Shown here: positions 1-64,000 of the stretch, piece after piece
How the letters are laid out: every line of letters starts with the position of its first letter
Position numbering within the stretch: the stretch's first letter is position 1
Source of the DNA: Treponema saccharophilum DSM 2985
GTDB lineage: Bacteria > Spirochaetota > Spirochaetia > Treponematales > Treponemataceae
Assembly: GCF_000255555.1 (NCBI RefSeq)
Contig: NZ_AGRW01000045.1
Span: 59,326-123,325, forward strand
Length of the DNA: 64,000 nt
Direction of reading: 5' to 3'
Translations under genes and position numbers: made by a program
The notes under the pieces: generated by a model
The model's database searches: none
Seen by the model: only the letters and a program-made list of their open reading frames with translations
What the model was told of the DNA's origin: nothing

Positions 1-628
1 AAGGTAGGAATTGAGGAGCGAGCACGTCTCCTCCTGGTTCTGTATGGTGCTTGTCCGGCTTTTTATCCTGCTTATGAGGACTTTGTAAAAGCGCGAAATC
101 AGGTTCAGCCCGAGCTCCTGGCTTTTCTGCATCACGTCCGACATGTTCTCCGAGCCGTGCACGAGGTTGCTCAAAAATTCCTTCTTCTTGAGCGTCTCGC
201 TCGATTTCAGCTCCTCCTTCAGGCGCGTTATGTCGGAAAGCTGCTTCCGCTCCTTGTCGATGCGGACCGCCGTTTTCTTGAGGCTCGAAAGAAGCTCGTC
301 GGGCGTGAACGGCTTGAGAAGATAATCCTCGATTCCGATTGAGATTGCCTTCTTCGCGTAGTCGAATTCGTCGTGACCGGAAAGGATTATGATTTTTATC
401 CACGGCTGGATTTTCTTCACCGCCGCGGAAAGCTGCAGGCCGTCCATGAACGGCATCTTTATGTCGGTAATCAGAATGTCGGGCTTCACCTCATGGAGCA
501 TGGAGAGCGCAATCTCCCCGTCAGTCGCCTCGCCGGCAAACGAAAACCCCGAGCTTTCCCAATCGATTTTCGAGCGGATCCCGTCAAGGACAATCGGCTC
601 GTCATCAACAACAAATACGCTGTACATT
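1..628 (-). CDS. YesN-type response regulator, partial (cut by left edge)
   Basis: This gene starts at 628 and runs off the left edge, so only about 209 residues are visible. The N-terminus is a receiver domain with the acidic pair D8-D9, the phospho-acceptor D55 in 'LITDIKMP' and the conserved lysine K105 in 'YLLKPF'. The following helical stretch resembles the linker of YesN-like regulators; the expected AraC-type DNA-binding domain would lie outside the window. A GGGGGAG ribosome binding site precedes the ATG. It begins 23 bases after the histidine kinase gene and is surely its partner. Its likely targets, by position, include the arabinose genes at 3280-7255. The family assignment beyond the receiver domain is inference. 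Confidence 0.85.
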
Positions 629-651
629 TTTCCCACTCCCCCGCAAAAACG

Positions 652-2094
652 CTACGAGCCGATTTCCCCCGGAATCACGAACGAAATCGAGCTTCCCTTT
701 CCCGGCTCGGACTCGATGACAAGTCCCTGCGTCTGCTCGCCGTAATACAGTTTCAGCTTTTTGTTCACGTTGTAAAGCCCATAGACGGAAGTGAGTTTCT
801 CGGAATCTGCCGCGCCCGTCGAAAGCTCCGCGCGCACTTCGGAAAGCCGCTCCGCCGTAAAACCCGCGCCGTTGTCCCGAACCTCGAAGCGGATTTTAGT
901 CCGGCTCCCGTCGTCATAGCAGACGCGCACGCACAACTCGCCGCGGCCGCGCTTGTTCTTTATCCCGTGATAAATCGCGTTCTCCACGAGCGGCTGCAGG
1001 ACTAGCTTTATCATTTTCAGGTTGATGAGCGACTCGTCCGCCTCGATTCTGTAATTGAGGATGTCGGCATAGCGGATTTTCTGAATCGTAAGATAGTTTC
1101 TGATGTGGTCGAGCTCCTGCCCAATCGTAATCCATTCATGCCCGCGGCTCAGCGAAATACGCAAAAAGTCCGAGAACGCCTTCGTAATCCGCACGACCTC
1201 GTCCGTCTTCTCCTCCTCCGCGAGCCAGACAATCGTGTCGAACGTGTTGTACAGAAAATGCGGCGTAATCTGTGCCTGGAGCGCCTTCATCTCCGCCTTC
1301 TGGAAATTCTTCTGCTCCTCCATGTTCTTCTTGATGAGGACGTCAATCTGCCCCGTCATTGTGTTGAGGTTTTCAGCGAGCGTGTCCAGCTCGTCCACGT
1401 GCGGAATGTCGATGCGCGCGTCGAGCTCGCCGTTCGCGACTTTCGTCGAAAGCTTCTCCATGTCGCTTATCGGCTTCTGGATTGCCGCGGATACAGTCAT
1501 AAAGCTGTTCGCCGAAATGAGCAGCGCGAAAATCGTGATGACGAGCAGAATCAGCGTCAGGATAATCGACGTGTTCTTTATCGAAAGGTTCGTCCTGTAC
1601 GCGGACTCGCTTTCCGAAACGATGAAATCCTGCATGATGTCGGAGAAAAGCCCCGTGATGGTGCGGATTTCCTCCAAGAGCGCCTCGTTCTCGCTTACGG
1701 AGCTTCCGAAACTCATCCGCGCGATGAGGTTGTGTATGCTCCTCAGGAGGGTCGCGCTCGCACGCGTCGCAACCTCAAGCTTGTCGCGGCTGTCGTTGCT
1801 CTTCGTAATCTTGAGCATCTCCTCCAGCCCGAACGTAATCTCGTTCATCATCTCGTAATGGCGCCCTTCCTCGACGTCCTTTTTCCCGCAGATTATGTTC
1901 CACAGCTCCTCGGGTATGTCGTCCTTGACGATTCCGTTTATGCGGTTCGCGTTGCTCACGTTGGAGATGATTTTGTTGTACTGCTGCGTGTGAATCTGCG
2001 AGACGACAATCGAATACACGGACGGGATGAGCGTAATCGAAAGAAGGACGATGTATGTGATTTTGAGCGTTTTCTTGAGGCTTTTGTTCTTCAC
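652..2094 (-). CDS. YesM-type sensor histidine kinase
   Basis: A 480-residue membrane kinase. Residues 10-30 form a first membrane segment, followed by a roughly 140-residue extracytoplasmic region, a second membrane segment at about 176-195 and a HAMP linker to about 250. The His_kinase (PF06580-type) motif 'LQAQITPHFLYN' places the phospho-acceptor at H279. An N box (VENAIYHGIKN) and a G box (RDNGAGF) of the ATPase domain follow. It directly abuts the binding-protein gene upstream (one ends at 2094, the next at 2095) and precedes the response regulator. The three genes form a binding protein / kinase / regulator relay, as known for sugar-sensing systems of this class; the ligand is not readable from sequence. 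Confidence 0.92.
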   Translation of the reverse strand: MKNKSLKKTLKITYIVLLSITLIPSVYSIVVSQIHTQQYNKIISNVSNANRINGIVKDDIPEELWNIICGKKDVEEGRHYEMMNEITFGLEEMLKITKSNDSRDKLEVATRASATLLRSIHNLIARMSFGSSVSENEALLEEIRTITGLFSDIMQDFIVSESESAYRTNLSIKNTSIILTLILLVITIFALLISANSFMTVSAAIQKPISDMEKLSTKVANGELDARIDIPHVDELDTLAENLNTMTGQIDVLIKKNMEEQKNFQKAEMKALQAQITPHFLYNTFDTIVWLAEEEKTDEVVRITKAFSDFLRISLSRGHEWITIGQELDHIRNYLTIQKIRYADILNYRIEADESLINLKMIKLVLQPLVENAIYHGIKNKRGRGELCVRVCYDDGSRTKIRFEVRDNGAGFTAERLSEVRAELSTGAADSEKLTSVYGLYNVNKKLKLYYGEQTQGLVIESEPGKGSSISFVIPGEIGS

Positions 2095-3132
2095 TTAGTA
2101 CCCTCTCGGCTCGTAAAGCGTGAAATCGTCGTCCTCGGTGAAAACAGTCTCGTCGTTGTAGGTGATACGCGGAATCTGCCGTCCCGAAGCGGCTTTCTTG
2201 ACGAGAATCATGAGCATTTCGCCCAAATTCGGATTGCACTCGACGACGCAGTTGAGTTTTCCTGCGACGAGCGAGTCAATCGATTTCTGCTCGGCGTCAA
2301 AACTGATTATTATCGAGTCCGCCGGATTGATGCCGTAATCGGCGAACGAGTCGAGAATTCCGAGCGTCATCGAATCGTTGTGCGAATAAATCACGTCGAT
2401 TTTCTGCCCGTCGAAATAAATGCCGTCGTTCTTGAATATTCCCGAATCGCGGTTTTTCTGAATGAGCCTGTCCGCGATTTCCTTTCCGCGCGACCGGAGG
2501 AAATCGCCGTTCTCGCAATGGATTATCCTGAATTTCTTGTCCGCCGAAATTTCCTCGCGGAATCCCTCGGCACGGCCGCTGACGACGGACGAATTTTCCG
2601 TCCCGCGTATTTCGAGGATATTCACCGGCGAATTCTCCTCCGCGCATTTCCTCATCAAAAAGCGCGCGGCACGCCTTCCCTCCTCAACGGAATTCTCGCC
2701 CAAAAATCCGGCATAAAGCGACTTGTCGGAATTTATCTGCCTGTCAACGACAATCACGGGGATTCCCGCCCGGCGCGCCTCCTTGAGCACATCGTCCCAG
2801 CCGTCCTCCACAATCGGAACGAACGCGATGACGTCAACCTGATAGACGATGAATGAGCGGATTGCCCGCAGCTGGTTTTCCTGTTTCTGCCGGGCGTCGT
2901 CGAACAGAATCTGGATGTCGTTCTTCTCCGCCGCCTCGAAAATCGACTGCGTGTTCCGCGTTCGCCACGCGCTTTCCGAGCCAATCTGCGAGAACCCCAG
3001 AATCAGCCGCTCGCTTTTTTTCTCCGCCTTCTTTCCGCCGAGCGTTATGAAAAGCAGGACGGCAAAAGACGAAAGCGCGGCAACGGCGAGCAGCGAAGCA
3101 AAAATCATGTACGGACTTTTTATTAATTTCAT
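2095..3132 (-). CDS. Membrane-anchored periplasmic sugar-binding protein (sensor input)
   Basis: A 345-residue protein with one N-terminal membrane segment (about residues 9-31) and no lipobox, followed by a type I periplasmic binding fold of the Peripla_BP_4 (ribose/galactose-binding) family. 'VDVIAFVPIVEDGW', 'GIPVIVVDRQI' and 'VIYSHNDSMTLGIL' are typical strands and ligand-loop segments. It is first in an operon with a YesM kinase and YesN regulator, and no ABC permease accompanies it. It therefore probably presents bound sugar to the kinase rather than feeding a transporter. Its divergent position next to araB suggests L-arabinose or an arabinoside as ligand, which is inference. The ATG is preceded by GAGG with rather long spacing. 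Confidence 0.85.
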   Translation of the reverse strand: MKLIKSPYMIFASLLAVAALSSFAVLLFITLGGKKAEKKSERLILGFSQIGSESAWRTRNTQSIFEAAEKNDIQILFDDARQKQENQLRAIRSFIVYQVDVIAFVPIVEDGWDDVLKEARRAGIPVIVVDRQINSDKSLYAGFLGENSVEEGRRAARFLMRKCAEENSPVNILEIRGTENSSVVSGRAEGFREEISADKKFRIIHCENGDFLRSRGKEIADRLIQKNRDSGIFKNDGIYFDGQKIDVIYSHNDSMTLGILDSFADYGINPADSIIISFDAEQKSIDSLVAGKLNCVVECNPNLGEMLMILVKKAASGRQIPRITYNDETVFTEDDDFTLYEPRGY

Positions 3133-3279
3133 TTTTTTAGAAGCCTCATTTTATGAACGAGATATTATAAAGTCAAGAATTATCGCTATAGTGCAAAAAA
3201 TATATTTTTTATAATTATTTTGCCATTTTTAAATAACCGAATTACAATGGGAGCCAATCTAAAAAAACAGAAGGAAAAC

Positions 3280-4875
3280 ATGGACGCAATTAAAAACCTC
3301 ATTGAATCGGGCAATGCGATTGTGGGAATCGAATTCGGCTCGACACGAATCAAGGCTGTGCTGATTGACGAAACGAACGCGCCAGTCGCACAAGGAAGTC
3401 ACACCTGGGAAAATTCCCTCGTAGACGGAATCTGGACTTACTCGCAGGAAGAGATTATTGCGGGTCTGCAATCGGCGTATTCCGACTTGAAATCTGACGT
3501 TCAGAAAAAGTTCGGTGTCGCCCTCAAAAAAATCAGGGCACTTGGAATTTCGGCAATGATGCACGGATACCTTGCCTTTGACAAGAACGGTACGCTTCTT
3601 GTTCCGTTCAGAACGTGGCGCAACACGATTACCGGCGAAGCTTCAGAAAAACTTTCTTCGCTCTTCTGCTACCCTATCCCGGAACGCTGGAGCATTTCGC
3701 ATCTTTATCAGGCAATTCTGAACAAAGAGCCGCACGTAAAAGACATTTCTTTCTTTACAACCCTCGCGGGATTCATTCATTGGAAGCTCACAGGCCAAAA
3801 AGTTTTGGGAATCGGAGACGCTTCCGGAATGTTCCCGATTGACACTGCCACAAAAAATTACAACAAAAAATTTATAGAAAAATTTGACAATCTTGTTGCT
3901 GACAAAAAATTCGCTTGGAAACTGGAAGATTTGCTGCCGAAAGTTCTTCTTGCAGGCGAAGATGCAGGCACGCTCACCGCGGACGGTGCAAAACTCCTTG
4001 ACCCAACAGGCGAGCTTGAAGCCGGAGCTAAACTTGCTCCGCCAGAAGGCGATGCCGGAACTGGAATGATTGCGACAAACAGCGTCGCAAAACGAACGGG
4101 AAATGTCTCGGCAGGAACTTCGGTTTTTGCGATGGTCGTCCTCGAAAAGGATTTGAGCAAAGCTTACAACGGCTTGATTGATTTGGTCACAACGCCTGAC
4201 GGCGCGCTCGTGGCGATGGCCCACGCGAACAACTGCATGGGCGAGTTTGACCATTGGGTAAATCTCTTTGACGAGGTTCTAAAGGCAACTGGCTGCAACG
4301 TTGACAAAGGCAAGCTCTACGGAACGCTTTTAAAAGCCGCTCTTGAAGGTGACAAAGACTGCGGCGGGCTTTTACCGTTCAATTATCTTTCTGGAGAAAG
4401 CATTACAGGTCTTACGGAAGGCAGACCGCTTTTTGTCCGCACGCAGCACGCAAACTTTACAATGCCAAACTTTATCCGCGCACAACTTTTTACGGCTCTC
4501 GGCGCGCTCAGAACCGGCATGGACATTCTTTTTGACAAAGAAAACGTAAAAATTGACAGCCTTACAGGTCACGGCGGATTCTTCAAGACCGCGGAAACTG
4601 GACTTACCGTTATGTCTGCTGCATTGCACACCCCTGTTTCTGCACTGGAAACTGCTGGCGAGGGCGGTCCGTGGGGAATGGCTGTTTTGGCAAGCTATCT
4701 CGTGAACGGTGGCGGAAAGACTCTTGACGCATGGCTGGCCGAAAAAGTATTTGCCACAAGCAAGAAAACGACGGTTTCGCCAAAACAAGATGACATTGAA
4801 GGATTCAACAAATTCTTCGCACGCTACACAAAAGGCTTGGCAATCGAAAAAGCTGCTATCGAATCGATTGAATAA
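3280..4875 (+). CDS. araB: L-ribulokinase-like FGGY carbohydrate kinase
   Basis: A 531-residue FGGY-family kinase when started at 3280, where AGAAGGA sits four bases upstream; the in-frame start at 3220 lacks such a site. The N-terminal phosphate-binding segment 'VGIEFGSTRIKAVLID' and the second lobe 'TGNVSAGTSVFAMVV' and 'GHGGFFKTAETG' are characteristic. The kinase would phosphorylate L-ribulose using ATP. The family also contains xylulokinase and others, so the substrate is assigned from its place directly before L-arabinose isomerase and the 4-epimerase. Gene order kinase-isomerase-epimerase on one strand gives the whole L-arabinose to D-xylulose 5-phosphate route. Base composition is lower in GC than the flanking sensor operon. 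Confidence 0.88.
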   Translation: MDAIKNLIESGNAIVGIEFGSTRIKAVLIDETNAPVAQGSHTWENSLVDGIWTYSQEEIIAGLQSAYSDLKSDVQKKFGVALKKIRALGISAMMHGYLAFDKNGTLLVPFRTWRNTITGEASEKLSSLFCYPIPERWSISHLYQAILNKEPHVKDISFFTTLAGFIHWKLTGQKVLGIGDASGMFPIDTATKNYNKKFIEKFDNLVADKKFAWKLEDLLPKVLLAGEDAGTLTADGAKLLDPTGELEAGAKLAPPEGDAGTGMIATNSVAKRTGNVSAGTSVFAMVVLEKDLSKAYNGLIDLVTTPDGALVAMAHANNCMGEFDHWVNLFDEVLKATGCNVDKGKLYGTLLKAALEGDKDCGGLLPFNYLSGESITGLTEGRPLFVRTQHANFTMPNFIRAQLFTALGALRTGMDILFDKENVKIDSLTGHGGFFKTAETGLTVMSAALHTPVSALETAGEGGPWGMAVLASYLVNGGGKTLDAWLAEKVFATSKKTTVSPKQDDIEGFNKFFARYTKGLAIEKAAIESIE

Positions 4876-4937
4876 GCCGGTGGGCAAAGTCGAAAAAATT
4901 ATAAAAAAACTAATCATCAAAAAAGGAGGAAAAAAAG

Positions 4938-6458
4938 ATGATAGGATTAGAGGAGTTTGAATTTTGGTTTCTTACAGGAAGCCAAGACTTGTATGGAGAG
5001 GAGACATTAAAACAGGTTGCCATCGACTCAAAAAAAATCGTTGATGAGCTTAACGCCAAAGCAGGATTTCCTTGCAAACTCGTTTGGAAAGAGACTCTTT
5101 TGACGCCATCTTCAATCCACAAAACTCTTGAAGAAGCGAATGCCTGCGACAAATGTGCCGGCGTTATCGTTTGGTGCCACACATTCAGCCCTGCAAAAAT
5201 GTGGATTGCGGGCTTGAACGCTTACAAAAAACCTCTCTTGCAGCTCAACACTCAGTTCAACGTGGAAATTCCTTACGCAACGATGGACATGGACTTTATG
5301 AACCTGAACCAGAGTGCGCACGGAGACCGCGAATTCGGATTCATCACAAGCCGAATGGACATGCCACGAAAAGTTATCGTTGGTCACTGGGCAGATGAAT
5401 GCACTCAGAAAAGAATCGCTGACTGGATGCGAGTTGCCCGCGCCGTTGCTGATGGAAAAACGCTCCGCGTAATCCGCTTCGGAGACAACATGCGCGAAGT
5501 TGCTGTTACTGACGGCGACAAAGTTGAGGCAATGATTAAATTCGGATGGAGTGTTCCGTATTACGGAATCGGCGACCTCGTAGCGTACATGAACGAAGTT
5601 AGCCAGGGTGATATTGACGCACTCTTCGACGAATACAATCAGAAATACGAAATCGTATATGACTGTGGAAACGGATTCGACAAGGATTTTGTTATCGGTC
5701 AGATTAAAGAGCAGGCAAAAATCGAAATCGCCCTCAGAAAATTCCTCAAGGACAACGACGGAAAAGCACTCTGCACCAACTTCCAGGATTTGCACGGAAT
5801 GAAGCAGCTTCCAGGTCTTGCAATTCAGAGACTTCTTGCAGACGGCTACGGATTCGGTGCGGAAGGTGACTGGAAAACTTCCGCTCTCGTCCGAACGTTC
5901 AAGGCAATGACGGCAGGTCAGGTTGTTGCGGGCAAAAAAGGCAACGCATTCATGGAAGACTATACTTACAACCTTGTCAAAGGCAAAGAAGCCAACATGG
6001 GTAGCCACATGCTCGAAGTTGACCCAGAAATCGCTGTCTCAAAACCAAAAATCGAAGTTCATCACCTCGGAATCGGCGACAAAGAGCCACCTGCACGCTT
6101 CGTATTCAACACACTCGAAGGCGAAGGTCTCGTTGCCGCTGTCGTTGACATGGGTAACCGCTTCCGCTGCGTAATCAACGAAATCAACGTAATTCCGCCA
6201 GAAGCACCGCTTCCAAAACTCCCAGTTGCACGAATGCTCTGGCAGCCGTATCCGAGCCTTGCAACTTCTGCAGAAGCATGGATTCTCGCAGGCGGCGGAC
6301 ACCACACTGCATTCTCGAACATCATCACACGCGAGCAGCTTCAGGACTGGGCTGAGATGGTCGGAATTGAGTGCGTGGCAATCGGAAAAGAGACTACAAT
6401 TCCTCAGATTCGTAACGAACTCCGCTGGAACGCCGCTTACTGGAACGCAAAACGCTAA
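4938..6458 (+). CDS. araA: L-arabinose isomerase
   Basis: A 506-residue cytoplasmic isomerase converting L-arabinose to L-ribulose, the usual length for AraA. Recognisable segments are 'FWFLTGSQDLYGEE' at the N-terminus, 'GVIVWCHTFSPAKMWI', 'LLQLNTQFN', 'ALCTNFQDLHGMKQLPGL' and 'GFGAEGDWKTSAL'. The start is set by a very strong AAGGAGG eight bases upstream. It lies 62 bases after the kinase gene, in the same operon, and precedes the 4-epimerase. Confidence 0.97.
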   Translation: MIGLEEFEFWFLTGSQDLYGEETLKQVAIDSKKIVDELNAKAGFPCKLVWKETLLTPSSIHKTLEEANACDKCAGVIVWCHTFSPAKMWIAGLNAYKKPLLQLNTQFNVEIPYATMDMDFMNLNQSAHGDREFGFITSRMDMPRKVIVGHWADECTQKRIADWMRVARAVADGKTLRVIRFGDNMREVAVTDGDKVEAMIKFGWSVPYYGIGDLVAYMNEVSQGDIDALFDEYNQKYEIVYDCGNGFDKDFVIGQIKEQAKIEIALRKFLKDNDGKALCTNFQDLHGMKQLPGLAIQRLLADGYGFGAEGDWKTSALVRTFKAMTAGQVVAGKKGNAFMEDYTYNLVKGKEANMGSHMLEVDPEIAVSKPKIEVHHLGIGDKEPPARFVFNTLEGEGLVAAVVDMGNRFRCVINEINVIPPEAPLPKLPVARMLWQPYPSLATSAEAWILAGGGHHTAFSNIITREQLQDWAEMVGIECVAIGKETTIPQIRNELRWNAAYWNAKR

Positions 6459-6472
6459 TATAGTAGAGTTAC

Positions 6473-6516
6473 GTCATGCCGAAACAAGTTTTTTTGTAAA
6501 AGCCTTTCGGCATGAC
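6473..6516 (+). repeat. Intercistronic hairpin between araA and araD
   Basis: Perfect 12-base inverted arms, GTCATGCCGAAA at 6473-6484 and TTTCGGCATGAC at 6505-6516, enclose a 20-base T-rich loop. The arms resemble the small dispersed hairpin elements at 8304, 26002 and 62196. It may stabilise the upstream message or partly terminate transcription before araD. Confidence 0.7.
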
Positions 6517-6535
6517 AAAACTAAGGACAAAAAAT

Positions 6536-7255
6536 ATGAGTATGTTTCAGACAATAAAAGAGCAGGCTTACGAAGCAAACATGCAGATTCCGGCTCAAAA
6601 ACTTGCAATTTACACTTGGGGAAACGTGTCGGCTTTTGACCCAGACGCAGGTGTTTTTGCGATTAAGCCATCTGGAGTCGCTTACCCGGAACTTACAGTT
6701 GACAGCATGGTTGTTGTCGATTTGGACGGAAAGGTTGTTGAGGGTGAATTGAATCCTTCAAGCGATACAAACACGCACCTTGTTCTTTACAAAGAATGGG
6801 CTGTAAAAGGCGGAGCCAAAATCGGCGGAATCGTGCATACGCATTCAACTTACGCCGTGGGCTGGGCACAGGCACAACGTCCTATTCCGCTTTTTGGAAC
6901 GACGCACGCAGACCACATTCAGTCGGTAGTTCCTTGCACGCCTTACATTACAAAAGACGCTCTCACAAGAAACTACGAGCTTGAGACCGGAAACCTTATC
7001 GTAAAGCACTTTGCCGACGAAGGTTTGCACCCGGCAGAAACAACGATGGTTTTGGTCGCAGGACACGGGCCATTCACATGGGGAGCTACACCGGACAAAG
7101 CCGTGTACAACGCCGCAGTTCTTGAAGAAGTTGCAAAAATGGCGACAATCACTCTGCAGGTAAATCCTGCCGCAACCCAATTGCCACCGTACATCATCGA
7201 CAAGCACTACCAACGCAAGCACGGACCGAACGCTTACTACGGTCAGAAAAAATAA
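6536..7255 (+). CDS. araD: L-ribulose-5-phosphate 4-epimerase
   Basis: A 239-residue class II aldolase-type epimerase converting L-ribulose 5-phosphate to D-xylulose 5-phosphate. Zinc-binding and active-site segments are visible: 'WGNVSAFD', 'VHTHSTYAVGWAQ', 'GTTHADH' and 'AGHGPFTWGATP'. I chose 6536 because AAGGAC precedes it; the in-frame ATG at 6512 lies inside the right arm of the hairpin at 6473-6516 and has no ribosome binding site. It is the last gene of the arabinose operon and is followed by a terminator at 7350. Confidence 0.96.
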   Translation: MSMFQTIKEQAYEANMQIPAQKLAIYTWGNVSAFDPDAGVFAIKPSGVAYPELTVDSMVVVDLDGKVVEGELNPSSDTNTHLVLYKEWAVKGGAKIGGIVHTHSTYAVGWAQAQRPIPLFGTTHADHIQSVVPCTPYITKDALTRNYELETGNLIVKHFADEGLHPAETTMVLVAGHGPFTWGATPDKAVYNAAVLEEVAKMATITLQVNPAATQLPPYIIDKHYQRKHGPNAYYGQKK

Positions 7256-7349
7256 GTAACAACTTTTTAGCCCTCTGTAAATATCTCGCTCTGCCGGCTG
7301 CGTATTCTTCAGAAATGCCTATTGCCTTTGATGTGAGTTCATCTGATGA

Positions 7350-7392
7350 AAGTGCATTCCCAGATGCCGAAAGCATTGGAATGCACTTTTTT
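7350..7392 (+). terminator. Rho-independent terminator after araD
   Basis: AAGTGCATTCC (7350-7360) pairs with GGAATGCACTT (7378-7388) and is followed by a T run. It lies about 95 bases after araD. The rest of 7256-7507 contains only short unconvincing reading frames. Confidence 0.85.
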
Positions 7393-7495
7393 GTTAGAAC
7401 AGAAACGCTGGTAAATACAAATAAATATGCTGAAATAATTTCAATCAACGAAAAATACAACTGCTTCTCCCCTTTTTGACCGTTTTCGTAGCTGG

Positions 7496-7501
7496 TATAA
7501 T
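7496..7501 (+). promoter_or_regulatory. Extended -10 box directly before xth
   Basis: TGGTATAAT gives a consensus TATAAT at 7496-7501 with the TGn extension. The ATG follows after only six bases (CACATC) and no Shine-Dalgarno sequence is present. The transcript would start at or next to the initiation codon. Confidence 0.6.
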
Positions 7502-7507
7502 CACATC

Positions 7508-8269
7508 ATGAAATACAAATTCATATCTTGGAACGTAAACGGGCTTCGCGCCGTGATGGGAAAGAATTTCATGGAAGCATTCGATTCGCTCGGCGCGGAT
7601 TTTTTCTGCCTTCAGGAAACGAAGCTTCAGGCGGGACAAATCGAGATGGATTTGCCCGGCTACAAGGAATACTGGAACTACGCGCAGAAAAAAGGATACT
7701 CCGGAACCGCGATTTTCACGAAGCACGAGCCGCTGAGCGTTTCTTACGGAATCGGAATCGAACAGCACGACACGGAAGGGCGCGTCATCACGCTCGAATA
7801 CGCGGATTTTTTCCTCGTCACGGTCTACACGCCGAATTCCCAGAACGAACTGAAACGGCTCGATTACCGCATGGCGTGGGAGGACGATTTCAGGAACTTC
7901 CTCGTCTCGCTCAAGGCGAAAAAGCCGGTAATCGTCTGCGGGGACATGAACGTCGCGCACGAGGAAATCGACATAAAAAATCCGTCCGCGAACAGGCGCA
8001 ACGCAGGATTTACGGACGAGGAGCGCGCAAAAATGACGGAACTGCTCGCAAGCGGATTTATTGACACATTCCGAACGCTCAATCCAGAACTCAAAGACGC
8101 TTACAGCTGGTGGTCGTACCGGTTCCACGCGCGCGAGCGCAATGCCGGATGGAGAATCGATTATTTCCTTGTCTCCGACGACATCAAGCCGCGTATTTCA
8201 GACGCGAAAATCCACGCCGATATTTTGGGCTCCGACCACTGCCCAGTCGAGCTTGAGCTTGAATTCTAG
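7508..8269 (+). CDS. xth: Exodeoxyribonuclease III / AP endonuclease
   Basis: A 253-residue ExoIII-family nuclease acting on abasic sites and 3' ends in base excision repair. The family motifs appear in order: 'SWNVNGLRA', 'LQETKL' with the metal-binding Glu, 'YSGTAIF', 'CGDMNVAHEEID', 'NAGFTDEER', 'YSWWSYRF', 'WRIDYFLVS' and the terminal catalytic 'GSDHCPVELEL'. The length is normal. It has no ribosome binding site; a TATAAT box ends six bases before the ATG, suggesting a leaderless mRNA. It is transcribed alone. Confidence 0.96.
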   Translation: MKYKFISWNVNGLRAVMGKNFMEAFDSLGADFFCLQETKLQAGQIEMDLPGYKEYWNYAQKKGYSGTAIFTKHEPLSVSYGIGIEQHDTEGRVITLEYADFFLVTVYTPNSQNELKRLDYRMAWEDDFRNFLVSLKAKKPVIVCGDMNVAHEEIDIKNPSANRRNAGFTDEERAKMTELLASGFIDTFRTLNPELKDAYSWWSYRFHARERNAGWRIDYFLVSDDIKPRISDAKIHADILGSDHCPVELELEF

Positions 8270-8303
8270 CCAGGCAAACCTGCTGTCCGGAAACGAAACC
8301 GTC

Positions 8304-8324
8304 ATTCCGAAACAGGTTCGGAAT
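8304..8324. repeat. Small dispersed hairpin element
   Basis: ATTCCGAA (8304-8311) and TTCGGAAT (8317-8324) form a short perfect hairpin of the type N-TTCCGAAACnnGTTCGGAA-N. Similar units occur at 26002-26022 and, with other arm bases, at 62196-62216. Confidence 0.7.
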
Positions 8325-8421
8325 CAACGAACGAAAATGCTGAAATCGGTCGTTTTTATTCAGAATTTCGGGCAAAACACTTGAACAAAAAAAAGCGATG
8401 ATGTATATTAATCTCGCTTTT

Positions 8422-8493
8422 GCGGTTGTCATATAACGGCTATTATCCGGGCTTCCCAAGCCCGTGACGCGGGTTCGACTCCCGTCAACCGCT
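8422..8493 (+). tRNA. tRNA-Gly (anticodon CCC)
   Basis: A 72-base cloverleaf. Acceptor GCGGTTG (8422-8428) pairs with CAACCGC, the anticodon stem CGGGC/GCCCG closes the loop TTCCCAA with anticodon CCC, and the T arm carries GGTTCGACTCC. The discriminator base is T and CCA is not encoded. A strong terminator follows at 8507. Confidence 0.95.
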
Positions 8494-8506
8494 TCTTTTT
8501 GATGAA

Positions 8507-8548
8507 AACGCGCCCGAAAGGTTATGGACTTTTCGGGCGCGTTTTTTT
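8507..8548 (+). terminator. Terminator of the tRNA-Gly gene
   Basis: AACGCGCCCGAAAG (8507-8520) and CTTTTCGGGCGCG (8529-8541) form a strong GC-rich stem followed by seven T residues. Confidence 0.9.
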
Positions 8549-8576
8549 ATGCGCGGAAAAAGGAAAGGAGGAGTCA

Positions 8577-9596
8577 ATGGAGAATATCTTTCTGAACGCA
8601 CGGGCTTTTTTAGAGCAGACAGGCGCGCTGATATGGTTTTTCATATCGGTCATCCTCATATTCGCTTTTATCGCCGAGCTGATATCGGTTTCGCTCAGGA
8701 CGAAACTTCCGGCGCACACGGCAATCGTGCTGTCCGCGGCAGGAACAGCAATCCTGATGGTTCCCGCGACGCTCTCGCTCGACTCGCTCATCGAATCGAA
8801 AGCGAGGGCGGGAAGAATCGGCGAGATTTCCAGACTGGAAGCGGAAATGAAAACGAAGAAGCTCGAGCGCGAGGCTGCCGAACGCAAAATCGAAATCGAC
8901 TCGATGCGCACGCAGCTTGCCCTCCTCAAAAACACGCAGGCAAGCGTCGCAAAAATGCACGACATCGCGGAAGTCGCGCTCCTCAAGGCGAACCTCCGTC
9001 AGACGGTCGTCCACGATGAGCCCGTCTCATTGCCGGAACAGCGGAAATTCCTCGGGATTGTCGATGCCGGATTCGCGAACGACAAAGTCCTCGTCGTAAG
9101 CACGCACGACATCGACGCGAAATTCGGCGTGGACATGGCGGGCGTGATGATAAAGAAGACGGATGACGATTCCGTCGTTGTCTCCGGAATCACGCCGAAA
9201 TTCATCGGCTCGTCGAAAAACATCACGGCGACGCCGATAAAGGAGCTAAGGCACTGCACATACCGGAAGGCGAAACCGACGGGCGAGCCTGTGCTCGACA
9301 CGGTGACGGTGCTGAACGACTCATTCTCGAAGAACATCGTCGACGGATATCTCGCGAAATTCGAGGACGAATACCAGAAGTCGCTCTCCGACGGCGGCGA
9401 ATTCGGCTACCTGAACGACGCCGTTTCCCAGCTTGCAAGGAATTTCATAACGGTCGTGCTCGCGCCCGCATACAAGAACATCGCTTTCTCCGACGAGATT
9501 CCCGAAGGCTCGGTGCAGTTCGACAAATACATCCAGCAGGAAATCGATTTTTATTCAGCAAAGACGGCGGAAAAAGAGCGGGAAAGCGGCTCATAA
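8577..9596 (+). CDS. Unrecognised membrane protein with coiled coil
   Basis: I do not recognise this 339-residue protein. The start at 8577 is fixed by AGGAAAGGAGGAG; the in-frame codon at 8499 would lie in the tRNA terminator. Residues about 15-38 and 45-65 are two hydrophobic membrane segments. Residues about 75-130 are strongly charged and heptad-like (EISRLEAEMKTKKLEREAAE), a likely coiled coil. The C-terminal 200 residues appear soluble, contain 'GIVDAGFANDKVLVVSTHDIDAKFG', and have no motif known to me. It stands alone between the tRNA and the convergent SPFH gene. A scaffold-like or envelope-stress role is possible but unsupported. Confidence 0.75.
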   Translation: MENIFLNARAFLEQTGALIWFFISVILIFAFIAELISVSLRTKLPAHTAIVLSAAGTAILMVPATLSLDSLIESKARAGRIGEISRLEAEMKTKKLEREAAERKIEIDSMRTQLALLKNTQASVAKMHDIAEVALLKANLRQTVVHDEPVSLPEQRKFLGIVDAGFANDKVLVVSTHDIDAKFGVDMAGVMIKKTDDDSVVVSGITPKFIGSSKNITATPIKELRHCTYRKAKPTGEPVLDTVTVLNDSFSKNIVDGYLAKFEDEYQKSLSDGGEFGYLNDAVSQLARNFITVVLAPAYKNIAFSDEIPEGSVQFDKYIQQEIDFYSAKTAEKERESGS

Positions 9597-9741
9597 AGGA
9601 AACGCCCGGAAATAATGCCGATACATAAAACGAGCCCGAAATCCTTGCTTCGGCTCCGTTCTGCTGCAAAGACGAGGAAAAGGATTTCGCGGAACACTCG
9701 TCCGGCATGAAAGCAAAAACGCAGCCTATGTTCAAGGCGGC

Positions 9742-9776
9742 AAAAAAAATCGGCACCCGAGAAAACGGGCGCCGAC
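9742..9776 (-). terminator. Terminator after the SPFH gene
   Basis: Read on the minus strand, GTCGGCGCCCG pairs with CGGGTGCCGAT and is followed by a T run (9742-9748 on the plus strand are A). It lies 20 bases after the SPFH stop codon. Confidence 0.88.
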
Positions 9777-9795
9777 AAGGCCGTTCCGAAAGCCG

Positions 9796-10692
9796 CTATT
9801 TTCCGCTTCCCTTTGCAATCTCCGAAATCGACGAGACGATTCCCGCGAGGTTCTGGAAATCGGCGGGGACGATTATCTTCGTCGCCTGTCCGTTCGCAGC
9901 CTTCTCCATTGTCTCAAGGCTCCGGAGCTTTATGACGGCATCGTCGATTCCCGCCTCGCGAATCATCCGCAAGCCGTCGGCGGTCGCTTTCTGGACTTCA
10001 AGAATCGCCCTCGCCTCGCCTTCCGCACGGCGGATTCTCGCCTCCTTCTCAGCCTCGGCCTCAAGAATGCGCGACTGCTTTTTTCCCTCCGCGACGAGAA
10101 TCTCGGACTGCTTCTGGCCTTCGGCGACGAGAATCTTCTCCCTGCGCTCGCGCTCCGCGCGCATCTGCTTCTCCATCGCGTCGCGTATCGCCTCGGGCGG
10201 CATGATGTTCTTCACTTCGACGCGGTTGACTTTTATGCCCCACGGGTCGGTCGCCTCGTCGAGGATTGAGCGCATTTTCGTGTTTATGACGTCGCGGCTC
10301 GTGAGCGTCGCATCAAGCTCAAGCTCGCCGATTATGTTGCGGAGCGTCGTCGCGGTGAGCGTCTCGATGGCGGTCATCGGATTTTCGACGCCGTATGTGT
10401 AGAGCTTCGGGTCTGTTATCTGCATGTAGACGACGGTGTCGATGTTCATCGTCACGTTGTCCTTCGTGATGACTGGCTGCGGCGGAAAATCGAGGACTTT
10501 CTCCTTCAGCGAAACCCTGTTCGACACGGAATCGATGAACGGCAGTTTCGCGTGGAGCCCCGTCTGCCAGGTGGACGAATACGTCCCCAATCTCTCGATG
10601 ATGAACGCGTCCGACTGCGGGACAATCCGGATGTTCGCGATGATAAGAACGAGCACCACGACACATGCGATTCCAATCGTAAATATTGGCAT
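9796..10692 (-). CDS. SPFH/Band 7 (stomatin, QmcA-like) membrane protein
   Basis: A 298-residue SPFH protein. A single N-terminal membrane helix (residues 3-20) is followed by the Band 7 domain ('AFIIERLGTYSSTWQTGLH', 'FPPQPVITKDNVTMNIDTVVY') and a long charged helical tail rich in Ala, Glu and Arg ('AEGKKQSRILEAEAEKEA'), typical for oligomerising stomatins and QmcA. Such proteins organise membrane microdomains and protease complexes. It follows an NfeD-like gene, the classic partner; an intervening hairpin with a T run (10710-10734) could lower its expression relative to nfeD. Start supported by CAGGAGG. Confidence 0.93.
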   Translation of the reverse strand: MPIFTIGIACVVVLVLIIANIRIVPQSDAFIIERLGTYSSTWQTGLHAKLPFIDSVSNRVSLKEKVLDFPPQPVITKDNVTMNIDTVVYMQITDPKLYTYGVENPMTAIETLTATTLRNIIGELELDATLTSRDVINTKMRSILDEATDPWGIKVNRVEVKNIMPPEAIRDAMEKQMRAERERREKILVAEGQKQSEILVAEGKKQSRILEAEAEKEARIRRAEGEARAILEVQKATADGLRMIREAGIDDAVIKLRSLETMEKAANGQATKIIVPADFQNLAGIVSSISEIAKGSGK

Positions 10693-10709
10693 AAAACCTC
10701 CTGTATGCT

Positions 10710-10734
10710 AAAAAATGTCCGGAATTTCCGGACA
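10710..10734 (-). terminator. Intercistronic terminator-like hairpin between nfeD and SPFH genes
   Basis: Minus-strand TGTCCGGAA-ATTCCGGACA is followed by TTTTTT, and the SPFH ribosome binding site comes only about ten bases later. It has the form of an intrinsic terminator or attenuator inside an operon. Confidence 0.7.
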
Positions 10735-10779
10735 TCAACCGGGGAATCAGCAATCCCCGTTTTTCCCGACAAAAATCCG

Positions 10780-11241
10780 TCAGCCTTCCTGCGCCCGCGA
10801 AACGACGAGCGTCGCCCCGCGTATCTCATCGACGACGCATTCCGTTCCCTGCGCGATTTCCGAGCCGTCGCCGCTCGTGACGGACCAGACGACGCCGTTT
10901 ATCCTGACGCTTCCCTTCTCAGCCGCCGTTATCCCCGTAGCAAGCCGGACTTTCTTTCCCACAATGCTGTCGCTGTTCGTCGCGACGTGGCGGACGGCGA
11001 GCTTTTTTGCGACGAAGCCGCGCGTGGAGACGAGCAGCGCGGAAGAAATCGCGATGAAAACGAGGAACTGCACGCCGAACGGAAAGCCGAGGAACGACAC
11101 GAAAATCATAGCGAAAGCACCGCACCCGAACCATATCGTCGTCAGCGAGAACGTCATTCCCTCGACGACGAACATCGCGACGGCGACAAAGAGCCAGAAG
11201 AACGGCGCGCGCGAAACAACAAAACCGAAAAGACCATCCAT
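10780..11241 (-). CDS. NfeD-like membrane protein
   Basis: A 153-residue short NfeD-family protein. Two to three hydrophobic segments fill residues 1-75, and the C-terminal about 65 residues form the small beta-barrel (OB-fold) domain with 'GKKVRLATGITAAEKGSVRINGVVW'. The short form lacks the ClpP-like protease part. NfeD proteins act with SPFH partners, and the next gene downstream encodes one. It starts four bases after the GGDEF-EAL gene ends, with AAGGAGGG lying inside the end of that gene, so it is translationally linked to the c-di-GMP operon. Confidence 0.88.
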   Translation of the reverse strand: MDGLFGFVVSRAPFFWLFVAVAMFVVEGMTFSLTTIWFGCGAFAMIFVSFLGFPFGVQFLVFIAISSALLVSTRGFVAKKLAVRHVATNSDSIVGKKVRLATGITAAEKGSVRINGVVWSVTSGDGSEIAQGTECVVDEIRGATLVVSRAQEG

Positions 11242-11245
11242 AAAA

Positions 11246-12778
11246 TCAGCCCTCCTTCACCCTGAAATCGACAGCATCGGCGGCCGGAATCGGCTTGGAG
11301 AAATAATATCCCTGTATCGTATCCGCGCCGAATTCGCGCAGGCGCTCGAACTGCCATTTTTCCTCAACGCCCTCTATTATCATCTCCTTCCCGAGGTCGT
11401 GCATGAGCGTAATTATATTCTTGATGAACGAATCCTTGCCGTCAACAAGATACGCATCGACGAGCGACTTGTCGAGCTTGATGACATCGACGGGAATATA
11501 CGTGAGATAGCCGAGCGACGAATAGCCCGTCCCGAAGTCGTCCATCAGAATCCTGATTCCCAGCTCCTTGAAGCGCTTGAACAGCCCGTCGGCAAGCGCG
11601 CTTTTCTCAAGGAACATCCCCTCGGTAATCTCTATTTCGACAAGCTCGGCGGGAACGCCGTACTTTTCGAGGAGAGAGGCGAGGAAATCGACGTAGCCGT
11701 GGTCGTTCAGCTGGTTGCTCGAAAAATTGATTGAGACGGGATGGAGCGTCTTGCCGCCGTTTTTCCATTCCGAAAGCTGCTTTATCGCAAGCTCCGTCGT
11801 GATTCGTCCGATGCGCCAAATCCATCCGCTCCGCTCCGCCACGGGAATGAACTGTCCCGGGTATATTCCCGGCTCCTTCATGCGCACGAGCGCCTCAAAA
11901 CCGGACACTTCCTTTGTCCGCGCATCAATCTGCGGCTGGTACACCATAAAGAACCCGTCGTTCTCGAACGCAGCCTGAAGCTTCTCCTTTATGCGGATTT
12001 CCTCCCGCGCGCGCTCCTTCATCTCGTCGCCATAGACGACGATGCCGTTCTTCCCCAAGCACTTCGCCTCGTACATCGCGCACTCGGCGTTCGTTATGTG
12101 CTGCTCGGCAAGCGTCACGCCGTCGGAATTCGACACGCCGATGCTCGCCGTTATCGTAAGCGTCTCGTAACCGAGCGGGATGGGAGAGCGGATTGCGTCC
12201 ATTATCCTCCCGATTTCCTCGGAATCGCGCGTAAGACACGCCCCCGGCATCACGAACAGGAATTCGTCGCCGCCGTACCGCGCAAGCTTCCAGCCGACCT
12301 CATCGGAAATCGACTTGAACACCGCGACAAGGTACTGCAAAACGCTGTCCGCGAACGAGTGCCCGTAGTTCTCGTTTATGCTCTTGAACCCGTCGATGTC
12401 GACGATTACGACGGAATACACGTCGTCCTCCGTCATGTTCAGGCGGAGATATTCCGTTATCGTGCGCCTGTTCAGGATGTCGAGCACCTCGTCGTACTCC
12501 ACCTGATACCGGAGCTGCTCCTCAAGAAGCTCGTATTTTCTGCGCAAGGCGCGCGACTCGCGCAGGGACGCGCCGTTCACCGCCGAGCCGAAGACAATCG
12601 AGAGCGCGAGGAACAGGAGCGACAGAATCATAAGCGGGACGGAAATCATCCCGCCCTCGCCAATTCTCCCGCTTTCCGAGACGGAACAAAACAGAAGCGC
12701 GATTGCCCCTATTATGCAGAACGCGCTGCAAACGAACGAAACAACGTGGAAAACCTTGGTGTATTTTCTGAATCTCAT
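11246..12778 (-). CDS. GGDEF-EAL c-di-GMP enzyme with two membrane segments
   Basis: A 510-residue protein with two N-terminal membrane segments (about residues 10-65), a GGDEF domain with intact 'YGGDEF', then an EAL domain with 'FEALVRM', 'NFSSNQL', 'EIEITEG', 'MDDFGTGYSS', 'IKLDKSLV', 'IEGVE' and 'QGYYFSKP'. All recognisable EAL metal and catalytic motifs are present, so phosphodiesterase activity is likely; cyclase activity is possible. I start it at 12778, after AGAGG; a GTG at 12808 overlapping the previous stop is less convincing. It follows a sugar-binding lipoprotein and a cyclase gene, and precedes nfeD. Confidence 0.92.
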   Translation of the reverse strand: MRFRKYTKVFHVVSFVCSAFCIIGAIALLFCSVSESGRIGEGGMISVPLMILSLLFLALSIVFGSAVNGASLRESRALRRKYELLEEQLRYQVEYDEVLDILNRRTITEYLRLNMTEDDVYSVVIVDIDGFKSINENYGHSFADSVLQYLVAVFKSISDEVGWKLARYGGDEFLFVMPGACLTRDSEEIGRIMDAIRSPIPLGYETLTITASIGVSNSDGVTLAEQHITNAECAMYEAKCLGKNGIVVYGDEMKERAREEIRIKEKLQAAFENDGFFMVYQPQIDARTKEVSGFEALVRMKEPGIYPGQFIPVAERSGWIWRIGRITTELAIKQLSEWKNGGKTLHPVSINFSSNQLNDHGYVDFLASLLEKYGVPAELVEIEITEGMFLEKSALADGLFKRFKELGIRILMDDFGTGYSSLGYLTYIPVDVIKLDKSLVDAYLVDGKDSFIKNIITLMHDLGKEMIIEGVEEKWQFERLREFGADTIQGYYFSKPIPAADAVDFRVKEG

Positions 12779-12804
12779 ATCATTTTCCTCTCGCCACGGC
12801 AAAA

Positions 12805-13800
12805 TCACTTGTCCACAAACCTCGCGTGCGACTTCATGTACCCGTCAAGCCCTTCCGAATCATCCCGCGTGTACGTCAAAGTCGGAATCACTACGGTCGG
12901 CTCTATGGATTCGCCCTTAGCGGCGCGCACGGCATTCCTCACCGCCTCGTAGCCGAGCATGTAAGGCTGCTGCGTCGTGACGAAGAGGAGGTTCCCGCCG
13001 CCGCGCATCTCCTCGGCAAGCGACATGCTCATGTCGGTTCCCGCGACGATTATGTCATCGCGCCCGAGCCGCTTTATCACGTCGACCGCCGCCATGAGCG
13101 ACATCTGGTTCCAGCACCAGACGAAATTGATGTCGGGATGCTCCGAAAGCATTTTCACGACGGAAACGCTCGCCTGCTCGTAAAGGTTCCCGCGAATCTG
13201 CCTGACAATCCGGAGCTTTCCCGCGTCAACGAGCGTTTTGAGCCCGTCCCTGAATCCGTCGCACCGCTCCTTCCCAATCGAGAAGGAATCGTCAATCACA
13301 AGCCCCGCGCGCACATCGGAAAGCCCGTTTTCCTCGACGAACCGGCACAGGCACAGCGCGGTCGCGCGCCCGAGCTCCGTGGAATCGACGATTACCTGCA
13401 CTGCCGGGCGCGGTTGCACGACGCTGTTCCACGTCACCACGGGCACATCGACTTCCGAGGCGAGCCTCAACGAGCGCCCCGACTCCTCCACGGAAAGCGG
13501 GCATATCACGATTGACTTCACGTCGTCCTTGAGCATTTCCTTGACGAGGTCGCGCTCGACGGAAACATCGTAATGGGAATCCGCCTCAACGAGCATGACG
13601 TCGAATTCCTTCGCGGCATCACGCATCCCGGCAATTGCCTCGACGAACCATTCGTTCGTCCCGTCAAACAGTATACTCCCGATTTTGAGTTTTGCATTTT
13701 TTTCGCACGACGAAACAACCATGAGGGAGACGGCGGCCGCGATTACAAGCCGCGCCACAATCGATTCCCCGCGTTTTCCCGACATCCTTGCCATCCTCAT
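12805..13800 (-). CDS. Periplasmic sugar-binding lipoprotein (Peripla_BP_4)
   Basis: About 331 residues with a lipoprotein signal ending 'LMVVSSC', followed by a type I periplasmic binding fold of the ribose/galactose-binding family ('KIGSILFDGTNEWFVEAIAGM', 'SIVICPLSVEESGR', 'VPVVTWNSVV', 'IIVAGTDMSMSLAEEM'). Several near ATG codons (13800, 13794, 13785) make the exact start uncertain. It sits between a Cache-GGDEF cyclase and a GGDEF-EAL protein with no permease genes nearby. It therefore probably senses a ligand for the c-di-GMP proteins rather than serving transport; this is inference. Confidence 0.88.
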   Translation of the reverse strand: MRMARMSGKRGESIVARLVIAAAVSLMVVSSCEKNAKLKIGSILFDGTNEWFVEAIAGMRDAAKEFDVMLVEADSHYDVSVERDLVKEMLKDDVKSIVICPLSVEESGRSLRLASEVDVPVVTWNSVVQPRPAVQVIVDSTELGRATALCLCRFVEENGLSDVRAGLVIDDSFSIGKERCDGFRDGLKTLVDAGKLRIVRQIRGNLYEQASVSVVKMLSEHPDINFVWCWNQMSLMAAVDVIKRLGRDDIIVAGTDMSMSLAEEMRGGGNLLFVTTQQPYMLGYEAVRNAVRAAKGESIEPTVVIPTLTYTRDDSEGLDGYMKSHARFVDK

Positions 13801-13827
13801 CTCCCGCCATCTTCCCGACGCGAAAAA

Positions 13828-15681
13828 TCATTCGCATATCGAAAATTTGTTCTTGCCGCTGTTCTTCGAGTTGTAGAGCATCAAGTCCGCCTTCCCGTAC
13901 AGCTCCTCGAAATTCCGCCCGTCATAAGGATAGAGCGAGATTCCGATGCTCGACGTTATCCGCACGCTGCTCTTCCCGTCCGAATACACCTCGTCGATGA
14001 ACTTGCAGAGCGCGGCAGCCTTCTTGCCGATTATGCCGCGCCACTGCTGCTTGCCTAAAGCGGGCAACTTCATGAAAACCGCGAATTCGTCGCCGCCAAT
14101 CCTGCCGACAAAATCGTTCTCGCTGAAAACGGTGCAGATTTTCTGCGACACCGACGAGATGACATGGTCGCCGACGATATGCCCGAGCGTGTCGTTCACT
14201 TTCTTGAAATTGTCGAGGTCGATTATGTAGAACGCGTAGCAGCATTCGTTTTTCGAGTAGTAAAGCTCCCGCGTGACGTAATTCGTGAACGCGCCCTTGT
14301 TCAGAAGGCCGGACAACGTATCGCGCTCGGCTTTTTTCTTGAGGATTTCTTCCTTCATTACGTCGTCCTCCACGTTGACGAAATTCCCCACGAACCGTAT
14401 CGGCTCGCCGTCCTCGTTGCGGATGACCGTCCCCGTCATTTTGTACCAATAGTAATTCCCGTCCGCGCACATAATCCGCATCTCGCGCATAATCGACTGC
14501 TTTCTGCTTTCGTAAATCGATTTCAGCTCGCTGACGACAGAACGGTCGTTCTCGTGCAGAATCCTGCAGAGGATGCGCAGAATCTCGTCGTGGGAATACG
14601 ACTCCCGCGCGGACGGCGATATGAAGCTTGCGTTTCCGTTCAGCTCGATGCGGCCTTTGAGGAAGTCGTAGTCGAAGACGATTGTCTGCGTCTGCGTCGT
14701 GACAATCCTGAACCGGTCGTTCGCCATCTCGACGATGGAATTCTGCCTGATGAGATTCAGTATCGCGAGGAACAGCAGGACGAACGCGAAGCTCAGCATG
14801 AGGACAACGATGAGGAGGTTCAGCGAAAGCGTCTTGCTCTGGGCGTGGATGACTTCCTGCGAGATGATGATTGCGTAATACCATCCGTTCATGTTCACCG
14901 GCGTCAGGATTGCGAGGCGCTCCCGCGAGCCGCTCTGGTACGGAATCGTGAACGTCTTCCCGCCTATGATGTCGAGCTTCACGTCAACGAGGGATTTCTC
15001 TCCGTCTATTCCCCATGAAGTCCCGAGGTCGTAGAAATTGAGGATTCTGTCCGTGACGAGCGACGAGCCGGATGAGCGCGCGAGAATCGTCCCGTCGCCA
15101 GAAAGGAGGAGGCTCGTGCTCGTCTGCTGGAAACCGACCGCCTCGATGAGCTCTCCGAGCGCGGAGAGCGGAAACTGCCCGTACATGATGCCTTTCGTCT
15201 CGCCGCCGCTGATTATCGGGACGGAGATTGTCAAAAAATCGCCGTCGTCGCCTCCGTACTGGACGGAATCCGATATCGTAGAAAGCCCCTCCATCGCGCG
15301 GCTGAAAAAAGGCGTCTTGGAAAAATCGCCGAGCACATTCCGCCCGGAATCAATCATGCGCCCGTCCTTCATTATGACGGTGACCTTGCTGAAATTCCCG
15401 AAAACCTTCATGCGCGACATATTGTCCATCACGACGCTGGAATCCTCCATATCGATATCGCTCCATGCGCGGGCGGCAAGTTCGAGGAATTCGACGTAGC
15501 TCGACAATTTCGTCTGGAAAGCAGCCGCCTGGGAACGGGCGTTCGTCTCGAGGTAGAAAGATGTCGTCGATTCAATCATCGCGTCCGTGTTCGCGGAAAA
15601 CCAAATGAACGAACCGAGCAGTATAATCACCGTAAAAATGACGGCCAGCACAGTCGGCAGAAGAAACACATTTTTTTTCAT
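13828..15681 (-). CDS. Cache-PAS-GGDEF diguanylate cyclase
   Basis: A 617-residue membrane cyclase. Membrane segments at about residues 5-28 and 285-308 bracket a periplasmic double-Cache sensor. A PAS_3-like domain follows ('YYWYKMTGTVIRNEDGEPI') and a C-terminal GGDEF domain with intact 'RIGGDEFAVF' and 'DTLSGLLNKGAF'. It should make c-di-GMP from GTP on an extracytoplasmic signal. I prefer the start at 15681 (MKKNVFLLP) after GGGAAAAG over 15705. It is the first gene of a five-gene minus-strand run with a sugar-binding lipoprotein, a GGDEF-EAL protein, nfeD and the SPFH gene. Confidence 0.92.
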   Translation of the reverse strand: MKKNVFLLPTVLAVIFTVIILLGSFIWFSANTDAMIESTTSFYLETNARSQAAAFQTKLSSYVEFLELAARAWSDIDMEDSSVVMDNMSRMKVFGNFSKVTVIMKDGRMIDSGRNVLGDFSKTPFFSRAMEGLSTISDSVQYGGDDGDFLTISVPIISGGETKGIMYGQFPLSALGELIEAVGFQQTSTSLLLSGDGTILARSSGSSLVTDRILNFYDLGTSWGIDGEKSLVDVKLDIIGGKTFTIPYQSGSRERLAILTPVNMNGWYYAIIISQEVIHAQSKTLSLNLLIVVLMLSFAFVLLFLAILNLIRQNSIVEMANDRFRIVTTQTQTIVFDYDFLKGRIELNGNASFISPSARESYSHDEILRILCRILHENDRSVVSELKSIYESRKQSIMREMRIMCADGNYYWYKMTGTVIRNEDGEPIRFVGNFVNVEDDVMKEEILKKKAERDTLSGLLNKGAFTNYVTRELYYSKNECCYAFYIIDLDNFKKVNDTLGHIVGDHVISSVSQKICTVFSENDFVGRIGGDEFAVFMKLPALGKQQWRGIIGKKAAALCKFIDEVYSDGKSSVRITSSIGISLYPYDGRNFEELYGKADLMLYNSKNSGKNKFSICE

Positions 15682-15705
15682 TCTTTTCCCATGAATCCGC
15701 CGCAT

Positions 15706-16098
15706 AGGGAATACGGCAGATTGCGCAAAAGCCGCTCAAACAAAAGCGGAACGGAGTTTTCATACGGCGGCCGGACGCAACGGCTTCGGGCAGCCATATT
15801 TATTATTGTCGGCAGAAAAAAGAAATATCCTTGACTTCATCTTGATAAAGATGGCGGCAAACGAAAGAAAAATTCAAGAAACGGACTGCGGCATTACGAA
15901 AGGTATGCCTCCAAGCTGCCTGAGCGGAGCAGAAGCCCGTTCATTGCCATGCAGGAACTGGTAAACTCGGCTTTGCCCGATGACCGATTTTTTTCTGGTT
16001 AAAACTACAGCAAACCTGTCCGGAAACTTCAGCTTCCGAGCAGGCCGAATATCCCGCCGAAAAAGCGGGATATTCTCTCGACAGATTCCCGATGCTTC
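15706..16098. other. Intergenic stretch without a convincing gene
   Basis: No reading frame with a plausible start was seen. A strong hairpin GAATATCCCGC / GCGGGATATTC lies at 16047-16078 beside the end of the LPP20 gene but lacks a T run on either strand. The promoter of the cyclase operon must lie here; I could not place it. Confidence 0.6.
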
Positions 16099-17112
16099 TC
16101 AGCGCGTTCCGAGGAGAGCACCGACATCCGCGGTCACGGACGACGAAATCATGTCAGACAGGAGCGGGTATGATTTTCTCCGCGCGGTGTCAAGCTCATA
16201 CGAGACGGTCTTCTTCTCGACGGCAAGGTTTTTCGCGTAGACTGATTTTCCGCCTTTCAAGCGGATGTCAAGCTCAAGCGACGGATAAATGGCGACGGGC
16301 TCGTTCCCGACGGCGTTGTCCGAGATTGACGCGCGCGCGACATATGAGGCGTCGGCCTCTTTTTTCACGACCCGAAAGCCGCTTTCGGAAAGCGATTTCG
16401 ACAAAGATGCCACGATTATTCCGGCATGGTCCCCGTCAACGGTGACGAAAACGGAAAGCCCGTTCCGAACTTCCGCCTGAAGCGCGGGAATTCCGTCGTA
16501 TTTGCGTTTGTCGTCGTCATATACGGAAGCTTTTTGAAGGTTGACGAGACGCGCGAACGCAAGCTCGTTTATGAAATCCGAGCCGCCGCTTCTCGCCTCT
16601 CCAAGCCTGCGGCACCTCGCAAGCGGCTCATCCTCCGAAAGCGCGTCATTGTACAGCGAGAGGAATTTCGTGCGGGCGCCCTCGACGGCAGGAACGACCT
16701 GCTCCCACGCCTTGTCCCTCGAAACGTAGGCGGCGCACTTCCATTTCTTCTCCGCCTTGTCGAAATACGGCTCCGTGTACTCAAGTCCGCTCAACTCCAC
16801 GTTCGAAGTCACCGAAAGCGAGCGGTCAATCGATTTCGTCGATTCGGTGGAATTCCCGCTCTGCGTCATCGACTGCGAAGCGTTCGTCTGCGACTGGATG
16901 GTCGAGCGCAAATAGCGCGCCAGCTCCGACGCCGCGTCGTTCTTCGCCTCCTCGCGGGAAGTTCCCCTTCCAAGCCCAGAAAGATACGTGCTTTCCGGAT
17001 ACGCGCCCCTCAAATCCGACGCCCATTGCGGTGCGGGAACATCGTTACTCGCGCACGACGCGAGCAAAAATCCTGCCGCCCACACTGACAATGCTTTTCT
17101 GATTATGCCCAT
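16099..17112 (-). CDS. LPP20-like lipoprotein
   Basis: A 337-residue lipoprotein: signal peptide with lipobox 'LLASC' (Cys at about 20), then 'WASDLRGAYPESTYLSGLGRGTSREEAKNDAASEL', the hallmark start of LPP20-family domains, where Ala-rich helices carry out envelope functions of unknown detail. A stretch of polar repeats (SQTNASQSMTQSGNSTES) follows. The start is supported by CGGAGG. It stands between the cyclase operon and another lipoprotein gene and need not be co-transcribed with either. Confidence 0.85.
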   Translation of the reverse strand: MGIIRKALSVWAAGFLLASCASNDVPAPQWASDLRGAYPESTYLSGLGRGTSREEAKNDAASELARYLRSTIQSQTNASQSMTQSGNSTESTKSIDRSLSVTSNVELSGLEYTEPYFDKAEKKWKCAAYVSRDKAWEQVVPAVEGARTKFLSLYNDALSEDEPLARCRRLGEARSGGSDFINELAFARLVNLQKASVYDDDKRKYDGIPALQAEVRNGLSVFVTVDGDHAGIIVASLSKSLSESGFRVVKKEADASYVARASISDNAVGNEPVAIYPSLELDIRLKGGKSVYAKNLAVEKKTVSYELDTARRKSYPLLSDMISSSVTADVGALLGTR

Positions 17113-17287
17113 GAAAATCCTCCGTTTTTTCTTTCTAATAATGCCCGATGCGACTGATGCACCAGCAAAAGCAAGTGTATTTTACCTTTATCGGCGAAAA
17201 TGTAACAGATGCGCGAAAACGGAACGCCCGAAAACAAAACTTATTTTGCGAAATCATTTGATGGATTCTCAGTGGCGAACGCAGTTT

Positions 17288-18820
17288 CTAGCGGGACTTT
17301 TTCAAATCCTCCAAGTCCGCGCTCCAGGACGAAAAAGCGGCGGCGTTCCATTTTTTGCCTTTGTAGGTTTCGTCGATTCGGAATTCATAGACATTCGTGA
17401 AGGCTCCTTTTTCTGTTATGTCGCGCAAATCCAGAATCTGCTCGCCTGTGCGGTCCAAAAGCGAGACTTCCTTCGTCTTTCCGTTCGCCATGTTGGTCAC
17501 GGTCAGCTTTTTGAGCCGTCCGTAATCCAATTCGCTCTCTTTCTCAAAATATCCGTTTTCAATTCTTATGATGCCGGAGACTGGACGATTGCATTTTAAG
17601 ACAAGCGTCGTTCCAATCGGAGAGCCGTCGATGATGAAGCCGAATCCGCCGCCGTCGTCGATGACCTCTTCCTCGCGAATCTCGTCCGCATACTCGCGCA
17701 CTTCGCCCGTATATTTTATCGTGTAAAATGTACCTGGCGGAATTTTCGCCGATTCTTCGTCGCCCTCGCGTCTTCTGATTTCTTTTCGGTCTATGCGCTT
17801 GATTCCGATTCGTCCGTCTTGAAAGAAGTTTCCCTCACGAAAATGGAACCAATTGGAATCTTCGCGCGTTTTTCCGCTCTCGTAGTAGTAGCTTGAAATC
17901 CGCTCGATTCTGTCGATTTGCGTCCAGGCGCTTATCGCCGCATCGAGCATACCTCCCGTTTTTGCAATGTCCGTTCCGATTACGCCGTCCATTCCCATGA
18001 AACCGTCGTCAAGATGAATCGCATACCGCAGGGAAATGTGCTTCAAAATGTCCTTTCCGTTTTCAAAAAGAAATTCCCTCGCCGCAGTAATGTCTTTTTG
18101 AAGCTTTTCCACCTGTCTATTGAATTCGAAATCGAATTCCTTGTCTTTTGAAAATTTATAGTCCCCGCCGTACTGTCCCGACGCGACGATAAAATCTTTC
18201 TGAATCCTTTTCCAAAATCCAGAAGGCGGAAGGTAGATGTGAATCGTGGCGTAGAGTTTTTCCAGGCAAATCTCCGCAATCTCCTCTTCGCTCATCTCGC
18301 TGAATTTCTTTGGAAGCAAAATCGCGTCAGGCTCCGCCGTCACAAGAAAGTTGTCGGTGAACGGAAGGTCTTTCGGCCGGTTCTTCCAAATCTCGTAAAG
18401 CGCGTTTTGAACTTTCGGCAGGACAAAATACGCCCAGGCCGCGTCCTTCACGCTGTCCTTCGTGACGGTGACCCTGTATCCCAAACCGCATTTTCCAGCC
18501 GACTCCTGTGGTTCCACGAATCCGTCGAAAATGTAGTGCATGATTAGCGCGAGCTGCCCTCCGTAATACTGCGGAACAGCCTTTTCTCCGTAGCATTTTT
18601 CCTTGAAGAAACTGCCCGGACTATGCCAATAGCGGTATGTTTCCATGTCGAACGGAACTCCCCGCACATTTTCCACATACACGAAAGGGATTCCGTATCT
18701 TTGCTCAAGCGTTTCGAGCGCGTTTTCTTTTGCCGTCTCCGCCGACTTCACATTGCCGACTCTCATGCACGACGAAAACGCAAAACATGATGCAAGAAAA
18801 AGAATTGCACGGATTTTCAT
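17288..18820 (-). CDS. Large lipoprotein of unknown function
   Basis: A 510-residue protein of no family I recognise. It starts at 18820 after AGGAAC with a lipoprotein signal, 'LASCFAFSSC', which sets the start; the longer frame to 18883 would bury the signal. The mature protein is rich in Glu, Asp, Lys and aromatic residues with no further membrane segment. The C-terminal part ('GTTLVLKCNRPVSGIIRIENGYF', 'VSLLDRTGEQILDLRDI', 'VYEFRIDETYKGKKW') resembles a beta-sandwich found in NADase-type glycan-binding (discoidin-like) modules of treponemes; this is a weak impression. It is probably anchored at the periplasmic or outer surface. Confidence 0.75.
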   Translation of the reverse strand: MKIRAILFLASCFAFSSCMRVGNVKSAETAKENALETLEQRYGIPFVYVENVRGVPFDMETYRYWHSPGSFFKEKCYGEKAVPQYYGGQLALIMHYIFDGFVEPQESAGKCGLGYRVTVTKDSVKDAAWAYFVLPKVQNALYEIWKNRPKDLPFTDNFLVTAEPDAILLPKKFSEMSEEEIAEICLEKLYATIHIYLPPSGFWKRIQKDFIVASGQYGGDYKFSKDKEFDFEFNRQVEKLQKDITAAREFLFENGKDILKHISLRYAIHLDDGFMGMDGVIGTDIAKTGGMLDAAISAWTQIDRIERISSYYYESGKTREDSNWFHFREGNFFQDGRIGIKRIDRKEIRRREGDEESAKIPPGTFYTIKYTGEVREYADEIREEEVIDDGGGFGFIIDGSPIGTTLVLKCNRPVSGIIRIENGYFEKESELDYGRLKKLTVTNMANGKTKEVSLLDRTGEQILDLRDITEKGAFTNVYEFRIDETYKGKKWNAAAFSSWSADLEDLKKSR

Positions 18821-19006
18821 GGTTCCTATACTAATATCGTTTAGAGCGGTTTGCAACGAATGTGCTGACAAGGAATCTAGCATTTAATTTTCTATTCCGA
18901 CGAATAAAAACGAATACGTGTTAAAATTGAATGTCGGGCCGATGCAAAACTGCAAAACTCGGCATTCAACCTAATTTGAAAAACGATTTTGGAGCAGAAA
19001 GTTATT

Positions 19007-20836
19007 ATGGAAGAAACAAGTTTTACAAAAGAGGATGCACAAAAGCTCCTTGCAGAAAATCCGCGCTGTGTGGTAATCCCTGAGGGTGTTACGAGCTTTA
19101 TGAGCTACCCTTTTGCCGACAATGCGTCGATTGAAGAGATACATCTTCCAAAGAGCATAACGTCTATTGAGATGGCGTTTAAGAACAACGAGAATCTCAC
19201 GGTGATTGAATATTCTGGCACGCTTGTCGAGTGGGAAAAGATAATCAACATATATGCAATGCTTGAAACGAGTGCGAAGAGCGTGAAATGCGCCGACGGA
19301 GAATGGGAAGTGCCGACTCTGCACATCACCACCAACTACAGCAAAAGCAGAGTGCTCCAAAAGTGCGCAAGGTTCGCCGAAAGCGTGGTTATCCCCGACG
19401 ACGTTGAGGAAATCTGCGGAAATGCGTTCTCCGGCTGCAAAAAGATAAAGTCGCTTACGATTCCCGAAAGCGTCAAAACAATCAGAGGTGCGAACTATGG
19501 CGGGCATTTTGCCTTTGACAGAATGGAGAGCCTTGAGGAGATTGAGATTCCCGCGACAGTTGAATCGTTTGAAGCCAAGTTCTGCGGCTGCACTTCGCTC
19601 AAAACGGTCAGAATGAAGTTCACGCAAAAGGAGCTTGGTTCGCACACGTTCCACGATAATATAAAGATTGGAGTCGACAAGACAAACACAGTCTGGCGTG
19701 ATATTCGACAAGAACTCTCCTGCCCTGCTCTTGAGACGGTAGAACTTCCGATTGTGGAAACGATAAACAAGTGCTTGAAAGGCTTGCCTGCTCTTAAAAC
19801 GGTGATTTTCCCCGATGAGCTTGGAAGTCTTGACCCGCTGGATATTCTGACGATTCCAGAAAGTGCGGAAATCCTTGTGGGCGAGAACGCAAAAATCGCA
19901 AAGACCTACATCGAGAAAGACGGAAAAACAACAGCCGAAATCATCTATGTCAAAAAGACTGGTAGGCTTTTGGCAGTGAGAACGAAAGAAACGAAGCTCG
20001 CTTTGCCCGATTGCATAAAGCAGATTGAGCCGAACTGTTTCCCGCCGTGCGTGATTGAGCTTGAGATGCCGAAATCGCTCAAGAAAATCAAGCTGCCGAA
20101 AAAAGACAGATGGAACGATTACGAGATAGACATCACATGCTCGAAAAACCTGCTTGCTTTCCTTGAAAACTACGACATCAACAGTTCTGACGCGGTGAAA
20201 GAGAAGCTCAAAAAAGAGAAAATCGCAACTGTGGCGGCGGTTGGTGCGGGCGGTTTGGCGATGAGTGCGCTTGACGGGCTGGACGTGGAAACAAAGGCAG
20301 TTACAAAACCGCGCGTTGGCTCGACGATTAGTGTGAAGCTCCCGTATGAATACAAAATCGAGTTCTTTTATCCGAAAAAGCAAAAGACTGAAGAGCAAGA
20401 GGCTCTTACGGCTCTGTTTGCGGCACTCACGGCGGAGCACGACGAGGCGACAGAAAGCAAGCTCGAATATCTTGAGAACATTTGGAACGTCGGCAATAAA
20501 AACAAAGAGATTTTGAAAGCAGAACTCACAAAAGCAGACTTTGACGACGCAACGATACAAGTTTTGCTTGAGAAAAAGCTCGAAGGCACTGACGTGAAAG
20601 CGACGGTTGAAAACCACATCGTAAAGTTGGTGGCACAAGACCGCTTTGTTGTTGTCTGCAAGGCAGAGTATCCAAAATACGCATACAGCCCGTTCAGAAT
20701 CGATTCTGATTTTGAGATGCTGAAAAATTCCGCAGAGAAAATCGCCGCTGCAAAATCGCTAGAAGAAGTGCAAGCCGAAGTCAAATGGCTGGAAGCATTT
20801 GCAATCGATACGCAGAACTGGAAAAAGGGAGAATAA
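19007..20836 (+). CDS. BspA-type leucine-rich-repeat protein, first of pair
   Basis: A 609-residue protein with LRR_5 (BspA/TpLRR) repeats of about 23 residues ('IPDDVEEICGNAFSGCKKIKSLTIPESV'). I start at ATG 19007; the TTG at 18989 is less likely. The N-terminus 'TKEDAQKLLAENPRCVVIPEGV' matches that of the next gene, so both share a design. Residues about 75-100 hold the 'GTLVEWEKI...KCADGEW' module often found at the end of such repeat blocks. The C-terminal third is helical and unlike the repeats. There is no signal peptide, unlike classical surface BspA proteins. It lies four bases before the next LRR gene and is co-transcribed with it. Confidence 0.88.
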   Translation: MEETSFTKEDAQKLLAENPRCVVIPEGVTSFMSYPFADNASIEEIHLPKSITSIEMAFKNNENLTVIEYSGTLVEWEKIINIYAMLETSAKSVKCADGEWEVPTLHITTNYSKSRVLQKCARFAESVVIPDDVEEICGNAFSGCKKIKSLTIPESVKTIRGANYGGHFAFDRMESLEEIEIPATVESFEAKFCGCTSLKTVRMKFTQKELGSHTFHDNIKIGVDKTNTVWRDIRQELSCPALETVELPIVETINKCLKGLPALKTVIFPDELGSLDPLDILTIPESAEILVGENAKIAKTYIEKDGKTTAEIIYVKKTGRLLAVRTKETKLALPDCIKQIEPNCFPPCVIELEMPKSLKKIKLPKKDRWNDYEIDITCSKNLLAFLENYDINSSDAVKEKLKKEKIATVAAVGAGGLAMSALDGLDVETKAVTKPRVGSTISVKLPYEYKIEFFYPKKQKTEEQEALTALFAALTAEHDEATESKLEYLENIWNVGNKNKEILKAELTKADFDDATIQVLLEKKLEGTDVKATVENHIVKLVAQDRFVVVCKAEYPKYAYSPFRIDSDFEMLKNSAEKIAAAKSLEEVQAEVKWLEAFAIDTQNWKKGE

Positions 20837-20840
20837 AAAA

Positions 20841-23537
20841 ATGGAATATACGAAACTTGATGTTGAGAAGATTGTCGCGAACAATCCGAGCATAACAGAA
20901 ATCGTCGTGCCGGAGGGAGTTACGGAGATTGGCGAGGGAGCTTTTTATGACGCAAAAAACACGCTTGAAAAGGTGGTCTTGCCAGAATCGTTGGTGAAAA
21001 TCGGGAAGCAGGCATTTGCATTTTGCCAAAAGCTCACGGCGATTGACTTGCCTGCTCATCTTACTGAAATCGCTGAAAATGCATTTCAAGAGTGTGGCTT
21101 GAAGAGCATTGTCTGTCCAAAGGGCTTGAAGAAGATTGACAGCTATGCATTCGGACAGTGCAAGAGTTTGGAGAGCGTGGAGCTGAACGACTCCGTGGTG
21201 AAAATCGGGAAGCAGGCATTTGCGCATTGCGAAAAGCTCACAGCGATAGATTTGCCGGGTAATCTTGTTGAAATCGATGACCGTGCATTTCAAGAGTGCG
21301 GCTTGAAGAGCCTTGTCTGTCCAAAGGACTTGAAGAAGATTGACAGCTATGCATTCGGACATTGCAAGAGTTTGGAGAGCGTGGAGCTGAACGAGGAAAT
21401 TGAAAGCATAAAAGACGCGTTCCCATTCTGTTCGGCTCTCAAAGAAATCAAGCTGCCAGAATCTTTGGCGAACGGTGATTTCAGCTTTTCGAGCTGTACG
21501 GCGTTGGAAAAGGTCGAATTGCCGAAAGCTTTGACAGAGATACCGAATTCTGCCTTCAGTCATTGTTCATCGCTCAAAAAAATCGAGATTCCTGCGGGCG
21601 TGAAAAAAATCAATTCTGGTGCTTTTGGTTCTGCGGCATTGGAAAGCATTGAGCTTCCTAGTGGGCTTGAGGAAATTGGCGAGATGGCATTTTTCAAGTG
21701 CAATCTCACGGCTATTGAACTGCCACAGTCGCTGAAGAAAATCGAGAGCAGTGCATTTTCGGGGAACAACATCGAAAGCGTGGTGTTCCCGTCTGGCATA
21801 GAAGAGGTGGATGGATTTGACTGCACTCCGCTAAAGAGCGTGGAAATCCCCGACGGCGTTTCTGAAATCGGAAGATTTGCATTCGCATCCTGCAAGAACT
21901 TGGAGAGCGTGAAACTTCCGAAAGAGCTTGTATATAAGGAAGAAAAATACATCGGCTGGCAAAATAAAGAAGAAACGCGGATTGTTGGCGGTATCGGGGA
22001 CTCGGCGTTTTCTGGCTGCGAGAAGCTGACTTCCATTGAGTTGCCTGAAAATCTCGACATGATTCAAAGCAATACATTCGAGGGTTGTGCGTCTCTAAAG
22101 TCTATAAAAATCCCTGCAAGCGTGAAAGCAATATACGGAAAAGCGTTCAAAGGCTGCACTGCACTCGAAGAGATAGAAATCCCTGCGACTGTGGAAAAAG
22201 CAAGCAACGAAATCTTCTTGGATTCCGGCGTGAAAAAAATCAGATGGCTTTCAAAAGCTGAAATCATGACAGGTGCGCTGAAGGATATGGGGAACTTGGA
22301 GGAAGCTGAACTCAACGGAGCGACAATCGAGAAGTTTGCATTTGCTGGCAACGGCAGACCAAGCAAAGACTGCCCACTCAAAAAACTCACCATCGGCAAA
22401 GACACAGAGAAAATCGAAGATAGTGCATTTGCGTATTTGGACAAACTATCAGAAATCAGCGTGGACGCAGAGAACAAGAAATACGCTTTTGATTCTGGCT
22501 GTTTGTATGCAAAAAGCACGAAGCGGCTTATCCGTGCTGTTCCTGTGGGCGAGAAAGACGGGAAGCCGCTCTATCAGATTACCGACAAAGTAAAGGCAAT
22601 CGGAGCAAATGCGTTCCCGAAAAGTGTGGAGAACGCCGTCGTTGAGTTCTTGGGCAAAATCGAGAAAGTGAGCGACAAGGCTGTTGACGGTTTCAGCAAA
22701 TCTAGCTGGAAAAAGGAGTTTACTCCAGACGGCGCGACGGGCGGAGCTAGAACCGTGTACGATGCAATGAACTTCGTCAAGGCAAAGGAAGCCAAAATCG
22801 AAGCCGTGAAGAAAGCGAGCGCGGACGCTTTGGTGCAAGTAGCTTTGTCTGATTGGCAATACGGATACGACGAATGTGATGGCTACTCCCCTGCTCGCAA
22901 AGTCTACCGCGTGAAGTTGCCGTTTGGTGCGTCGTTTATCGTGAATATGAAGATGAAGCCGACTCAAAAAGACGCGCAGACCGTGTTCGACGCAATCAAC
23001 AGCCTAAAGCCGATTTCGACAGACGAGTTTGTTTTGTTTGAAAAGCTACGAGAGTTGAGCGAACAGAGTGAAATGAGCCTGAAACCGCCAGCCAGCGGAA
23101 ACGGAAAGTATCTGATTGAGTTCAGCGGGGACAGAAACAGCTACAACGACAGCAAAAACACGTTTGTTTCGTCGGAGGGCGTGCCAAGCGATAGTTTTAT
23201 TGAAAAGGACATTGAATCTTTCTTTGCAGGCACAAAACTGGAGTATCAGCTATTGCTCAAGGCAGAAAAAGACAGCAACGGAAATGCGAAAATGCCGTCA
23301 GTGCAAATCGCCATCAAAAAAGGCGACAAAATCGTTGTGTTTAAATTCCGAGAATGGAAAATCTTTGCCCGCGGAAAAGACGACAATGGCAATGTAAGAA
23401 ACTACCTTGATATTCGCCACGGCTTGCAGAATATCATCGCGCTTGTGCAGAAAACCGACGGCGACGATATTGCAGCGGCTCTTGCACTTGATAAAGATAT
23501 ACAGCGAATAGCAAAGCCTTTTGTGTTTAGTGTTTAG
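20841..23537 (+). CDS. BspA-type leucine-rich-repeat protein, second of pair
   Basis: An 898-residue protein, mostly TpLRR repeats between residues about 18 and 610, each reading roughly 'IE-IPxxVxxIGxxAFxxCxxLxS'. A 204-base direct duplication (20993-21400) copies three repeats almost exactly, a sign of recent growth. The C-terminal 290 residues are not repeats and are shared in style with the upstream protein ('YRVKLPFGASFIVNMKMKPTQ'). No signal peptide is visible. The start at 20841 follows a weak GGGAGAA. A long hairpin at 23545-23626 closes the operon. Function unknown; such repeats mediate protein or surface binding in other bacteria. Confidence 0.88.
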   Translation: MEYTKLDVEKIVANNPSITEIVVPEGVTEIGEGAFYDAKNTLEKVVLPESLVKIGKQAFAFCQKLTAIDLPAHLTEIAENAFQECGLKSIVCPKGLKKIDSYAFGQCKSLESVELNDSVVKIGKQAFAHCEKLTAIDLPGNLVEIDDRAFQECGLKSLVCPKDLKKIDSYAFGHCKSLESVELNEEIESIKDAFPFCSALKEIKLPESLANGDFSFSSCTALEKVELPKALTEIPNSAFSHCSSLKKIEIPAGVKKINSGAFGSAALESIELPSGLEEIGEMAFFKCNLTAIELPQSLKKIESSAFSGNNIESVVFPSGIEEVDGFDCTPLKSVEIPDGVSEIGRFAFASCKNLESVKLPKELVYKEEKYIGWQNKEETRIVGGIGDSAFSGCEKLTSIELPENLDMIQSNTFEGCASLKSIKIPASVKAIYGKAFKGCTALEEIEIPATVEKASNEIFLDSGVKKIRWLSKAEIMTGALKDMGNLEEAELNGATIEKFAFAGNGRPSKDCPLKKLTIGKDTEKIEDSAFAYLDKLSEISVDAENKKYAFDSGCLYAKSTKRLIRAVPVGEKDGKPLYQITDKVKAIGANAFPKSVENAVVEFLGKIEKVSDKAVDGFSKSSWKKEFTPDGATGGARTVYDAMNFVKAKEAKIEAVKKASADALVQVALSDWQYGYDECDGYSPARKVYRVKLPFGASFIVNMKMKPTQKDAQTVFDAINSLKPISTDEFVLFEKLRELSEQSEMSLKPPASGNGKYLIEFSGDRNSYNDSKNTFVSSEGVPSDSFIEKDIESFFAGTKLEYQLLLKAEKDSNGNAKMPSVQIAIKKGDKIVVFKFREWKIFARGKDDNGNVRNYLDIRHGLQNIIALVQKTDGDDIAAALALDKDIQRIAKPFVFSV
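20993..21400 (+). repeat. 204-bp tandem duplication inside LRR gene
   Basis: The segment beginning GGTGAAAATCGGGAAGCAGG at 20993 recurs at 21197, 204 bases later, and the copies remain nearly identical to about 21395. Each unit encodes 68 residues, three LRR repeats. Confidence 0.9.
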
Positions 23538-23544
23538 TTAAAAT

Positions 23545-23626
23545 AATTGCCACACGGATTCCGAATTACTAACGTAATTCGTTTTGCAAAAACGACGTTA
23601 GTCGTTTCAAATCCGTGTGGCAATTT
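23545..23626 (+). terminator. Long stem-loop after the LRR operon
   Basis: AATTGCCACACGGATT (23545-23560) pairs with AATCCGTGTGGCAATT (23610-23625), with a nested ACTAACG/CGTTAGT stem inside, followed by a short T run. It probably ends transcription of the LRR pair. The remainder of 23627-23777 holds short direct repeats (CTTACAAAACAG) and a pyrimidine-rich stretch but no gene. Confidence 0.7.
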
Positions 23627-23765
23627 TAAGCAGACTAAGCCTGCCTTACAAAACAGGTTGTGTCTGTCTTACAAAACAGCCTTTGGCTAAAAACCTCTCC
23701 CCCACCCTCTCCTACCAGGCGGCGGACAAATCCGCTTTTTAAGATGAAATAAAATATAAGCTGTA

Positions 23766-23771
23766 TACAAT
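23766..23771 (+). promoter_or_regulatory. -10-like box directly before the chemoreceptor gene
   Basis: TACAAT at 23766-23771 is separated from the ATG by six bases (GGGCAC), the same spacing as at xth and galT; no Shine-Dalgarno sequence and no clear -35 box were seen. Confidence 0.4.
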
Positions 23772-23777
23772 GGGCAC

Positions 23778-25946
23778 ATGAAAACATCTATTCGATTCTC
23801 TATCGTCAAGAAAATGACGATTGGCATTACGGTGCTCACGCTTTCTTTCATCATTGCACTCGGAACAATCATTTATGCACGCGTCCACGCGCTCAACAAC
23901 GAACAGTTCTACGAAAAGCTCAATCAGTCGCTCAACCTTATGGACGTCACGATGCGGAACTATTTTGAGAGCATCGCAACGTCGGTCAAGCTTTTTTCCG
24001 AAACGAATTTGATAAAAGAGGACAACGACAACATCAAATCGTATGTCGGCATGACGGACGCGAGCGGAAAAATCGCGATGACCCCGCTTGAGAACGGAGA
24101 ATACGAGGCGGGAGTGTACCGGCTGGCGCGCGCATTCGTGAACAACAAGCCGGAGCTTTTGGGCATGAGCCTGGCGCTGGAAAGCAACGGAGCATTCACG
24201 CGCTATCCTGAAGTCGCGCGCACGAACAATTACGACAGCCGGACGCGCTCATGGTACGCGGACGCAGTGAAGGCAAACGGAAAGGTGCATTTCTCGAAGG
24301 CGTACACCACAAGCGCGGGCGAGACGGTCGTCGTCGCAAGCCGGACAGTGAAAACAGAAGGCGGGAAGATTCGCGGAGTTGTCACGACGGACGCCGATTT
24401 GTCGAATTTGAAAGATTTGTTCCGCTCGATTTCGGGAAGCGACTACAAGAAGACTTCGATAATTTTGTGCGACGCGGACGGCTCGATTCTTGTGGACACA
24501 ATCCACTCGGCGAATCTGTTCAAAAACATCAGGGAAGTCGGAATCAAGGGCTTGGCGCAGTTCAGGAACGGCCAGGAGATTTCATTCCGAGAGAGAATCG
24601 AGGGGCACGGCTGCGAAATCCGCACAATCGCGTCGAAGAACGGCGTCATTCCGCTCAATTATGTCGTAGTCGTGCCGGATGTCGAATCAAAAAAGAGCAA
24701 CAAGGCGATTGTCAGGGCGTTGCTTTTGTTCCTTGCGATTGCGATTGCGACAAGCATAATTTCCTCGGGCATTTTCGGTCGAAAAATCGCAAGCCCGCTC
24801 CTCAAAGTCACGGGAATCCTCAAGAACATCTCGGAAGGCGACGGGGATTTGACGCAGCGGCTTCCGAAACTGTCGAAGGACGAAATCGGGGAGCTTTCCG
24901 AATATTTCAACGCCGTGATGAAAAAGCTTTCGATATCGATTTCCTCGGTAAAGGTTGAATCGGAGACGATGCACGACATCGGGAAGAACCTTGCCGAGAA
25001 CGTGAACGAAACGGCGAGCGCGACAACGGAGATTTCCGCGAACATCGAGAACATGCGCTCACAGGTGGAATCGCAGGCGGCAGGCGTCGAGGAGACGACG
25101 GCGACGATGAAAAGCATCGTCGAGGGAATCAGGAGACTCAACACCGACATCGATTCCCAGAGCGAAAGCGTTGACAATTCTTCAAGTGCGATTGACCAGC
25201 TCGTGTCGAACATCAGGAGCGTTACCGCCATCCTCGAAAAGAATTCGGAAACGGTGGAAAAGCTCACGAATTCGGCAGAAAAAGGCAGGACGCTCATCGC
25301 GGAAACCGTGGACTTGACGCAGAAAATCAGCGAGGATTCAAAAGGGCTCATGGACGCGACGAAAATCATCCAGAACATCGCGTCGCAGACGAACCTGCTC
25401 GCAATGAACGCGGCAATCGAGGCGGCCCATGCGGGAGAGACAGGCAAAGGATTCGCGGTCGTCTCGGACGAAATCAGGAAGCTCGCCGAAGACTCAAGCG
25501 CGCAGGGAAAGCACATTTCTGACGTTCTCTCAAAGCTCGGCCAGCTCATCGCGACGGTCGCGAAGAGCGCGGAAAGCATCCAGCACCAGTTCGCGATTAT
25601 CTTCACGAACACGCAGGCGGTCAGCACGCAGGAAGAGGTCATCAAAAGCGCGATGGAAGAGCAGAGCGCGGGAAGCCAGCAGGTTCTGGATGCGATGAGA
25701 CAAATCACGGCGCACACGGCGAACGTCAAGACGGAAGCGGCTGCGATGAACGAAGGCAGCACGCAGATTCTCGACGAGATGTCGAAGCTCGCATCCCTCA
25801 CCGCCGAAATCAACAGCGGAATGAACGAGATGACGGCCGGTGTCGTCGAAATCAACACGACGATGCAGGAAATAAACCAGAAATCGGCGGAAACGAGCGG
25901 CAGCATCTCAAAAGTTGCCGAAGTCCTGGGAACGTTCAAAGTCTGA
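23778..25946 (+). CDS. Methyl-accepting chemotaxis protein (Cache sensor)
   Basis: A 722-residue chemoreceptor. Membrane segments at about residues 14-33 and 310-332 flank a double-Cache ligand domain ('[26 protein letters not shown]'). A HAMP domain follows ('[25 protein letters not shown]'), then the signalling hairpin with the conserved tip '[21 protein letters not shown]'. There is no C-terminal CheR-binding pentapeptide. The Cache sensor normally reads small molecules such as amino acids or carboxylates. It is a single-gene unit with no Shine-Dalgarno site and a -10-like box six bases before ATG. Confidence 0.96.
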
Positions 25947-26001
25947 CAGGTCAGATTTCGGAGACGGCACGAGCAGGTCGTTGCGCGGAGCCGAAGCATG
26001 G

Positions 26002-26022
26002 ATTCCGAAACGAGTTCGGAAT
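26002..26022. repeat. Small dispersed hairpin element
   Basis: ATTCCGAA (26002-26009) and TTCGGAAT (26015-26022) around CGAG, the same type as at 8304-8324, in the intergenic space after the chemoreceptor gene. Confidence 0.7.
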
Positions 26023-26196
26023 GGCACTTTTTTATGTGCTGTCAGGAAACTCCGGAAGCCAACCGAATCTTGCGCCCTCTCCGAGAAAATTGTTCCGTAA
26101 ATCGGCAGGCGGGCGGCTTTTTTTTGCGGGATTGTCTATAAAAAGAGATTCCTATTTATGGTAGAATCCCCGCATTTCGTTTTAGGAGTCTAAAAA

Positions 26197-27420
26197 ATGA
26201 ACTTTCTCAAAAAAGTTTTTGGAGTGCCGCTTGTCCTTCGGATTGCAATCGGTCTTGTTCTTGGCATCGTGCTTGGGCTTTTGTTTCCGCAGGCGTCATT
26301 CATCGGAGTTCTCGGAACCTTGTTCATCGGTGCCTTGAAGGGCGTCGCTCCGATTCTCGTTCTTCTTCTCGTGATAAGCTCTCTTTCCGTTGCCGGCAAG
26401 AACCTCGGAAAACGATTCACAATGGTCATCGCCCTCTACATCGCTTCGACCTTGATAGCGGCTCTTATTGCTGTTCTTGCGAGCTATATGTTCCCGGTTA
26501 CAGTGGTCCTGGCCTCCACCGAGGAGATGTCCGCACCCGGCTCTTTGAGCGATGTGTTCTCGAATCTTCTGACGAACATGGTCATGAATCCTGTCGCCTG
26601 CGTAATGAACGCGAACTATGTCGGAATCCTCTTCTGGGCGATTTTGACGGGTCTTTCAATCAGAAAATTCACCGACGATTCTACGAAAACCGTTCTTAAA
26701 GATATTTCCACGGCCGTTTCCGTGACGATTTCGTGGATTATCCAGACGGCTCCGTTCGGCATTCTCGGCATCGCGTTTACGACCGTAAGCGACAAGGGAC
26801 TCATGGTCTTCACGTCTTACGGAAAGCTCATCGTCCTTCTTGTCGGGTGCATGCTTTTTCAGGCGTTGGTCATCAACCCGCTCATCGTCGCCGTCAGTCT
26901 CAAGAAAAATCCGTATCCGCTCGTCTTCAGATGCCTCCGTGAATCCGCGGTTACGGCCTTCTTCACCCGAAGCTCCGCGGCGAACATTCCAATCAACATG
27001 GCTTTGTGCGAGAAACTCGGCCTCCACAAGGATTTCTATTCCGTTTCGATTCCGCTCGGCGCGACAATCAACATGGACGGAGCCGCAATCACGATTACGG
27101 TGATGTCGCTTGCCGCCGCCAAATCGCTCGGAATCGAGGTGCACATTCTCCACGCGCTCATCCTTTCGATTGTGGCGACTCTCGGAGCGTGCGGCGCGTC
27201 CGGTGTCGCCGGCGGCTCCCTCCTCCTCATTCCGATGGCGTGCTCGATGCTCGGCGTTCCGCAGGACATCGCGATGCAGATGGTGAGCATCGGATTCATG
27301 ATTGGAATCATCCAGGATTCGCTGGAGACCGCCTTGAATTCTTCAAGCGACGTCTTGATTACAGCAACAGCCGATTTTGCCCAGAAAAACAAAAATCTTT
27401 CGGCAGAGGCTAATGCTTAA
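26197..27420 (+). CDS. sstT: Serine/threonine:sodium symporter
   Basis: A 407-residue dicarboxylate/amino acid:cation symporter family protein of the SstT type, the usual length. Eight or more hydrophobic segments and the substrate- and ion-binding loop regions are visible: 'TAFFTRSSAANIPINMALCEKLG', 'GATINMDGAAITITVMSLAAA' and 'LGACGASGVAGGSLLLIPMAC'. It imports serine and threonine with sodium across the inner membrane. The start has TAGGAG upstream. It is a single-gene unit ended by the hairpin at 27435. Confidence 0.95.
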   Translation: MNFLKKVFGVPLVLRIAIGLVLGIVLGLLFPQASFIGVLGTLFIGALKGVAPILVLLLVISSLSVAGKNLGKRFTMVIALYIASTLIAALIAVLASYMFPVTVVLASTEEMSAPGSLSDVFSNLLTNMVMNPVACVMNANYVGILFWAILTGLSIRKFTDDSTKTVLKDISTAVSVTISWIIQTAPFGILGIAFTTVSDKGLMVFTSYGKLIVLLVGCMLFQALVINPLIVAVSLKKNPYPLVFRCLRESAVTAFFTRSSAANIPINMALCEKLGLHKDFYSVSIPLGATINMDGAAITITVMSLAAAKSLGIEVHILHALILSIVATLGACGASGVAGGSLLLIPMACSMLGVPQDIAMQMVSIGFMIGIIQDSLETALNSSSDVLITATADFAQKNKNLSAEANA

Positions 27421-27434
27421 ACTGTGAATTTTTT

Positions 27435-27475
27435 ATACCCGCCATGCTGAAAAATCGGAATGGCGGGTATTTTTT
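27435..27475 (+). terminator. Terminator of sstT
   Basis: ATACCCGCCAT (27435-27445) pairs with ATGGCGGGTAT (27460-27470) followed by a T run. It lies between sstT and the convergent viperin-like gene. Confidence 0.9.
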
Positions 27476-27481
27476 CGCATT

Positions 27482-28294
27482 CTATTTGTAGCGTGCCGCC
27501 TCGCTTTCGAAATCAAAATCGATGTCGTCCAGAATTTCGTCAAGAGACTTTTCGAGCGCATTGTGTTTTTTGTCGAAATGCAGGTTGTTCGTCGTGACGA
27601 AACCCGAAGAGTCGATTATCAGATACGCTTTTTTTATGTTCTCCTGTTTTTCGGTAACAGGATTGTAGCCATCATATTTCTGCACATATTTGTCGAATTC
27701 AGACTCCGACAAGGCGTTTTCCTCGGCGAACGGTGTCGTGGGAAGCATCTGCAAAATCTTGAACCGTTTCGGCCGGACGTCATCAAGAAGCCGCTTTATG
27801 TCCTCGTTGAAATTCAATTTCGACGCGACGACATTTATTTTGAGCGTTATGCCGCACTCCTTTATGCACCTGCAAATAGCAACGAGCCTTCCGTAATCGA
27901 AAACCCTTCCGCCCACGCCTTCGCACCGGCCGAGAATTCTGTTCGTTCCGTCGTTCAGAGAATCGATGCTGAGCCCAATCATCGTAAGTTTTCCGGCATT
28001 TTCGCGGACGAATTCCTCTGTCAGAAGAATTCCGTTCGTTATAAGCGAAGCCTTTATTCCTTTCGAGACGACAGCGTCGATTATTTTTTGCAAGTCTTTG
28101 CTTGTAGTCGGCTCTCCGCCCGCAATGTTCACGCGCCCATCCGTTATCCCGTGTTTTTCGAAATAACCGGCAATGTTTTCGATGATTTTCTGAATATCGT
28201 CGAACGAAAGACAGTTCTTGTCTTTTTTGGCGTAGCAGCAGCGGCAGTTGAAATTGCAGAAATCCGTAAAATGCAAATTGAAAATCTTGTTCAT
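27482..28294 (-). CDS. Viperin-like radical SAM enzyme (prokaryotic viperin candidate)
   Basis: A 270-residue radical SAM protein. The CxxxCxxC cluster motif is C13, C17, C20 and the SAM-binding 'GGEP' is at 59-62. Beyond the generic fold it carries segments that I recall as typical of viperin: 'NRILGR' (118-123), 'LKINVV' (151-156), 'NFNEDI' (161-166), 'RFKILQML' (177-184, with the R-x-K pair that contacts the triphosphate in viperin) and 'KKAYLIID' (221-228). Viperins convert CTP (bacterial forms also GTP or UTP) into 3'-deoxy-3',4'-didehydro chain terminators. I chose ATG 28294, six bases after AAGGAG; the ATG one codon earlier overlaps the desulfurase stop. It is the last gene of a four-gene overlapping operon. 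The activity is inferred. Confidence 0.85.
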   Translation of the reverse strand: MNKIFNLHFTDFCNFNCRCCYAKKDKNCLSFDDIQKIIENIAGYFEKHGITDGRVNIAGGEPTTSKDLQKIIDAVVSKGIKASLITNGILLTEEFVRENAGKLTMIGLSIDSLNDGTNRILGRCEGVGGRVFDYGRLVAICRCIKECGITLKINVVASKLNFNEDIKRLLDDVRPKRFKILQMLPTTPFAEENALSESEFDKYVQKYDGYNPVTEKQENIKKAYLIIDSSGFVTTNNLHFDKKHNALEKSLDEILDDIDFDFESEAARYK

Positions 28295-29421
28295 CATGCG
28301 CTCCTTAGTTTCTTGAAATCGCAAATGACGGCAGAAAAAATCCGCGCGAATTCCTCGCATTCGGCAAGCGTGTTTTCTTTGCACAGAGAAATCCTCATCG
28401 TTTCCCGCGCGCTTTTTTCCGAGCCGGTCATCGAATAAATCACGTGCGAGAACGCGTTTTCGTTGTTCAGGCAGGCAGAGCCGCCGGAAACGCAAACTCC
28501 CTTGAAGTCGAGTTCCGAAATCAGATTTTCGCTGTCAAAATCGGGAATCGTGACGCTCAGAATATGCGGAATCGAACAACCTGCGCCGTTGAAAACCGCG
28601 TCCGGAACAATTTTTTTGATTTCTCGCTTGAGAAAATCTTTCATCTGCTGGATTTCCGCGAGCTTCATGTCGGAAACAATTTTTTTGACTGCCAAAGAGA
28701 ACGCATAAAGACCCGAAACATTTTCCGTTCCGCCTCGTATTGCATTTTCTTGTCCGCCACCAAAAATGATTGGAGACAAGGAAACTGACGGACGCAATAG
28801 AAGGCATCCGATACCTTTCGGCCCGCCGATTTTGTGCGCGGTAATCGTAATCAGGTCGAACTGCTCCCACTCAACGTCAACATGCCCGATTGCCTGAACT
28901 GCATCCGTGTGGACGGCAATTCCGTTTTCATGCGCGATTTTTACGATTTCGCGCCAGTTTTTCTGAATGATGCCCGTCTCGTTGTTCACGAAGCTGAATG
29001 AAAGCAATACGGTGTCATCGCGGATTGCCGAGCGGAATTCATCGATATCGATTTGCCCGTTTGAATCGACATTCAGAAAAGTCGCGTCAAAGCCGTTTTC
29101 CAAAAGATATTCGGCAGGCTCAAGAATCGACTTGTGCTCGGTTTTGACCGTGATAAAATGCCCTTTTTTGTGGGTGGCCAGAAAGCCGAAAAGCGCAAGG
29201 TTGTTGCTCTCGGTCGCACCGCTCGTTGCAATCAGCTTCCAGCTCGGAAGACCGAGTGAAGAAAGTATGTCGTTTCGGCTTTTTTCAAGCAGTTTTTTTG
29301 CTTTCTCGCCGGCAGAATGTTCGCTTGACGGATTTCCCCAACTGTTTTTCATCGAGTTCATCATCGCTTCAAGGATTTCGCCGTCCATTTTTGTTGTCGC
29401 AGCATTGTCAAAATAAATCAT
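28294..29421 (-). CDS. Cysteine desulfurase (NifS/IscS family)
   Basis: A 375-residue PLP enzyme with 'YFDNAATT' at the start, 'TEHKSI' (His 96), 'HTDAVQAIGH', the PLP lysine K197 in 'TAHKIGGPKG' and the catalytic C317 in the mobile loop 'SGGSACLNN'. It releases sulfane sulfur from cysteine. Its start overlaps the stop of the phosphotransferase gene (ATGA), and its stop overlaps the start region of the viperin-like gene, so translation is coupled. It could load the [4Fe-4S] cluster of that enzyme, or supply sulfur for a nucleotide or other product as DndA does; the sequence does not decide between these. Confidence 0.95.
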   Translation of the reverse strand: MIYFDNAATTKMDGEILEAMMNSMKNSWGNPSSEHSAGEKAKKLLEKSRNDILSSLGLPSWKLIATSGATESNNLALFGFLATHKKGHFITVKTEHKSILEPAEYLLENGFDATFLNVDSNGQIDIDEFRSAIRDDTVLLSFSFVNNETGIIQKNWREIVKIAHENGIAVHTDAVQAIGHVDVEWEQFDLITITAHKIGGPKGIGCLLLRPSVSLSPIIFGGGQENAIRGGTENVSGLYAFSLAVKKIVSDMKLAEIQQMKDFLKREIKKIVPDAVFNGAGCSIPHILSVTIPDFDSENLISELDFKGVCVSGGSACLNNENAFSHVIYSMTGSEKSARETMRISLCKENTLAECEEFARIFSAVICDFKKLRSA

Positions 29422-31289
29422 ATTTTCCAAACCTTTTTCTCGCATGTTCCAGACACCGAAGTGTCGATTTCATAAATCTCGCCTTCGCTGAAGCGGTTTT
29501 CGTCGATTCCGACAAGCGCGGGAATTCCCTTTTCGCGCAGAAGAACGGAAAGATGGCAGAGAAGCGAGCCTTCCTTGAACAGAAAGCCCGCGCAGTTTTT
29601 TCCGAGCCGGTTTTTCAGGGCAATATCCGGCACATCGCACAAATAAATTTCCTTTCTGCCGGTCTCGCCGTTATCGACAAAAGAATCCTTGAAATGCGAA
29701 TCGAGCGATGAATCAAGGCTCTGCCGCTCAAGCCTCACGAGAACACCCTTTCCGCTTCCCCGTGAAATGACGCCGTTCAGAATGTCATCTTCCTGGACGT
29801 TCGCGGATTTCTGCTCGTCGGTGACATCGATGAGATACGGGATGATTTTTCCGCCCTTTTTCAGGATGCCAATCTCAAGATTCAAAGACTTTTCTTTCGT
29901 GAGATAACTGGAGAACGCACTGATGACAGAAGAAATCTCGGAATCGGTCAGGCTGATTTTCTCACCGCATTTCTGCTCGATTCTGCAGCCTTCGATAAGG
30001 CGTATGCATTTTTCCTGAACAATCTCGTTTCGGTTCAAGACTGTTTTGTTTTCATCTATTATATAGCGGCTCATCGGAAAAATTCCCTTCGCAACGAAAT
30101 GCCCGCGTGCAATCTCCAAAATAAAATTATCGCCATTGCGCCGCACTATTCCCGTGTAAAGAGGATCAAAAATCTCCTGGATTATCATCGTGCAAATCCA
30201 GGAATTGTCCTTCACTTTTTCATACAGCGCTTTGAGCGTAGCAAAAACGTTGCCGTGCTCCGGGAACGTGCGGATTCCGTAGCGGTTGCAGGCGATTGCG
30301 TTTGAGACATTCTGCTTTTCACCGGCAAACGAGCGGAGAATTTTTGAATCGGTAAGTTTCGGAAGAATGACGACGACATTGTATCCCGTGCAAAATTCGC
30401 TTCGTTCAAGTTCAGTTTTCTCTATCGGAAACTCATCCGTCAGGCAGTTCACGCACACCGCAAAAGCGGGCGAAACCATAACGCCGCGTTTTTCGGCAGC
30501 CAGGCGCATCGCGATTTTGTCGAGCGATTTTATTTTTTTGTTTCCGCCAATCTCCGAAACGGAAACTTTTTTGACGCAGTTCTCGTTGAAAAGGATTCCC
30601 GTTGCAGGGCGGCACTGCAGAAAATACAGTTTTCCGCTGCCTTTTTCCACGGCGAATTCCATATCGAGCGGCTTCCCGAATTTCGTTTCCGATAAAATGC
30701 CGATTTCGCACACTTCTTTCAGCCAGTCTTCATTTATTTCCCCGATTTTCTCTTTTTCGACAATCCGATTTTCGCCCTTGTCGGTTCCAGAAACGAGAGC
30801 CTCTCCGATTCCGTGCCTGAAATTGACTACGCATTCTTTTTTTGAATATGTCAGCGGATTCGACGTGAAAAGCACGCCTGAAATTTCAGCGTCAACCATC
30901 TCCTGAAAAACGACGCCCATTTTCTCGCCAGAACGGCTTCCGCTGTGAACGACTTCCCGAACGGCGCCCAAAACCGAATCTTTGTCAAAATCAACGTTGA
31001 GTTTCGTTTTGTAATTGCCCGCCTTGCTTTCTTCCGCGCCGTCCTCGGTTATTCCCGAAGAGCGAACGGCGATTCTGTTTTTGCTGAAAGCCGCATTTTC
31101 GATAAGCGCGGAAACTGTGGAATTTGCATAACTCTCGAAATCGCTGGAATTTTCACTTGGAAAAACGCGCGCAAAATACGTTTTTGGAACTTTGATTTTG
31201 TTGTCGAAAAGCCATTTCAGTCCAAACGCCTTGCCACCGAACTCTTCCTGCGTTATTTCGGATTCAGAACCAAGAATATTATTTTCCAT
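29418..31289 (-). CDS. PEP-synthase-like phosphotransferase with C-terminal His swivel domain
   Basis: A 623-residue protein. The N-terminal about 240 residues are a PPDK/PEP-synthase ATP-binding domain ('GGKAFGLKWL', 'RIAVRSSGITEDG', 'GVLFTSNP', 'MEFAVEKGSGKLYFLQCRPAT'). The middle region has no pyruvate/PEP-binding barrel. The C-terminus is a short phosphohistidine domain, 'LLCHLSVLLREKGIPALVG', with the expected His at 579. This layout recalls rifampicin phosphotransferase more than true PEP synthase, so I infer ATP-driven phosphoryl transfer to an unknown small molecule. Start 31289 (MENNI) follows GGGAG and overlaps the upstream gene by 11 bases. Confidence 0.85.
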   Translation of the reverse strand: MENNILGSESEITQEEFGGKAFGLKWLFDNKIKVPKTYFARVFPSENSSDFESYANSTVSALIENAAFSKNRIAVRSSGITEDGAEESKAGNYKTKLNVDFDKDSVLGAVREVVHSGSRSGEKMGVVFQEMVDAEISGVLFTSNPLTYSKKECVVNFRHGIGEALVSGTDKGENRIVEKEKIGEINEDWLKEVCEIGILSETKFGKPLDMEFAVEKGSGKLYFLQCRPATGILFNENCVKKVSVSEIGGNKKIKSLDKIAMRLAAEKRGVMVSPAFAVCVNCLTDEFPIEKTELERSEFCTGYNVVVILPKLTDSKILRSFAGEKQNVSNAIACNRYGIRTFPEHGNVFATLKALYEKVKDNSWICTMIIQEIFDPLYTGIVRRNGDNFILEIARGHFVAKGIFPMSRYIIDENKTVLNRNEIVQEKCIRLIEGCRIEQKCGEKISLTDSEISSVISAFSSYLTKEKSLNLEIGILKKGGKIIPYLIDVTDEQKSANVQEDDILNGVISRGSGKGVLVRLERQSLDSSLDSHFKDSFVDNGETGRKEIYLCDVPDIALKNRLGKNCAGFLFKEGSLLCHLSVLLREKGIPALVGIDENRFSEGEIYEIDTSVSGTCEKKVWKI

Positions 31290-31845
31290 CAGCAATTCTC
31301 CCACACAAATCGTGCTCTTTTATGTAATCCGCCACCGAAGAAGGGACGAGGTTCTCCCAATTTCCGCCTTCCGCAATCGTTTTCCTCAAAAGGCTTCCGC
31401 TTATCGGCTTTTGTTCCGGCGTGCGCTCCCACATCACTTCGACATTCACCCCCAAATCCGAAAGCGTCTTGAATTTGTCGCGCCCCCAGTCATCGTAAAT
31501 CGTCATGAAGAACACGGCGTCTTTCGGCACGAAGTTGAAAAGCAAATCCGGGGTTTCAATCGGAAACGGCACGATAGTAAATTCGCTTTCGCATATTCCC
31601 TCGCCCAAAAGTGCCGCCCGAATCATCTCAAGCCGTTCGAAGAATGTGAACGGATTTGCGGTGGAATCGAGCCTGTGCGTGTCGATTCTGCTGATTCGCT
31701 CGTCTTTCGTGTTTCCCGTGTAGTTCGTGATTCCGATTATCAGCCGCTCGCACCGCTTTTTCCCTTCGAGCAGGTATTCAAGATGCCCGTTGTGCAATCC
31801 CTGAAAACGCCCGTGAATGACGCCTATTTTATGTTTTTCTCTCAC
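31279..31845 (-). CDS. NMNAT-like nucleotidylyltransferase
   Basis: A 188-residue protein of the HIGH-motif nucleotidylyltransferase superfamily. 'GVIHGRFQGLHNGHLEYL' contains the HxGH motif (H18-H21), and 'PISGSLLRKTI' is the ISxTxxR-type phosphate motif. Closest in look to archaeal-type nicotinamide-nucleotide adenylyltransferase (NadM). In its setting it may attach a nucleotide to another metabolite rather than make NAD. First of the four overlapping genes ending in the viperin-like gene; AGGAG precedes the ATG. Confidence 0.9.
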   Translation of the reverse strand: MREKHKIGVIHGRFQGLHNGHLEYLLEGKKRCERLIIGITNYTGNTKDERISRIDTHRLDSTANPFTFFERLEMIRAALLGEGICESEFTIVPFPIETPDLLFNFVPKDAVFFMTIYDDWGRDKFKTLSDLGVNVEVMWERTPEQKPISGSLLRKTIAEGGNWENLVPSSVADYIKEHDLCGRIADGK

Positions 31846-31901
31846 ATGCTCCTCCTAAAGAAAACGTACAAATCCCCCGCGTTTTTGCCAAAATTTCCCC
31901 A

Positions 31902-32141
31902 TCATGACATCGCCCGGCAGATTTCCGTGACGACATTCAGACCGGCGCGCTTGTCGCTTCCGGACACGCTGACCGAAACCGAGCGGTAGCCGCTTCCGTT
32001 CGGAACCTGCAATATCGCGTGGTTTCTTTTTCGGCTGACCGAAATCCCGAGTTTCTGCAGCTCCGATTCGATTCGGGACGTCATGTGCTTGTAGCCTGTG
32101 AAAATGCGTTTGAGTTCTGCTCGAAAATCATTCCTTGTCAT
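31902..32141 (-). CDS. Small basic protein, unrecognised
   Basis: A 79-residue protein starting at 32141 after an excellent AAGGAGG. It begins 'MTRNDFRAELKRIFTGYKHMTSRIESELQKLG' and ends with a Ser-Val-rich segment (SVSVSVSGSDKRAGLNVV). It reads like a compact helix plus beta fold; I know no family. It lies 56 bases before the nucleotidylyltransferase gene on the same strand and may belong to the same transcript. Confidence 0.7.
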   Translation of the reverse strand: MTRNDFRAELKRIFTGYKHMTSRIESELQKLGISVSRKRNHAILQVPNGSGYRSVSVSVSGSDKRAGLNVVTEICRAMS

Positions 32142-32214
32142 GTGTGCCTCCTTCTGGATTGCCTGCAAACCGAAAAAATCCGGCAGATTGCAGGCAAAAA
32201 ATACGTTTTTTGAT

Positions 32215-32583
32215 TCAAAACGGATGGCTCGTCAAATGCCAACCGTTTTCTTCGGGACATTCGTAGACGGAAAGATGGACTCCCGCCTTTGCGCGGATTC
32301 CCGCCATTTTTTCCGCTTCTGCCCTCGTCGGGTATGCGTCCTTTGCATTCCCGTTTACGTCACTGCACGAGCATCGCGTGGTCAGTTTTTGAACGAAAAA
32401 TTCCCTCGGTTTGAGATGAAATTTCCCGCATTTTGGGCATTGGTAGGGAGCAAAATCGCAGCCGATTCTTTCCCTTTCGTAGTCCGCGCTCGACTGTGCT
32501 TCATCAACCGTGTCGTATTCGGTGAGCGGATTCCCGCTTTTAGAAAAGCAAGTCGAACTTTTTCTTGGTGGCGAAAAATACAT
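32215..32583 (-). CDS. Small protein with two tandem Cys/His modules
   Basis: A 122-residue protein starting at 32583 after TAGGAGG. Two related modules of about 38 residues are visible: 'YDTVDEAQ...YQCPKCGKFHLKP' (residues about 22-60) and 'YPTRAEAE...YECPEENGWHLTS' (about 82-120). The first has a CxxC plus His zinc-knuckle look; in the second the second Cys is replaced. A separate 'CSCSD' lies between them. Short 'YxCPxCxxWHL' proteins occur in phages and mobile regions. Same strand and close spacing to its neighbours suggest a shared transcript. Confidence 0.75.
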   Translation of the reverse strand: MYFSPPRKSSTCFSKSGNPLTEYDTVDEAQSSADYERERIGCDFAPYQCPKCGKFHLKPREFFVQKLTTRCSCSDVNGNAKDAYPTRAEAEKMAGIRAKAGVHLSVYECPEENGWHLTSHPF

Positions 32584-32599
32584 GCGAAACCTCCTAGTC

Positions 32600-32722
32600 T
32601 TACAAATCCGGATTCTGATAATCAAGGCCGCGCGAATGCCAATACTCCTCATTGTTCGGGTTGTTCTGGTTTGCGTAGTCGTCCAGCTGCTCCTGTGTGT
32701 AGTCGTAATCTTTTCTGAGCAT
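32600..32722 (-). CDS. Tiny Asn-rich protein with 'ANQxNPNN' motif
   Basis: A 40-residue protein with a very strong ribosome binding site (AAGGAGG, eight bases upstream of the ATG at 32722). It reads 'YDYTQEQLDDYANQNNPNN' then 'YWHSRGLDYQNPDL'. The clear site and the motif, which I have seen in small proteins of gut bacteria, argue that it is real. It ends 17 bases before the next small gene. Function unknown. Confidence 0.7.
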   Translation of the reverse strand: MLRKDYDYTQEQLDDYANQNNPNNEEYWHSRGLDYQNPDL

Positions 32723-32796
32723 GAATGCCTCCTTATGATAAACAAGCCGCAATCCGCCGGAATGTTGACGGATTTGCCGAGAAAAAAAAGAGAAGT

Positions 32797-32946
32797 TTAC
32801 TTTTTTCTGTTCGGGTTCAGCTGCTTTCCGCGGTTGCCATGATTCTGGTCGCACTGACGGTTCGTTCCCGCCGTGCCTTTGTTTGCGTTCTGCATGTTCG
32901 CGGCATTGTTCGCGGGGGTGATTGGTTTTGTGTTCTTGTTTGGCAT
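32797..32946 (-). CDS. Tiny Asn-rich protein, possible gene
   Basis: A 49-residue frame starting 'MPNKNTKPITPANNAANMQN' and ending 'GNRGKQLNPNRKK'. The high Asn content and the 'KQLNPN' motif match the neighbouring 40-residue protein, supporting a real gene, but no clear Shine-Dalgarno site is present. It would be the first gene of the minus-strand small-gene group. Confidence 0.5.
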   Translation of the reverse strand: MPNKNTKPITPANNAANMQNANKGTAGTNRQCDQNHGNRGKQLNPNRKK

Positions 32947-32998
32947 TGTTGAGCTTCAAATTCTTGGTTTTCTTGTTGAAGGAAAAAAACAAAAAGAA

Positions 32999-33103
32999 AT
33001 GATTTTGATTAATGAAGAAACTGGCAATCCTTACACAAAAAGCTATATCAGTAAGCTTGTAAAAAAGATTCGTGCAAGAATGTCAGAACTGCTGGAATCA
33101 TAA
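32999..33103 (+). pseudogene. Short C-terminal gene remnant
   Basis: An open frame from about 32950 to 33103 reads 'ELQILGFLVEGKKQKEMILI' and 'YTKSYISKLVKKIRARMSEL', which looks like the C-terminal end of a helix-turn-helix-type protein. No upstream part and no good start are present. It marks the border between the GC-rich DNA to the left and the AT-rich strip to the right, so it may be left over from an insertion or deletion. Confidence 0.35.
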
Positions 33104-33224
33104 TAAAAAACTAAGCTTCTCGTTTACGAATTCTAAAATCGCCCTATATTTAATTTTGTGATGACTATTTATCTTTTATGTCGAAATCTTGAAATGCTTG
33201 TGGATTGGAAGCGGGGAGTAAAAT

Positions 33225-33689
33225 ATGTTGGAAACAAACGAAAAATATTTAAGTCAGGAAGAGCTTGACGGTATACTGTCAGAAACACATGATTATGTCC
33301 CATCACAGAAAGAGCTTGATACAAAAGTTCTGTATGATGACTACTATGTTTACCTTATAGGTAGCTTGCTTATGACTATTCTAATGGCTTCTACAGGTCA
33401 GAATACAGATAAAAAGTACGGGCACGAAAAGCCTATGTCCTTCAAGATGTCATTTATTGCCGAAGCTCGTGATGATATCAATAACATTAATTCTATCAAA
33501 GGTCGTCCTGTAAAGAAAAATCCGAATCTTCGTGACCTTAACATGGGTGATTATAATGCAGACATAGATTCAATTCACCACAAATTGAAATTATTAAAAA
33601 GAACAGGCGGTTGTGCGGATTTTATGAAACCTTTTTTTAAGGAATTCGTGGAGCTTTATAAGTGCCTCCCGAAACCGATTTTACTGTAA
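33225..33689 (+). CDS. Unrecognised 154-residue protein in AT-rich strip
   Basis: A 154-residue protein with no family known to me. It begins 'MLETNEKYLSQEELDGILSE', has one hydrophobic stretch 'VYLIGSLLMTILMAS' at about residues 46-60 and a charged C-terminal half with 'YNADIDSIHHKLKLLKRTGG'. A GGGGAG lies before the ATG. Its base composition is clearly more AT-rich than genes on either side. It ends 30 bases before the next gene, so both form one operon. Confidence 0.65.
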   Translation: MLETNEKYLSQEELDGILSETHDYVPSQKELDTKVLYDDYYVYLIGSLLMTILMASTGQNTDKKYGHEKPMSFKMSFIAEARDDINNINSIKGRPVKKNPNLRDLNMGDYNADIDSIHHKLKLLKRTGGCADFMKPFFKEFVELYKCLPKPILL

Positions 33690-33719
33690 CCTGTTTTACT
33701 ACAAAAGCAGAGGAAGAAG

Positions 33720-34616
33720 ATGATTGATTTTAGTTTTCATTTTACAGAATCAACAGAAGAAGAAAAACAGATTTTAGATTCAGAAATAAAAAGCCAAGCC
33801 CCATCAAACACATGCATCCGTTATTTCACCGGCAGACGCTGGAATAACTGTGGAGTTGCGGCGGTTGATGTGAAAGGAAATGTTTGTGCCATTTTGAAAG
33901 TGAAAATGCAGAATGACATTTCTACTGAATTTTCTGATGTATATTTTTTTTATGAATATCTTATTTATTATCTTTTTAATTTTGCAAAAAGAGTTGAATG
34001 GAAAAAAGTAGAGCCCAATCTTCAGGAGGACTTTCTTAAACTAATTGCCTATTTTGACAGGAAAGTTGCAGGAGAAGGGAGAGTGCGAACTGTTTATAAG
34101 GCGGATGTAATAAAAGATTCAGATGACATTATTTATTATGTAGAGCAGCAAAAGAAAGTTTTCATCAAACGTCTTAATAAACCAAGAAAAGAAAAGTCTG
34201 AGCCTCTTATGCTTCCCAGGAGTGAAACAGGTCTTCCTGTAGATATATCTGATGTAGAGGCATGGTCTACGGCAGAATGGGGACAAATGGAATATATTGT
34301 CCTTTCAAAGGGTGACGAAACTTATTGCATATTTCCAGAAAATAAAGACCAACAAACTGACGAAAAGCACGAAATGGAAAGAATTTGGAACTTTTTTGGT
34401 GATGATTTTGAAGATACCTGTTTTACGAAGGAAGAAATCGAAGCTGTACGAGAATGGATGAAGATGCAACTGAAAGATAAAAACAGTACCTTAAGTCGCT
34501 ATTTTGCTCAACGTCGTGCCGAAGATGAGAAACATCACAAAGAGTTATTTTCTCGTATTCAGGAAAATACAGCCAGACAGAAGGAAAATCTTATACAATT
34601 AAAATCAAAACTATAG
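33720..34616 (+). CDS. Unrecognised 298-residue protein in AT-rich strip
   Basis: A 298-residue soluble, acidic protein. The N-terminus ('FSFHFTESTEEEKQILDSE'), a central Trp-rich stretch ('DVEAWSTAEWGQMEYIVLS') and a C-terminal helical, charged tail from about residue 240 are visible; I know no match. GAGGAAG precedes the start. It is co-directional with the 154-residue gene 30 bases upstream and equally AT-rich. No transposase or integrase is next to it. Confidence 0.65.
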   Translation: MIDFSFHFTESTEEEKQILDSEIKSQAPSNTCIRYFTGRRWNNCGVAAVDVKGNVCAILKVKMQNDISTEFSDVYFFYEYLIYYLFNFAKRVEWKKVEPNLQEDFLKLIAYFDRKVAGEGRVRTVYKADVIKDSDDIIYYVEQQKKVFIKRLNKPRKEKSEPLMLPRSETGLPVDISDVEAWSTAEWGQMEYIVLSKGDETYCIFPENKDQQTDEKHEMERIWNFFGDDFEDTCFTKEEIEAVREWMKMQLKDKNSTLSRYFAQRRAEDEKHHKELFSRIQENTARQKENLIQLKSKL

Positions 34617-34677
34617 AATTTGTATTCTACAGGCTTACTCTGCTTCAAAAAATTAGGAGGGAAATGATATAAATTTT

Positions 34678-35022
34678 GTGCAGCTTGTTCCGTGTCTTGG
34701 CGACGCAAAAGGCAGAATTGTAAAACTGCCAGATTCCTTTATATTCCGTTGCTTGTGTTATGAATATTGGAAAACGCTGAAAATGTTTTTGCCAGAGTTC
34801 AAGAAAAAAGCAGAAAACGTCATGCACAGCGGAAATTTCGACATTACGCCGCTCGTCGCTTTTATTGTTGTTTCCAAAATGGAGATTCAGGAAACGGGGA
34901 TGTTCAAAAAGAAGTCGGGGAATTTTTCAGAGATAGACGAAATAATCCATCTTTTTCTCGATTGCGGTGCGGACATGAAGGAACCTACAAAAATCGGAAG
35001 TTCGGAATTGTGGCGTATGTGA
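34678..35022 (+). pseudogene. Possible truncated or frameshifted gene
   Basis: A 114-codon frame without an ATG start (GTG at 34678). A good ribosome binding site AGGAGG is followed by ATG ATA TAA at 34664, in another frame, so a single-base change may have broken the start. The C-terminal part 'IDEIIHLFLDCGADMKEPT' resembles an ankyrin repeat end. It is either a GTG-started small gene or a decayed one. Confidence 0.4.
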
Positions 35023-35082
35023 AGTGTGCCAAACGCCCTCCCACCCAGCAAAGATTCCACCCCGCATTTCAAATCTCCGCCA

Positions 35083-35120
35083 GACAAAAAATGCGCGGAA
35101 CTGAGCTGCCATGTTCCGCG
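35083..35120 (-). terminator. Terminator of the hemerythrin gene
   Basis: CGCGGAAC (35094-35101) pairs with GTTCCGCG (35113-35120); on the minus strand the stem is followed by CATTTTTTG. Confidence 0.82.
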
Positions 35121-35144
35121 GGCACTTGTGAGGCCGAAGCAAAC

Positions 35145-35654
35145 TCAGAACGAAAAAGGTTCTCCGAGAGATTCGCGTTCGGAAATGTAGTCGCGGCAGG
35201 GTTTCGCGAACAGTTTGTCCTCGTGCGCGATGTGCGTGAAAATCCATTCATGCAGGAAGCGCACGAACTGAATCGCGTCCGTTATCGAAAGTTCGGAGAA
35301 CGATTTGACGGTCTCGACGACTTTTTTTGTGAACATCTCGTGCGAGCGCTTGTGTTCGGCAAGGGCGGGGAATCCCGCGGCTTTCATAAGGGTTTCCTCG
35401 TCGCGGAAATGGACGAGAACATAGTCGGCGCATTCCTTGAGCGCGCCCTTCATCGATTCGTGCCAGTCAGATGACGAGTCGGCGCGCGTCTCCATTATTT
35501 TTTTGTAGAGACCGTCGCACAACTCGACAAGTTTTTTGTGCTGCGAGTCGATTTTCTCTATTCCCATCTCGAATTTCGAGTCCCATTCCACGAATTTCTT
35601 CTCTTTCCGTATGTCGTCAAGCGAAATGCCTTTCGAGACGCTGTACAAAACCAT
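35145..35654 (-). CDS. Bacteriohemerythrin
   Basis: A 169-residue four-helix, diiron oxygen-binding protein. The iron ligands appear in the expected order: 'DSQHKKL', 'HFRDEETLM', 'EHKRSHEMF' and 'HEWIFTHIAHEDK'. The length is typical of single-domain hemerythrins with a short N-terminal extension. Such proteins store or sense oxygen, useful for an anaerobe. Single-gene unit with its own terminator at 35083. Confidence 0.95.
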   Translation of the reverse strand: MVLYSVSKGISLDDIRKEKKFVEWDSKFEMGIEKIDSQHKKLVELCDGLYKKIMETRADSSSDWHESMKGALKECADYVLVHFRDEETLMKAAGFPALAEHKRSHEMFTKKVVETVKSFSELSITDAIQFVRFLHEWIFTHIAHEDKLFAKPCRDYISERESLGEPFSF

Positions 35655-35789
35655 AAAAGCCCCCGTTCCGGAAGCGAAAACGGCTTCCGGACAAATCTAC
35701 TATACTTCAACTTTCGCTCCGAGACCATCCCAAAAAAAGCCCCGCGCGGATTGCAGCTTTTCCGGCGAGGCATTATTGAAACAGCATTG

Positions 35790-35814
35790 AAAAACCCGTG
35801 AAATGTTTCACGGG
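35790..35814 (-). terminator. Terminator of the melibiose-type cluster
   Basis: CCCGTGAAA (35795-35803) pairs with TTTCACGGG (35806-35814); on the minus strand it is followed by TTTTTC. It lies eight bases after the symporter stop codon. Confidence 0.85.
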
Positions 35815-35821
35815 AAAGCAC

Positions 35822-37282
35822 TTATTCCCGGGCAGATTTCTTTTCGGAAAGCTTCTCCGAAATCTCGGCGATTTTGGAATCCGTCAGGGTGAACCGGCTC
35901 CGGAAAAGAAGGAGACCCGCGGCAAGAACGAAAATCGGAACGAGCGTCATCACCATGCGGAGCGCCATTTTCGACGACGCGGGAACGCCGGCCGCAAAAT
36001 CGATTCCCGACTCGGCGATGCAGGAACCGCCCGCCTGCTTGAAATTCAGCACGGAAAGAGCTATCGACGCGACGAACGCGGAAATTCCCGAGGCGAGCTT
36101 CACCACGAACGTCTGCATCGAGAAAATCACGCTCTCGTCCCTGCGGTTGTTCTTCAGCTCGCCGTAATCGACGGTGTTCGCAAGGAAAACCGTGATTATG
36201 ACGTTGTTCACGCCCGCAGACGCCATGACGATGACGCCGGGCACGAGGAGCGGGACGATGTTCGACACGCCGATAGTCGCGAGCGCAAGAAGCGCGACGT
36301 ACCCGATGATGCTCATGAATATGCTGACGTAGAAAATCCGGATGTTGTTCAGTTTGAGGACGCCGCGAAGGAAAGGATAGAGAATCATCATCGCGAGAAT
36401 CTGCGTTCCGCCGCCGACCATGTTGAAAAGCGCGTACCCGTTGTGCCAGGACGTTCCGCCTATGTCGTACTTGAAGAAATAGATGACGAGGTTCGACGTT
36501 ATGTAGAGCGCGATGTTTATGACGACAATCGTGAGGACTACGGTCATCGCCTGGTCGTTCTGGACGAGCGCGCGGAACATCTCGCCGACAGATGCCGTTT
36601 TCATGTCCACGGACGATTTTTCCCTGACGAAAACGCACATCACTATCGTAAAGACGACGAAGAGAACTGCGACCGCGAGCGTGAAGTACCTGAACCCGTT
36701 CAGCTCAATCCACTGCTTTTCAGGAAAGCGCATCGAAAGCCCGGCAGGAACGGCGCCGCCGAAAATCTTTCCGAGAACAGGAACGGCGACCATCGTCAGT
36801 ATCGAGATAATCGCGGAACCGACTCCCGCGCAGCTCCTTGCCAAAGTCGTCAGACCTTCACGCTCGCTTCCGCCGTTCGTGAACGCGGGAATCATCGACC
36901 AGTAGGGAATGTCCATCATCGTGTAGGTGACGCCCCACACGATGTACGTGACGGCGGCATATGCGACAAGACCGCGCGCGTCAAGCGACGGCGGAGCCGC
37001 GAACATGAGGAAAAGGACGACGGCATTCGTCAGCGTCCCGACAAGAAGCCACGGACGGAATTTTCCCCAGCGCGTCCTTGTTTTCGCCACGACGACGCCC
37101 ATTATCGGATCGTTGAACGCGTCGAAAACACGCGCCACAAGAAGGATGACGCCCATCGCGGCGGCGCTCACTCCGAGGATATCCTCGAAATAGTAGAGGA
37201 CGTAGCTCGCGGAAAGCATATAGACCATATCCTTACCGACGGCGCCAAGACCATACGATATCTTCTCTTTCAGACCCAACAT
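35822..37282 (-). CDS. Glycoside:cation symporter (GPH family, MelB-like)
   Basis: A 486-residue membrane transporter with about twelve hydrophobic segments. The N-terminus 'LKEKISYGLGAVGKDMVYMLSASYVLYYFEDILG' and the loop 'DAFNDPIMGVVVAKTRTRWGKFRPWLL' are the signature of the glycoside-pentoside-hexuronide:cation symporters such as MelB. It should import a di- or oligosaccharide, plausibly an alpha-galactoside, since a GH36 enzyme is encoded upstream in the same run. Last gene of the cluster, 57 bases after the TetR gene, with AGGAGG before the start. Confidence 0.92.
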   Translation of the reverse strand: MLGLKEKISYGLGAVGKDMVYMLSASYVLYYFEDILGVSAAAMGVILLVARVFDAFNDPIMGVVVAKTRTRWGKFRPWLLVGTLTNAVVLFLMFAAPPSLDARGLVAYAAVTYIVWGVTYTMMDIPYWSMIPAFTNGGSEREGLTTLARSCAGVGSAIISILTMVAVPVLGKIFGGAVPAGLSMRFPEKQWIELNGFRYFTLAVAVLFVVFTIVMCVFVREKSSVDMKTASVGEMFRALVQNDQAMTVVLTIVVINIALYITSNLVIYFFKYDIGGTSWHNGYALFNMVGGGTQILAMMILYPFLRGVLKLNNIRIFYVSIFMSIIGYVALLALATIGVSNIVPLLVPGVIVMASAGVNNVIITVFLANTVDYGELKNNRRDESVIFSMQTFVVKLASGISAFVASIALSVLNFKQAGGSCIAESGIDFAAGVPASSKMALRMVMTLVPIFVLAAGLLLFRSRFTLTDSKIAEISEKLSEKKSARE

Positions 37283-37338
37283 TTTGTAATCCTCCTTTTC
37301 GATTGCGGCGGAATATTCCCGCCGGCACGATTCCCGCG

Positions 37339-38025
37339 TCAGCCGAGCGCGGAAAGCATCATGTTTATAAGAATCTCTATCTGCCGCCGCCCCTCAAACG
37401 CCCTGTCCATCTGGAGCATCTCCCCGGAAATGGCGATTTTTTGCGCGACGCAGAAAAGCGAGTGCATCATCGTGAAGCAGATTTCGAGGTCGGACGCCTC
37501 GGGAAATGCGGAGCCGCTTTTCCCGAGATGAATCGAGCCGTCCTTTCTGCCTTTCGAGAAAGCATTGATGACGAGCTGGTTCGTCACGTTTACGGTTTCG
37601 TCGTAGCGCCTGAGTTTCTCCGCGCCGACATCCCCCTTCGTTATGAAGGAGTCAAAATAATAGATGAAGCTGAAGAAACTTCTCTGCGTGACGACAGCAT
37701 CCTGAAAAACCTCAAGCAGGCTCCGTATCTGCTCAAGGCCGCTGAGCGAACCGTACTCCTCGGTGGAAAAGACGCCGGAAAAAACGCGCTCCTCGACTCC
37801 CCAAGCATAAATCGCCGCCTCAATCGCCAAATCCTCCTTCGTCTGGAAATAACGGTAGAGGGACGCGACCCCGATTTCCGCCTGAACGGCAATCTCGTTC
37901 ATCGATATGCTCTCGATTCCCTTCTCCGCGAACAACCCGAACGCGCACTCGACGATGTGGCGCATACGCTCGTTGCGGAGGTTCTCCATCTCAATCTTTC
38001 TTCTCTCAGCGGCCTGCATAGGCAT
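37339..38025 (-). CDS. TetR-family transcriptional regulator
   Basis: A 228-residue regulator. The N-terminal helix-turn-helix is 'HIVECAFGLFAEKGIESISMNEIAVQAEIGVASLYRYFQTKEDL', standard for TetR; the C-terminal ligand domain is unassigned. I start at 38025 after AAGGAG; this overlaps the end of the glycosyltransferase-like gene by 20 bases, so the genes are translationally linked. It probably controls this galactoside cluster; no operator could be assigned. Confidence 0.9.
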   Translation of the reverse strand: MPMQAAERRKIEMENLRNERMRHIVECAFGLFAEKGIESISMNEIAVQAEIGVASLYRYFQTKEDLAIEAAIYAWGVEERVFSGVFSTEEYGSLSGLEQIRSLLEVFQDAVVTQRSFFSFIYYFDSFITKGDVGAEKLRRYDETVNVTNQLVINAFSKGRKDGSIHLGKSGSAFPEASDLEICFTMMHSLFCVAQKIAISGEMLQMDRAFEGRRQIEILINMMLSALG

Positions 38026-39487
38026 AAACGGACTCCTTTCGCCCGGAATCCATGTCGGCGGCAAGCTCCACAGCGTGGTAGGCGCCGTTGTAAATCCCGG
38101 ACTTCTTGTTTGACAGAATCGCATGATTCATGTTCAAGAGAATATCACGTTTTTCTATGAATGATGCGAGCATGGACTCCGCGTAGGCAAGATTCGGGCA
38201 TTCCGGCGTTCCGTCCCCGATTTCGGCAGCGCGGACAGCGCCCCAGCATTCGTGCCCGCCGACGTGCTGAATCATGAGCTTCGGGACGGGATAGAACGCA
38301 AGCTCGCTCGGCTTCGTTATGAGAACGTCGCAGGCGCGCATGAGGAGATTCGTCGCGTAGACCGCAGCGAATATGTCCTTATGGCAGAACACGTGCACGC
38401 CGGATTCGGCCGGGGACGAGGCGAACGCGCGCGTTCCTTCCCAATCGTCGAAGTGCGTCTCGGAAATCCCGCCGAGCTCCGGGACTTTCTGCTCGAACAT
38501 GTCCCAGACGCTTTTGTAATCCCCGATATTCAGGTAGAGAACCGCCCTCCCCTCTTTTATGAACGGGACGAGCTTCCGAACGAGCGCGGCAAAATAGTCG
38601 CCCTGCGCGCCCGCGCCCCCAATCGTGAGGAGGAAGCGCACGGGTTTTCCCGATTCCGCGCGGGCAATCCGCTCGGCGCAGTCCTTCTCTATGTTCGAGA
38701 CGAATTCGTCGTCGATGTAATGCCCGGCATAGAAAATGTCGTCCTCGCCCATCGGCGCAAGCACTTTCTCGCCCGCGAACGATTTGAGCGTCCGGTACGA
38801 GAAATACGACGACGGCGTCTGCACGAGATGGAGCGCGCCCTCGGAAAGGTGGAGCGCCATCGCCCAGTTGTCGGGAATCGCGTTCACCACGTGCGAGAAT
38901 CCCGCGTGCACCGCGGCCTGCGCCGGCCAGACGTGCGTCGCGATGAACGGAATGTCGCGCGGAAGGTCTCTCATAACGGGCGTCATCAGCTCGGACGAAG
39001 CCTGATCAACCGCGTTGTACGTGAGGCGCTTGAACCCCTCCGTGTTGAGCGGATCCCAGACGAATTTGTTGAACATCCTCGACTTCTGCGAAAGCCTCGA
39101 CGCCATCGAATAGAGTTTGTTCTGATAGGCGATTATCTTCGTGCCCGTCGTTTCGGGAAAAGAATTCAGGTCGAGCCAAAGCGGGGTGTAGCCCAAAGCG
39201 CGCGCGGCGCTCGCCATCGCCATCGATATGCGGTAATGCCCGAACCCCATGCGGATGTTTCCGATTACAACGCATTTCTCGGGCAGTTTCCCGAGCGGCT
39301 TGTCGGAAAGGGTGAGCACCTTCGCGCCGAATGCGGGCGTGAGGACGGGATTGTCCACGACGGCAAGATGGTATTCTCTGTTCCTGTCGTCGCCGAATTT
39401 CCGCAGGAATTTCCGCTGTCTCGCGAACGCCTTCCTCACCGTCCTGCTGTCAATCTTGTTGCCGAATATTTCCGATGTCCTGTCCAT
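38006..39487 (-). CDS. Glycosyltransferase-like protein (GT-B look)
   Basis: A 493-residue protein. 'CVVIGNIRMGFGHYRISMAMASAARALGYTPLWLDL' resembles the N-terminal nucleotide-sugar/acceptor loop of MurG- and MGDG-synthase-like GT-B enzymes, and 'FLLTIGGAGAQGDYF' followed by 'ACDVLITKPSELAFYPVPKLMI' resembles the donor-binding half. No membrane segment is evident. The substrate is unknown; a glycolipid or storage glycan is possible. It sits between GH36 and TetR genes in a tight run. I start at 39487 after AAGGGGG; an in-frame start at 39532 would overlap the GH36 gene. Confidence 0.75.
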   Translation of the reverse strand: MDRTSEIFGNKIDSRTVRKAFARQRKFLRKFGDDRNREYHLAVVDNPVLTPAFGAKVLTLSDKPLGKLPEKCVVIGNIRMGFGHYRISMAMASAARALGYTPLWLDLNSFPETTGTKIIAYQNKLYSMASRLSQKSRMFNKFVWDPLNTEGFKRLTYNAVDQASSELMTPVMRDLPRDIPFIATHVWPAQAAVHAGFSHVVNAIPDNWAMALHLSEGALHLVQTPSSYFSYRTLKSFAGEKVLAPMGEDDIFYAGHYIDDEFVSNIEKDCAERIARAESGKPVRFLLTIGGAGAQGDYFAALVRKLVPFIKEGRAVLYLNIGDYKSVWDMFEQKVPELGGISETHFDDWEGTRAFASSPAESGVHVFCHKDIFAAVYATNLLMRACDVLITKPSELAFYPVPKLMIQHVGGHECWGAVRAAEIGDGTPECPNLAYAESMLASFIEKRDILLNMNHAILSNKKSGIYNGAYHAVELAADMDSGRKESVYAYAGR

Positions 39488-39528
39488 TTTTCCCCCTTGC
39501 TTAAAATCGTGTTTTTCCGGAATCCGCC

Positions 39529-41451
39529 TCATTTTCTTTCCGCGCCGCCATAACGGACCTCGTAAAGCGAAATCGAATGCGGCTCGAAGACAAGCGCGTT
39601 CCCGCGCCCCGACGCGAATTCGATTACCGGCTCAAGCGCGGCATCATCCGTTCCTGCGCCCGCAACCGTCTTCCGCTCCGCGCGGAGCGGCGAGTCGCCC
39701 AGATTTATTATCCCGCGGTATTTTCCGTTCCTGCTGAAAACCGAATAAGCGACCGGGCTGATATTCTCGACGCCGAATTCGATTCCGCCGAACTTCCCGA
39801 AAAGCCCGCAGATTTTTTCCGTCAGCTTTCCCTCGCGCGAGACGTCGAATTCCGTCGGGTCGTCCGAATACATCAGCTGGCTCGCAAAAAGGAAATTCAC
39901 CAGCGCGATGAGGATTTTCTCCTTGTCGGAAAGCATGATGTTCTCGGAGCGCATGAAAACGACGTCCGGGTCGTTAAGGAAAACAGCGCCGTCCCAAAAC
40001 GCGTGCCCGAGCGTGCTCTGCATGTTCGCGAACGCGCTCGTCCGTGCCGGAAAATGCGCGGCGCGCAGCCAGCCCACGTCCCACGCTTCCTTCGTGTCCG
40101 GCCCGATGCGCGAAAGCGGGAATGCGTTGAACGAGTTTTCGAACGGAAGCCCGCAGCCGAGGTAGGCGACCCCCTCCCCAGCCGCGTTCACCGTGCGCCG
40201 CGTAAGGACGCGCACCGCCTTGTCGTACCATTCGTAGGGGGCGCCTTCGCGCGCGAAATTCCCGACCAGCATCCCCGCAAAGAGGAAGTCGAGCTTTATG
40301 TAGCGGAATCCCCACTCCTCGATTACTTTTTCCATGAGAGAGTCGAGGTAATCGAGAACGTCGCCGCGGCTGAGGTCGAGGCAGAAATACGAATGCGGAA
40401 GCGAGGGCTGCTCCTTTCCGAACGACGCGCCCCAAAGCGGGTTCATTCCCGCGGCAACGGGCTTTCCTTTTTTGTCGCAGAGAATCCAGTCGCGATGGTT
40501 CCGCGCGAATTCGGAGCGGAAATCGACGATGAACGGCGCGAGCCACAACCCGGGAACATATCCCCTCGACGAAATTTCCGATGCGAGTGCGCGCATCCCG
40601 CTTGGAAAACGCGACTTGTCGGCATCCCAATCGCCGAGCGCACGCTCCCATCCGTCATCGACCTGGAAGACGCACGGTTTGCCGCCGTCGATGAACTGCA
40701 CCTTGACGATATTCTGCGAAGTGTCGAGCGAATCGAGGTCGGCCCTGATAAGATTCCAGTTTATATCCGCATAGTGGTTGTACCACGACTCCCAGCCGCC
40801 AATCATCCCGCCGCCGAGGAACGAGAGCCGCCCGAAACGCTCCCCGTCGTCATGCGAATAAAGCGCGCGCACCGAATCCTTCAGCTCGAAAAAACCGTCC
40901 GCGCCGAAAACGAAAAGCTCCGCGATTTTGTCCCCGCGACGCCATTCGTGCCCGTCGGATATGACGGAGCAGGCAATCTCCCGCGCGTTTCTGTCCACGC
41001 CGAACACCACGGGCGGAAGCGCGGACGTTCCCGTACGGCAGTTCCCCGTGGAACAAAGCGCCAGATAGACGTTCCGCCCGCCGACGTTCCACCGCAAATA
41101 CATTATGAAGCACCCGACGAGCGCGCGCCGGCTTATCCCGCGCCGCCTTCCCGGGGGCGTAAAATACTGTTTCCATTGGGGAATCACCGGAAAATACTTT
41201 TCCTGCGCCTTTCCGCACGCGACCTCTCCGCCGAATCCCCATGACTGCCAGCCCGAACCGTAAAAGGAGAAGTCATTCTCCAAACAGAACGACCGGCATC
41301 CTTCGGGGATGAACCGCCCAATGAGATTGTTGATGGAAAAACGCGCGAAGGTCCGGCTGCACTCGTCGCGCTCCCCCGCCCCCTCGTACATGTACTCAAT
41401 TCTTTCAGAAAGCATATCCAGTAAATCCTCACCGCCGGACGAGTCCGCCAT
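39529..41451 (-). CDS. GH36 alpha-galactosidase
   Basis: A glycoside hydrolase family 36 (clan GH-D) enzyme of up to 640 residues, cytoplasmic (no signal peptide). Motifs in order: 'GWESWYNHY', 'VFQVDDGWE', 'SRGYVPGLWLAPF', 'YIKLDFLFAG' with nucleophile D388 and 'IGPDTKEAW' with acid/base D452. It releases alpha-galactose from melibiose- or raffinose-type sugars imported by the symporter encoded downstream. The start is uncertain: 41451 has no ribosome binding site, and 41415 (preceded by GAGG) would shorten it by 12 residues. First gene of a four-gene run. Confidence 0.92.
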   Translation of the reverse strand: MADSSGGEDLLDMLSERIEYMYEGAGERDECSRTFARFSINNLIGRFIPEGCRSFCLENDFSFYGSGWQSWGFGGEVACGKAQEKYFPVIPQWKQYFTPPGRRRGISRRALVGCFIMYLRWNVGGRNVYLALCSTGNCRTGTSALPPVVFGVDRNAREIACSVISDGHEWRRGDKIAELFVFGADGFFELKDSVRALYSHDDGERFGRLSFLGGGMIGGWESWYNHYADINWNLIRADLDSLDTSQNIVKVQFIDGGKPCVFQVDDGWERALGDWDADKSRFPSGMRALASEISSRGYVPGLWLAPFIVDFRSEFARNHRDWILCDKKGKPVAAGMNPLWGASFGKEQPSLPHSYFCLDLSRGDVLDYLDSLMEKVIEEWGFRYIKLDFLFAGMLVGNFAREGAPYEWYDKAVRVLTRRTVNAAGEGVAYLGCGLPFENSFNAFPLSRIGPDTKEAWDVGWLRAAHFPARTSAFANMQSTLGHAFWDGAVFLNDPDVVFMRSENIMLSDKEKILIALVNFLFASQLMYSDDPTEFDVSREGKLTEKICGLFGKFGGIEFGVENISPVAYSVFSRNGKYRGIINLGDSPLRAERKTVAGAGTDDAALEPVIEFASGRGNALVFEPHSISLYEVRYGGAERK

Positions 41452-41510
41452 AGATGAGCGCGGATTCGTCCGGTTTCTTCTATAATAATACGATTTTTTT
41501 CCGCCCTGAA

Positions 41511-43493
41511 TCAGAAGAACATCTCGATTCCAATCGGCATGTAGAATTTATTGTTCTTGGAGGTGTAGGAAAGGTCGACAAGGCCTTCCACGTTTCCGTC
41601 CATAGACGAAAGCGAGAACCTCTCGGCGATTCCGGCAAAGAGATAGTTGTTCGCGCCGAACGTCTTCTTCACGTAGATTTCCGCGCCGATATTGTGCTGG
41701 CGGAGCTCAAGGTCATTGAGAGCGAGCGGCTGCGTCTGCCCCATCGCAAGCGCTTTCCCGTCAGCGCTCGCGGAAGTGATGTTGTAGTTTCCGGAAAGCC
41801 CGAGGAACACGTCCTGCTTCCCGAACGGGTTCAGGCAGACCTCCGCGAGGAAATCGGCACCCGCCATGAAGATGTTCGCGCCGTCGCCAGCCTCCATAGT
41901 AAGCAGGCCGGAACCGCTTCCGGAAATGTCCGTGTAATTTCCGAGGTTCGACGTTCCCTGTCCGCCCCACAAGTGACCTTTGTAAAGGATGAAACCCTTC
42001 TGAATGACGCCCATCGCACCGAGGCAGGAATACCAGTTGTAGAATTTCTCCGGGTCGTAGTCGCGGAGTCCTTCGCGCGTGACAATCGGAACCTTGACCC
42101 CGAGCTCGATGAGAGCCGCGTTCGGATTTTTCTCAAGATCGAGGTCGCCGAGACTGCTCGCACCGCCCATAAACCCGAGCCAGTCGATTCCGAATTCCAT
42201 GCGGCCGTAATAATCGTTCATATCGTATCCGACGCTGCGGGCAGCCTGATATTTGCTCGCCTCGTAGCGGTAGTTAGAAGCCGCAATCGAATCTCCCCAA
42301 TACTGCGCCTTTACCTGCAGAAGCCCCGGCACGGTGTAGCCGATTCCCGCCTGCGCCGTGCGGAACGCGTCGTACATGCCCACCGACTGAGAGCTGTCCT
42401 TGTCCGCGGCGCTGTCGTTCTTTATCGTATCGTTTCCGATTTGGAGCTCGCCGATGTTGCCGGCAAGGTCAATCGCGGCGTTCGCGTAGAATCCCTTGAG
42501 GACGGAATCCTCGTTTCCCTTGACGGACGCGAAAAGTCCCGTCGCAGTCCAGATTTCCTGGAAGATGTCGTCCTCGCTCTTCACGTCGCCGGACTCGCGC
42601 TGCCCGAAGTCGCCGATTTTTCCCCTCAGCTCGTTCTCCCTCATGCGCCCGAACGAGACTTTCGTCTGGAAAAGCGGGTTGTCCATCTTCGCCCAGATTT
42701 TTGCCTGGTCACCGATTGCGACGGCGTATTTTCCGTCCTCGTTGTAGTTGATTTTGCTCGTATCCTCAGTCGAATCCCACAGCTTATGGACGAACAGCGC
42801 GCGCGCGTCCGAATCAAGGTTGAAATCGAACCCGAATTTCTCGTCAGGCGTGCGCCCGATAATCCAGAATCCGACGCGGGAGCCGTATGACCAGTCCGGA
42901 TTCAGCCCCGCGAAGTTTTTTGATGATGAAGTGTCCGTCTCGAAGGCTTCAAGAGCCGCCATCAATCCTTTTGCCGTCGCATATTTCGTGAAATTCTCGC
43001 CTGACTTGCTGCCTTCTGACTGCGCAATTCCAAGAACCGCAGCAGTATCGGTATTTCCGCCCGCATATGCGTCATACGCGGCTTTGTATCCTTTATATGT
43101 CGCGACGGCCGCACCGTAAGCCGCAATATTGCTCTGGTCATCCGCCAAATCCACCGTCCCGACAGGCTCTGCGCCCAAAGCTGAGACTGCAGCATTCACA
43201 GCCGACAGCGTGCCGCTGCTTTTTGCCGCTTCGTAAGCTGCAATATCGCTTTCCGCAGATGCAGTTGCCGAAGTCGCAAGGCTTGTCATATCGACCGTCA
43301 CTTTCGTCGAACTGTTCGAATGCCCCAGCTCAAACGTAGAGCGTCCCCACGCGCCGAACGATATCGTTCCCGCGCTGCTCTCAAGCGTGTGCGCCTTCAC
43401 AAGCTCGTGCGTCTCCGCAAACGTCATCCCCGCCGAAAGGGAAAGAAGCGCGGCCGCAGCAAAAAACCTTTTCGTCCGTTTTGTCATCCTCAT
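41511..43493 (-). CDS. Outer-membrane porin-like beta-barrel protein
   Basis: A 660-residue exported protein. The signal peptide (RTKRFFAAAALLSLSAGMTFA) ends near residue 26, and the start at 43493 has CGGAGG upstream. The mature protein begins 'ISFGAWGRSTFELGH', and then alternates amphipathic strands rich in aromatic residues and Gly, ending in '...FYMPIGIEMFF' with a terminal Phe, as expected for outer-membrane barrels inserted by BamA. A low-complexity Ala/Tyr-rich insert (about residues 55-130, 'YEAAKSSGTL', 'YKGYKAAYDAYAGG') is unusual and probably forms a helical extracellular or plug segment. Monocistronic with a strong promoter at 43581-43609. Confidence 0.82.
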   Translation of the reverse strand: MRMTKRTKRFFAAAALLSLSAGMTFAETHELVKAHTLESSAGTISFGAWGRSTFELGHSNSSTKVTVDMTSLATSATASAESDIAAYEAAKSSGTLSAVNAAVSALGAEPVGTVDLADDQSNIAAYGAAVATYKGYKAAYDAYAGGNTDTAAVLGIAQSEGSKSGENFTKYATAKGLMAALEAFETDTSSSKNFAGLNPDWSYGSRVGFWIIGRTPDEKFGFDFNLDSDARALFVHKLWDSTEDTSKINYNEDGKYAVAIGDQAKIWAKMDNPLFQTKVSFGRMRENELRGKIGDFGQRESGDVKSEDDIFQEIWTATGLFASVKGNEDSVLKGFYANAAIDLAGNIGELQIGNDTIKNDSAADKDSSQSVGMYDAFRTAQAGIGYTVPGLLQVKAQYWGDSIAASNYRYEASKYQAARSVGYDMNDYYGRMEFGIDWLGFMGGASSLGDLDLEKNPNAALIELGVKVPIVTREGLRDYDPEKFYNWYSCLGAMGVIQKGFILYKGHLWGGQGTSNLGNYTDISGSGSGLLTMEAGDGANIFMAGADFLAEVCLNPFGKQDVFLGLSGNYNITSASADGKALAMGQTQPLALNDLELRQHNIGAEIYVKKTFGANNYLFAGIAERFSLSSMDGNVEGLVDLSYTSKNNKFYMPIGIEMFF

Positions 43494-43527
43494 AATTTTT
43501 TCCTCCGTTTTTCTTTTGTCGATTTTC

Positions 43528-43558
43528 ATCAGTATGAGTGGTATCAATTCATACTGAT
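43528..43558. promoter_or_regulatory. Inverted repeat in the porin leader
   Basis: Perfect 10-base arms ATCAGTATGA (43528-43537) and TCATACTGAT (43549-43558) lie between the porin promoter and its start codon. It could be an operator or an mRNA hairpin. Confidence 0.65.
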
Positions 43559-43580
43559 AGAATTACTATCACAATGATGA

Positions 43581-43609
43581 TACTAATATCACTTATCAAA
43601 AATTGTCAA
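43581..43609 (-). promoter_or_regulatory. Strong promoter of the porin gene
   Basis: On the minus strand TTGACA (43604-43609) is followed after exactly 17 bases by TTAGTA (43581-43586). It lies about 88 bases before the porin start. The neighbouring 43610-43910 holds no convincing gene. Confidence 0.7.
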
Positions 43610-43910
43610 CACCCGTTTGCCGACAAATCGGCATAACGGGCGGCATCCTGCCGACGGACATTTTTTTCAAAAAGAAGGAACAAAAAACAATACCCCAACC
43701 GGCTGTTCCAAAAGATTCGAATATGCCGCCACATTGTTGCAAAAACACATAGTCAAAAAAGCAAAAAACGACACCCCCGTAAACCGCATAAAAACGCCCG
43801 TCATTGCGTCCAACCTCTTCGGCTGATATTTTTCCCAAAAAAGAAAATCCGGCGCGTCTACGGCCGTTCTCGCAGGGGCAAAAAACAGCAAAAAAACGGC
43901 ATTTTTTTCT

Positions 43911-43996
43911 GTAGTGTATTTGTAGTGTTGTAGTGTGTTTGTATTCTTGTTGTCATACATTGACACTACAAATAGAATATGGTAGTGTGTTTGTAT
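43911..43996. repeat. ParA-operon operator / centromere-like repeats
   Basis: GTAGTGTGTTTGTAT occurs exactly at 43930-43944 and 43982-43996, with a variant at 43911-43925 and an inverted ACACTAC at 43963-43969. They flank and enter the promoter of the parA gene, as operator/parS sites bound by ribbon-helix-helix partition proteins do. Confidence 0.75.
43950..43978 (+). promoter_or_regulatory. Promoter of the parA-rep operon
   Basis: TTGTCA (43950-43955), a 17-base spacer containing the inverted half-site, and TAGAAT (43973-43978). The predicted start of transcription falls at the last repeat, fitting autorepression. Confidence 0.6.
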
Positions 43997-44019
43997 ACAT
44001 CAGAAAAAAGAGGCACATC

Positions 44020-44772
44020 ATGAAAACGATAACATTCGCAAACCAGAAGGGCGGCGTAGGGAAGACGAGCACCGCAGTAGCAGTGGCGACGGAGCTTGCA
44101 AAAAGGGGCAAGACGCTGATGGTCGACGCCGACTCGCAGGGGAACACGTCAACATGGCTCATCGACAGCCTGAGCTTCGAGCTCGCGCAGGTCCTCGAGG
44201 AAAAATGCACGCTCAGGGAGGCAATCGTTGAGACGGGGATAGAGAACCTGTTCGTTCTCCCGACGGCGGGAGTCGGCGGCGGTCTTCGGGACTACGCGCT
44301 GTACCGGGCGCCGAAGTACCACAAGGAATTCAAGAGGAACGTCGTCGCGGCGGCTGAAGTCGAAGGATTCGACTACTGCGTCATTGACACGAGCCCCGCG
44401 TTCAACCCGCTGGAATGGAACATCTTCCTTGCGTCGGACGAGATTGTCGCGGTCCTCGAGCTCGACGTGTTCAGCGCCGACGGAATGGAATCGTTCACCG
44501 CGAACATCGCGGAGCTCAGGAAGCAGGAGGACCTCGGCGACGACAAGCCGCTGTTCAACAAGATAATATTCAACAAGAGGGACGAGCGCATTTCCCAGCA
44601 GAAGCAGTTCTTCTCGGAATTCCAGAAACTGTCGGGATACAACTTCTACATCATCCCCGTCGACCAGGCGGTGAAAAAGGCGCAGGGGCTCCATTGCGCG
44701 GTCGACATGGTGAAGGACGTCAAGAAGGACACCCTCACGGCGCTCGCGGGAATAGCGGAGGCTCTGAAATAA
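44020..44772 (+). CDS. parA: ParA-type partition ATPase
   Basis: A 250-residue ParA/Soj-type ATPase lacking an N-terminal DNA-binding domain (type Ib). The deviant Walker A 'KGGVGKTSTA' lies at residues 9-18, 'LMVDADSQGN' and 'YCVIDTSPAF' follow. I start at 44020 after AGAGGC; the longer frame reaches into the operator repeats. It drives segregation of a low-copy replicon together with the small DNA-binding partner whose gene follows without a gap. Confidence 0.94.
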   Translation: MKTITFANQKGGVGKTSTAVAVATELAKRGKTLMVDADSQGNTSTWLIDSLSFELAQVLEEKCTLREAIVETGIENLFVLPTAGVGGGLRDYALYRAPKYHKEFKRNVVAAAEVEGFDYCVIDTSPAFNPLEWNIFLASDEIVAVLELDVFSADGMESFTANIAELRKQEDLGDDKPLFNKIIFNKRDERISQQKQFFSEFQKLSGYNFYIIPVDQAVKKAQGLHCAVDMVKDVKKDTLTALAGIAEALK

Positions 44773-45075
44773 ATGGCGCTCAAACTCACGCAGCAGCCGG
44801 CAAAAGCCGGGACGGGAAGCATCGGAAGCCAGATAGAGAGCATACAGGCGAACACGCCAAAGGCGGCGGCGGAGCGAGAGGAGAAGGCGGACGACACGAC
44901 CGTCGTCTCCGTCAGGATGCCAAAAGCGCTGAAAACCGAGCTGAAAGTCCTCTTCGCGAGGCACGGCATGACGCTCTCGGACGGGATAAAGCGAGGCATG
45001 GACTGCCTCCTCTACCTCGAGAAGCTCGGCGACATAATCGTCACGAACACGCAGATAATCCCGAACAAACGATAA
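44773..45075 (+). CDS. Ribbon-helix-helix partition partner (ParB/ParG-like)
   Basis: A 100-residue protein with a flexible N-terminus (about residues 1-40, possibly the ParA-activating tail) and a C-terminal ribbon-helix-helix domain 'VVSVRMPKALKTELKVLFARHGMTLSDGI'. Its ATG directly follows the parA stop codon. By analogy with type Ib systems it should bind the repeats at 43911-43996 both as centromere and operator. Confidence 0.85.
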   Translation: MALKLTQQPAKAGTGSIGSQIESIQANTPKAAAEREEKADDTTVVSVRMPKALKTELKVLFARHGMTLSDGIKRGMDCLLYLEKLGDIIVTNTQIIPNKR

Positions 45076-45091
45076 AGGCGGCGGAACGAAC

Positions 45092-46294
45092 ATGAAAGAA
45101 CTGACGAACCTGAGATACCCGAAGAACCTCGTCTCCACGGAGCTGGCGACGCAGAAATCAACGCAGTCGATGACGGTAATCGACGAGAACAGGAAGCTGA
45201 CGACGGACAAGCTCAAGTCGAACGCATACCAGCTTGCCGGCGCGTATCCGTACCTCTTCGACTGCATAACAATGCTCTGCAACGAGAACCCGACGATAAA
45301 CGGAGAGCCGATAGTTCAGCAGGTCCCTGACAGCTTCTTCCTGCACGCGACTCTCACCTGGGAGGACTTCAAGCACTTCGCGCTGGGGAGCTACAGGAAG
45401 GAGACGAAGAACACGCTCCTCAAGGAGCTGCTCAAGCTGCAGGACTCGAAGACAGTCAAGGCGATATCAATCGGGAACGGGATAATCGTCAGGACGTCTC
45501 CGATTCAGATAACGCTCTATCAGGAGGCGACGGACAAGAACGACTCCCGCATCAAGAACCTGATAGAGCGGCAGCGCAACCTCCGCAACAAGAAGACGGA
45601 GGAAATCATGAACCAGATGATTGAAATCAAGAAGACGAACGCCGACGAGGCGATGGCCGAGGAGCTCATGGACAAGCTCGAGGACATCATCGAGAGCGGC
45701 AAGGACGACTCGGAGAAGTTCGGCAAGATATACGGGATAGAAATAACGTTCTTCGGCCCGCTTTTCGAGGCGGCGCTCAAGGAAATCGGGGGGCCGTTCG
45801 TGCAGATTGGGACGAACTTCCAGGCGAAGCTCGAGACCTCGATACGGCAGTTCAAGAATTCCCCCAAGTTCATGAAATACCGTTCGGTGAGGAAGTACCC
45901 GACAACGTACCGGAAATACGCGCTGTATCTGGCGGAACGCGACAACGGAAACGGCGACTACATAACGATAAAGGCGGAGGACATGCTGATACACGTCGAC
46001 CCGCAGAACCTCAACACGCACCTCAAAATCCGCAACACGAACGAGATGCGGATTTTCGTCGACAAGGCGAACATGCTCCTAAACGAGATGGCGCGGAACG
46101 GGCTCCTGAAAGGTTTCCGCTATGCCCCCAAAAAATGCACCTACAACGCCTCTTCGAAGGAATTCATAATCGGGGTGTACAGGGAGAGCGACAAGACGAT
46201 GATTCCCGAGTACGAGGGAAACCTCACCGACGAGGAGCTTGCCGCCATCGCGAAGGACGACGAGAGCGTGGGAAAGAACCACAACGCGTTCTGA
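45092..46294 (+). CDS. Plasmid-type replication initiator (Rep)
   Basis: A 400-residue protein directly after parA and its partner and directly before a 22-bp iteron array, the arrangement of iteron-controlled plasmids. Sequence similarity to Rep_3 proteins is not obvious to my eye, but two winged-helix-like regions can be suggested (residues about 75-135 and 285-350, 'KYALYLAERD...MLIHVDPQNL'), separated by a charged helical stretch. ATG 45092 follows AAAGGCGG. The function rests mainly on context. Confidence 0.8.
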   Translation: MKELTNLRYPKNLVSTELATQKSTQSMTVIDENRKLTTDKLKSNAYQLAGAYPYLFDCITMLCNENPTINGEPIVQQVPDSFFLHATLTWEDFKHFALGSYRKETKNTLLKELLKLQDSKTVKAISIGNGIIVRTSPIQITLYQEATDKNDSRIKNLIERQRNLRNKKTEEIMNQMIEIKKTNADEAMAEELMDKLEDIIESGKDDSEKFGKIYGIEITFFGPLFEAALKEIGGPFVQIGTNFQAKLETSIRQFKNSPKFMKYRSVRKYPTTYRKYALYLAERDNGNGDYITIKAEDMLIHVDPQNLNTHLKIRNTNEMRIFVDKANMLLNEMARNGLLKGFRYAPKKCTYNASSKEFIIGVYRESDKTMIPEYEGNLTDEELAAIAKDDESVGKNHNAF

Positions 46295-46316
46295 AAACGA
46301 CTACACAAAAAGCGCG

Positions 46317-46587
46317 CGGTTCGGGACTTGGAATGAAATTCCTGTATCGTATAAAATCACGAGCAGAATCGCGATTTTTGCGGTACATGAGTAAAGCAGT
46401 TCGGGACTTGGAATGAAAAAAAACATACATACATATTCAGAGTACCTTGAACCGTTTTTCGCAGTACACAAGTAAAGCAGTTCGGGACTTGGAATGAAAC
46501 AGTTCGGGACTTGGAATGAAACAGTTCGGGACTTGGAATGAAACAGTTCGGGACTTGGAATGAAACAGTTCGGGACTTGGAATGAAA
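46317..46587 (+). repeat. Seven 22-bp iterons, likely replication origin
   Basis: CAGTTCGGGACTTGGAATGAAA occurs at 46317 (one mismatch), 46397, 46478, 46500, 46522, 46544 and 46566; the last five are perfect head-to-tail copies with a 22-base period. Copies 2 and 3 are each preceded by a related G-C-R-GTACA-R-GTAAAG box. A T-rich stretch with three TCTTAG/CTTCTTAG repeats at 46606-46632 may be the unwinding region. 46633-46850 holds no gene that I can support. Confidence 0.92.
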
Positions 46588-46852
46588 AAAGGCACTTTTT
46601 TTGGCCTCTCTTAGTCTTCTTAGACTTCTTAGGGCGTCATTTCCTCGCCACTAAAGTGTCTTGGAAATAACGCCCAAAAAGAAAAGAGCTTCCGGGAAAG
46701 CCCTGACGAACAACTCGGGGAAGCGTCCCCGAACCCCACCTACCGCACTCCGACGGCTGCGCCGTCTCCGTTTGGTTCAAAAAGAATCGAAGGAACAACA
46801 CCGCTTTTTTTTGGAAACCGGCGACCATTTTCGGAAAATACGGAAAAATCTA

Positions 46853-46866
46853 TGCAATCGGTTGCA
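46853..46866 (+). promoter_or_regulatory. LacI-type operator before galT
   Basis: TGCAATCGGTTGCA is a near-perfect palindrome with the CG-centred form bound by LacI/GalR proteins. The same site appears at 51060-51073 and 51090-51103 around the start of the LacI-type gene. Confidence 0.8.
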
Positions 46867-46867
46867 G

Positions 46868-46897
46868 TTGTATTTTTCCTAAAAAAAACGTTAGAAT
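46868..46897 (+). promoter_or_regulatory. Promoter of galT operon, possibly leaderless
   Basis: TTGTAT (46868-46873), 18-base spacer, TAGAAT (46892-46897), ending six bases before the galT ATG. The operator lies directly upstream. No Shine-Dalgarno sequence precedes galT. Confidence 0.5.
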
Positions 46898-46903
46898 GGC
46901 CGC

Positions 46904-48412
46904 ATGAACATCTATGAGAACATCAGCAGGCTCGCATCCTATGGAGTCAGGACGGGACTGATTGAGCGCGAGGACGTCGCGTTCGTGAAAAACAGACTCC
47001 TTTCGGAGCTCGGGCTTGACGGATTCGAAAACGACGACGAAGCCAATTCCCTTCCCGAAGTGAGCGTGGACGATTTGGAGGAAATCCTTTCGGAAATGCT
47101 GGACTACGCGCAGGAGAAGGGAGTCGCCGGACCGACAAAAACGCACAGAGACATCTTCGACACGAAACTGATGGCGGTCATGGTCTCGAAGCCGTCCGAA
47201 ATCTCAAGGGAATTCTGGAGCAGGTACGAGAGAAGCGCAAAAGAGGCCACCGATTTCTTCTACAAGTTCTCGCAGGACACCGACTACATCAGGCGGTACA
47301 GAATCCGCAAGGACCTGAAGTGGAAGACGGAGACGCCGTTCGGGGAGCTGGACATAACGATAAACCTCTCGAAACCGGAGAAGGATCCGAAGGCAATCGC
47401 AGCGGCAAAGAGCATCAGAAATGCAGGATACCCGAAGTGCCTTCTCTGCAAGGAGAACGTCGGCTACGGCGGAAGGCTCGACCACGCGGCACGGGCGAAC
47501 CACCGCGTGATAGCGCTTGAGCTGGCGGGCGAGAAATGGGGATTCCAGTATTCGCCGTATGTGTACTACAACGAGCACTGCATCGTCTTCAACTATGAGC
47601 ATGTTCCCATGAAGATATGCAGGAAGACGTTCGAGCGGCTGCTTGAATTCGTGGGGAAATTCCCGCACTACACGCTCGGGAGCAACGCCGACTTGCCGAT
47701 AGTCGGAGGCTCGATACTGTCGCACGACCACTATCAGGGCGGGGCGTACGAATTCCCCATGGCGAAGGCCGGATACGAGAAGATGGTCGTCATAGACGGC
47801 TTCAAGGACGTCGAGGTCGGGATAGTCAGGTGGCCGCTGAGCGTCGTGAGGATATCCTCGGCTTCGGCGGAGCGGCTCGTCGAGCTTGCCGACCGCATAC
47901 TCGAGAAATGGCGCTCGTACACCGACGAGGACGCGTTCATCATCGCGGAGAGCGGCGGCGAGATGCACAACACGATAACCCCGATAGCGCGCATGCGCGG
48001 CGGGAAATTCGAGCTCGATCTCGTCCTGCGGAACAACATCACGACGGAGGAGCATCCGCTCGGAGTCTACCATCCGCACAAGGAGCTCCACCACATCAAG
48101 AAGGAGAACATCGGACTGATTGAGGTTATGGGACTTGCCGTCCTTCCCGCGCGCCTCAAGGACGAGCTTTCCGCGCTTGCCGACGCGTTCGTGGACGGGC
48201 GGGACATCTCCGGCGACGAGGTTCTGTCGAAGCATGCCGACTGGCTCTCTGAGCTTCGCGCGAAGTACGGGAAGGTGGAGCAGCGGATGGCGTGGGGAAT
48301 CCTGCAGCGTGAGGTCGGGATGGTGTTCTCGAAGGTTCTCGAGCATGCCGGCGTTTTCAAGTGCGATGATGGGGGGCGCGCCGCATTCGAGCGCTTCCTC
48401 TCGAAAGTGTGA
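46904..48412 (+). CDS. galT: UDP-glucose--hexose-1-phosphate uridylyltransferase (class II)
   Basis: A 502-residue enzyme exchanging UMP between UDP-glucose and galactose 1-phosphate in the Leloir pathway. The length and segments such as 'GYPKCLLCKENVGYGGRLDHAARANHR', 'YNEHCIVFNYEHVPMKI' and 'ILSHDHYQGGAYEFPM' (active-site His pattern) identify the longer class II GalT found in Firmicutes and some spirochaetes. It starts without a ribosome binding site right behind a -10 box and a LacI-type operator. First gene of galT-galM-galK; no galE is in the window. Confidence 0.95.
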   Translation: MNIYENISRLASYGVRTGLIEREDVAFVKNRLLSELGLDGFENDDEANSLPEVSVDDLEEILSEMLDYAQEKGVAGPTKTHRDIFDTKLMAVMVSKPSEISREFWSRYERSAKEATDFFYKFSQDTDYIRRYRIRKDLKWKTETPFGELDITINLSKPEKDPKAIAAAKSIRNAGYPKCLLCKENVGYGGRLDHAARANHRVIALELAGEKWGFQYSPYVYYNEHCIVFNYEHVPMKICRKTFERLLEFVGKFPHYTLGSNADLPIVGGSILSHDHYQGGAYEFPMAKAGYEKMVVIDGFKDVEVGIVRWPLSVVRISSASAERLVELADRILEKWRSYTDEDAFIIAESGGEMHNTITPIARMRGGKFELDLVLRNNITTEEHPLGVYHPHKELHHIKKENIGLIEVMGLAVLPARLKDELSALADAFVDGRDISGDEVLSKHADWLSELRAKYGKVEQRMAWGILQREVGMVFSKVLEHAGVFKCDDGGRAAFERFLSKV

Positions 48413-48420
48413 GGTGTTTT

Positions 48421-49449
48421 ATGAAATGCGTTGTTGAGAAATCCGTTGACGGGAAGAATCTCGTCTACAGCGTGTCGGACGGACGGATGAAATTCGTCGC
48501 GACCGATTTGGGCTGCACCATTCTGTCAATATTCGTGCCGGACCGTTCCGGGAACATGGTCGACGTGGCGCTGGGATTCGGCACCGTCGGCGAATACGAC
48601 GGGTGCGGGGATTCCCGCGGCGCGGTCGTCGGGCGCGTCGCTAACAGGATATCAGGCGCGGGGTTCACCCTTGACGGGAAGAGGTACGAGCTTGACGCGA
48701 ACGACGGCGCGAACACGCTGCACGGGGGAACGTTCCGTTACGAGAAGGCGCTTTGGAGCAGCGGGGCGACAGATGACGGCGTGATTTTCAGGAGAAGGAG
48801 CGCCGACGGCGAGCAGGGGTTCCCCGGGAACGTGGACATAACCGTCGAGTACGCGCTGAGGGACGGCGGACTCTTCATGGGGTATACCGCGACGTGCGAT
48901 TCGAGGACGCCGATTTCGCTTACGAACCATTCGTATTTCAACCTCAACGGAACGAAGCCCGAGGGCGGGAAAATCGAGGGCATCCTCAACCACGAGCTTC
49001 AGATTGACTCGGGCGAATTCCTTGAGGTGGACGGCGCGTGCATCCCGACGGGAAGGATTCTCCCCGTAGCCGGGACGCCGCTCGACTTCCGCTCCGCGAA
49101 GAGCGTGGGGAAGGACATCGCCGGATGCGACATGAGAATCGGCGGCGGATATGACAACTGCTACATCACGGGCGCCGACGAGACGGGGATGGTGCGTTTC
49201 GGCATTGTTTCCTCTCCGCTCACGGGAATCTCGATGGAGATTTTCACGAACCAGCGCGGGGTCCAGGTGTATTCGGGGAACTACCTCGAGGGAAGCCGCG
49301 GAAGGGACGGCATGACGCATTCGAAGCACGACGGAATCTGCTTCGAGTCGCAGCGCCTCAACGATGCGGTGAACCGCGCGGAATTCCCCGGCTGCATTAT
49401 GAATCCGGGCGAGGTGTACCGCTCGGAGACGCTTTACAAATTCCTTTGA
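48421..49449 (+). CDS. galM: Aldose 1-epimerase (mutarotase)
   Basis: A 342-residue galactose mutarotase that interconverts alpha and beta anomers of galactose. Motifs: 'GRVANRISGAGFTLDGK', 'NDGANTLHGG', the catalytic-His region 'TNHSYFNLNG', 'RGVQVYSGNYLEG' and 'CFESQRLNDAVN' with the catalytic Glu. I start at 48421, nine bases after galT, with GAGG upstream. The hairpin at 49539-49572 separates it from galK. Confidence 0.96.
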   Translation: MKCVVEKSVDGKNLVYSVSDGRMKFVATDLGCTILSIFVPDRSGNMVDVALGFGTVGEYDGCGDSRGAVVGRVANRISGAGFTLDGKRYELDANDGANTLHGGTFRYEKALWSSGATDDGVIFRRRSADGEQGFPGNVDITVEYALRDGGLFMGYTATCDSRTPISLTNHSYFNLNGTKPEGGKIEGILNHELQIDSGEFLEVDGACIPTGRILPVAGTPLDFRSAKSVGKDIAGCDMRIGGGYDNCYITGADETGMVRFGIVSSPLTGISMEIFTNQRGVQVYSGNYLEGSRGRDGMTHSKHDGICFESQRLNDAVNRAEFPGCIMNPGEVYRSETLYKFL

Positions 49450-49538
49450 TTAGACCTGTCCGATAACTTCGTTATCGCTCTGGTCGACGAGTTCAAAGGC
49501 GCGCAAGCAGCACGTTTTTGAACATCGCATTTCAAAGT

Positions 49539-49572
49539 AACCTGTCCGGAAAATGAAGTTTCCGGACAGGTT
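49539..49572 (+). terminator. Terminator-like hairpin between galM and galK
   Basis: AACCTGTCCGGAAA (49539-49552) pairs perfectly with TTTCCGGACAGGTT (49559-49572); only a weak T run follows. It could uncouple galK expression. Confidence 0.65.
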
Positions 49573-49617
49573 TATTCTTATTTGCCGCGGTCTCCAGCGG
49601 CATTTTTGGAGGTTACG

Positions 49618-50811
49618 ATGAGTCTTACAGCTAGGGAATACGACCCGAGGGAGCTTGTTCCCGAATTCGTCAGGATTTACGGCGGCAGGGGCGAGGACGT
49701 CGCGGTCTTCTCCTCGCCGGCGCGCATAAACATAATCGGCGAGCACATTGACTACAACGGCGGGAAGGTGTTTCCCGCGGCAATCAACCGCTACCTTTAC
49801 GTGGCGATACGGAAGAGGAGCGACACGAAGGTCGTGTACAACGACGTGCGCTTCCCCGGGACGTTCGAATTCGACATAAACGACGATTTCGCCTTCGACA
49901 AGAAGAACGACTACGCGAACTACCTGAACGGAATCCTCAGCCAGATGAAGGCGCGCGGATGCCGTTTCGGCTGCGGGTTCGAGATTCTGATGGTGTCGAA
50001 CGTTCCGGCGGGCGGCGGAATTTCGTCGAGCTCCGCGCTTGAGTGCGGGTTCGCGTATGCCGTGAGCGAGACGTTCGGGTTCGGCATCGGGCGCATCGAG
50101 ATTGCCAAGCTCGGGCAGATGAGCGAGCACAACTTCATGGGGGTGAACTGCGGCATAATGGACCAGTTCATCATCGCGACGGGAAAGCGCAATTTCGCCG
50201 AGATGCTCGATTGCGCCACGCTCGAATACGAATATGCCCCGCTTGAGCTCGGCGACTACCGCTTCGTCGTCATGAACACGAACAAGGTCAGGAAGCTCGC
50301 CGACTCGAAGTACAACGAGCGGAGGGGCGAGTGCGAGGAGGCGCTGCGGAGGCTGCGCGCCGGCGGCGTCGACATTGAAGCCCTCTGCGACATGACGCCG
50401 GCGCGCTGGGGCGAGGTGCGCGGCATCGTCGGGGAGCCCGTGCTTGAGCGGCGCGTGACGCATTGCGTGAACGAGAACCAGCGCGTGCTGGATGCGGTCG
50501 ACGCCCTCCGCGCGGGGGACCTTGCCCGCCTCGGCTCGCTCCTGAAGGAATCGCACGCCTCGCTCCGTGACGATTACGAGGTCACCGGCGTCGAGCTTGA
50601 TACGCTTGCCGATTCCGCGTGCGCCCAGGAAGGATGCCTCGGTGCGCGTATGACGGGAGCCGGTTTCGGCGGCTGCGCCATAGCTCTCGTGCACAAGGAT
50701 TCCGTAGGCAGCTTCATCGAGAACGTGCAGCGCGAGTATTCCGCGAAAATCGGGTACGAAGCCGGGTTCTTCGCCTGCGAGTCCGGCGACGGCGTGTCCC
50801 GCCTCATCTGA
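49618..50811 (+). CDS. galK: Galactokinase
   Basis: A 397-residue GHMP kinase making galactose 1-phosphate. Signature segments: 'SSPARINIIGEHIDYNGGKVFPAAI' (galactokinase signature), 'VPAGGGISSSSALECGFAYA' (ATP loop) and 'GARMTGAGFGGCAIALVHKD' (motif 3). GGAGG lies before the ATG at 49618. It completes galactose entry together with GalT and GalM, and a terminator follows at 50820. Confidence 0.97.
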   Translation: MSLTAREYDPRELVPEFVRIYGGRGEDVAVFSSPARINIIGEHIDYNGGKVFPAAINRYLYVAIRKRSDTKVVYNDVRFPGTFEFDINDDFAFDKKNDYANYLNGILSQMKARGCRFGCGFEILMVSNVPAGGGISSSSALECGFAYAVSETFGFGIGRIEIAKLGQMSEHNFMGVNCGIMDQFIIATGKRNFAEMLDCATLEYEYAPLELGDYRFVVMNTNKVRKLADSKYNERRGECEEALRRLRAGGVDIEALCDMTPARWGEVRGIVGEPVLERRVTHCVNENQRVLDAVDALRAGDLARLGSLLKESHASLRDDYEVTGVELDTLADSACAQEGCLGARMTGAGFGGCAIALVHKDSVGSFIENVQREYSAKIGYEAGFFACESGDGVSRLI

Positions 50812-50819
50812 TTCGATAT

Positions 50820-50852
50820 GCCGCGCCCCGCAATCGGGCGCGGCTTTTTTTT
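50820..50852 (+). terminator. Terminator of the gal operon
   Basis: GCCGCGCCC (50820-50828) pairs with GGGCGCGGC (50836-50844), followed by eight T residues. Confidence 0.92.
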
Positions 50853-51048
50853 GCTCCGTCCGGAAATCGCGCTGAGCGGCACGCTTTGCCGTTCCGAACG
50901 TGATTCGGCTTCCTCTTCTTCGCCGCCCGCCCCGATGCGCTGAACATGTTCGGCGTGACGGAATTTCTTCGGCTATCATTGCGTGCTTTTTTTTGCGCGG
51001 CTTTTCTTCAGCTGTCGCGTTTTCCCCGCACATCGTATTTTTTGTTCG

Positions 51049-51077
51049 TTGACATTCTGTGCAATCGATTGTACAGT
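51049..51077 (+). promoter_or_regulatory. Promoter of the LacI-type gene with operator in the spacer
   Basis: TTGACA (51049-51054), 17 bases, TACAGT (51072-51077). The operator-like TGCAATCGATTGTA (51060-51073) sits in the spacer, so binding would block polymerase. Confidence 0.65.
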
Positions 51078-51103
51078 TGCTCCTGTATGAGCAACCGATT
51101 GCA
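51060..51103. promoter_or_regulatory. Two LacI-type operators at the regulator's own start
   Basis: TGCAATCGATTGTA at 51060-51073 and AGCAACCGATTGCA at 51090-51103, 30 bases apart centre to centre. The second is the reverse complement of the galT operator with one change, and lies in the first codons of the gene. Confidence 0.78.
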
Positions 51104-52088
51104 CCAACAGTCGTTCACGATGGACGACATCGCCAGGGAACTCGGCATATCGAAGAGCACTGTCTCTCGTGCGCTTGCCGGTTCGAAAAGAATAAGCGCG
51201 GAGACGCGCGCCCGCGTTGAGGAGTGCGCGCATCGGAACGGGTTCATCCCGAACCTTGCCGCGAAGGCGCTCGCGAAACAGCTGACGCTCAATATCGCCG
51301 CCGTCATGCCGTCGGAGGCGACGAACGTCGAGATGATGTTCTTCCACGAATGCCTGAACGGGATGGTCGCGAAATCCGCCGCCTCGGATTACAGCGTCCT
51401 CGTCTGCATGGACGGCGCGGCGGGCGGAAGCCTGCTTGCGAAGGTCGTCTCGAACAGGAAGGTGGACGGCGTCGTCCTGATGCAGTTCCGGCGCGGGGAC
51501 GAAAACATCGAATTCCTCAGGAAAAGCGGCATTCCGTTCGTCGTAATCGGCTCCGGCGTGAAGGACGGGCTCGTCTGCGTCGATTCGCGGATGACGGAAA
51601 GCTGCGCCCGTTTTACAGCCGAATGCGTGAGGCGATGCGGCCTCGTGGAGCGGGGCAGAGTGCTTTTCGTCTGCGGCTCCCTTGACATCGAGGCGAACAA
51701 CAACCGCCTTCTGGGGTTTTTGGGCGGGATGGAGAAGACGTGCTCCGATGATGTGCAGTACGCGATTTGCACGTACCTTGACGACATGGACACGTCGGTG
51801 TTCGACAACCACTGGAATCTGATTCTCTGCTCCGACGACGTGGTGTGCGTGCGCGTCCTTTCCGTGCTGAAGGCAATCGGCATCGAGGCGGGGCGCGATG
51901 TGCGTATCGCCTCGTTCCACGACAGCGTGCTGCTCGCGTCGAGCGACCCGCCCGTGAGCGCGCTGAAGGTCGATGCGTTCGGGCTCGGGGAGAGGGCGGC
52001 GGAGACCGCGCTCAGGATGATTTCCGGCGACGACGTCGAGGAATGCACGTTCGTCGGCTGCTCCTTCGAATTCAGGGGGACGGCGTGA
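51087..52088 (+). CDS. LacI/GalR-family repressor
   Basis: A 333-residue regulator. The N-terminal helix-turn-helix 'TMDDIARELGISKSTVSRALAGSKRIS' is followed by the hinge 'NGFIPNLAAKALAKQLTLNIAAVMP' and a periplasmic-binding-like sugar domain. Start 51087 is chosen because it lies ten bases after the -10 box; ATG 51120 is the alternative, and neither has a Shine-Dalgarno site. Matching operators occur before galT and around its own start, so it likely controls galactose use and itself. The inducer is unknown; galactose or a galactoside is likely from the neighbours. Confidence 0.9.
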   Translation: MSNRLHQQSFTMDDIARELGISKSTVSRALAGSKRISAETRARVEECAHRNGFIPNLAAKALAKQLTLNIAAVMPSEATNVEMMFFHECLNGMVAKSAASDYSVLVCMDGAAGGSLLAKVVSNRKVDGVVLMQFRRGDENIEFLRKSGIPFVVIGSGVKDGLVCVDSRMTESCARFTAECVRRCGLVERGRVLFVCGSLDIEANNNRLLGFLGGMEKTCSDDVQYAICTYLDDMDTSVFDNHWNLILCSDDVVCVRVLSVLKAIGIEAGRDVRIASFHDSVLLASSDPPVSALKVDAFGLGERAAETALRMISGDDVEECTFVGCSFEFRGTA

Positions 52089-52149
52089 TGCAGGGTTCGC
52101 TCGTGCGGGAAATCCTTATAGGACAAGCAATGCATTTTAGGAGGAATAT

Positions 52150-53361
52150 ATGAGGAGATTTGCGAGGGGGAGCGTCTTTGTTGCGGCGCTCTCCGCTGTT
52201 TTCGCGCTGTGCTCGTGCGCGAAGAAGAATCCCCGTATCGCCGAGGACGGGACGATTACGCTCGTCGTGTGGGAATCGACGAACGGGCCTGACGAATTCA
52301 TACGGCAGGCGGGGCGCATTTACGAGGAGACGCACCCGAAAATCCGCATCAAGTTCGTCAACGTTGAGGTCGGCGATTCCGTCGGCCAGATTGCGCTTGA
52401 CGGTCCTGCGGGTGTCGGACCCGACGTTTTCGCGGCGCCGCACGACAGGCTCGGGACGCTTGCGATCGGCGGGCACGTACTCGCGACGAAGAATCCGGAG
52501 GAGGTGCGCAGCCGGGCGCTCAAGTCGTGCTCGACTGCCCTGACGTATGACGGAATCATGTACGGCTACCCCGTTTCCGCCGAGACGTACGCGCTTTTCT
52601 ACAACCGGAATCTCATCGCCGACGCGGACGTTCCGCGAACGTGGCAGTCCCTCGCGTCGTGGTCGGAGCGATTCAACGCGGAGAATCCGGGGAAGCGCGG
52701 GTTCGTTATGGACGTGGGGAACGGCTACTACACGATTGTCTTCACGACCGCAGACGGGAACAGGCTGTTCGGCGAGAACGGGACGGACAGGGAGCATTCG
52801 AACATAAACTCGGAGAAATCGGTCAGCGGGATGAGGTTCTTCCAGAGCCTTCGCCATGCCCTCGACATTCCCGCGTCCGACCTCGACACCGCGACGGTCG
52901 ACGCGGCATTCCAGAGCGGGAACGCCGCGATGCACATAACGGGGCTGTGGAACGTCGTCGCGTTCGGCAAGGCGGGAATCGATTTCGGCGTTGCCCCGCT
53001 GCCGTCGCTTCCGGGCGACGATAGCCCCGCGGCGTCTTTTTCGGGGACGCGCGCGATGTTCGTCTCCGCGTATTCCGATTTTCCTGACGAGGCGAACGAT
53101 TTCGCGCGTTTCCTCATGAGCGACGAGATGCAGGTTCTTCGGTTCAGGCTGACGGGCGCGCTTCCGAGCGTGAGCGTCGATGTGGAAAGCCCGTACCTCG
53201 GCGGGTTCATGAAGCAGCTCGAATATTCGTTCCCGATGCCGTCGATCCCCGAGATGGCGATGTACTGGAACGCTATGAACAGCGCCTCGAAGAACATATG
53301 GAACGGCGCGGACGTGCGCAGGGAGCTCGATGCCTGCAATTCCGCGATTGTGGCGCAGTAG
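52150..53361 (+). CDS. ABC sugar importer, substrate-binding lipoprotein
   Basis: A 403-residue extracellular solute-binding protein (family 1, MalE/CycB-like). The signal peptide ends in the lipobox 'FALCSC', then 'TITLVVWESTNGPDEFIRQAGRIYEETHPKI', 'GPDVFAAPHDRLG' and 'YPVSAETYALFYNRNLI', typical of maltose-type binding proteins. TAGGAGG precedes the start. First gene of a binding-protein/permease/permease set; the ATPase gene is absent and probably supplied by a shared MsmK-type protein encoded elsewhere. Confidence 0.95.
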   Translation: MRRFARGSVFVAALSAVFALCSCAKKNPRIAEDGTITLVVWESTNGPDEFIRQAGRIYEETHPKIRIKFVNVEVGDSVGQIALDGPAGVGPDVFAAPHDRLGTLAIGGHVLATKNPEEVRSRALKSCSTALTYDGIMYGYPVSAETYALFYNRNLIADADVPRTWQSLASWSERFNAENPGKRGFVMDVGNGYYTIVFTTADGNRLFGENGTDREHSNINSEKSVSGMRFFQSLRHALDIPASDLDTATVDAAFQSGNAAMHITGLWNVVAFGKAGIDFGVAPLPSLPGDDSPAASFSGTRAMFVSAYSDFPDEANDFARFLMSDEMQVLRFRLTGALPSVSVDVESPYLGGFMKQLEYSFPMPSIPEMAMYWNAMNSASKNIWNGADVRRELDACNSAIVAQ

Positions 53362-53379
53362 GTGAGCGGAGGAGGAAAC

Positions 53380-54699
53380 ATGGTCAGTTTGAGAAATGAC
53401 GTCGACGAGTCGCGCAAGGTGCGCGCCGTTGCCACGTGCTTCATGGGGCTGTCGCATATCGTCTACCTGAAGGAATATGCGAAGGGGGCGTTCTTCGCGT
53501 TCTTTGAGCTTGCGTTCATCGCGCTTTTGCCGTTCTTCGCGGGGAAGCTCGCGTCGTTCGTGACGCTTGGAGAGCCGCATCCGGAGCTTGTCATAAAGCT
53601 GCGCGACAACTCGCTTTTCATGATGATAGACGGGATTCTCGTCCTCGCCGCGGGTGCGGTCTTCGCGGCGCTCTACGTGCTGAGCGTCCGGAGCGCGATG
53701 AGCGGGTATCGCGAGTACAGGCGGACGGGCAGGTTCCGGACGCAGGCGGAGTCGGTGGGCAGGGCTCTTTCCGACTCGTTCCCCGTCTTCGCGCTCGCGC
53801 CGGCGGTCGTCATGGTCGCGGTTTTCGTCGTCGTGCCGCTCGTGTTCTCCGTTCTCGTCGCGTTCACGAACTATTCGGCTCCGGCGCACATATCGCCGAA
53901 CAACACTATAGATTGGGTCGGCATGAAGAATTTCGCCTCCCTCCTCGGCGGCGGGAACAACTGGTCGGCGGGATTCGTCCGCGTCGCCGTGTGGACGCTT
54001 GTCTGGGCGGTGCTCGCGACGGTGACGTGCTACGCCGGCGGGCTTGTCGTCGCGGTGCAGCTCAAGGAGACGAGGTTTTCCGTGGCCCCCGCGTTCCGAT
54101 TCATATTCATCCTTCCGTATGCCGTCCCGAACGTCGTCTCCATGCTCGTGTGGAAGAACCTCCTCAACGGGACGTCCGGCATCATCAACAGGACGCTCAT
54201 CCACCTGGGGATTATCGAGAAGGGAATTCCGTGGCTGTCCGACCCGCTCCTCGCGCAGGTGACATGCGTCCTCGTGAACCTCTGGGCGGGATTCGGATAC
54301 TTCATGCTCCTTTCGCTGGGGACGATGACGGCAATCAGCGAGGACATGAACGAGGCTGCGCGCGTTGACGGCGCGAACCGCAGACAGATTTTCGCGAAGA
54401 TAACGCTGCCGCTCGTCCTTTACCAGACGCTGCCGCTCATAATCATGAGCTTCGCGCACAACGTGAACAATTTCGGCGCGATTTTCTTCCTCACGGGCGG
54501 TGAGCCGGTCGTCGCGGACTCGACGGTGACGTCGGCGGGCGGAACGGACATCCTCGTGACGTGGATATACAAGCTGACGATGAACCTGCAGCAGTATCAG
54601 TACGCGTCGGTCATCGCGGTGATGATTTTCATCGTCCTTGCTCCGTTCGCGATTCTGCAGTTCAGGAAGACAAAAGCATACAAGGAAGGTTCCGTATGA
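53380..54699 (+). CDS. ABC sugar importer, permease (MalF/GanP-like)
   Basis: A 439-residue permease with about eight membrane segments. The N-terminal extension (residues 1-110, 'MGLSHIVYLKEYAKGAFFAFFELAFIALLPFF') matches the longer MalF/GanP type. The ATPase-contact EAA loop is 'EDMNEAARVDGANRRQIFAKITLPL'. It starts 18 bases after the binding-protein gene with GGAGGAGG upstream, and its stop codon overlaps the start of the next permease gene (ATGA). Confidence 0.94.
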   Translation: MVSLRNDVDESRKVRAVATCFMGLSHIVYLKEYAKGAFFAFFELAFIALLPFFAGKLASFVTLGEPHPELVIKLRDNSLFMMIDGILVLAAGAVFAALYVLSVRSAMSGYREYRRTGRFRTQAESVGRALSDSFPVFALAPAVVMVAVFVVVPLVFSVLVAFTNYSAPAHISPNNTIDWVGMKNFASLLGGGNNWSAGFVRVAVWTLVWAVLATVTCYAGGLVVAVQLKETRFSVAPAFRFIFILPYAVPNVVSMLVWKNLLNGTSGIINRTLIHLGIIEKGIPWLSDPLLAQVTCVLVNLWAGFGYFMLLSLGTMTAISEDMNEAARVDGANRRQIFAKITLPLVLYQTLPLIIMSFAHNVNNFGAIFFLTGGEPVVADSTVTSAGGTDILVTWIYKLTMNLQQYQYASVIAVMIFIVLAPFAILQFRKTKAYKEGSV

Positions 54700-55547
54700 A
54701 AGAGATAAACCACACGAATTTCGCGGAATGGCTCAACAAATCCGTCATGTACGTCATTTTCCTCGCCATTTCGTTCCTCGTCCTCTATCCGCTCGTGTAC
54801 GTCGTCGCCGGCGCGTTCTCCCCGGGGAATTCAATCGCGGCGATGAGCATCGTGCCGTTCGGGGACGGGTTCACTGTCGCGCATTTCGCCGATTTGTTCA
54901 CGAAGACCGATTACGGAAGATGGTTCGCGAACACGCTGGCGATTTCGCTGGCGACTTCCGCGGCGACTGTTGTCGTGTCGTCGCTGTCGGCATATGTTTT
55001 CTCGCGTTTCTCGTTCCGGCTCAAGAAACCGTTCCTGATGTCGCTGCTCATACTCCAGATTTTCCCGAGCTTCGTCGGGATGATTGCGATATACGTCATC
55101 CTGCTGCGCTGCGGGGGACTCGACACGCTCTGGGGGCTCGTCCTCGTCTACACGGCGGGGAACATCCCGTACAACACCTGGCTCGTGAAAAACTACATGG
55201 ACACGGTGAGCCGGAACCTTGACGAGGCGGCGAGAATCGACGGGGCGGGGCATCTGCGCGTCTTCTGGCAGATAATCCTTCCCGTGGCGCGCCCGATAAT
55301 AACGTTCCTCGCGATAACGAGCTTCACCGCGCCGTGGATGGACTTCATCTTCCCGAAGATGGTGCTGCGCTCGTCCGAGAAGATGACGCTTGCGGTCGGG
55401 CTTTTCGGGTTCGTGAGCGACAAGAAGAACGAATTCACGATTTTTGCGGCGGGCGCGCTCCTGATTGCCGTCCCGTTCGTGCTCTTCTTCCTGATAACGC
55501 AGAAGACGCTCGTGACGAGTTTCGGGGGCGCCGCGGTCAAGGAATGA
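54696..55547 (+). CDS. ABC sugar importer, permease (MalG/GanQ-like)
   Basis: A 283-residue permease with six membrane segments. The EAA loop is 'RNLDEAARIDGAGHLRVFWQIILPVARPI', and the C-terminus 'QKTLVTSFGGAAVKE' is the usual MalG-type end. Together with the upstream permease it forms the channel for a galactoside or other oligosaccharide. Start codon overlaps the preceding stop; AAGGAAGG upstream. Confidence 0.95.
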   Translation: MKEINHTNFAEWLNKSVMYVIFLAISFLVLYPLVYVVAGAFSPGNSIAAMSIVPFGDGFTVAHFADLFTKTDYGRWFANTLAISLATSAATVVVSSLSAYVFSRFSFRLKKPFLMSLLILQIFPSFVGMIAIYVILLRCGGLDTLWGLVLVYTAGNIPYNTWLVKNYMDTVSRNLDEAARIDGAGHLRVFWQIILPVARPIITFLAITSFTAPWMDFIFPKMVLRSSEKMTLAVGLFGFVSDKKNEFTIFAAGALLIAVPFVLFFLITQKTLVTSFGGAAVKE

Positions 55548-55568
55548 GCCGCCCCGGTTTTTCCGTTC

Positions 55569-55618
55569 GGCCGTGCCTGGCTTTTCGCGGATGACCCGTG
55601 CGGGCACGGTCTTTTTTT
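55569..55618 (+). terminator. Terminator after the importer genes
   Basis: GGCCGTGCC (55569-55577) can pair with GGGCACGGT (55602-55610), followed by seven T residues; an inner two-base-loop stem is also possible. Confidence 0.7.
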
Positions 55619-55637
55619 GGGTTTGGAGGATTTTTAG

Positions 55638-57776
55638 ATGTCATACGGATTTGACAGCATAAGCCTTATCCGCGACGGGAAGAGATGGTTCCCCGTCATG
55701 GGAGAGATTCACTATTCGCGCGTCCCCAACGCTTTTTGGGCGGACGAGCTTCTGAAAATGAAGGCGGGCGGCGTCGATGTCGTCTCCGCGTATACGATTT
55801 GGATTCACCACGAGGAGATTGAGGGCGAATACGACTGGAGCGGCGACAGGAACCTCCGTCGCTTCGTGGAGACGGCGTCATCGTGCGGGATGAAAGTCCT
55901 TTTGCGCATCGGCCCGTGGTGCCACGGCGAGGTCAGGAACGGGGGATTCCCGGACTGGCTGCTCAAGAAGGATTTCGAGCCGCGCACGAACGACCCGCGC
56001 TACCTTTCCGAGGTCGGGCGGTGGTACCGCGCCGTCTTCTCGCAGGTCGCCGGATTCGTCGGGAGCACGATAATCGGCGTGCAGATTGAGAACGAATTCG
56101 GGCACTGCGGCGGCATATACGAGAAAGAGGCGGGCGAGCTCCACATGCGGAAGCTGCGCGACAGTGCCCGCGACGCCGGGTTCGTCGTGGACTTGTACAC
56201 CGCGACGGGATGGGGCGGCGCCTGGACCGGCGGGATGATTCCGGTCATGGGCGGATACTGCGACGCTCCGTGGGACCCTCGTACGACGGAAATCGAGCCG
56301 AGCGGGAACTATACGTTCACGTTCGAGCGGAACGACCACAATATCGGCAGCGACCACGGTTTCGGCTACGGGATTACGTTCGACATAAAGAAATTCCCGT
56401 ATCTTACGGCGGAGCTCGGAGGCGGGCTTCAGGTGACGAAGCACCGGCGGACGATTGCGACAGCGTCGGACATCGCGGCGGTCGCGCTCGTCAAGATGGG
56501 AAGCGGCTGCAACCTCCTCGGCTTCTACATGTACCACGGGGGGACGAATCCCGACGGCAGGCTCTCGACGCTCCAGGAATCGACGGACACCGGCTCGCTC
56601 AACGACCTTCCGGTCAAAAATTACGATTTCCGCGCGCCAATCCGCGAATTCGGGCAGGTTTCCGACACGATGCGCGAGCTGAAGCTCCTTTCGTACTTTG
56701 CGGGGGATTTCGGCGGCAGCCTGTGCGCGCTCGGGACGGTCATCCCTGACGAAAATCCGCAAAACCCCGCGGATTTCTCTTCCCTCCGCCATTCGTTCAG
56801 AAGCGACGGCTCGAAAGGATACGTCTTCGTGAACAATTACGTGCGCCACCAGCACCTTCCGCGCCACGACGCCGTCCTTTCCTCACCCGACGGGAAAACG
56901 AGGCTTCCCGCGCTCGAAATAGAGGACGGCGATTTCTTCTTCCTGCCGTTCAACATGGAATTCGGCGGGACGCCCGTGAGGACTGCGACGGTGACTCCGT
57001 TCTGCGCGGTAGGCGGGAAAACCGTCTTCTACAAGAGGCGGAACGACGGGAGCCGCTCATCGTTCTTCGACTGTGCCGGCGGGGAAAAACCGTCCGATTT
57101 CCTCGTCCTGTCGCGGCGGAACGCGCTCAACGCGTGGAAGGCTGGGGGACGGCTTCTCATAACGGGCGACGACGCGCACGCGTTCGGCCTGCCCGGCGGC
57201 GGCATCAGGATTGAGGGGCGGCGGGACGCGTCGTTCCTCGTCTTCCCGGATTTCGATTCGTGCCCGGACGGATGGCGCAGGACGGGGAGCGTCAACATGA
57301 ACGAGGCGGACGATTTGCCGCCGGTGCTTTTCGCGCGGTACGAGAAAATCGGAGCGCCATCCTCGTCGGCGGGAACATGCGAGTTCGTCCCGTTCGGCGG
57401 CGGCAGGTACGGGCTCGACTTTTCGGGCGAGCTTTCCCGCATCGGAACAGGCGGCATCTCCGACGCGTTCGTCTCGCTCCGCTATGTCGGCGGGAGCGCG
57501 CGGCTGTTCAGCTCCGCCTGCGGAAAACGGCATCTTCTCCTCGACGATTTTTTCATGGACGAGAGAATTCCGTGGGAAATCGGGCTGAAGCGTTTCACGG
57601 GCTGCGGCGCGGAGCTTTCTTCGCTTGAGCTTGAGATTGAGCCGCTGACGAAGGATGCGCGGATATACATAGAGAACCCGCCTTCATTCCCGGACAGCGG
57701 CATGAGGCGCGAGCTTCTTTCCGTCTCCGTCGAGTACGAGTGGTCGTTCGGAATCGGCGCGGAGAAAGCGCGGTAG
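55638..57776 (+). CDS. GH35 beta-galactosidase
   Basis: A 712-residue family 35 glycoside hydrolase without signal peptide. The TIM barrel carries 'PVMGEIHYSRVP', 'VSAYTIWIHHEE', 'LLRIGPWCHGEVRNGGFPDWL', the acid/base E153 in 'GVQIENEFG', and the nucleophile E259 in 'LTAELGGG'. C-terminal beta-sandwich domains follow. It should release terminal beta-galactose from small oligosaccharides imported by the ABC system just upstream, feeding the gal operon. GGAGG precedes the start. Confidence 0.93.
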   Translation: MSYGFDSISLIRDGKRWFPVMGEIHYSRVPNAFWADELLKMKAGGVDVVSAYTIWIHHEEIEGEYDWSGDRNLRRFVETASSCGMKVLLRIGPWCHGEVRNGGFPDWLLKKDFEPRTNDPRYLSEVGRWYRAVFSQVAGFVGSTIIGVQIENEFGHCGGIYEKEAGELHMRKLRDSARDAGFVVDLYTATGWGGAWTGGMIPVMGGYCDAPWDPRTTEIEPSGNYTFTFERNDHNIGSDHGFGYGITFDIKKFPYLTAELGGGLQVTKHRRTIATASDIAAVALVKMGSGCNLLGFYMYHGGTNPDGRLSTLQESTDTGSLNDLPVKNYDFRAPIREFGQVSDTMRELKLLSYFAGDFGGSLCALGTVIPDENPQNPADFSSLRHSFRSDGSKGYVFVNNYVRHQHLPRHDAVLSSPDGKTRLPALEIEDGDFFFLPFNMEFGGTPVRTATVTPFCAVGGKTVFYKRRNDGSRSSFFDCAGGEKPSDFLVLSRRNALNAWKAGGRLLITGDDAHAFGLPGGGIRIEGRRDASFLVFPDFDSCPDGWRRTGSVNMNEADDLPPVLFARYEKIGAPSSSAGTCEFVPFGGGRYGLDFSGELSRIGTGGISDAFVSLRYVGGSARLFSSACGKRHLLLDDFFMDERIPWEIGLKRFTGCGAELSSLELEIEPLTKDARIYIENPPSFPDSGMRRELLSVSVEYEWSFGIGAEKAR

Positions 57777-57920
57777 CATTCCGGCAAAACCGCGCCGCCG
57801 GAAACCGGCTTATGGCGGACGGGGCGCGTTTTTTCCGCGGCAGGCTTCTTCGTCGTCTGCCGCGGATTTTTTTTGCGGGGGCATTTCCGCGCCGCTGTTT
57901 TGCGTTTGATTGTCATTTTT

Positions 57921-57949
57921 TTATCAGAATTGTCCAAATTTTGTATTAT
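57921..57949 (+). promoter_or_regulatory. Promoter of the GH94 gene
   Basis: TTATCA (57921-57926), 17-base spacer, TATTAT (57944-57949) in an AT-rich patch about 90 bases before the start. A GC-rich hairpin with a T run lies at about 57790-57836, likely the terminator of the GH35 gene. Confidence 0.6.
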
Positions 57950-58041
57950 TTAAATTCGTTTCGATTCCGTTTTGTTCACGGCTGCGTTTTTTTTTGGTAT
58001 CCTTTTCGCAGTTTTTTGCTGCATTTGAAATAGGAGGAAGC

Positions 58042-60531
58042 ATGAAATTCGGACACTTCGACGACGAGGCTCGGGAATATGTGATTGAGCAGCCGCTCAC
58101 CCCGTATCCGTGGATAAACTATTTGGGCAACGAGAAATTCTTCTCGCTCATCTCGAACACGGCGGGCGGATACGCGTTCTACACGGACGCGAGGCTCCGC
58201 CGCCTGACGCGCTACCGCTACAACGACATTCCGCTCGACGCGAACGGGCGCTACCTGTTCATCAAGGACGGCGACGCAATCTGGAACCCCGGCTTCAAGC
58301 CGATGAAGACCGCGCTCGACCGCTACGAGTGCCGCCACGGCTTCGGCTACACGAAGATTTCTTCCGCAAAGAACGGGCTTTCCGCCGACGTGCTTTATAT
58401 GGTTCCCAACGGCGAGAACTGCGAAGTCCAGCGCCTCACGCTCAGGAACGAAAGCGGCGCGGACAAGACCGTCTCTGTCGTGTCGTTCGTCGAGTGGTGT
58501 CTCTACAACGCGCAGGACGACTGCACGAATTTCCAGCGCAACTTCTCCACGGGCGAGGTCGAGATTGAGACGACGGCGCGCGGGACCGCAATCTACCACA
58601 AGACCGAATACCGCGAGCGGCGCAACCACTTCGCGTTCTTCAGCGTGAACGCCAAGGCCGACGGGTTCGACACCGACCGCGAGACGTTCCTCGGGCTGCA
58701 CAACTCGCTCGACGAGGCGGACGCCGTCATTTCGGGGAAGAGCGGGAATTCTGTCGCGGACGGATGGTCGCCCATCGCAAGCCAGCGCGTGAACGTCACG
58801 CTCAAGGCGGGCGAGAGCCGCACGCTCGTCTTCGTCCTCGGATATGTCGAGAACGAGGAGAAATTCCTCTCGGACGCGGACGCGAAGGCGGCGCTTGACG
58901 CGGGGCTTCTCCGCACGAACACGGCGAGCGGAATCATCAACAAGGAAAAAGCCTACGCATTGCAGGAAAAATTCGGCACCTCGGAAAAGGTTGACGAGGC
59001 GTTCTGCGCGCTCAGGAAATTCTGGGACGAGACGCTGTCGCACTTCACGCTCAAGACGGGCGACGAGAAGCTCGACAGGATGGCGCTCTGGAACCAGTAT
59101 CAGTGCGTCGTCACATACAACTTCGCCCGCTCGGCAAGCTACTTCGAGAGCGGAATCGGGCGCGGGCTGGGCTTCCGCGACACGAGCCAGGACATGCTCG
59201 GCGCGGCTCACCAGCTTCCCGCCAAGAGAATCCGTGACCGCCTCTTCGACGTCGCGGCGACGCAGTTCCCCGACGGAAGCGCGTACCACCAGTTCCAGCC
59301 GCTCACCAAGCGCGGGAACGCCGACATCGGCTCTAACTTCAACGACGACCCGCTCTGGCTCGTCCTCGGAGTCGGCGGCTACATCCGCGAGACGGGCGAC
59401 AAGTCGTTCCTCGACGTGCAGGTTCCGTTCGACAACGACGAGAAGAACACGGCGACGATGTACGAGCATCTCCGCCGCAGCTACCGCTACATCACCACGC
59501 ACATGGGACCGCACGGTCTTCCGCTCATCGGCCGCGCCGACTGGAACGACTGCCTGAACCTCAACTGCTTCTCGACCGACCCGAACGACTCGTTCCAGAC
59601 ATGCACGAACAAGGAAGGAAAGAACGCCGAGTCCGTGATGATTGCGCAGATGTTCGTCTACGTCACGCCCGACTACGCCGCGATGGCTCGCCTTATGGGC
59701 GACGAGGCGGAGGCTGCCTTCGCGGAGGCTGAGGCGAAGAAGATGGAGGAAAGCATCTGCACCGCGGGCTGGGACGGCGCGTGGTATCTCCGCGCATACG
59801 ACGACGCGGGAAACAAAGTCGGAAGCCACGAGTGCGAGGACGGCCAGATTTTCATCGAGAGCCAGGGATTCGGAACGATGGCGCAGGTCGGGGCGGACAA
59901 GGGCTATCCGGCGAAGGCGCTCGACAGCGTGAAGGAGCGCCTCGACTCCAAGTACGGAATCTGCATCGTCGACCCGCCGTACAAAACATACCACGTCGAG
60001 CTCGGCGAGGTCTCCTCATATCCGCCGGGATACAAGGAGAACGGCGGAATCTTCTGCCACAACAATCCGTGGGTCGTCATCGGCGAAATCAAGACGGGAC
60101 GCCCCGCCGACGCGTGGGAGCACTACAGCAAAATCGCGCCCGCATATCTTGAGGACATCAGCGAAATCCACCGCACCGAGCCGTATGTCTACGCGCAGAT
60201 GATTGCCGGAAAGACGGCGAGAAGGTTCGGCGAGGCGAAGAACAGCTGGCTTACGGGAACGGCGGCGTGGAACTTCGTCGCGCTGTCGCAGTACATCTGC
60301 GGCGTGCGCCCCGACTACGCGGGGCTGTGCGTGGAGCCGCGCCTTCCCGCCCACGTCAGGAACGCCGAGATTGTGCGCGTGTTCCGCGGCGTGACATACC
60401 GCATTTCCGTCGTGAACAACGACCCGGCGGGCAAAGTGTCGCTCTCCGTCAAGGGCGGAAGCGCGGACGGCCTTGTCGTCAACGCTGACGCGGGCGCGAA
60501 GGAAGTCCTCGTGACCGCGACCGTCGGCTGA
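58042..60531 (+). CDS. Cellobiose phosphorylase (GH94)
   Basis: An 829-residue cytoplasmic phosphorylase that splits cellobiose with phosphate into glucose 1-phosphate and glucose. The N-terminal 'MKFGHFDDEAREYVI' and 'TPYPWINYLGNEKFFSLISNTAGGYAFYTDA' are strongly typical of cellobiose phosphorylase rather than cellodextrin phosphorylase. 'GLGFRDTSQDMLG' and the catalytic acid region 'RADWNDCLNLN' (D503) lie in the catalytic barrel. TAGGAGG precedes the start at 58042. Codon use is strongly biased to C-ending codons, suggesting high expression. Confidence 0.95.
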   Translation: MKFGHFDDEAREYVIEQPLTPYPWINYLGNEKFFSLISNTAGGYAFYTDARLRRLTRYRYNDIPLDANGRYLFIKDGDAIWNPGFKPMKTALDRYECRHGFGYTKISSAKNGLSADVLYMVPNGENCEVQRLTLRNESGADKTVSVVSFVEWCLYNAQDDCTNFQRNFSTGEVEIETTARGTAIYHKTEYRERRNHFAFFSVNAKADGFDTDRETFLGLHNSLDEADAVISGKSGNSVADGWSPIASQRVNVTLKAGESRTLVFVLGYVENEEKFLSDADAKAALDAGLLRTNTASGIINKEKAYALQEKFGTSEKVDEAFCALRKFWDETLSHFTLKTGDEKLDRMALWNQYQCVVTYNFARSASYFESGIGRGLGFRDTSQDMLGAAHQLPAKRIRDRLFDVAATQFPDGSAYHQFQPLTKRGNADIGSNFNDDPLWLVLGVGGYIRETGDKSFLDVQVPFDNDEKNTATMYEHLRRSYRYITTHMGPHGLPLIGRADWNDCLNLNCFSTDPNDSFQTCTNKEGKNAESVMIAQMFVYVTPDYAAMARLMGDEAEAAFAEAEAKKMEESICTAGWDGAWYLRAYDDAGNKVGSHECEDGQIFIESQGFGTMAQVGADKGYPAKALDSVKERLDSKYGICIVDPPYKTYHVELGEVSSYPPGYKENGGIFCHNNPWVVIGEIKTGRPADAWEHYSKIAPAYLEDISEIHRTEPYVYAQMIAGKTARRFGEAKNSWLTGTAAWNFVALSQYICGVRPDYAGLCVEPRLPAHVRNAEIVRVFRGVTYRISVVNNDPAGKVSLSVKGGSADGLVVNADAGAKEVLVTATVG

Positions 60532-60539
60532 TTTCCGCG

Positions 60540-60660
60540 CTTGCTTGTTCCCTTTCCCGTTCTAAGTTCGGCTTGGTGGGAGCAGCGCCCCGTGAACCGT
60601 TGCGCGTCTTAAGCGTTATTGGTTGGAACGGGGCGTTCGCCTAACGGGGCGGATTGCAAG
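60540..60660. repeat. Repeat element related to the right-end tandem repeats
   Basis: GCGCTTGCTTGTTCCCTTTCCCGTTCTAAGTTCGGCTT at about 60538-60575 nearly matches 63675-63711. It is followed by an imperfect stem, CGCCCCGTGAACC / GGTTGGAACGGGGCG (about 60586-60635). The rest of 60661-61001 holds no gene I can support; a TGCCTTTTAAGGCA palindrome (60976-60989) touches the next ribosome binding site. Confidence 0.7.
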
Positions 60661-61001
60661 CGTGGAGAATTTCTTGAATGAGCCGTGCTGTCGGGGAGTG
60701 GAAAATTCCTTTGGCGGCGCGGCTTTTTTGCGTCATCGCCGGGCGTGGTCGACGCAAAAACGTATGCGTTTTGTTTGACGATTCAATAGTGCCGCACTAC
60801 AATTCCGGCATGGAAAAAGTGCCTGACATCCGGAACCACACATCCAAAATCTTAACGAATGGCAAAGGGGCGCATGGCGTCCACTACAAAAAGCGGCATC
60901 AATCAAATCAACACACTTTATCGGTTCTCACATAAAAGCTGTTAAGCATGACAAAAACGGTGTATTTAAAAAACTGCCTTTTAAGGCAAGGAGGACATTT
61001 T

Positions 61002-61712
61002 ATGATTCCAATTTATTTGAGGGAAAACCTCTTGACGGCAGACCCCGACGACTGCATGGCGCAGGTCGTTCCCGAAAAGTCGCAGGTGTGGACGCAGGAG
61101 CGCATCGACGCGGAAATCGTCAAGCTCGGCGGCGTTACCGAAGCAGCTTTGGCAGCAGTCCGCAAGAACGAGGCGAAAGTCTACGCTGACATCATCGCGG
61201 ACGGCGGTGTCATCAACTCGGACTTGTTCAGCACGTCTTTCAGCGTTTCGGGCGTGTTCACCAACATGAACGATACCTTCGACCCAAAACGCCACGCTGT
61301 CAATCTCAATGCAACGGCTGGTACTTTGCTCCGTGAAGCCGCCAAAAAAGCCAAAGTCTACAAGAAAGAGGGCAGCAGCACAGACCCCTACATCACGCAG
61401 GTCTCTGACTCGATTTCAGGCGACACGCAGGCTGTCAAAGTCGGCTCTGTCATGGAGCTTCTCGGCTCTCGCTTGAAGTTCGACAAGAAGGACACGGAGC
61501 AGGGCGTTTTCGTGAAAGCGAGCGACGGCAAGGAATACCGCTGCGTTCCTGTCGGCGACCCCAAGCCCGCGAAAGTCATGGTCATGCTCGGCTCTGACGT
61601 TCCAGAGGGCGAGTTCACGGTTGAGGTGAGAACGAAAATCAACGGCTCAAGACACGAAACAGCTAATGTGAAAACTGGCGGTTTCGCAAAAATCTTGACA
61701 GCGGTTAAATAA
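61002..61712 (+). CDS. DUF4469-like protein with HU-like N-terminal domain
   Basis: A 236-residue protein. The N-terminus 'IPIYLRENLLTADPDDCMAQV' and the segment 'FSTSFSVSGVFTNMNDTFDPKRHAVNLNATAG' match HU/IHF-like DNA-binding-domain proteins common in Bacteroidetes and treponemes; the C-terminal 'GSRLKFDKKDTEQGVFVKASDGKEYR' and 'GEFTVEVRTKI' match the Ig-like DUF4469 domain. Start 61002 follows AAGGAGG. Function unknown; often encoded in repeat-rich regions, as here. Confidence 0.82.
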   Translation: MIPIYLRENLLTADPDDCMAQVVPEKSQVWTQERIDAEIVKLGGVTEAALAAVRKNEAKVYADIIADGGVINSDLFSTSFSVSGVFTNMNDTFDPKRHAVNLNATAGTLLREAAKKAKVYKKEGSSTDPYITQVSDSISGDTQAVKVGSVMELLGSRLKFDKKDTEQGVFVKASDGKEYRCVPVGDPKPAKVMVMLGSDVPEGEFTVEVRTKINGSRHETANVKTGGFAKILTAVK

Positions 61713-61715
61713 AAA

Positions 61716-61830
61716 CTGCGCCATTATGCTAGCGCGGTCTGCGTCATTACGCTAACGCACTCCGCGCTATTATGCTGACGCGGTACTGCGCTATTAGGCT
61801 GACGCACTCCGCGTTATTATGGTGGCGCAA
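61716..61830. repeat. Array of five tandem hairpin repeats
   Basis: Five units of about 23 bases, e.g. CTGCGCCATTATGCTAGCGCGGT and CTGCGTCATTACGCTAACGCACT. Each unit is itself an inverted repeat (TGCGT..ACGCA or GCGC..GCGC), and loop bases vary while the paired bases co-vary. Confidence 0.85.
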
Positions 61831-61964
61831 TGTTGAAAAAAAGAGTCTTGCAGGAGCAGAACAGCGAAATTCTCCGCAGTGTGGAGAATTTTGACGTGGA
61901 GTCATTGGCGAACTTGTTTCGGAATCTATGCTTCGACTTCGCTCAGCAACCGACTGGTCATTGA
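61830..61964 (+). other. Short reading frame running into a repeat element
   Basis: A 44-residue frame 'MLKKRVLQEQNSEILRSVEN' continues through 'FDVESLANLFRNL' into the inverted repeat TTCGACTTCGCTCA (61932-61945) / TGAGCGTAGTCGAA (61962-61975). It may be a gene start interrupted by the repeat, or chance. Confidence 0.3.
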
Positions 61965-61999
61965 GCGTAGTCGAAATGACAAAACAAGTTCAGCATGAC
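61932..61999. repeat. Inverted-repeat element before the LRR remnant
   Basis: TTCGACTTCGCTCA (61932-61945) and TGAGCGTAGTCGAA (61962-61975) form an imperfect stem, followed by AACAAGTTCAGCATGAC, a half of the small dispersed hairpin type seen at 62196-62216. Confidence 0.65.
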
Positions 62000-62015
62000 A
62001 TGAGGAGAATAAACA

Positions 62016-62193
62016 ATGGCAGATGTTGATTTTTTGGATATTGAAAACGGCGTGCTGGTTCTGCCAATCGCTTTTATTCATGCAGTTCGGCGGAACAGTG
62101 GCGCAGTGGAAAGCAGTGAAAAAAGGCGCGGACTGGAACTACGGCGTTCCTGCAAAGCTCGTGAAATGCGCTGACGGCGACGCGATGCTGTAG
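62016..62193 (+). pseudogene. Remnant of a BspA-type LRR gene
   Basis: The start 'MADVDFLDIENGVLVLP' (62016) is followed, in a frame shifted by one base from 62086, by 'FGGTVAQWKAVKKGADWN' and 'KLVKCADGDAML', the typical last module of LRR proteins here. All central repeats are missing. The ribosome binding site and first codons match those of the next gene 220 bases later, so it looks like a deleted copy. Confidence 0.8.
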
Positions 62194-62195
62194 AG

Positions 62196-62216
62196 ATGCT
62201 GAAACGAGTTCAGCAT
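62196..62216. repeat. Small dispersed hairpin element
   Basis: ATGCTGAA (62196-62203) and TTCAGCAT (62209-62216) around ACGAG, just before the ribosome binding site of the last LRR gene. Confidence 0.7.
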
Positions 62217-62235
62217 GACGTGAGGAGAATAAACA

Positions 62236-63654
62236 ATGGCAGATATTTGGGAAATTGAGGACGAAAGGCTGAAGCAGAAAGCAAAAAACAAAAAGATTGC
62301 CGAAGTGCAGAAAGCAGGTGCGGTCGCTCTGATTTCTGCTTTGCTTGAGGGCGTGGAGGACTCTTCTGTCGAGATTCTCTCAAACAAGAAGAATGAAACA
62401 GTCGCTCTTGTGAAAGCTGGGAAGAATGTCGGCGTATTCAAGTTCGGTGAGGTTTCGTCAAAGTGGCTTCCGAAAATCCAGAAAGTGATTGAAGCCTTCT
62501 CGGACTTCTCGAAGAGCGGAGAAGAAATCTTTGACGTGATAAAAAAGCAAAGGCTGCCGCTTGCCGAGATTCCCAAAACGGAAGCGGAGAACATTACGTT
62601 CAAGGCGGATTCCGACGGCTCTCTGAACCTGTTTGCCAAAGGCGTATTGACTGAACATAACTGGAGCGGCGTGAAGAACCTCGCTTTGTTCGGCATCACG
62701 GAACTCGATGCATCACGTAGCGGAATAATATACGGAGTGTTCTCGAACTGCAAGTCCCTTGTATCGGTGGCTCTTCCCGAGGGCATGGAGAAAATCGGCG
62801 AGAGGGCGTTCAGTTACTGCGAGTCGCTTTCGTCTGTGGTGATTCCGTCTAGTGTCACGGAAATCTGCGAGAGTGCGTTCTATGACTGCACGTCGCTTAC
62901 GTCGGTGGAGATTCCCGAGGGCGTCACGGAAATCTGCGAGAGTGCGTTCTATGACTGCACGTCGCTTTCGTCTGTGGTGATTCCGTCAAGCGTCACTGTA
63001 ATCGGCGAGTATGCGTTCTGTGGTTGCAAGTCGCTTACGTCGGTGGAGATTCCCGAGGGCGTCACGGAAATCGGCGAGAAGGCGTTCGAGGGATGCAACA
63101 TCAGCGAACTTTCGCATCCGTGCCTCACGATAAAGGGTGGATTCGCAATCAAGGACAACGTGCTTCTGTACTGCACAAGTCCGAGCGATTCAATCACGAT
63201 TCCCGAAGGAGTCACGGAAATCTGCGAGAGTGCGTTCAGAGGCTGCACGTCGCTTGCGTCTGTGGTGATTCCGCCGAGCATCACGGAAATCGGCGAGAGG
63301 GCGTTCGAGGGATGCACGTCGCTTTCTTCGGTGGCGATTGGCGAGGGTGTCACGAAAATCGACTGGTGCGCGTTCAGGGACTGCTCGTCGCTGTCGTCTG
63401 TGGTGATTCCGCCGAGCGTCACGAAAATCGACTGGTGCGCGTTCTATGGCTGCTCGTCGCTCTCGTCGGTGTCGATTCCGCCGAGCGTCGCGGAAATCGG
63501 CAAGTATGCGTTCTTTCACTGCGATTCGCTTTCGTCGGTGGAGTTCGGCGGAACGATGGCGCAGTGGGACGCGGTGAAAAAAGGCAAAGACTGGAACGGC
63601 AATGCTTCCGCAAAAACAGTGAAGTGCGCCGACGGGGAAGCGGCGCTTGCCTAG
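62236..63654 (+). CDS. BspA-type leucine-rich-repeat protein
   Basis: A 472-residue protein. Residues 1-150 are a non-repeat helical domain ('MADIWEIEDERLKQKAKNKK'); then about twelve TpLRR repeats of 23 residues ('VTEICESAFYDCTSLTSVEIPEG') follow to about residue 435. The end is the 'FGGTMAQWDAVKKGKDWNG...KCADGEAAL' module. The repeats are nearly identical at the DNA level (69-base period, about 62770-63540), implying frequent recombination. No signal peptide. GAGGAG precedes the start, and the leader is duplicated from the remnant gene upstream. Confidence 0.9.
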   Translation: MADIWEIEDERLKQKAKNKKIAEVQKAGAVALISALLEGVEDSSVEILSNKKNETVALVKAGKNVGVFKFGEVSSKWLPKIQKVIEAFSDFSKSGEEIFDVIKKQRLPLAEIPKTEAENITFKADSDGSLNLFAKGVLTEHNWSGVKNLALFGITELDASRSGIIYGVFSNCKSLVSVALPEGMEKIGERAFSYCESLSSVVIPSSVTEICESAFYDCTSLTSVEIPEGVTEICESAFYDCTSLSSVVIPSSVTVIGEYAFCGCKSLTSVEIPEGVTEIGEKAFEGCNISELSHPCLTIKGGFAIKDNVLLYCTSPSDSITIPEGVTEICESAFRGCTSLASVVIPPSITEIGERAFEGCTSLSSVAIGEGVTKIDWCAFRDCSSLSSVVIPPSVTKIDWCAFYGCSSLSSVSIPPSVAEIGKYAFFHCDSLSSVEFGGTMAQWDAVKKGKDWNGNASAKTVKCADGEAALA

Positions 63655-63692
63655 CCTTTGCCCGTTCTAAGAAGCGCTTGCTTGTTCCCTTG

Positions 63693-64000
63693 CCCGTTCT
63701 AAGTTCGGCTTAGTTGTAGCAAGCGTTCGCCGGCACGCGCGGGGGCGCGTACCTACCGTGGCCGGGGGGACGCGGATTGTCTAGCCTTTGCCCGTTCTAA
63801 GTTCGGCTTAGTTGTAGCAAGCGTTCGCCGGCACGCGACGGGGCGCGTACCTACCGTGGCGGGGGGGACGCGGATTGCCTAGTCTTTGCCCGTTCTAAGT
63901 TCGGCTTAGTTGTAGCAAGCGTTCGCCGGTACGCGCGGGGGCGCGTGCCTACCGTGGCGGATGCGCGCGTGTTGATGGGGATTTGCCCGTTCTAAGAAGC
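63693..64000. repeat. 98-bp tandem repeats running off the right edge
   Basis: CCCGTTCTAAGTTCGGCTTAG starts at 63693, 63791 and 63889 (98-base period), and a fourth CCCGTTCTAAG begins at 63986. Each unit also has GCAAGCGTTCGCCGG and a GC-rich hairpin ACGCGC-GGGG-GCGCGT. A related start lies at 63661. No gene is seen in 63655-64000. Confidence 0.9.

Follow-up and report, generated by a model that had tools for sequence, protein, structure and literature searches.

Viperins are an enzyme family known for antiviral nucleotides and have been studied as makers of free ddhNTPs. Prokaryotic viperins (pVips; NF038283, PADLOC models PDLC02903-02905) are themselves already known, and in the kinase-associated pVips a nucleotide kinase gene is adjacent to the viperin gene. 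Here we report on a viperin of the rumen bacterium Treponema saccharophilum that shares with the pVips the radical SAM fold, the motif, the nucleotide-site residues and a score above the family cut-off, whereas it is encoded without such a kinase and instead together with a nucleotidyltransferase, a dikinase and a cysteine desulfurase (genes A, B and C; the viperin gene is D). We regard this operon, a viperin with a putative conjugating module, as a variant on the known viperins. By titles and abstracts we recognised no description of the A-B-C-D set in the searchable literature, a coverage outside which the primary pVip papers lie, and the available parts of two viperin papers (PMC10732462, PMC12988326) do not mention such partner genes.

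Organization of the operon

The window (the whole analysed stretch of 64,000 nt) contains four overlapping minus-strand genes that form one operon (positions 27482-31845). Gene A (31279..31845, minus strand, GTG start) encodes a nucleotidyltransferase of 188 aa with the NMNAT fold (PF01467), gene B (29418..31289, minus strand) a PEP-synthase-like dikinase of 623 aa (PF01326 and PF00391), gene C (28294..29421, minus strand) a cysteine desulfurase of the NifS/DndA/SspA type with 375 aa (PF00266) and gene D (27482..28297, minus strand) a prokaryotic viperin of 271 aa (PF04055; NF038283). The overlaps amount to 11 bp for A/B and 4 bp each for B/C and C/D. Coordinates and Pfam matches thus bear out the four overlapping genes of these families that a sequence-only reading had described, with the last overlap, given there as a few bases, being exactly 4 bp; the length of D has to be corrected from 270 to 271 residues when the annotated start is used. 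For all four genes we used the start codons annotated on the identical plasmid record pTS2 (NZ_AP025290.1, 381,873 bp) of T. saccharophilum JCM 32279, to which A, B and D are 100% identical. The product names given there are adenylyltransferase/cytidyltransferase family protein (A), PEP/pyruvate-binding protein (B), cysteine desulfurase (C) and 'viperin family antiviral radical SAM protein' (D).

The G+C content of the four genes ranges from 0.457 to 0.499 compared to 0.533 for the window. A hypothetical gene upstream of the operon (33720-34616) has a G+C content of only 0.35, which suggests that foreign DNA adjoins the operon. Regulatory signals between 27380 and 32300 show no excess over shuffled sequences (3 promoter-like signals versus 4.0, 10 terminator-like signals versus 7.7). 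On pTS2 the genes around D comprise the other three operon genes and one for a serine/threonine transporter, and none of them is a nucleotide kinase; inside the operon we found no transporter or glycosyltransferase gene. A defence-island location, which the sequence-only reading had raised, did not emerge: of 37 features annotated up to 20 kb away on pTS2, only D has the product name of a known defence gene. In viral contigs we found no match to A or B and one weak partial match to D, and A was not found in phages either.

Gene D encodes a viperin

The sequence-only reading had assigned D to the viperins, and the profile and tree comparisons support this assignment. D scores 243.5 bits against NF038283 ('viperin family antiviral radical SAM protein', curated cut-off 180), and the PADLOC pVip model matches with 9.3e-67, while the kinase-class pVip models score lower. 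When a profile of the D clade is compared with the PDB, the match to viperins of solved structure has values of 1e-40 to 2e-44, and that to MoaA 1e-15. In a tree, 62 viperin rows including D are split from four MoaA rows with a support of 100/100. MoaA and the peptide- or tRNA-modifying radical SAM enzymes were therefore rejected as identities for D, and the profile search that had been proposed as a check gave viperin as the best family, with no better match to a peptide- or tRNA-modifying one.

The motif NxHx4Cx3Cx2C (N5, H7, C12, C16, C19) is present in all 38 aligned rows; of the 26 clade rows, 19 have Y directly after it and 7 have F. R122, K151, N153, K178 and Y223 occur in 26 of 26 clade rows, and R53 is kept in 24 rows and replaced by K in the other 2; we take these six residues to be nucleotide-site residues with roles as in the viperin-CTP structures. 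With the remaining viperins of the phylum D shares about 27-36% identity, and it forms its own clade apart from them (support 96/99). Judged by family membership and these residues, D likely makes a ddh-nucleotide.

The partner enzymes

Gene A matches PF01467 (1.5e-9) and carries the HxGH motif 'GRFQGLHNGH' as well as 'ISGSLLR'. Its predicted structure (pLDDT 92.5) has archaeal NMN adenylyltransferases as top PDB matches. Despite this agreement in fold, A scores below the cut-offs of the NMN adenylyltransferase families in NCBIfam (PRK01153, 65.9 versus 127 bits; a second family, 60.2 versus 181.2 bits), and we rejected membership in them. One relative of A (P0219, 51%) is named PhpF by its source. 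PhpF, a CTP:phosphonoformate nucleotidyltransferase, makes CMP-5'-phosphonoformate from CTP according to the available portions of PMC8976061 and PMC6697681. It belongs to the same Pfam family as A; the operon of A contains no phosphonate gene.

Gene B matches PF01326 (3.4e-31) and PF00391 (3e-6) and consists of an ATP-grasp domain (PPDK_N), a middle domain that matches no family and a C-terminal phosphohistidine swivel domain. The predicted structure (pLDDT 88.0, pTM 0.85) matches PEP synthase, PPDK and rifampin phosphotransferase in the PDB, all of which share the ATP-grasp and swivel domains with B. PEP synthase and PPDK contain in addition the PEP/pyruvate-binding barrel PF02896, to which B shows no match at E 0.1, while rifampin phosphotransferase has the same three-part plan as B without that barrel. 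With NCBIfam scores far below the cut-off, no detected barrel and a length of 623 aa, B was rejected as a true PEP synthase; it was also rejected as a rifampin phosphotransferase (RPH family 64.5 bits, cut-off 999). A second ATP-grasp copy in the middle domain is not supported either (profile comparison, 15.5% probability over 39 columns). His583 (numbered as in alignment A1, four above the annotated B protein) and the ATP-site residues are invariant in 49 of 49 aligned rows among the matches listed. A whole B was found in 1 of 392 genomes of the phylum. Within the family, 2 of 274 genomes (the host and G568) contain a whole or contig-cut B, and 13 other matches cover one domain only.

Gene C matches PF00266 (6.1e-65) and PADLOC SspA (1.5e-106), and scores 326.4 bits against FeS_nifS, under the cut-off of 530.75. 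It keeps the 'GSAC' loop and the lysine of 'AHK' (motifs aligned with three relatives). We rejected C as a part of a Dnd/Ssp DNA phosphorothioation system: the DndA score is 293.7 bits versus a cut-off of 480, and none of the 37 features annotated up to 20 kb away on pTS2 bears the name of a dnd or ssp partner gene. Elsewhere in the host there is a match to the aminotransferase-V family that is stronger than that of C (462.5 versus 219.9 bits).

Recurrence of the four-gene set

All four genes are found in the same order on a Sutterella contig of 21,013 bp (L079), which belongs to another phylum. This ordered recurrence, together with a protein in which A and B are fused (P0006), demonstrates that the arrangement is more than chance. 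Both outcomes that the sequence-only reading had named as counting against it, a better match of D to a different radical SAM family and four genes that never co-occur elsewhere, are thus absent; the co-occurrence extends, by linkage, to metagenomic clusters. In the Sutterella family 1 of 67 genomes contains A, and this is the known one. A class-V aminotransferase gene (PF00266; L079:13675-14850) that by eye resembles phosphonate aminotransferases is located downstream of this Sutterella operon, about 3 kb away.

For the metagenomic clusters, linkage was inferred from identical longest-contig sizes, comparing 26 D-clade, 9 sister-clade and 6 other viperin clusters as well as 50 non-viperin radical SAM matches with at least 49 B matches and 120 of 717 A matches. 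At least 10 of the 26 D-clade protein clusters, Sutterella's included, share the exact longest-contig size with a relative of A or B, and one of the ten (Sutterella, 21,013 bp) was confirmed by reading the contig. The shared sizes also include 11,359 bp for P0087, P0004 and P0182, 15,317 bp for P0095 and P0016, and 14,164 bp for P0102 and P0194. Among the matches listed, 6 of these clusters pair with B and 5 with A, with P0087 pairing with both, compared to 2 of 50 in the non-viperin control (Fisher p 0.0002, likewise among the matches listed). One sister-clade viperin also pairs among the matches listed, on a contig of 912 bp that is too short for both genes whole. In a quick tree of B, from which the first 150 residues of the fusion were excluded, the 8 B rows for which a viperin partner is indicated (2 read directly, 6 known only by a shared longest-contig size) all fall in one 20-row group (SH-aLRT 97) that contains 0 of 9 B rows from other contexts, both counts being among the matches listed.

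In 20 regions around other viperins of the phylum we found no match to A, B or C at E 0.01. Apart from the host, 18 genomes have a viperin over the cut-off, and for 17 of them the part read extended over as much as about 9 kb per side, whereas the G171 viperin (4.3-kb contig) was read as a 3.8-kb locus only. The set of 20 includes a second copy in G029 and the sub-cut-off viperins of G273 and G318, and several of the contigs are short. The second copy in G029 (G029:C67:21285-21959) contains an in-frame TAA.

A and B as a broader core

We observed A directly upstream of B in 12 loci that were read: the window, L079-L086 and three plasmids. The order is A-B-C-D in the window and in Sutterella (L079), A-B-DHH-C in Lachnospiraceae (L081), and A-B-DHH in L084, on an R. 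pyridinivorans plasmid and in L082, where the contig ends soon after. A-B is followed by a MoaA-like radical SAM gene in Williamsia (L086) and by a radical SAM gene on an R. opacus plasmid, and it stands by itself in Enterococcus (L083), in L085 and on an E. gilvus plasmid; in a Treponema MAG (L080) the contig ends after A-B. Among the 12 loci the partner is accordingly a viperin in 2, a DHH protein in 4, another radical SAM protein in 2 and none in 3, with L080 cut by its contig end. For the DHH proteins that were compared with families, the best match is Mn-pyrophosphatase, below the cut-off (135.9 and 115.9 versus 283 bits). At E 1e-15 the viperin profile finds nothing in 11 of 12 A-B and related genomes, the sole match being that of Sutterella. 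Of 16 plasmid records with A, 8 were read. In named genomes the B profile picked out 43 loci, 8 of them with A beside B; the rest, apart from L096, match B in one or two domains only. L096 counts against the coupling of A and B, as it encodes a relative with 24% identity that spans residues 79-613 of B and has no A nearby.

Judged by their layout, in which they are adjacent, overlapping and once fused, A and B are a tight unit. They are an older core that lay outside the sequence-only reading and mostly occurs without viperin, which shifts the likely role of both. The proposal of that reading that the two enzymes modify the nucleotide and that the desulfurase provides Fe-S clusters or sulfur is plausible. 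The desulfurase, too, follows A-B in the viperin-free L081 and is hence not there for viperin alone. C was seen in just 3 of the 12 loci (the window, L079 and L081), with contig ends cutting two others, so that a role of sulfur throughout the A-B family is not to be taken for granted.

A decayed member of the family is seen in L091 (L091:10046-17613), where a C-terminal remnant of B lies by a serine recombinase, together with DHH and desulfurase genes and adjoining an NACHT NTPase (PF05729, PF22720). By eye, this locus also contains a Vsr/5mC-methyltransferase gene, and the surroundings of this A-B family member look like those of a defence island. In three Firmicutes loci a DUF5919-like protein is encoded upstream of A-B-DHH (L082:5298-6701, L081:4388-5311, L084:8468-9373; the L081 match is sub-threshold), and in L082 this protein and its neighbour carry matching motifs ('GDKN/GEKN') which look by eye like those of amyloid signalling.

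Relatives of A without B

Seven loci with a relative of A and without B were read (L137-L140, L152-L154). In Rhodococcus (L139) A lies directly downstream of SelD (378.5 bits, cut-off 125), and SelD-related proteins are encoded directly upstream of A in Halorussus (L137, 172.9 bits), and Halobaculum (L138, 126 bits; L140, 94 bits), none of them reaching the cut-off of 250. In L138, L139 and L140 A has an apgM/PhpG-like neighbour (apgM 237-249 bits, cut-off 320; PhpG 164-187 bits, cut-off 545), while in L137 a DHHA2 protein follows A. The arrangement of acyl-CoA dehydrogenase-like, SelD or SelD-like, A and PhpG/iPGM-like genes recurs on Rhodococcus and Halobaculum plasmids (L139:4675-8871, L138:3011-7543, L140:2951-7594) and is perhaps another thio- or selenophosphate pathway.

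SelD (selenide, water dikinase) has the same overall stoichiometry as pyruvate, water dikinase. SelD and SelD-like putative thiophosphate synthases stand in the place of B beside these relatives of A, although the AIRS fold of SelD is unrelated to that of B. A chalcogen dikinase of another kind at this position supports a model in which B acts as the dikinase for A. The SelD-like proteins have been proposed to yield thiophosphate, as stated in the available part of Li et al. 2014 (PMC4210487).

In the class to which the L081 genome belongs, a match to A at E 1e-30 occurs in 4 of 391 genomes; one of these was already known, and the three new ones have A without B. In L152-L154 A is located in polysaccharide clusters, with LicD in 2 of 3; in L152:7068-10171 and L154:6173-9423 it is accompanied by LicD and a histidine phosphatase-like gene. 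Such clusters are compatible with any phospho-X and count against a sulfur-specific model. The likely role of A is to couple a nucleotide to an unusual phosphorus acid or phospho-ligand coming from a dikinase, either SelD and its relatives or B depending on the lineage.

Proposed pathway and alternatives

The reading that we tentatively favour, with somewhat less than even confidence, is that viperin makes a ddh-nucleotide and that A, B and C join it to a small phosphorylated group, probably sulfur-bearing. C would release sulfur from cysteine. B would act like a water dikinase (ATP + X + H2O -> X-P + AMP + Pi) via the phosphohistidine at His583, with X most likely being sulfide, which would give thiophosphate. 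A would then let X-P displace pyrophosphate from a nucleoside triphosphate, for which D would supply ddhNTP, by preference ddhCTP. The predicted end product is a ddh-nucleotide conjugate with a thiophosphate or other phospho-X end, which might interfere with phage polymerases, withstand phosphatases or serve as a signal. Sulfur is our first guess for the acceptor because C follows A-B both with viperin (2 loci) and without it (L081, and L091 with its decayed B); selenium is unlikely because the host has no match to SelD. Counted against this reading is the presence of viperin in only 2 of 12 A-B loci. In a more specific version, which we consider rather unlikely, A and B would form an undescribed pathway to nucleotidyl-thiophosphates, that is nucleoside diphosphates with a terminal P-S group, and the viperin variant would give a thiophosphate-capped chain terminator or alarm molecule.

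Other readings of the same genes deserve consideration. Viperin requires a 4Fe-4S cluster, and the PADLOC models distinguish pVips with and without kinases, a precedent for accessory nucleotide enzymes; D could therefore be an ordinary stand-alone viperin with helpers, in which C loads the Fe-S cluster, A and B adjust the nucleotide pool and no conjugate is formed. We rate this as somewhat unlikely, given that C follows A-B without viperin as well (again L081 and the decayed L091), that the A-B unit is viperin-free in 9 or 10 of 12 loci (L080 is ambiguous) and that none of the three genes occurs in the 20 regions around other viperins of the phylum. The lack of annotated defence genes near the operon, the separate D clade (96/99), the two LicD-bearing polysaccharide clusters and the PhpG/iPGM-like neighbours of A in Rhodococcus and Halobaculum (all sub-cut-off) would rather fit an operon for a secondary metabolite or cell-surface precursor, in which D tailors a nucleotide conjugate instead of making ddhNTP for defence. 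This is in our estimate unlikely, since the presumed viperin nucleotide-site residues are kept in 26 of 26 D-clade rows and the operon has no transporter or glycosyltransferase gene.

In the Campylobacter phosphoramidate pathway a PEP-synthase-like glutamine kinase acts before a cytidylyltransferase. By description, this order of a dikinase-type kinase and a nucleotidyltransferase is that of B and A, and B has in common with rifampin phosphotransferase the barrel-free three-part plan; B might thus phosphorylate an amide or amine and A add the cytidylyl group, giving a sulfur-free (ddh)cytidine diphosphoramidate-type conjugate. However, the Campylobacter pathway is not known to include a viperin or a desulfurase, and a chalcogen is suggested both by C and by the SelD genes next to relatives of A, which makes an amide or amine acceptor decidedly unlikely.

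Implications

The association of one viperin clade with enzymes of three other kinds (dikinase, nucleotidyltransferase, desulfurase) means that in some bacteria the ddh-nucleotide may be a mere intermediate. A and B look like an exchangeable module whose partner can be viperin, a pyrophosphatase-like protein or a second radical SAM enzyme, and the A-B-C-D set offers a concrete, testable route toward thiophosphate-type nucleotides. If the thiophosphate version of the pathway were true, a thiophosphate-capped ddh-nucleotide would be hard for phosphatases to disarm and would represent a new chemical class in antiviral immunity.
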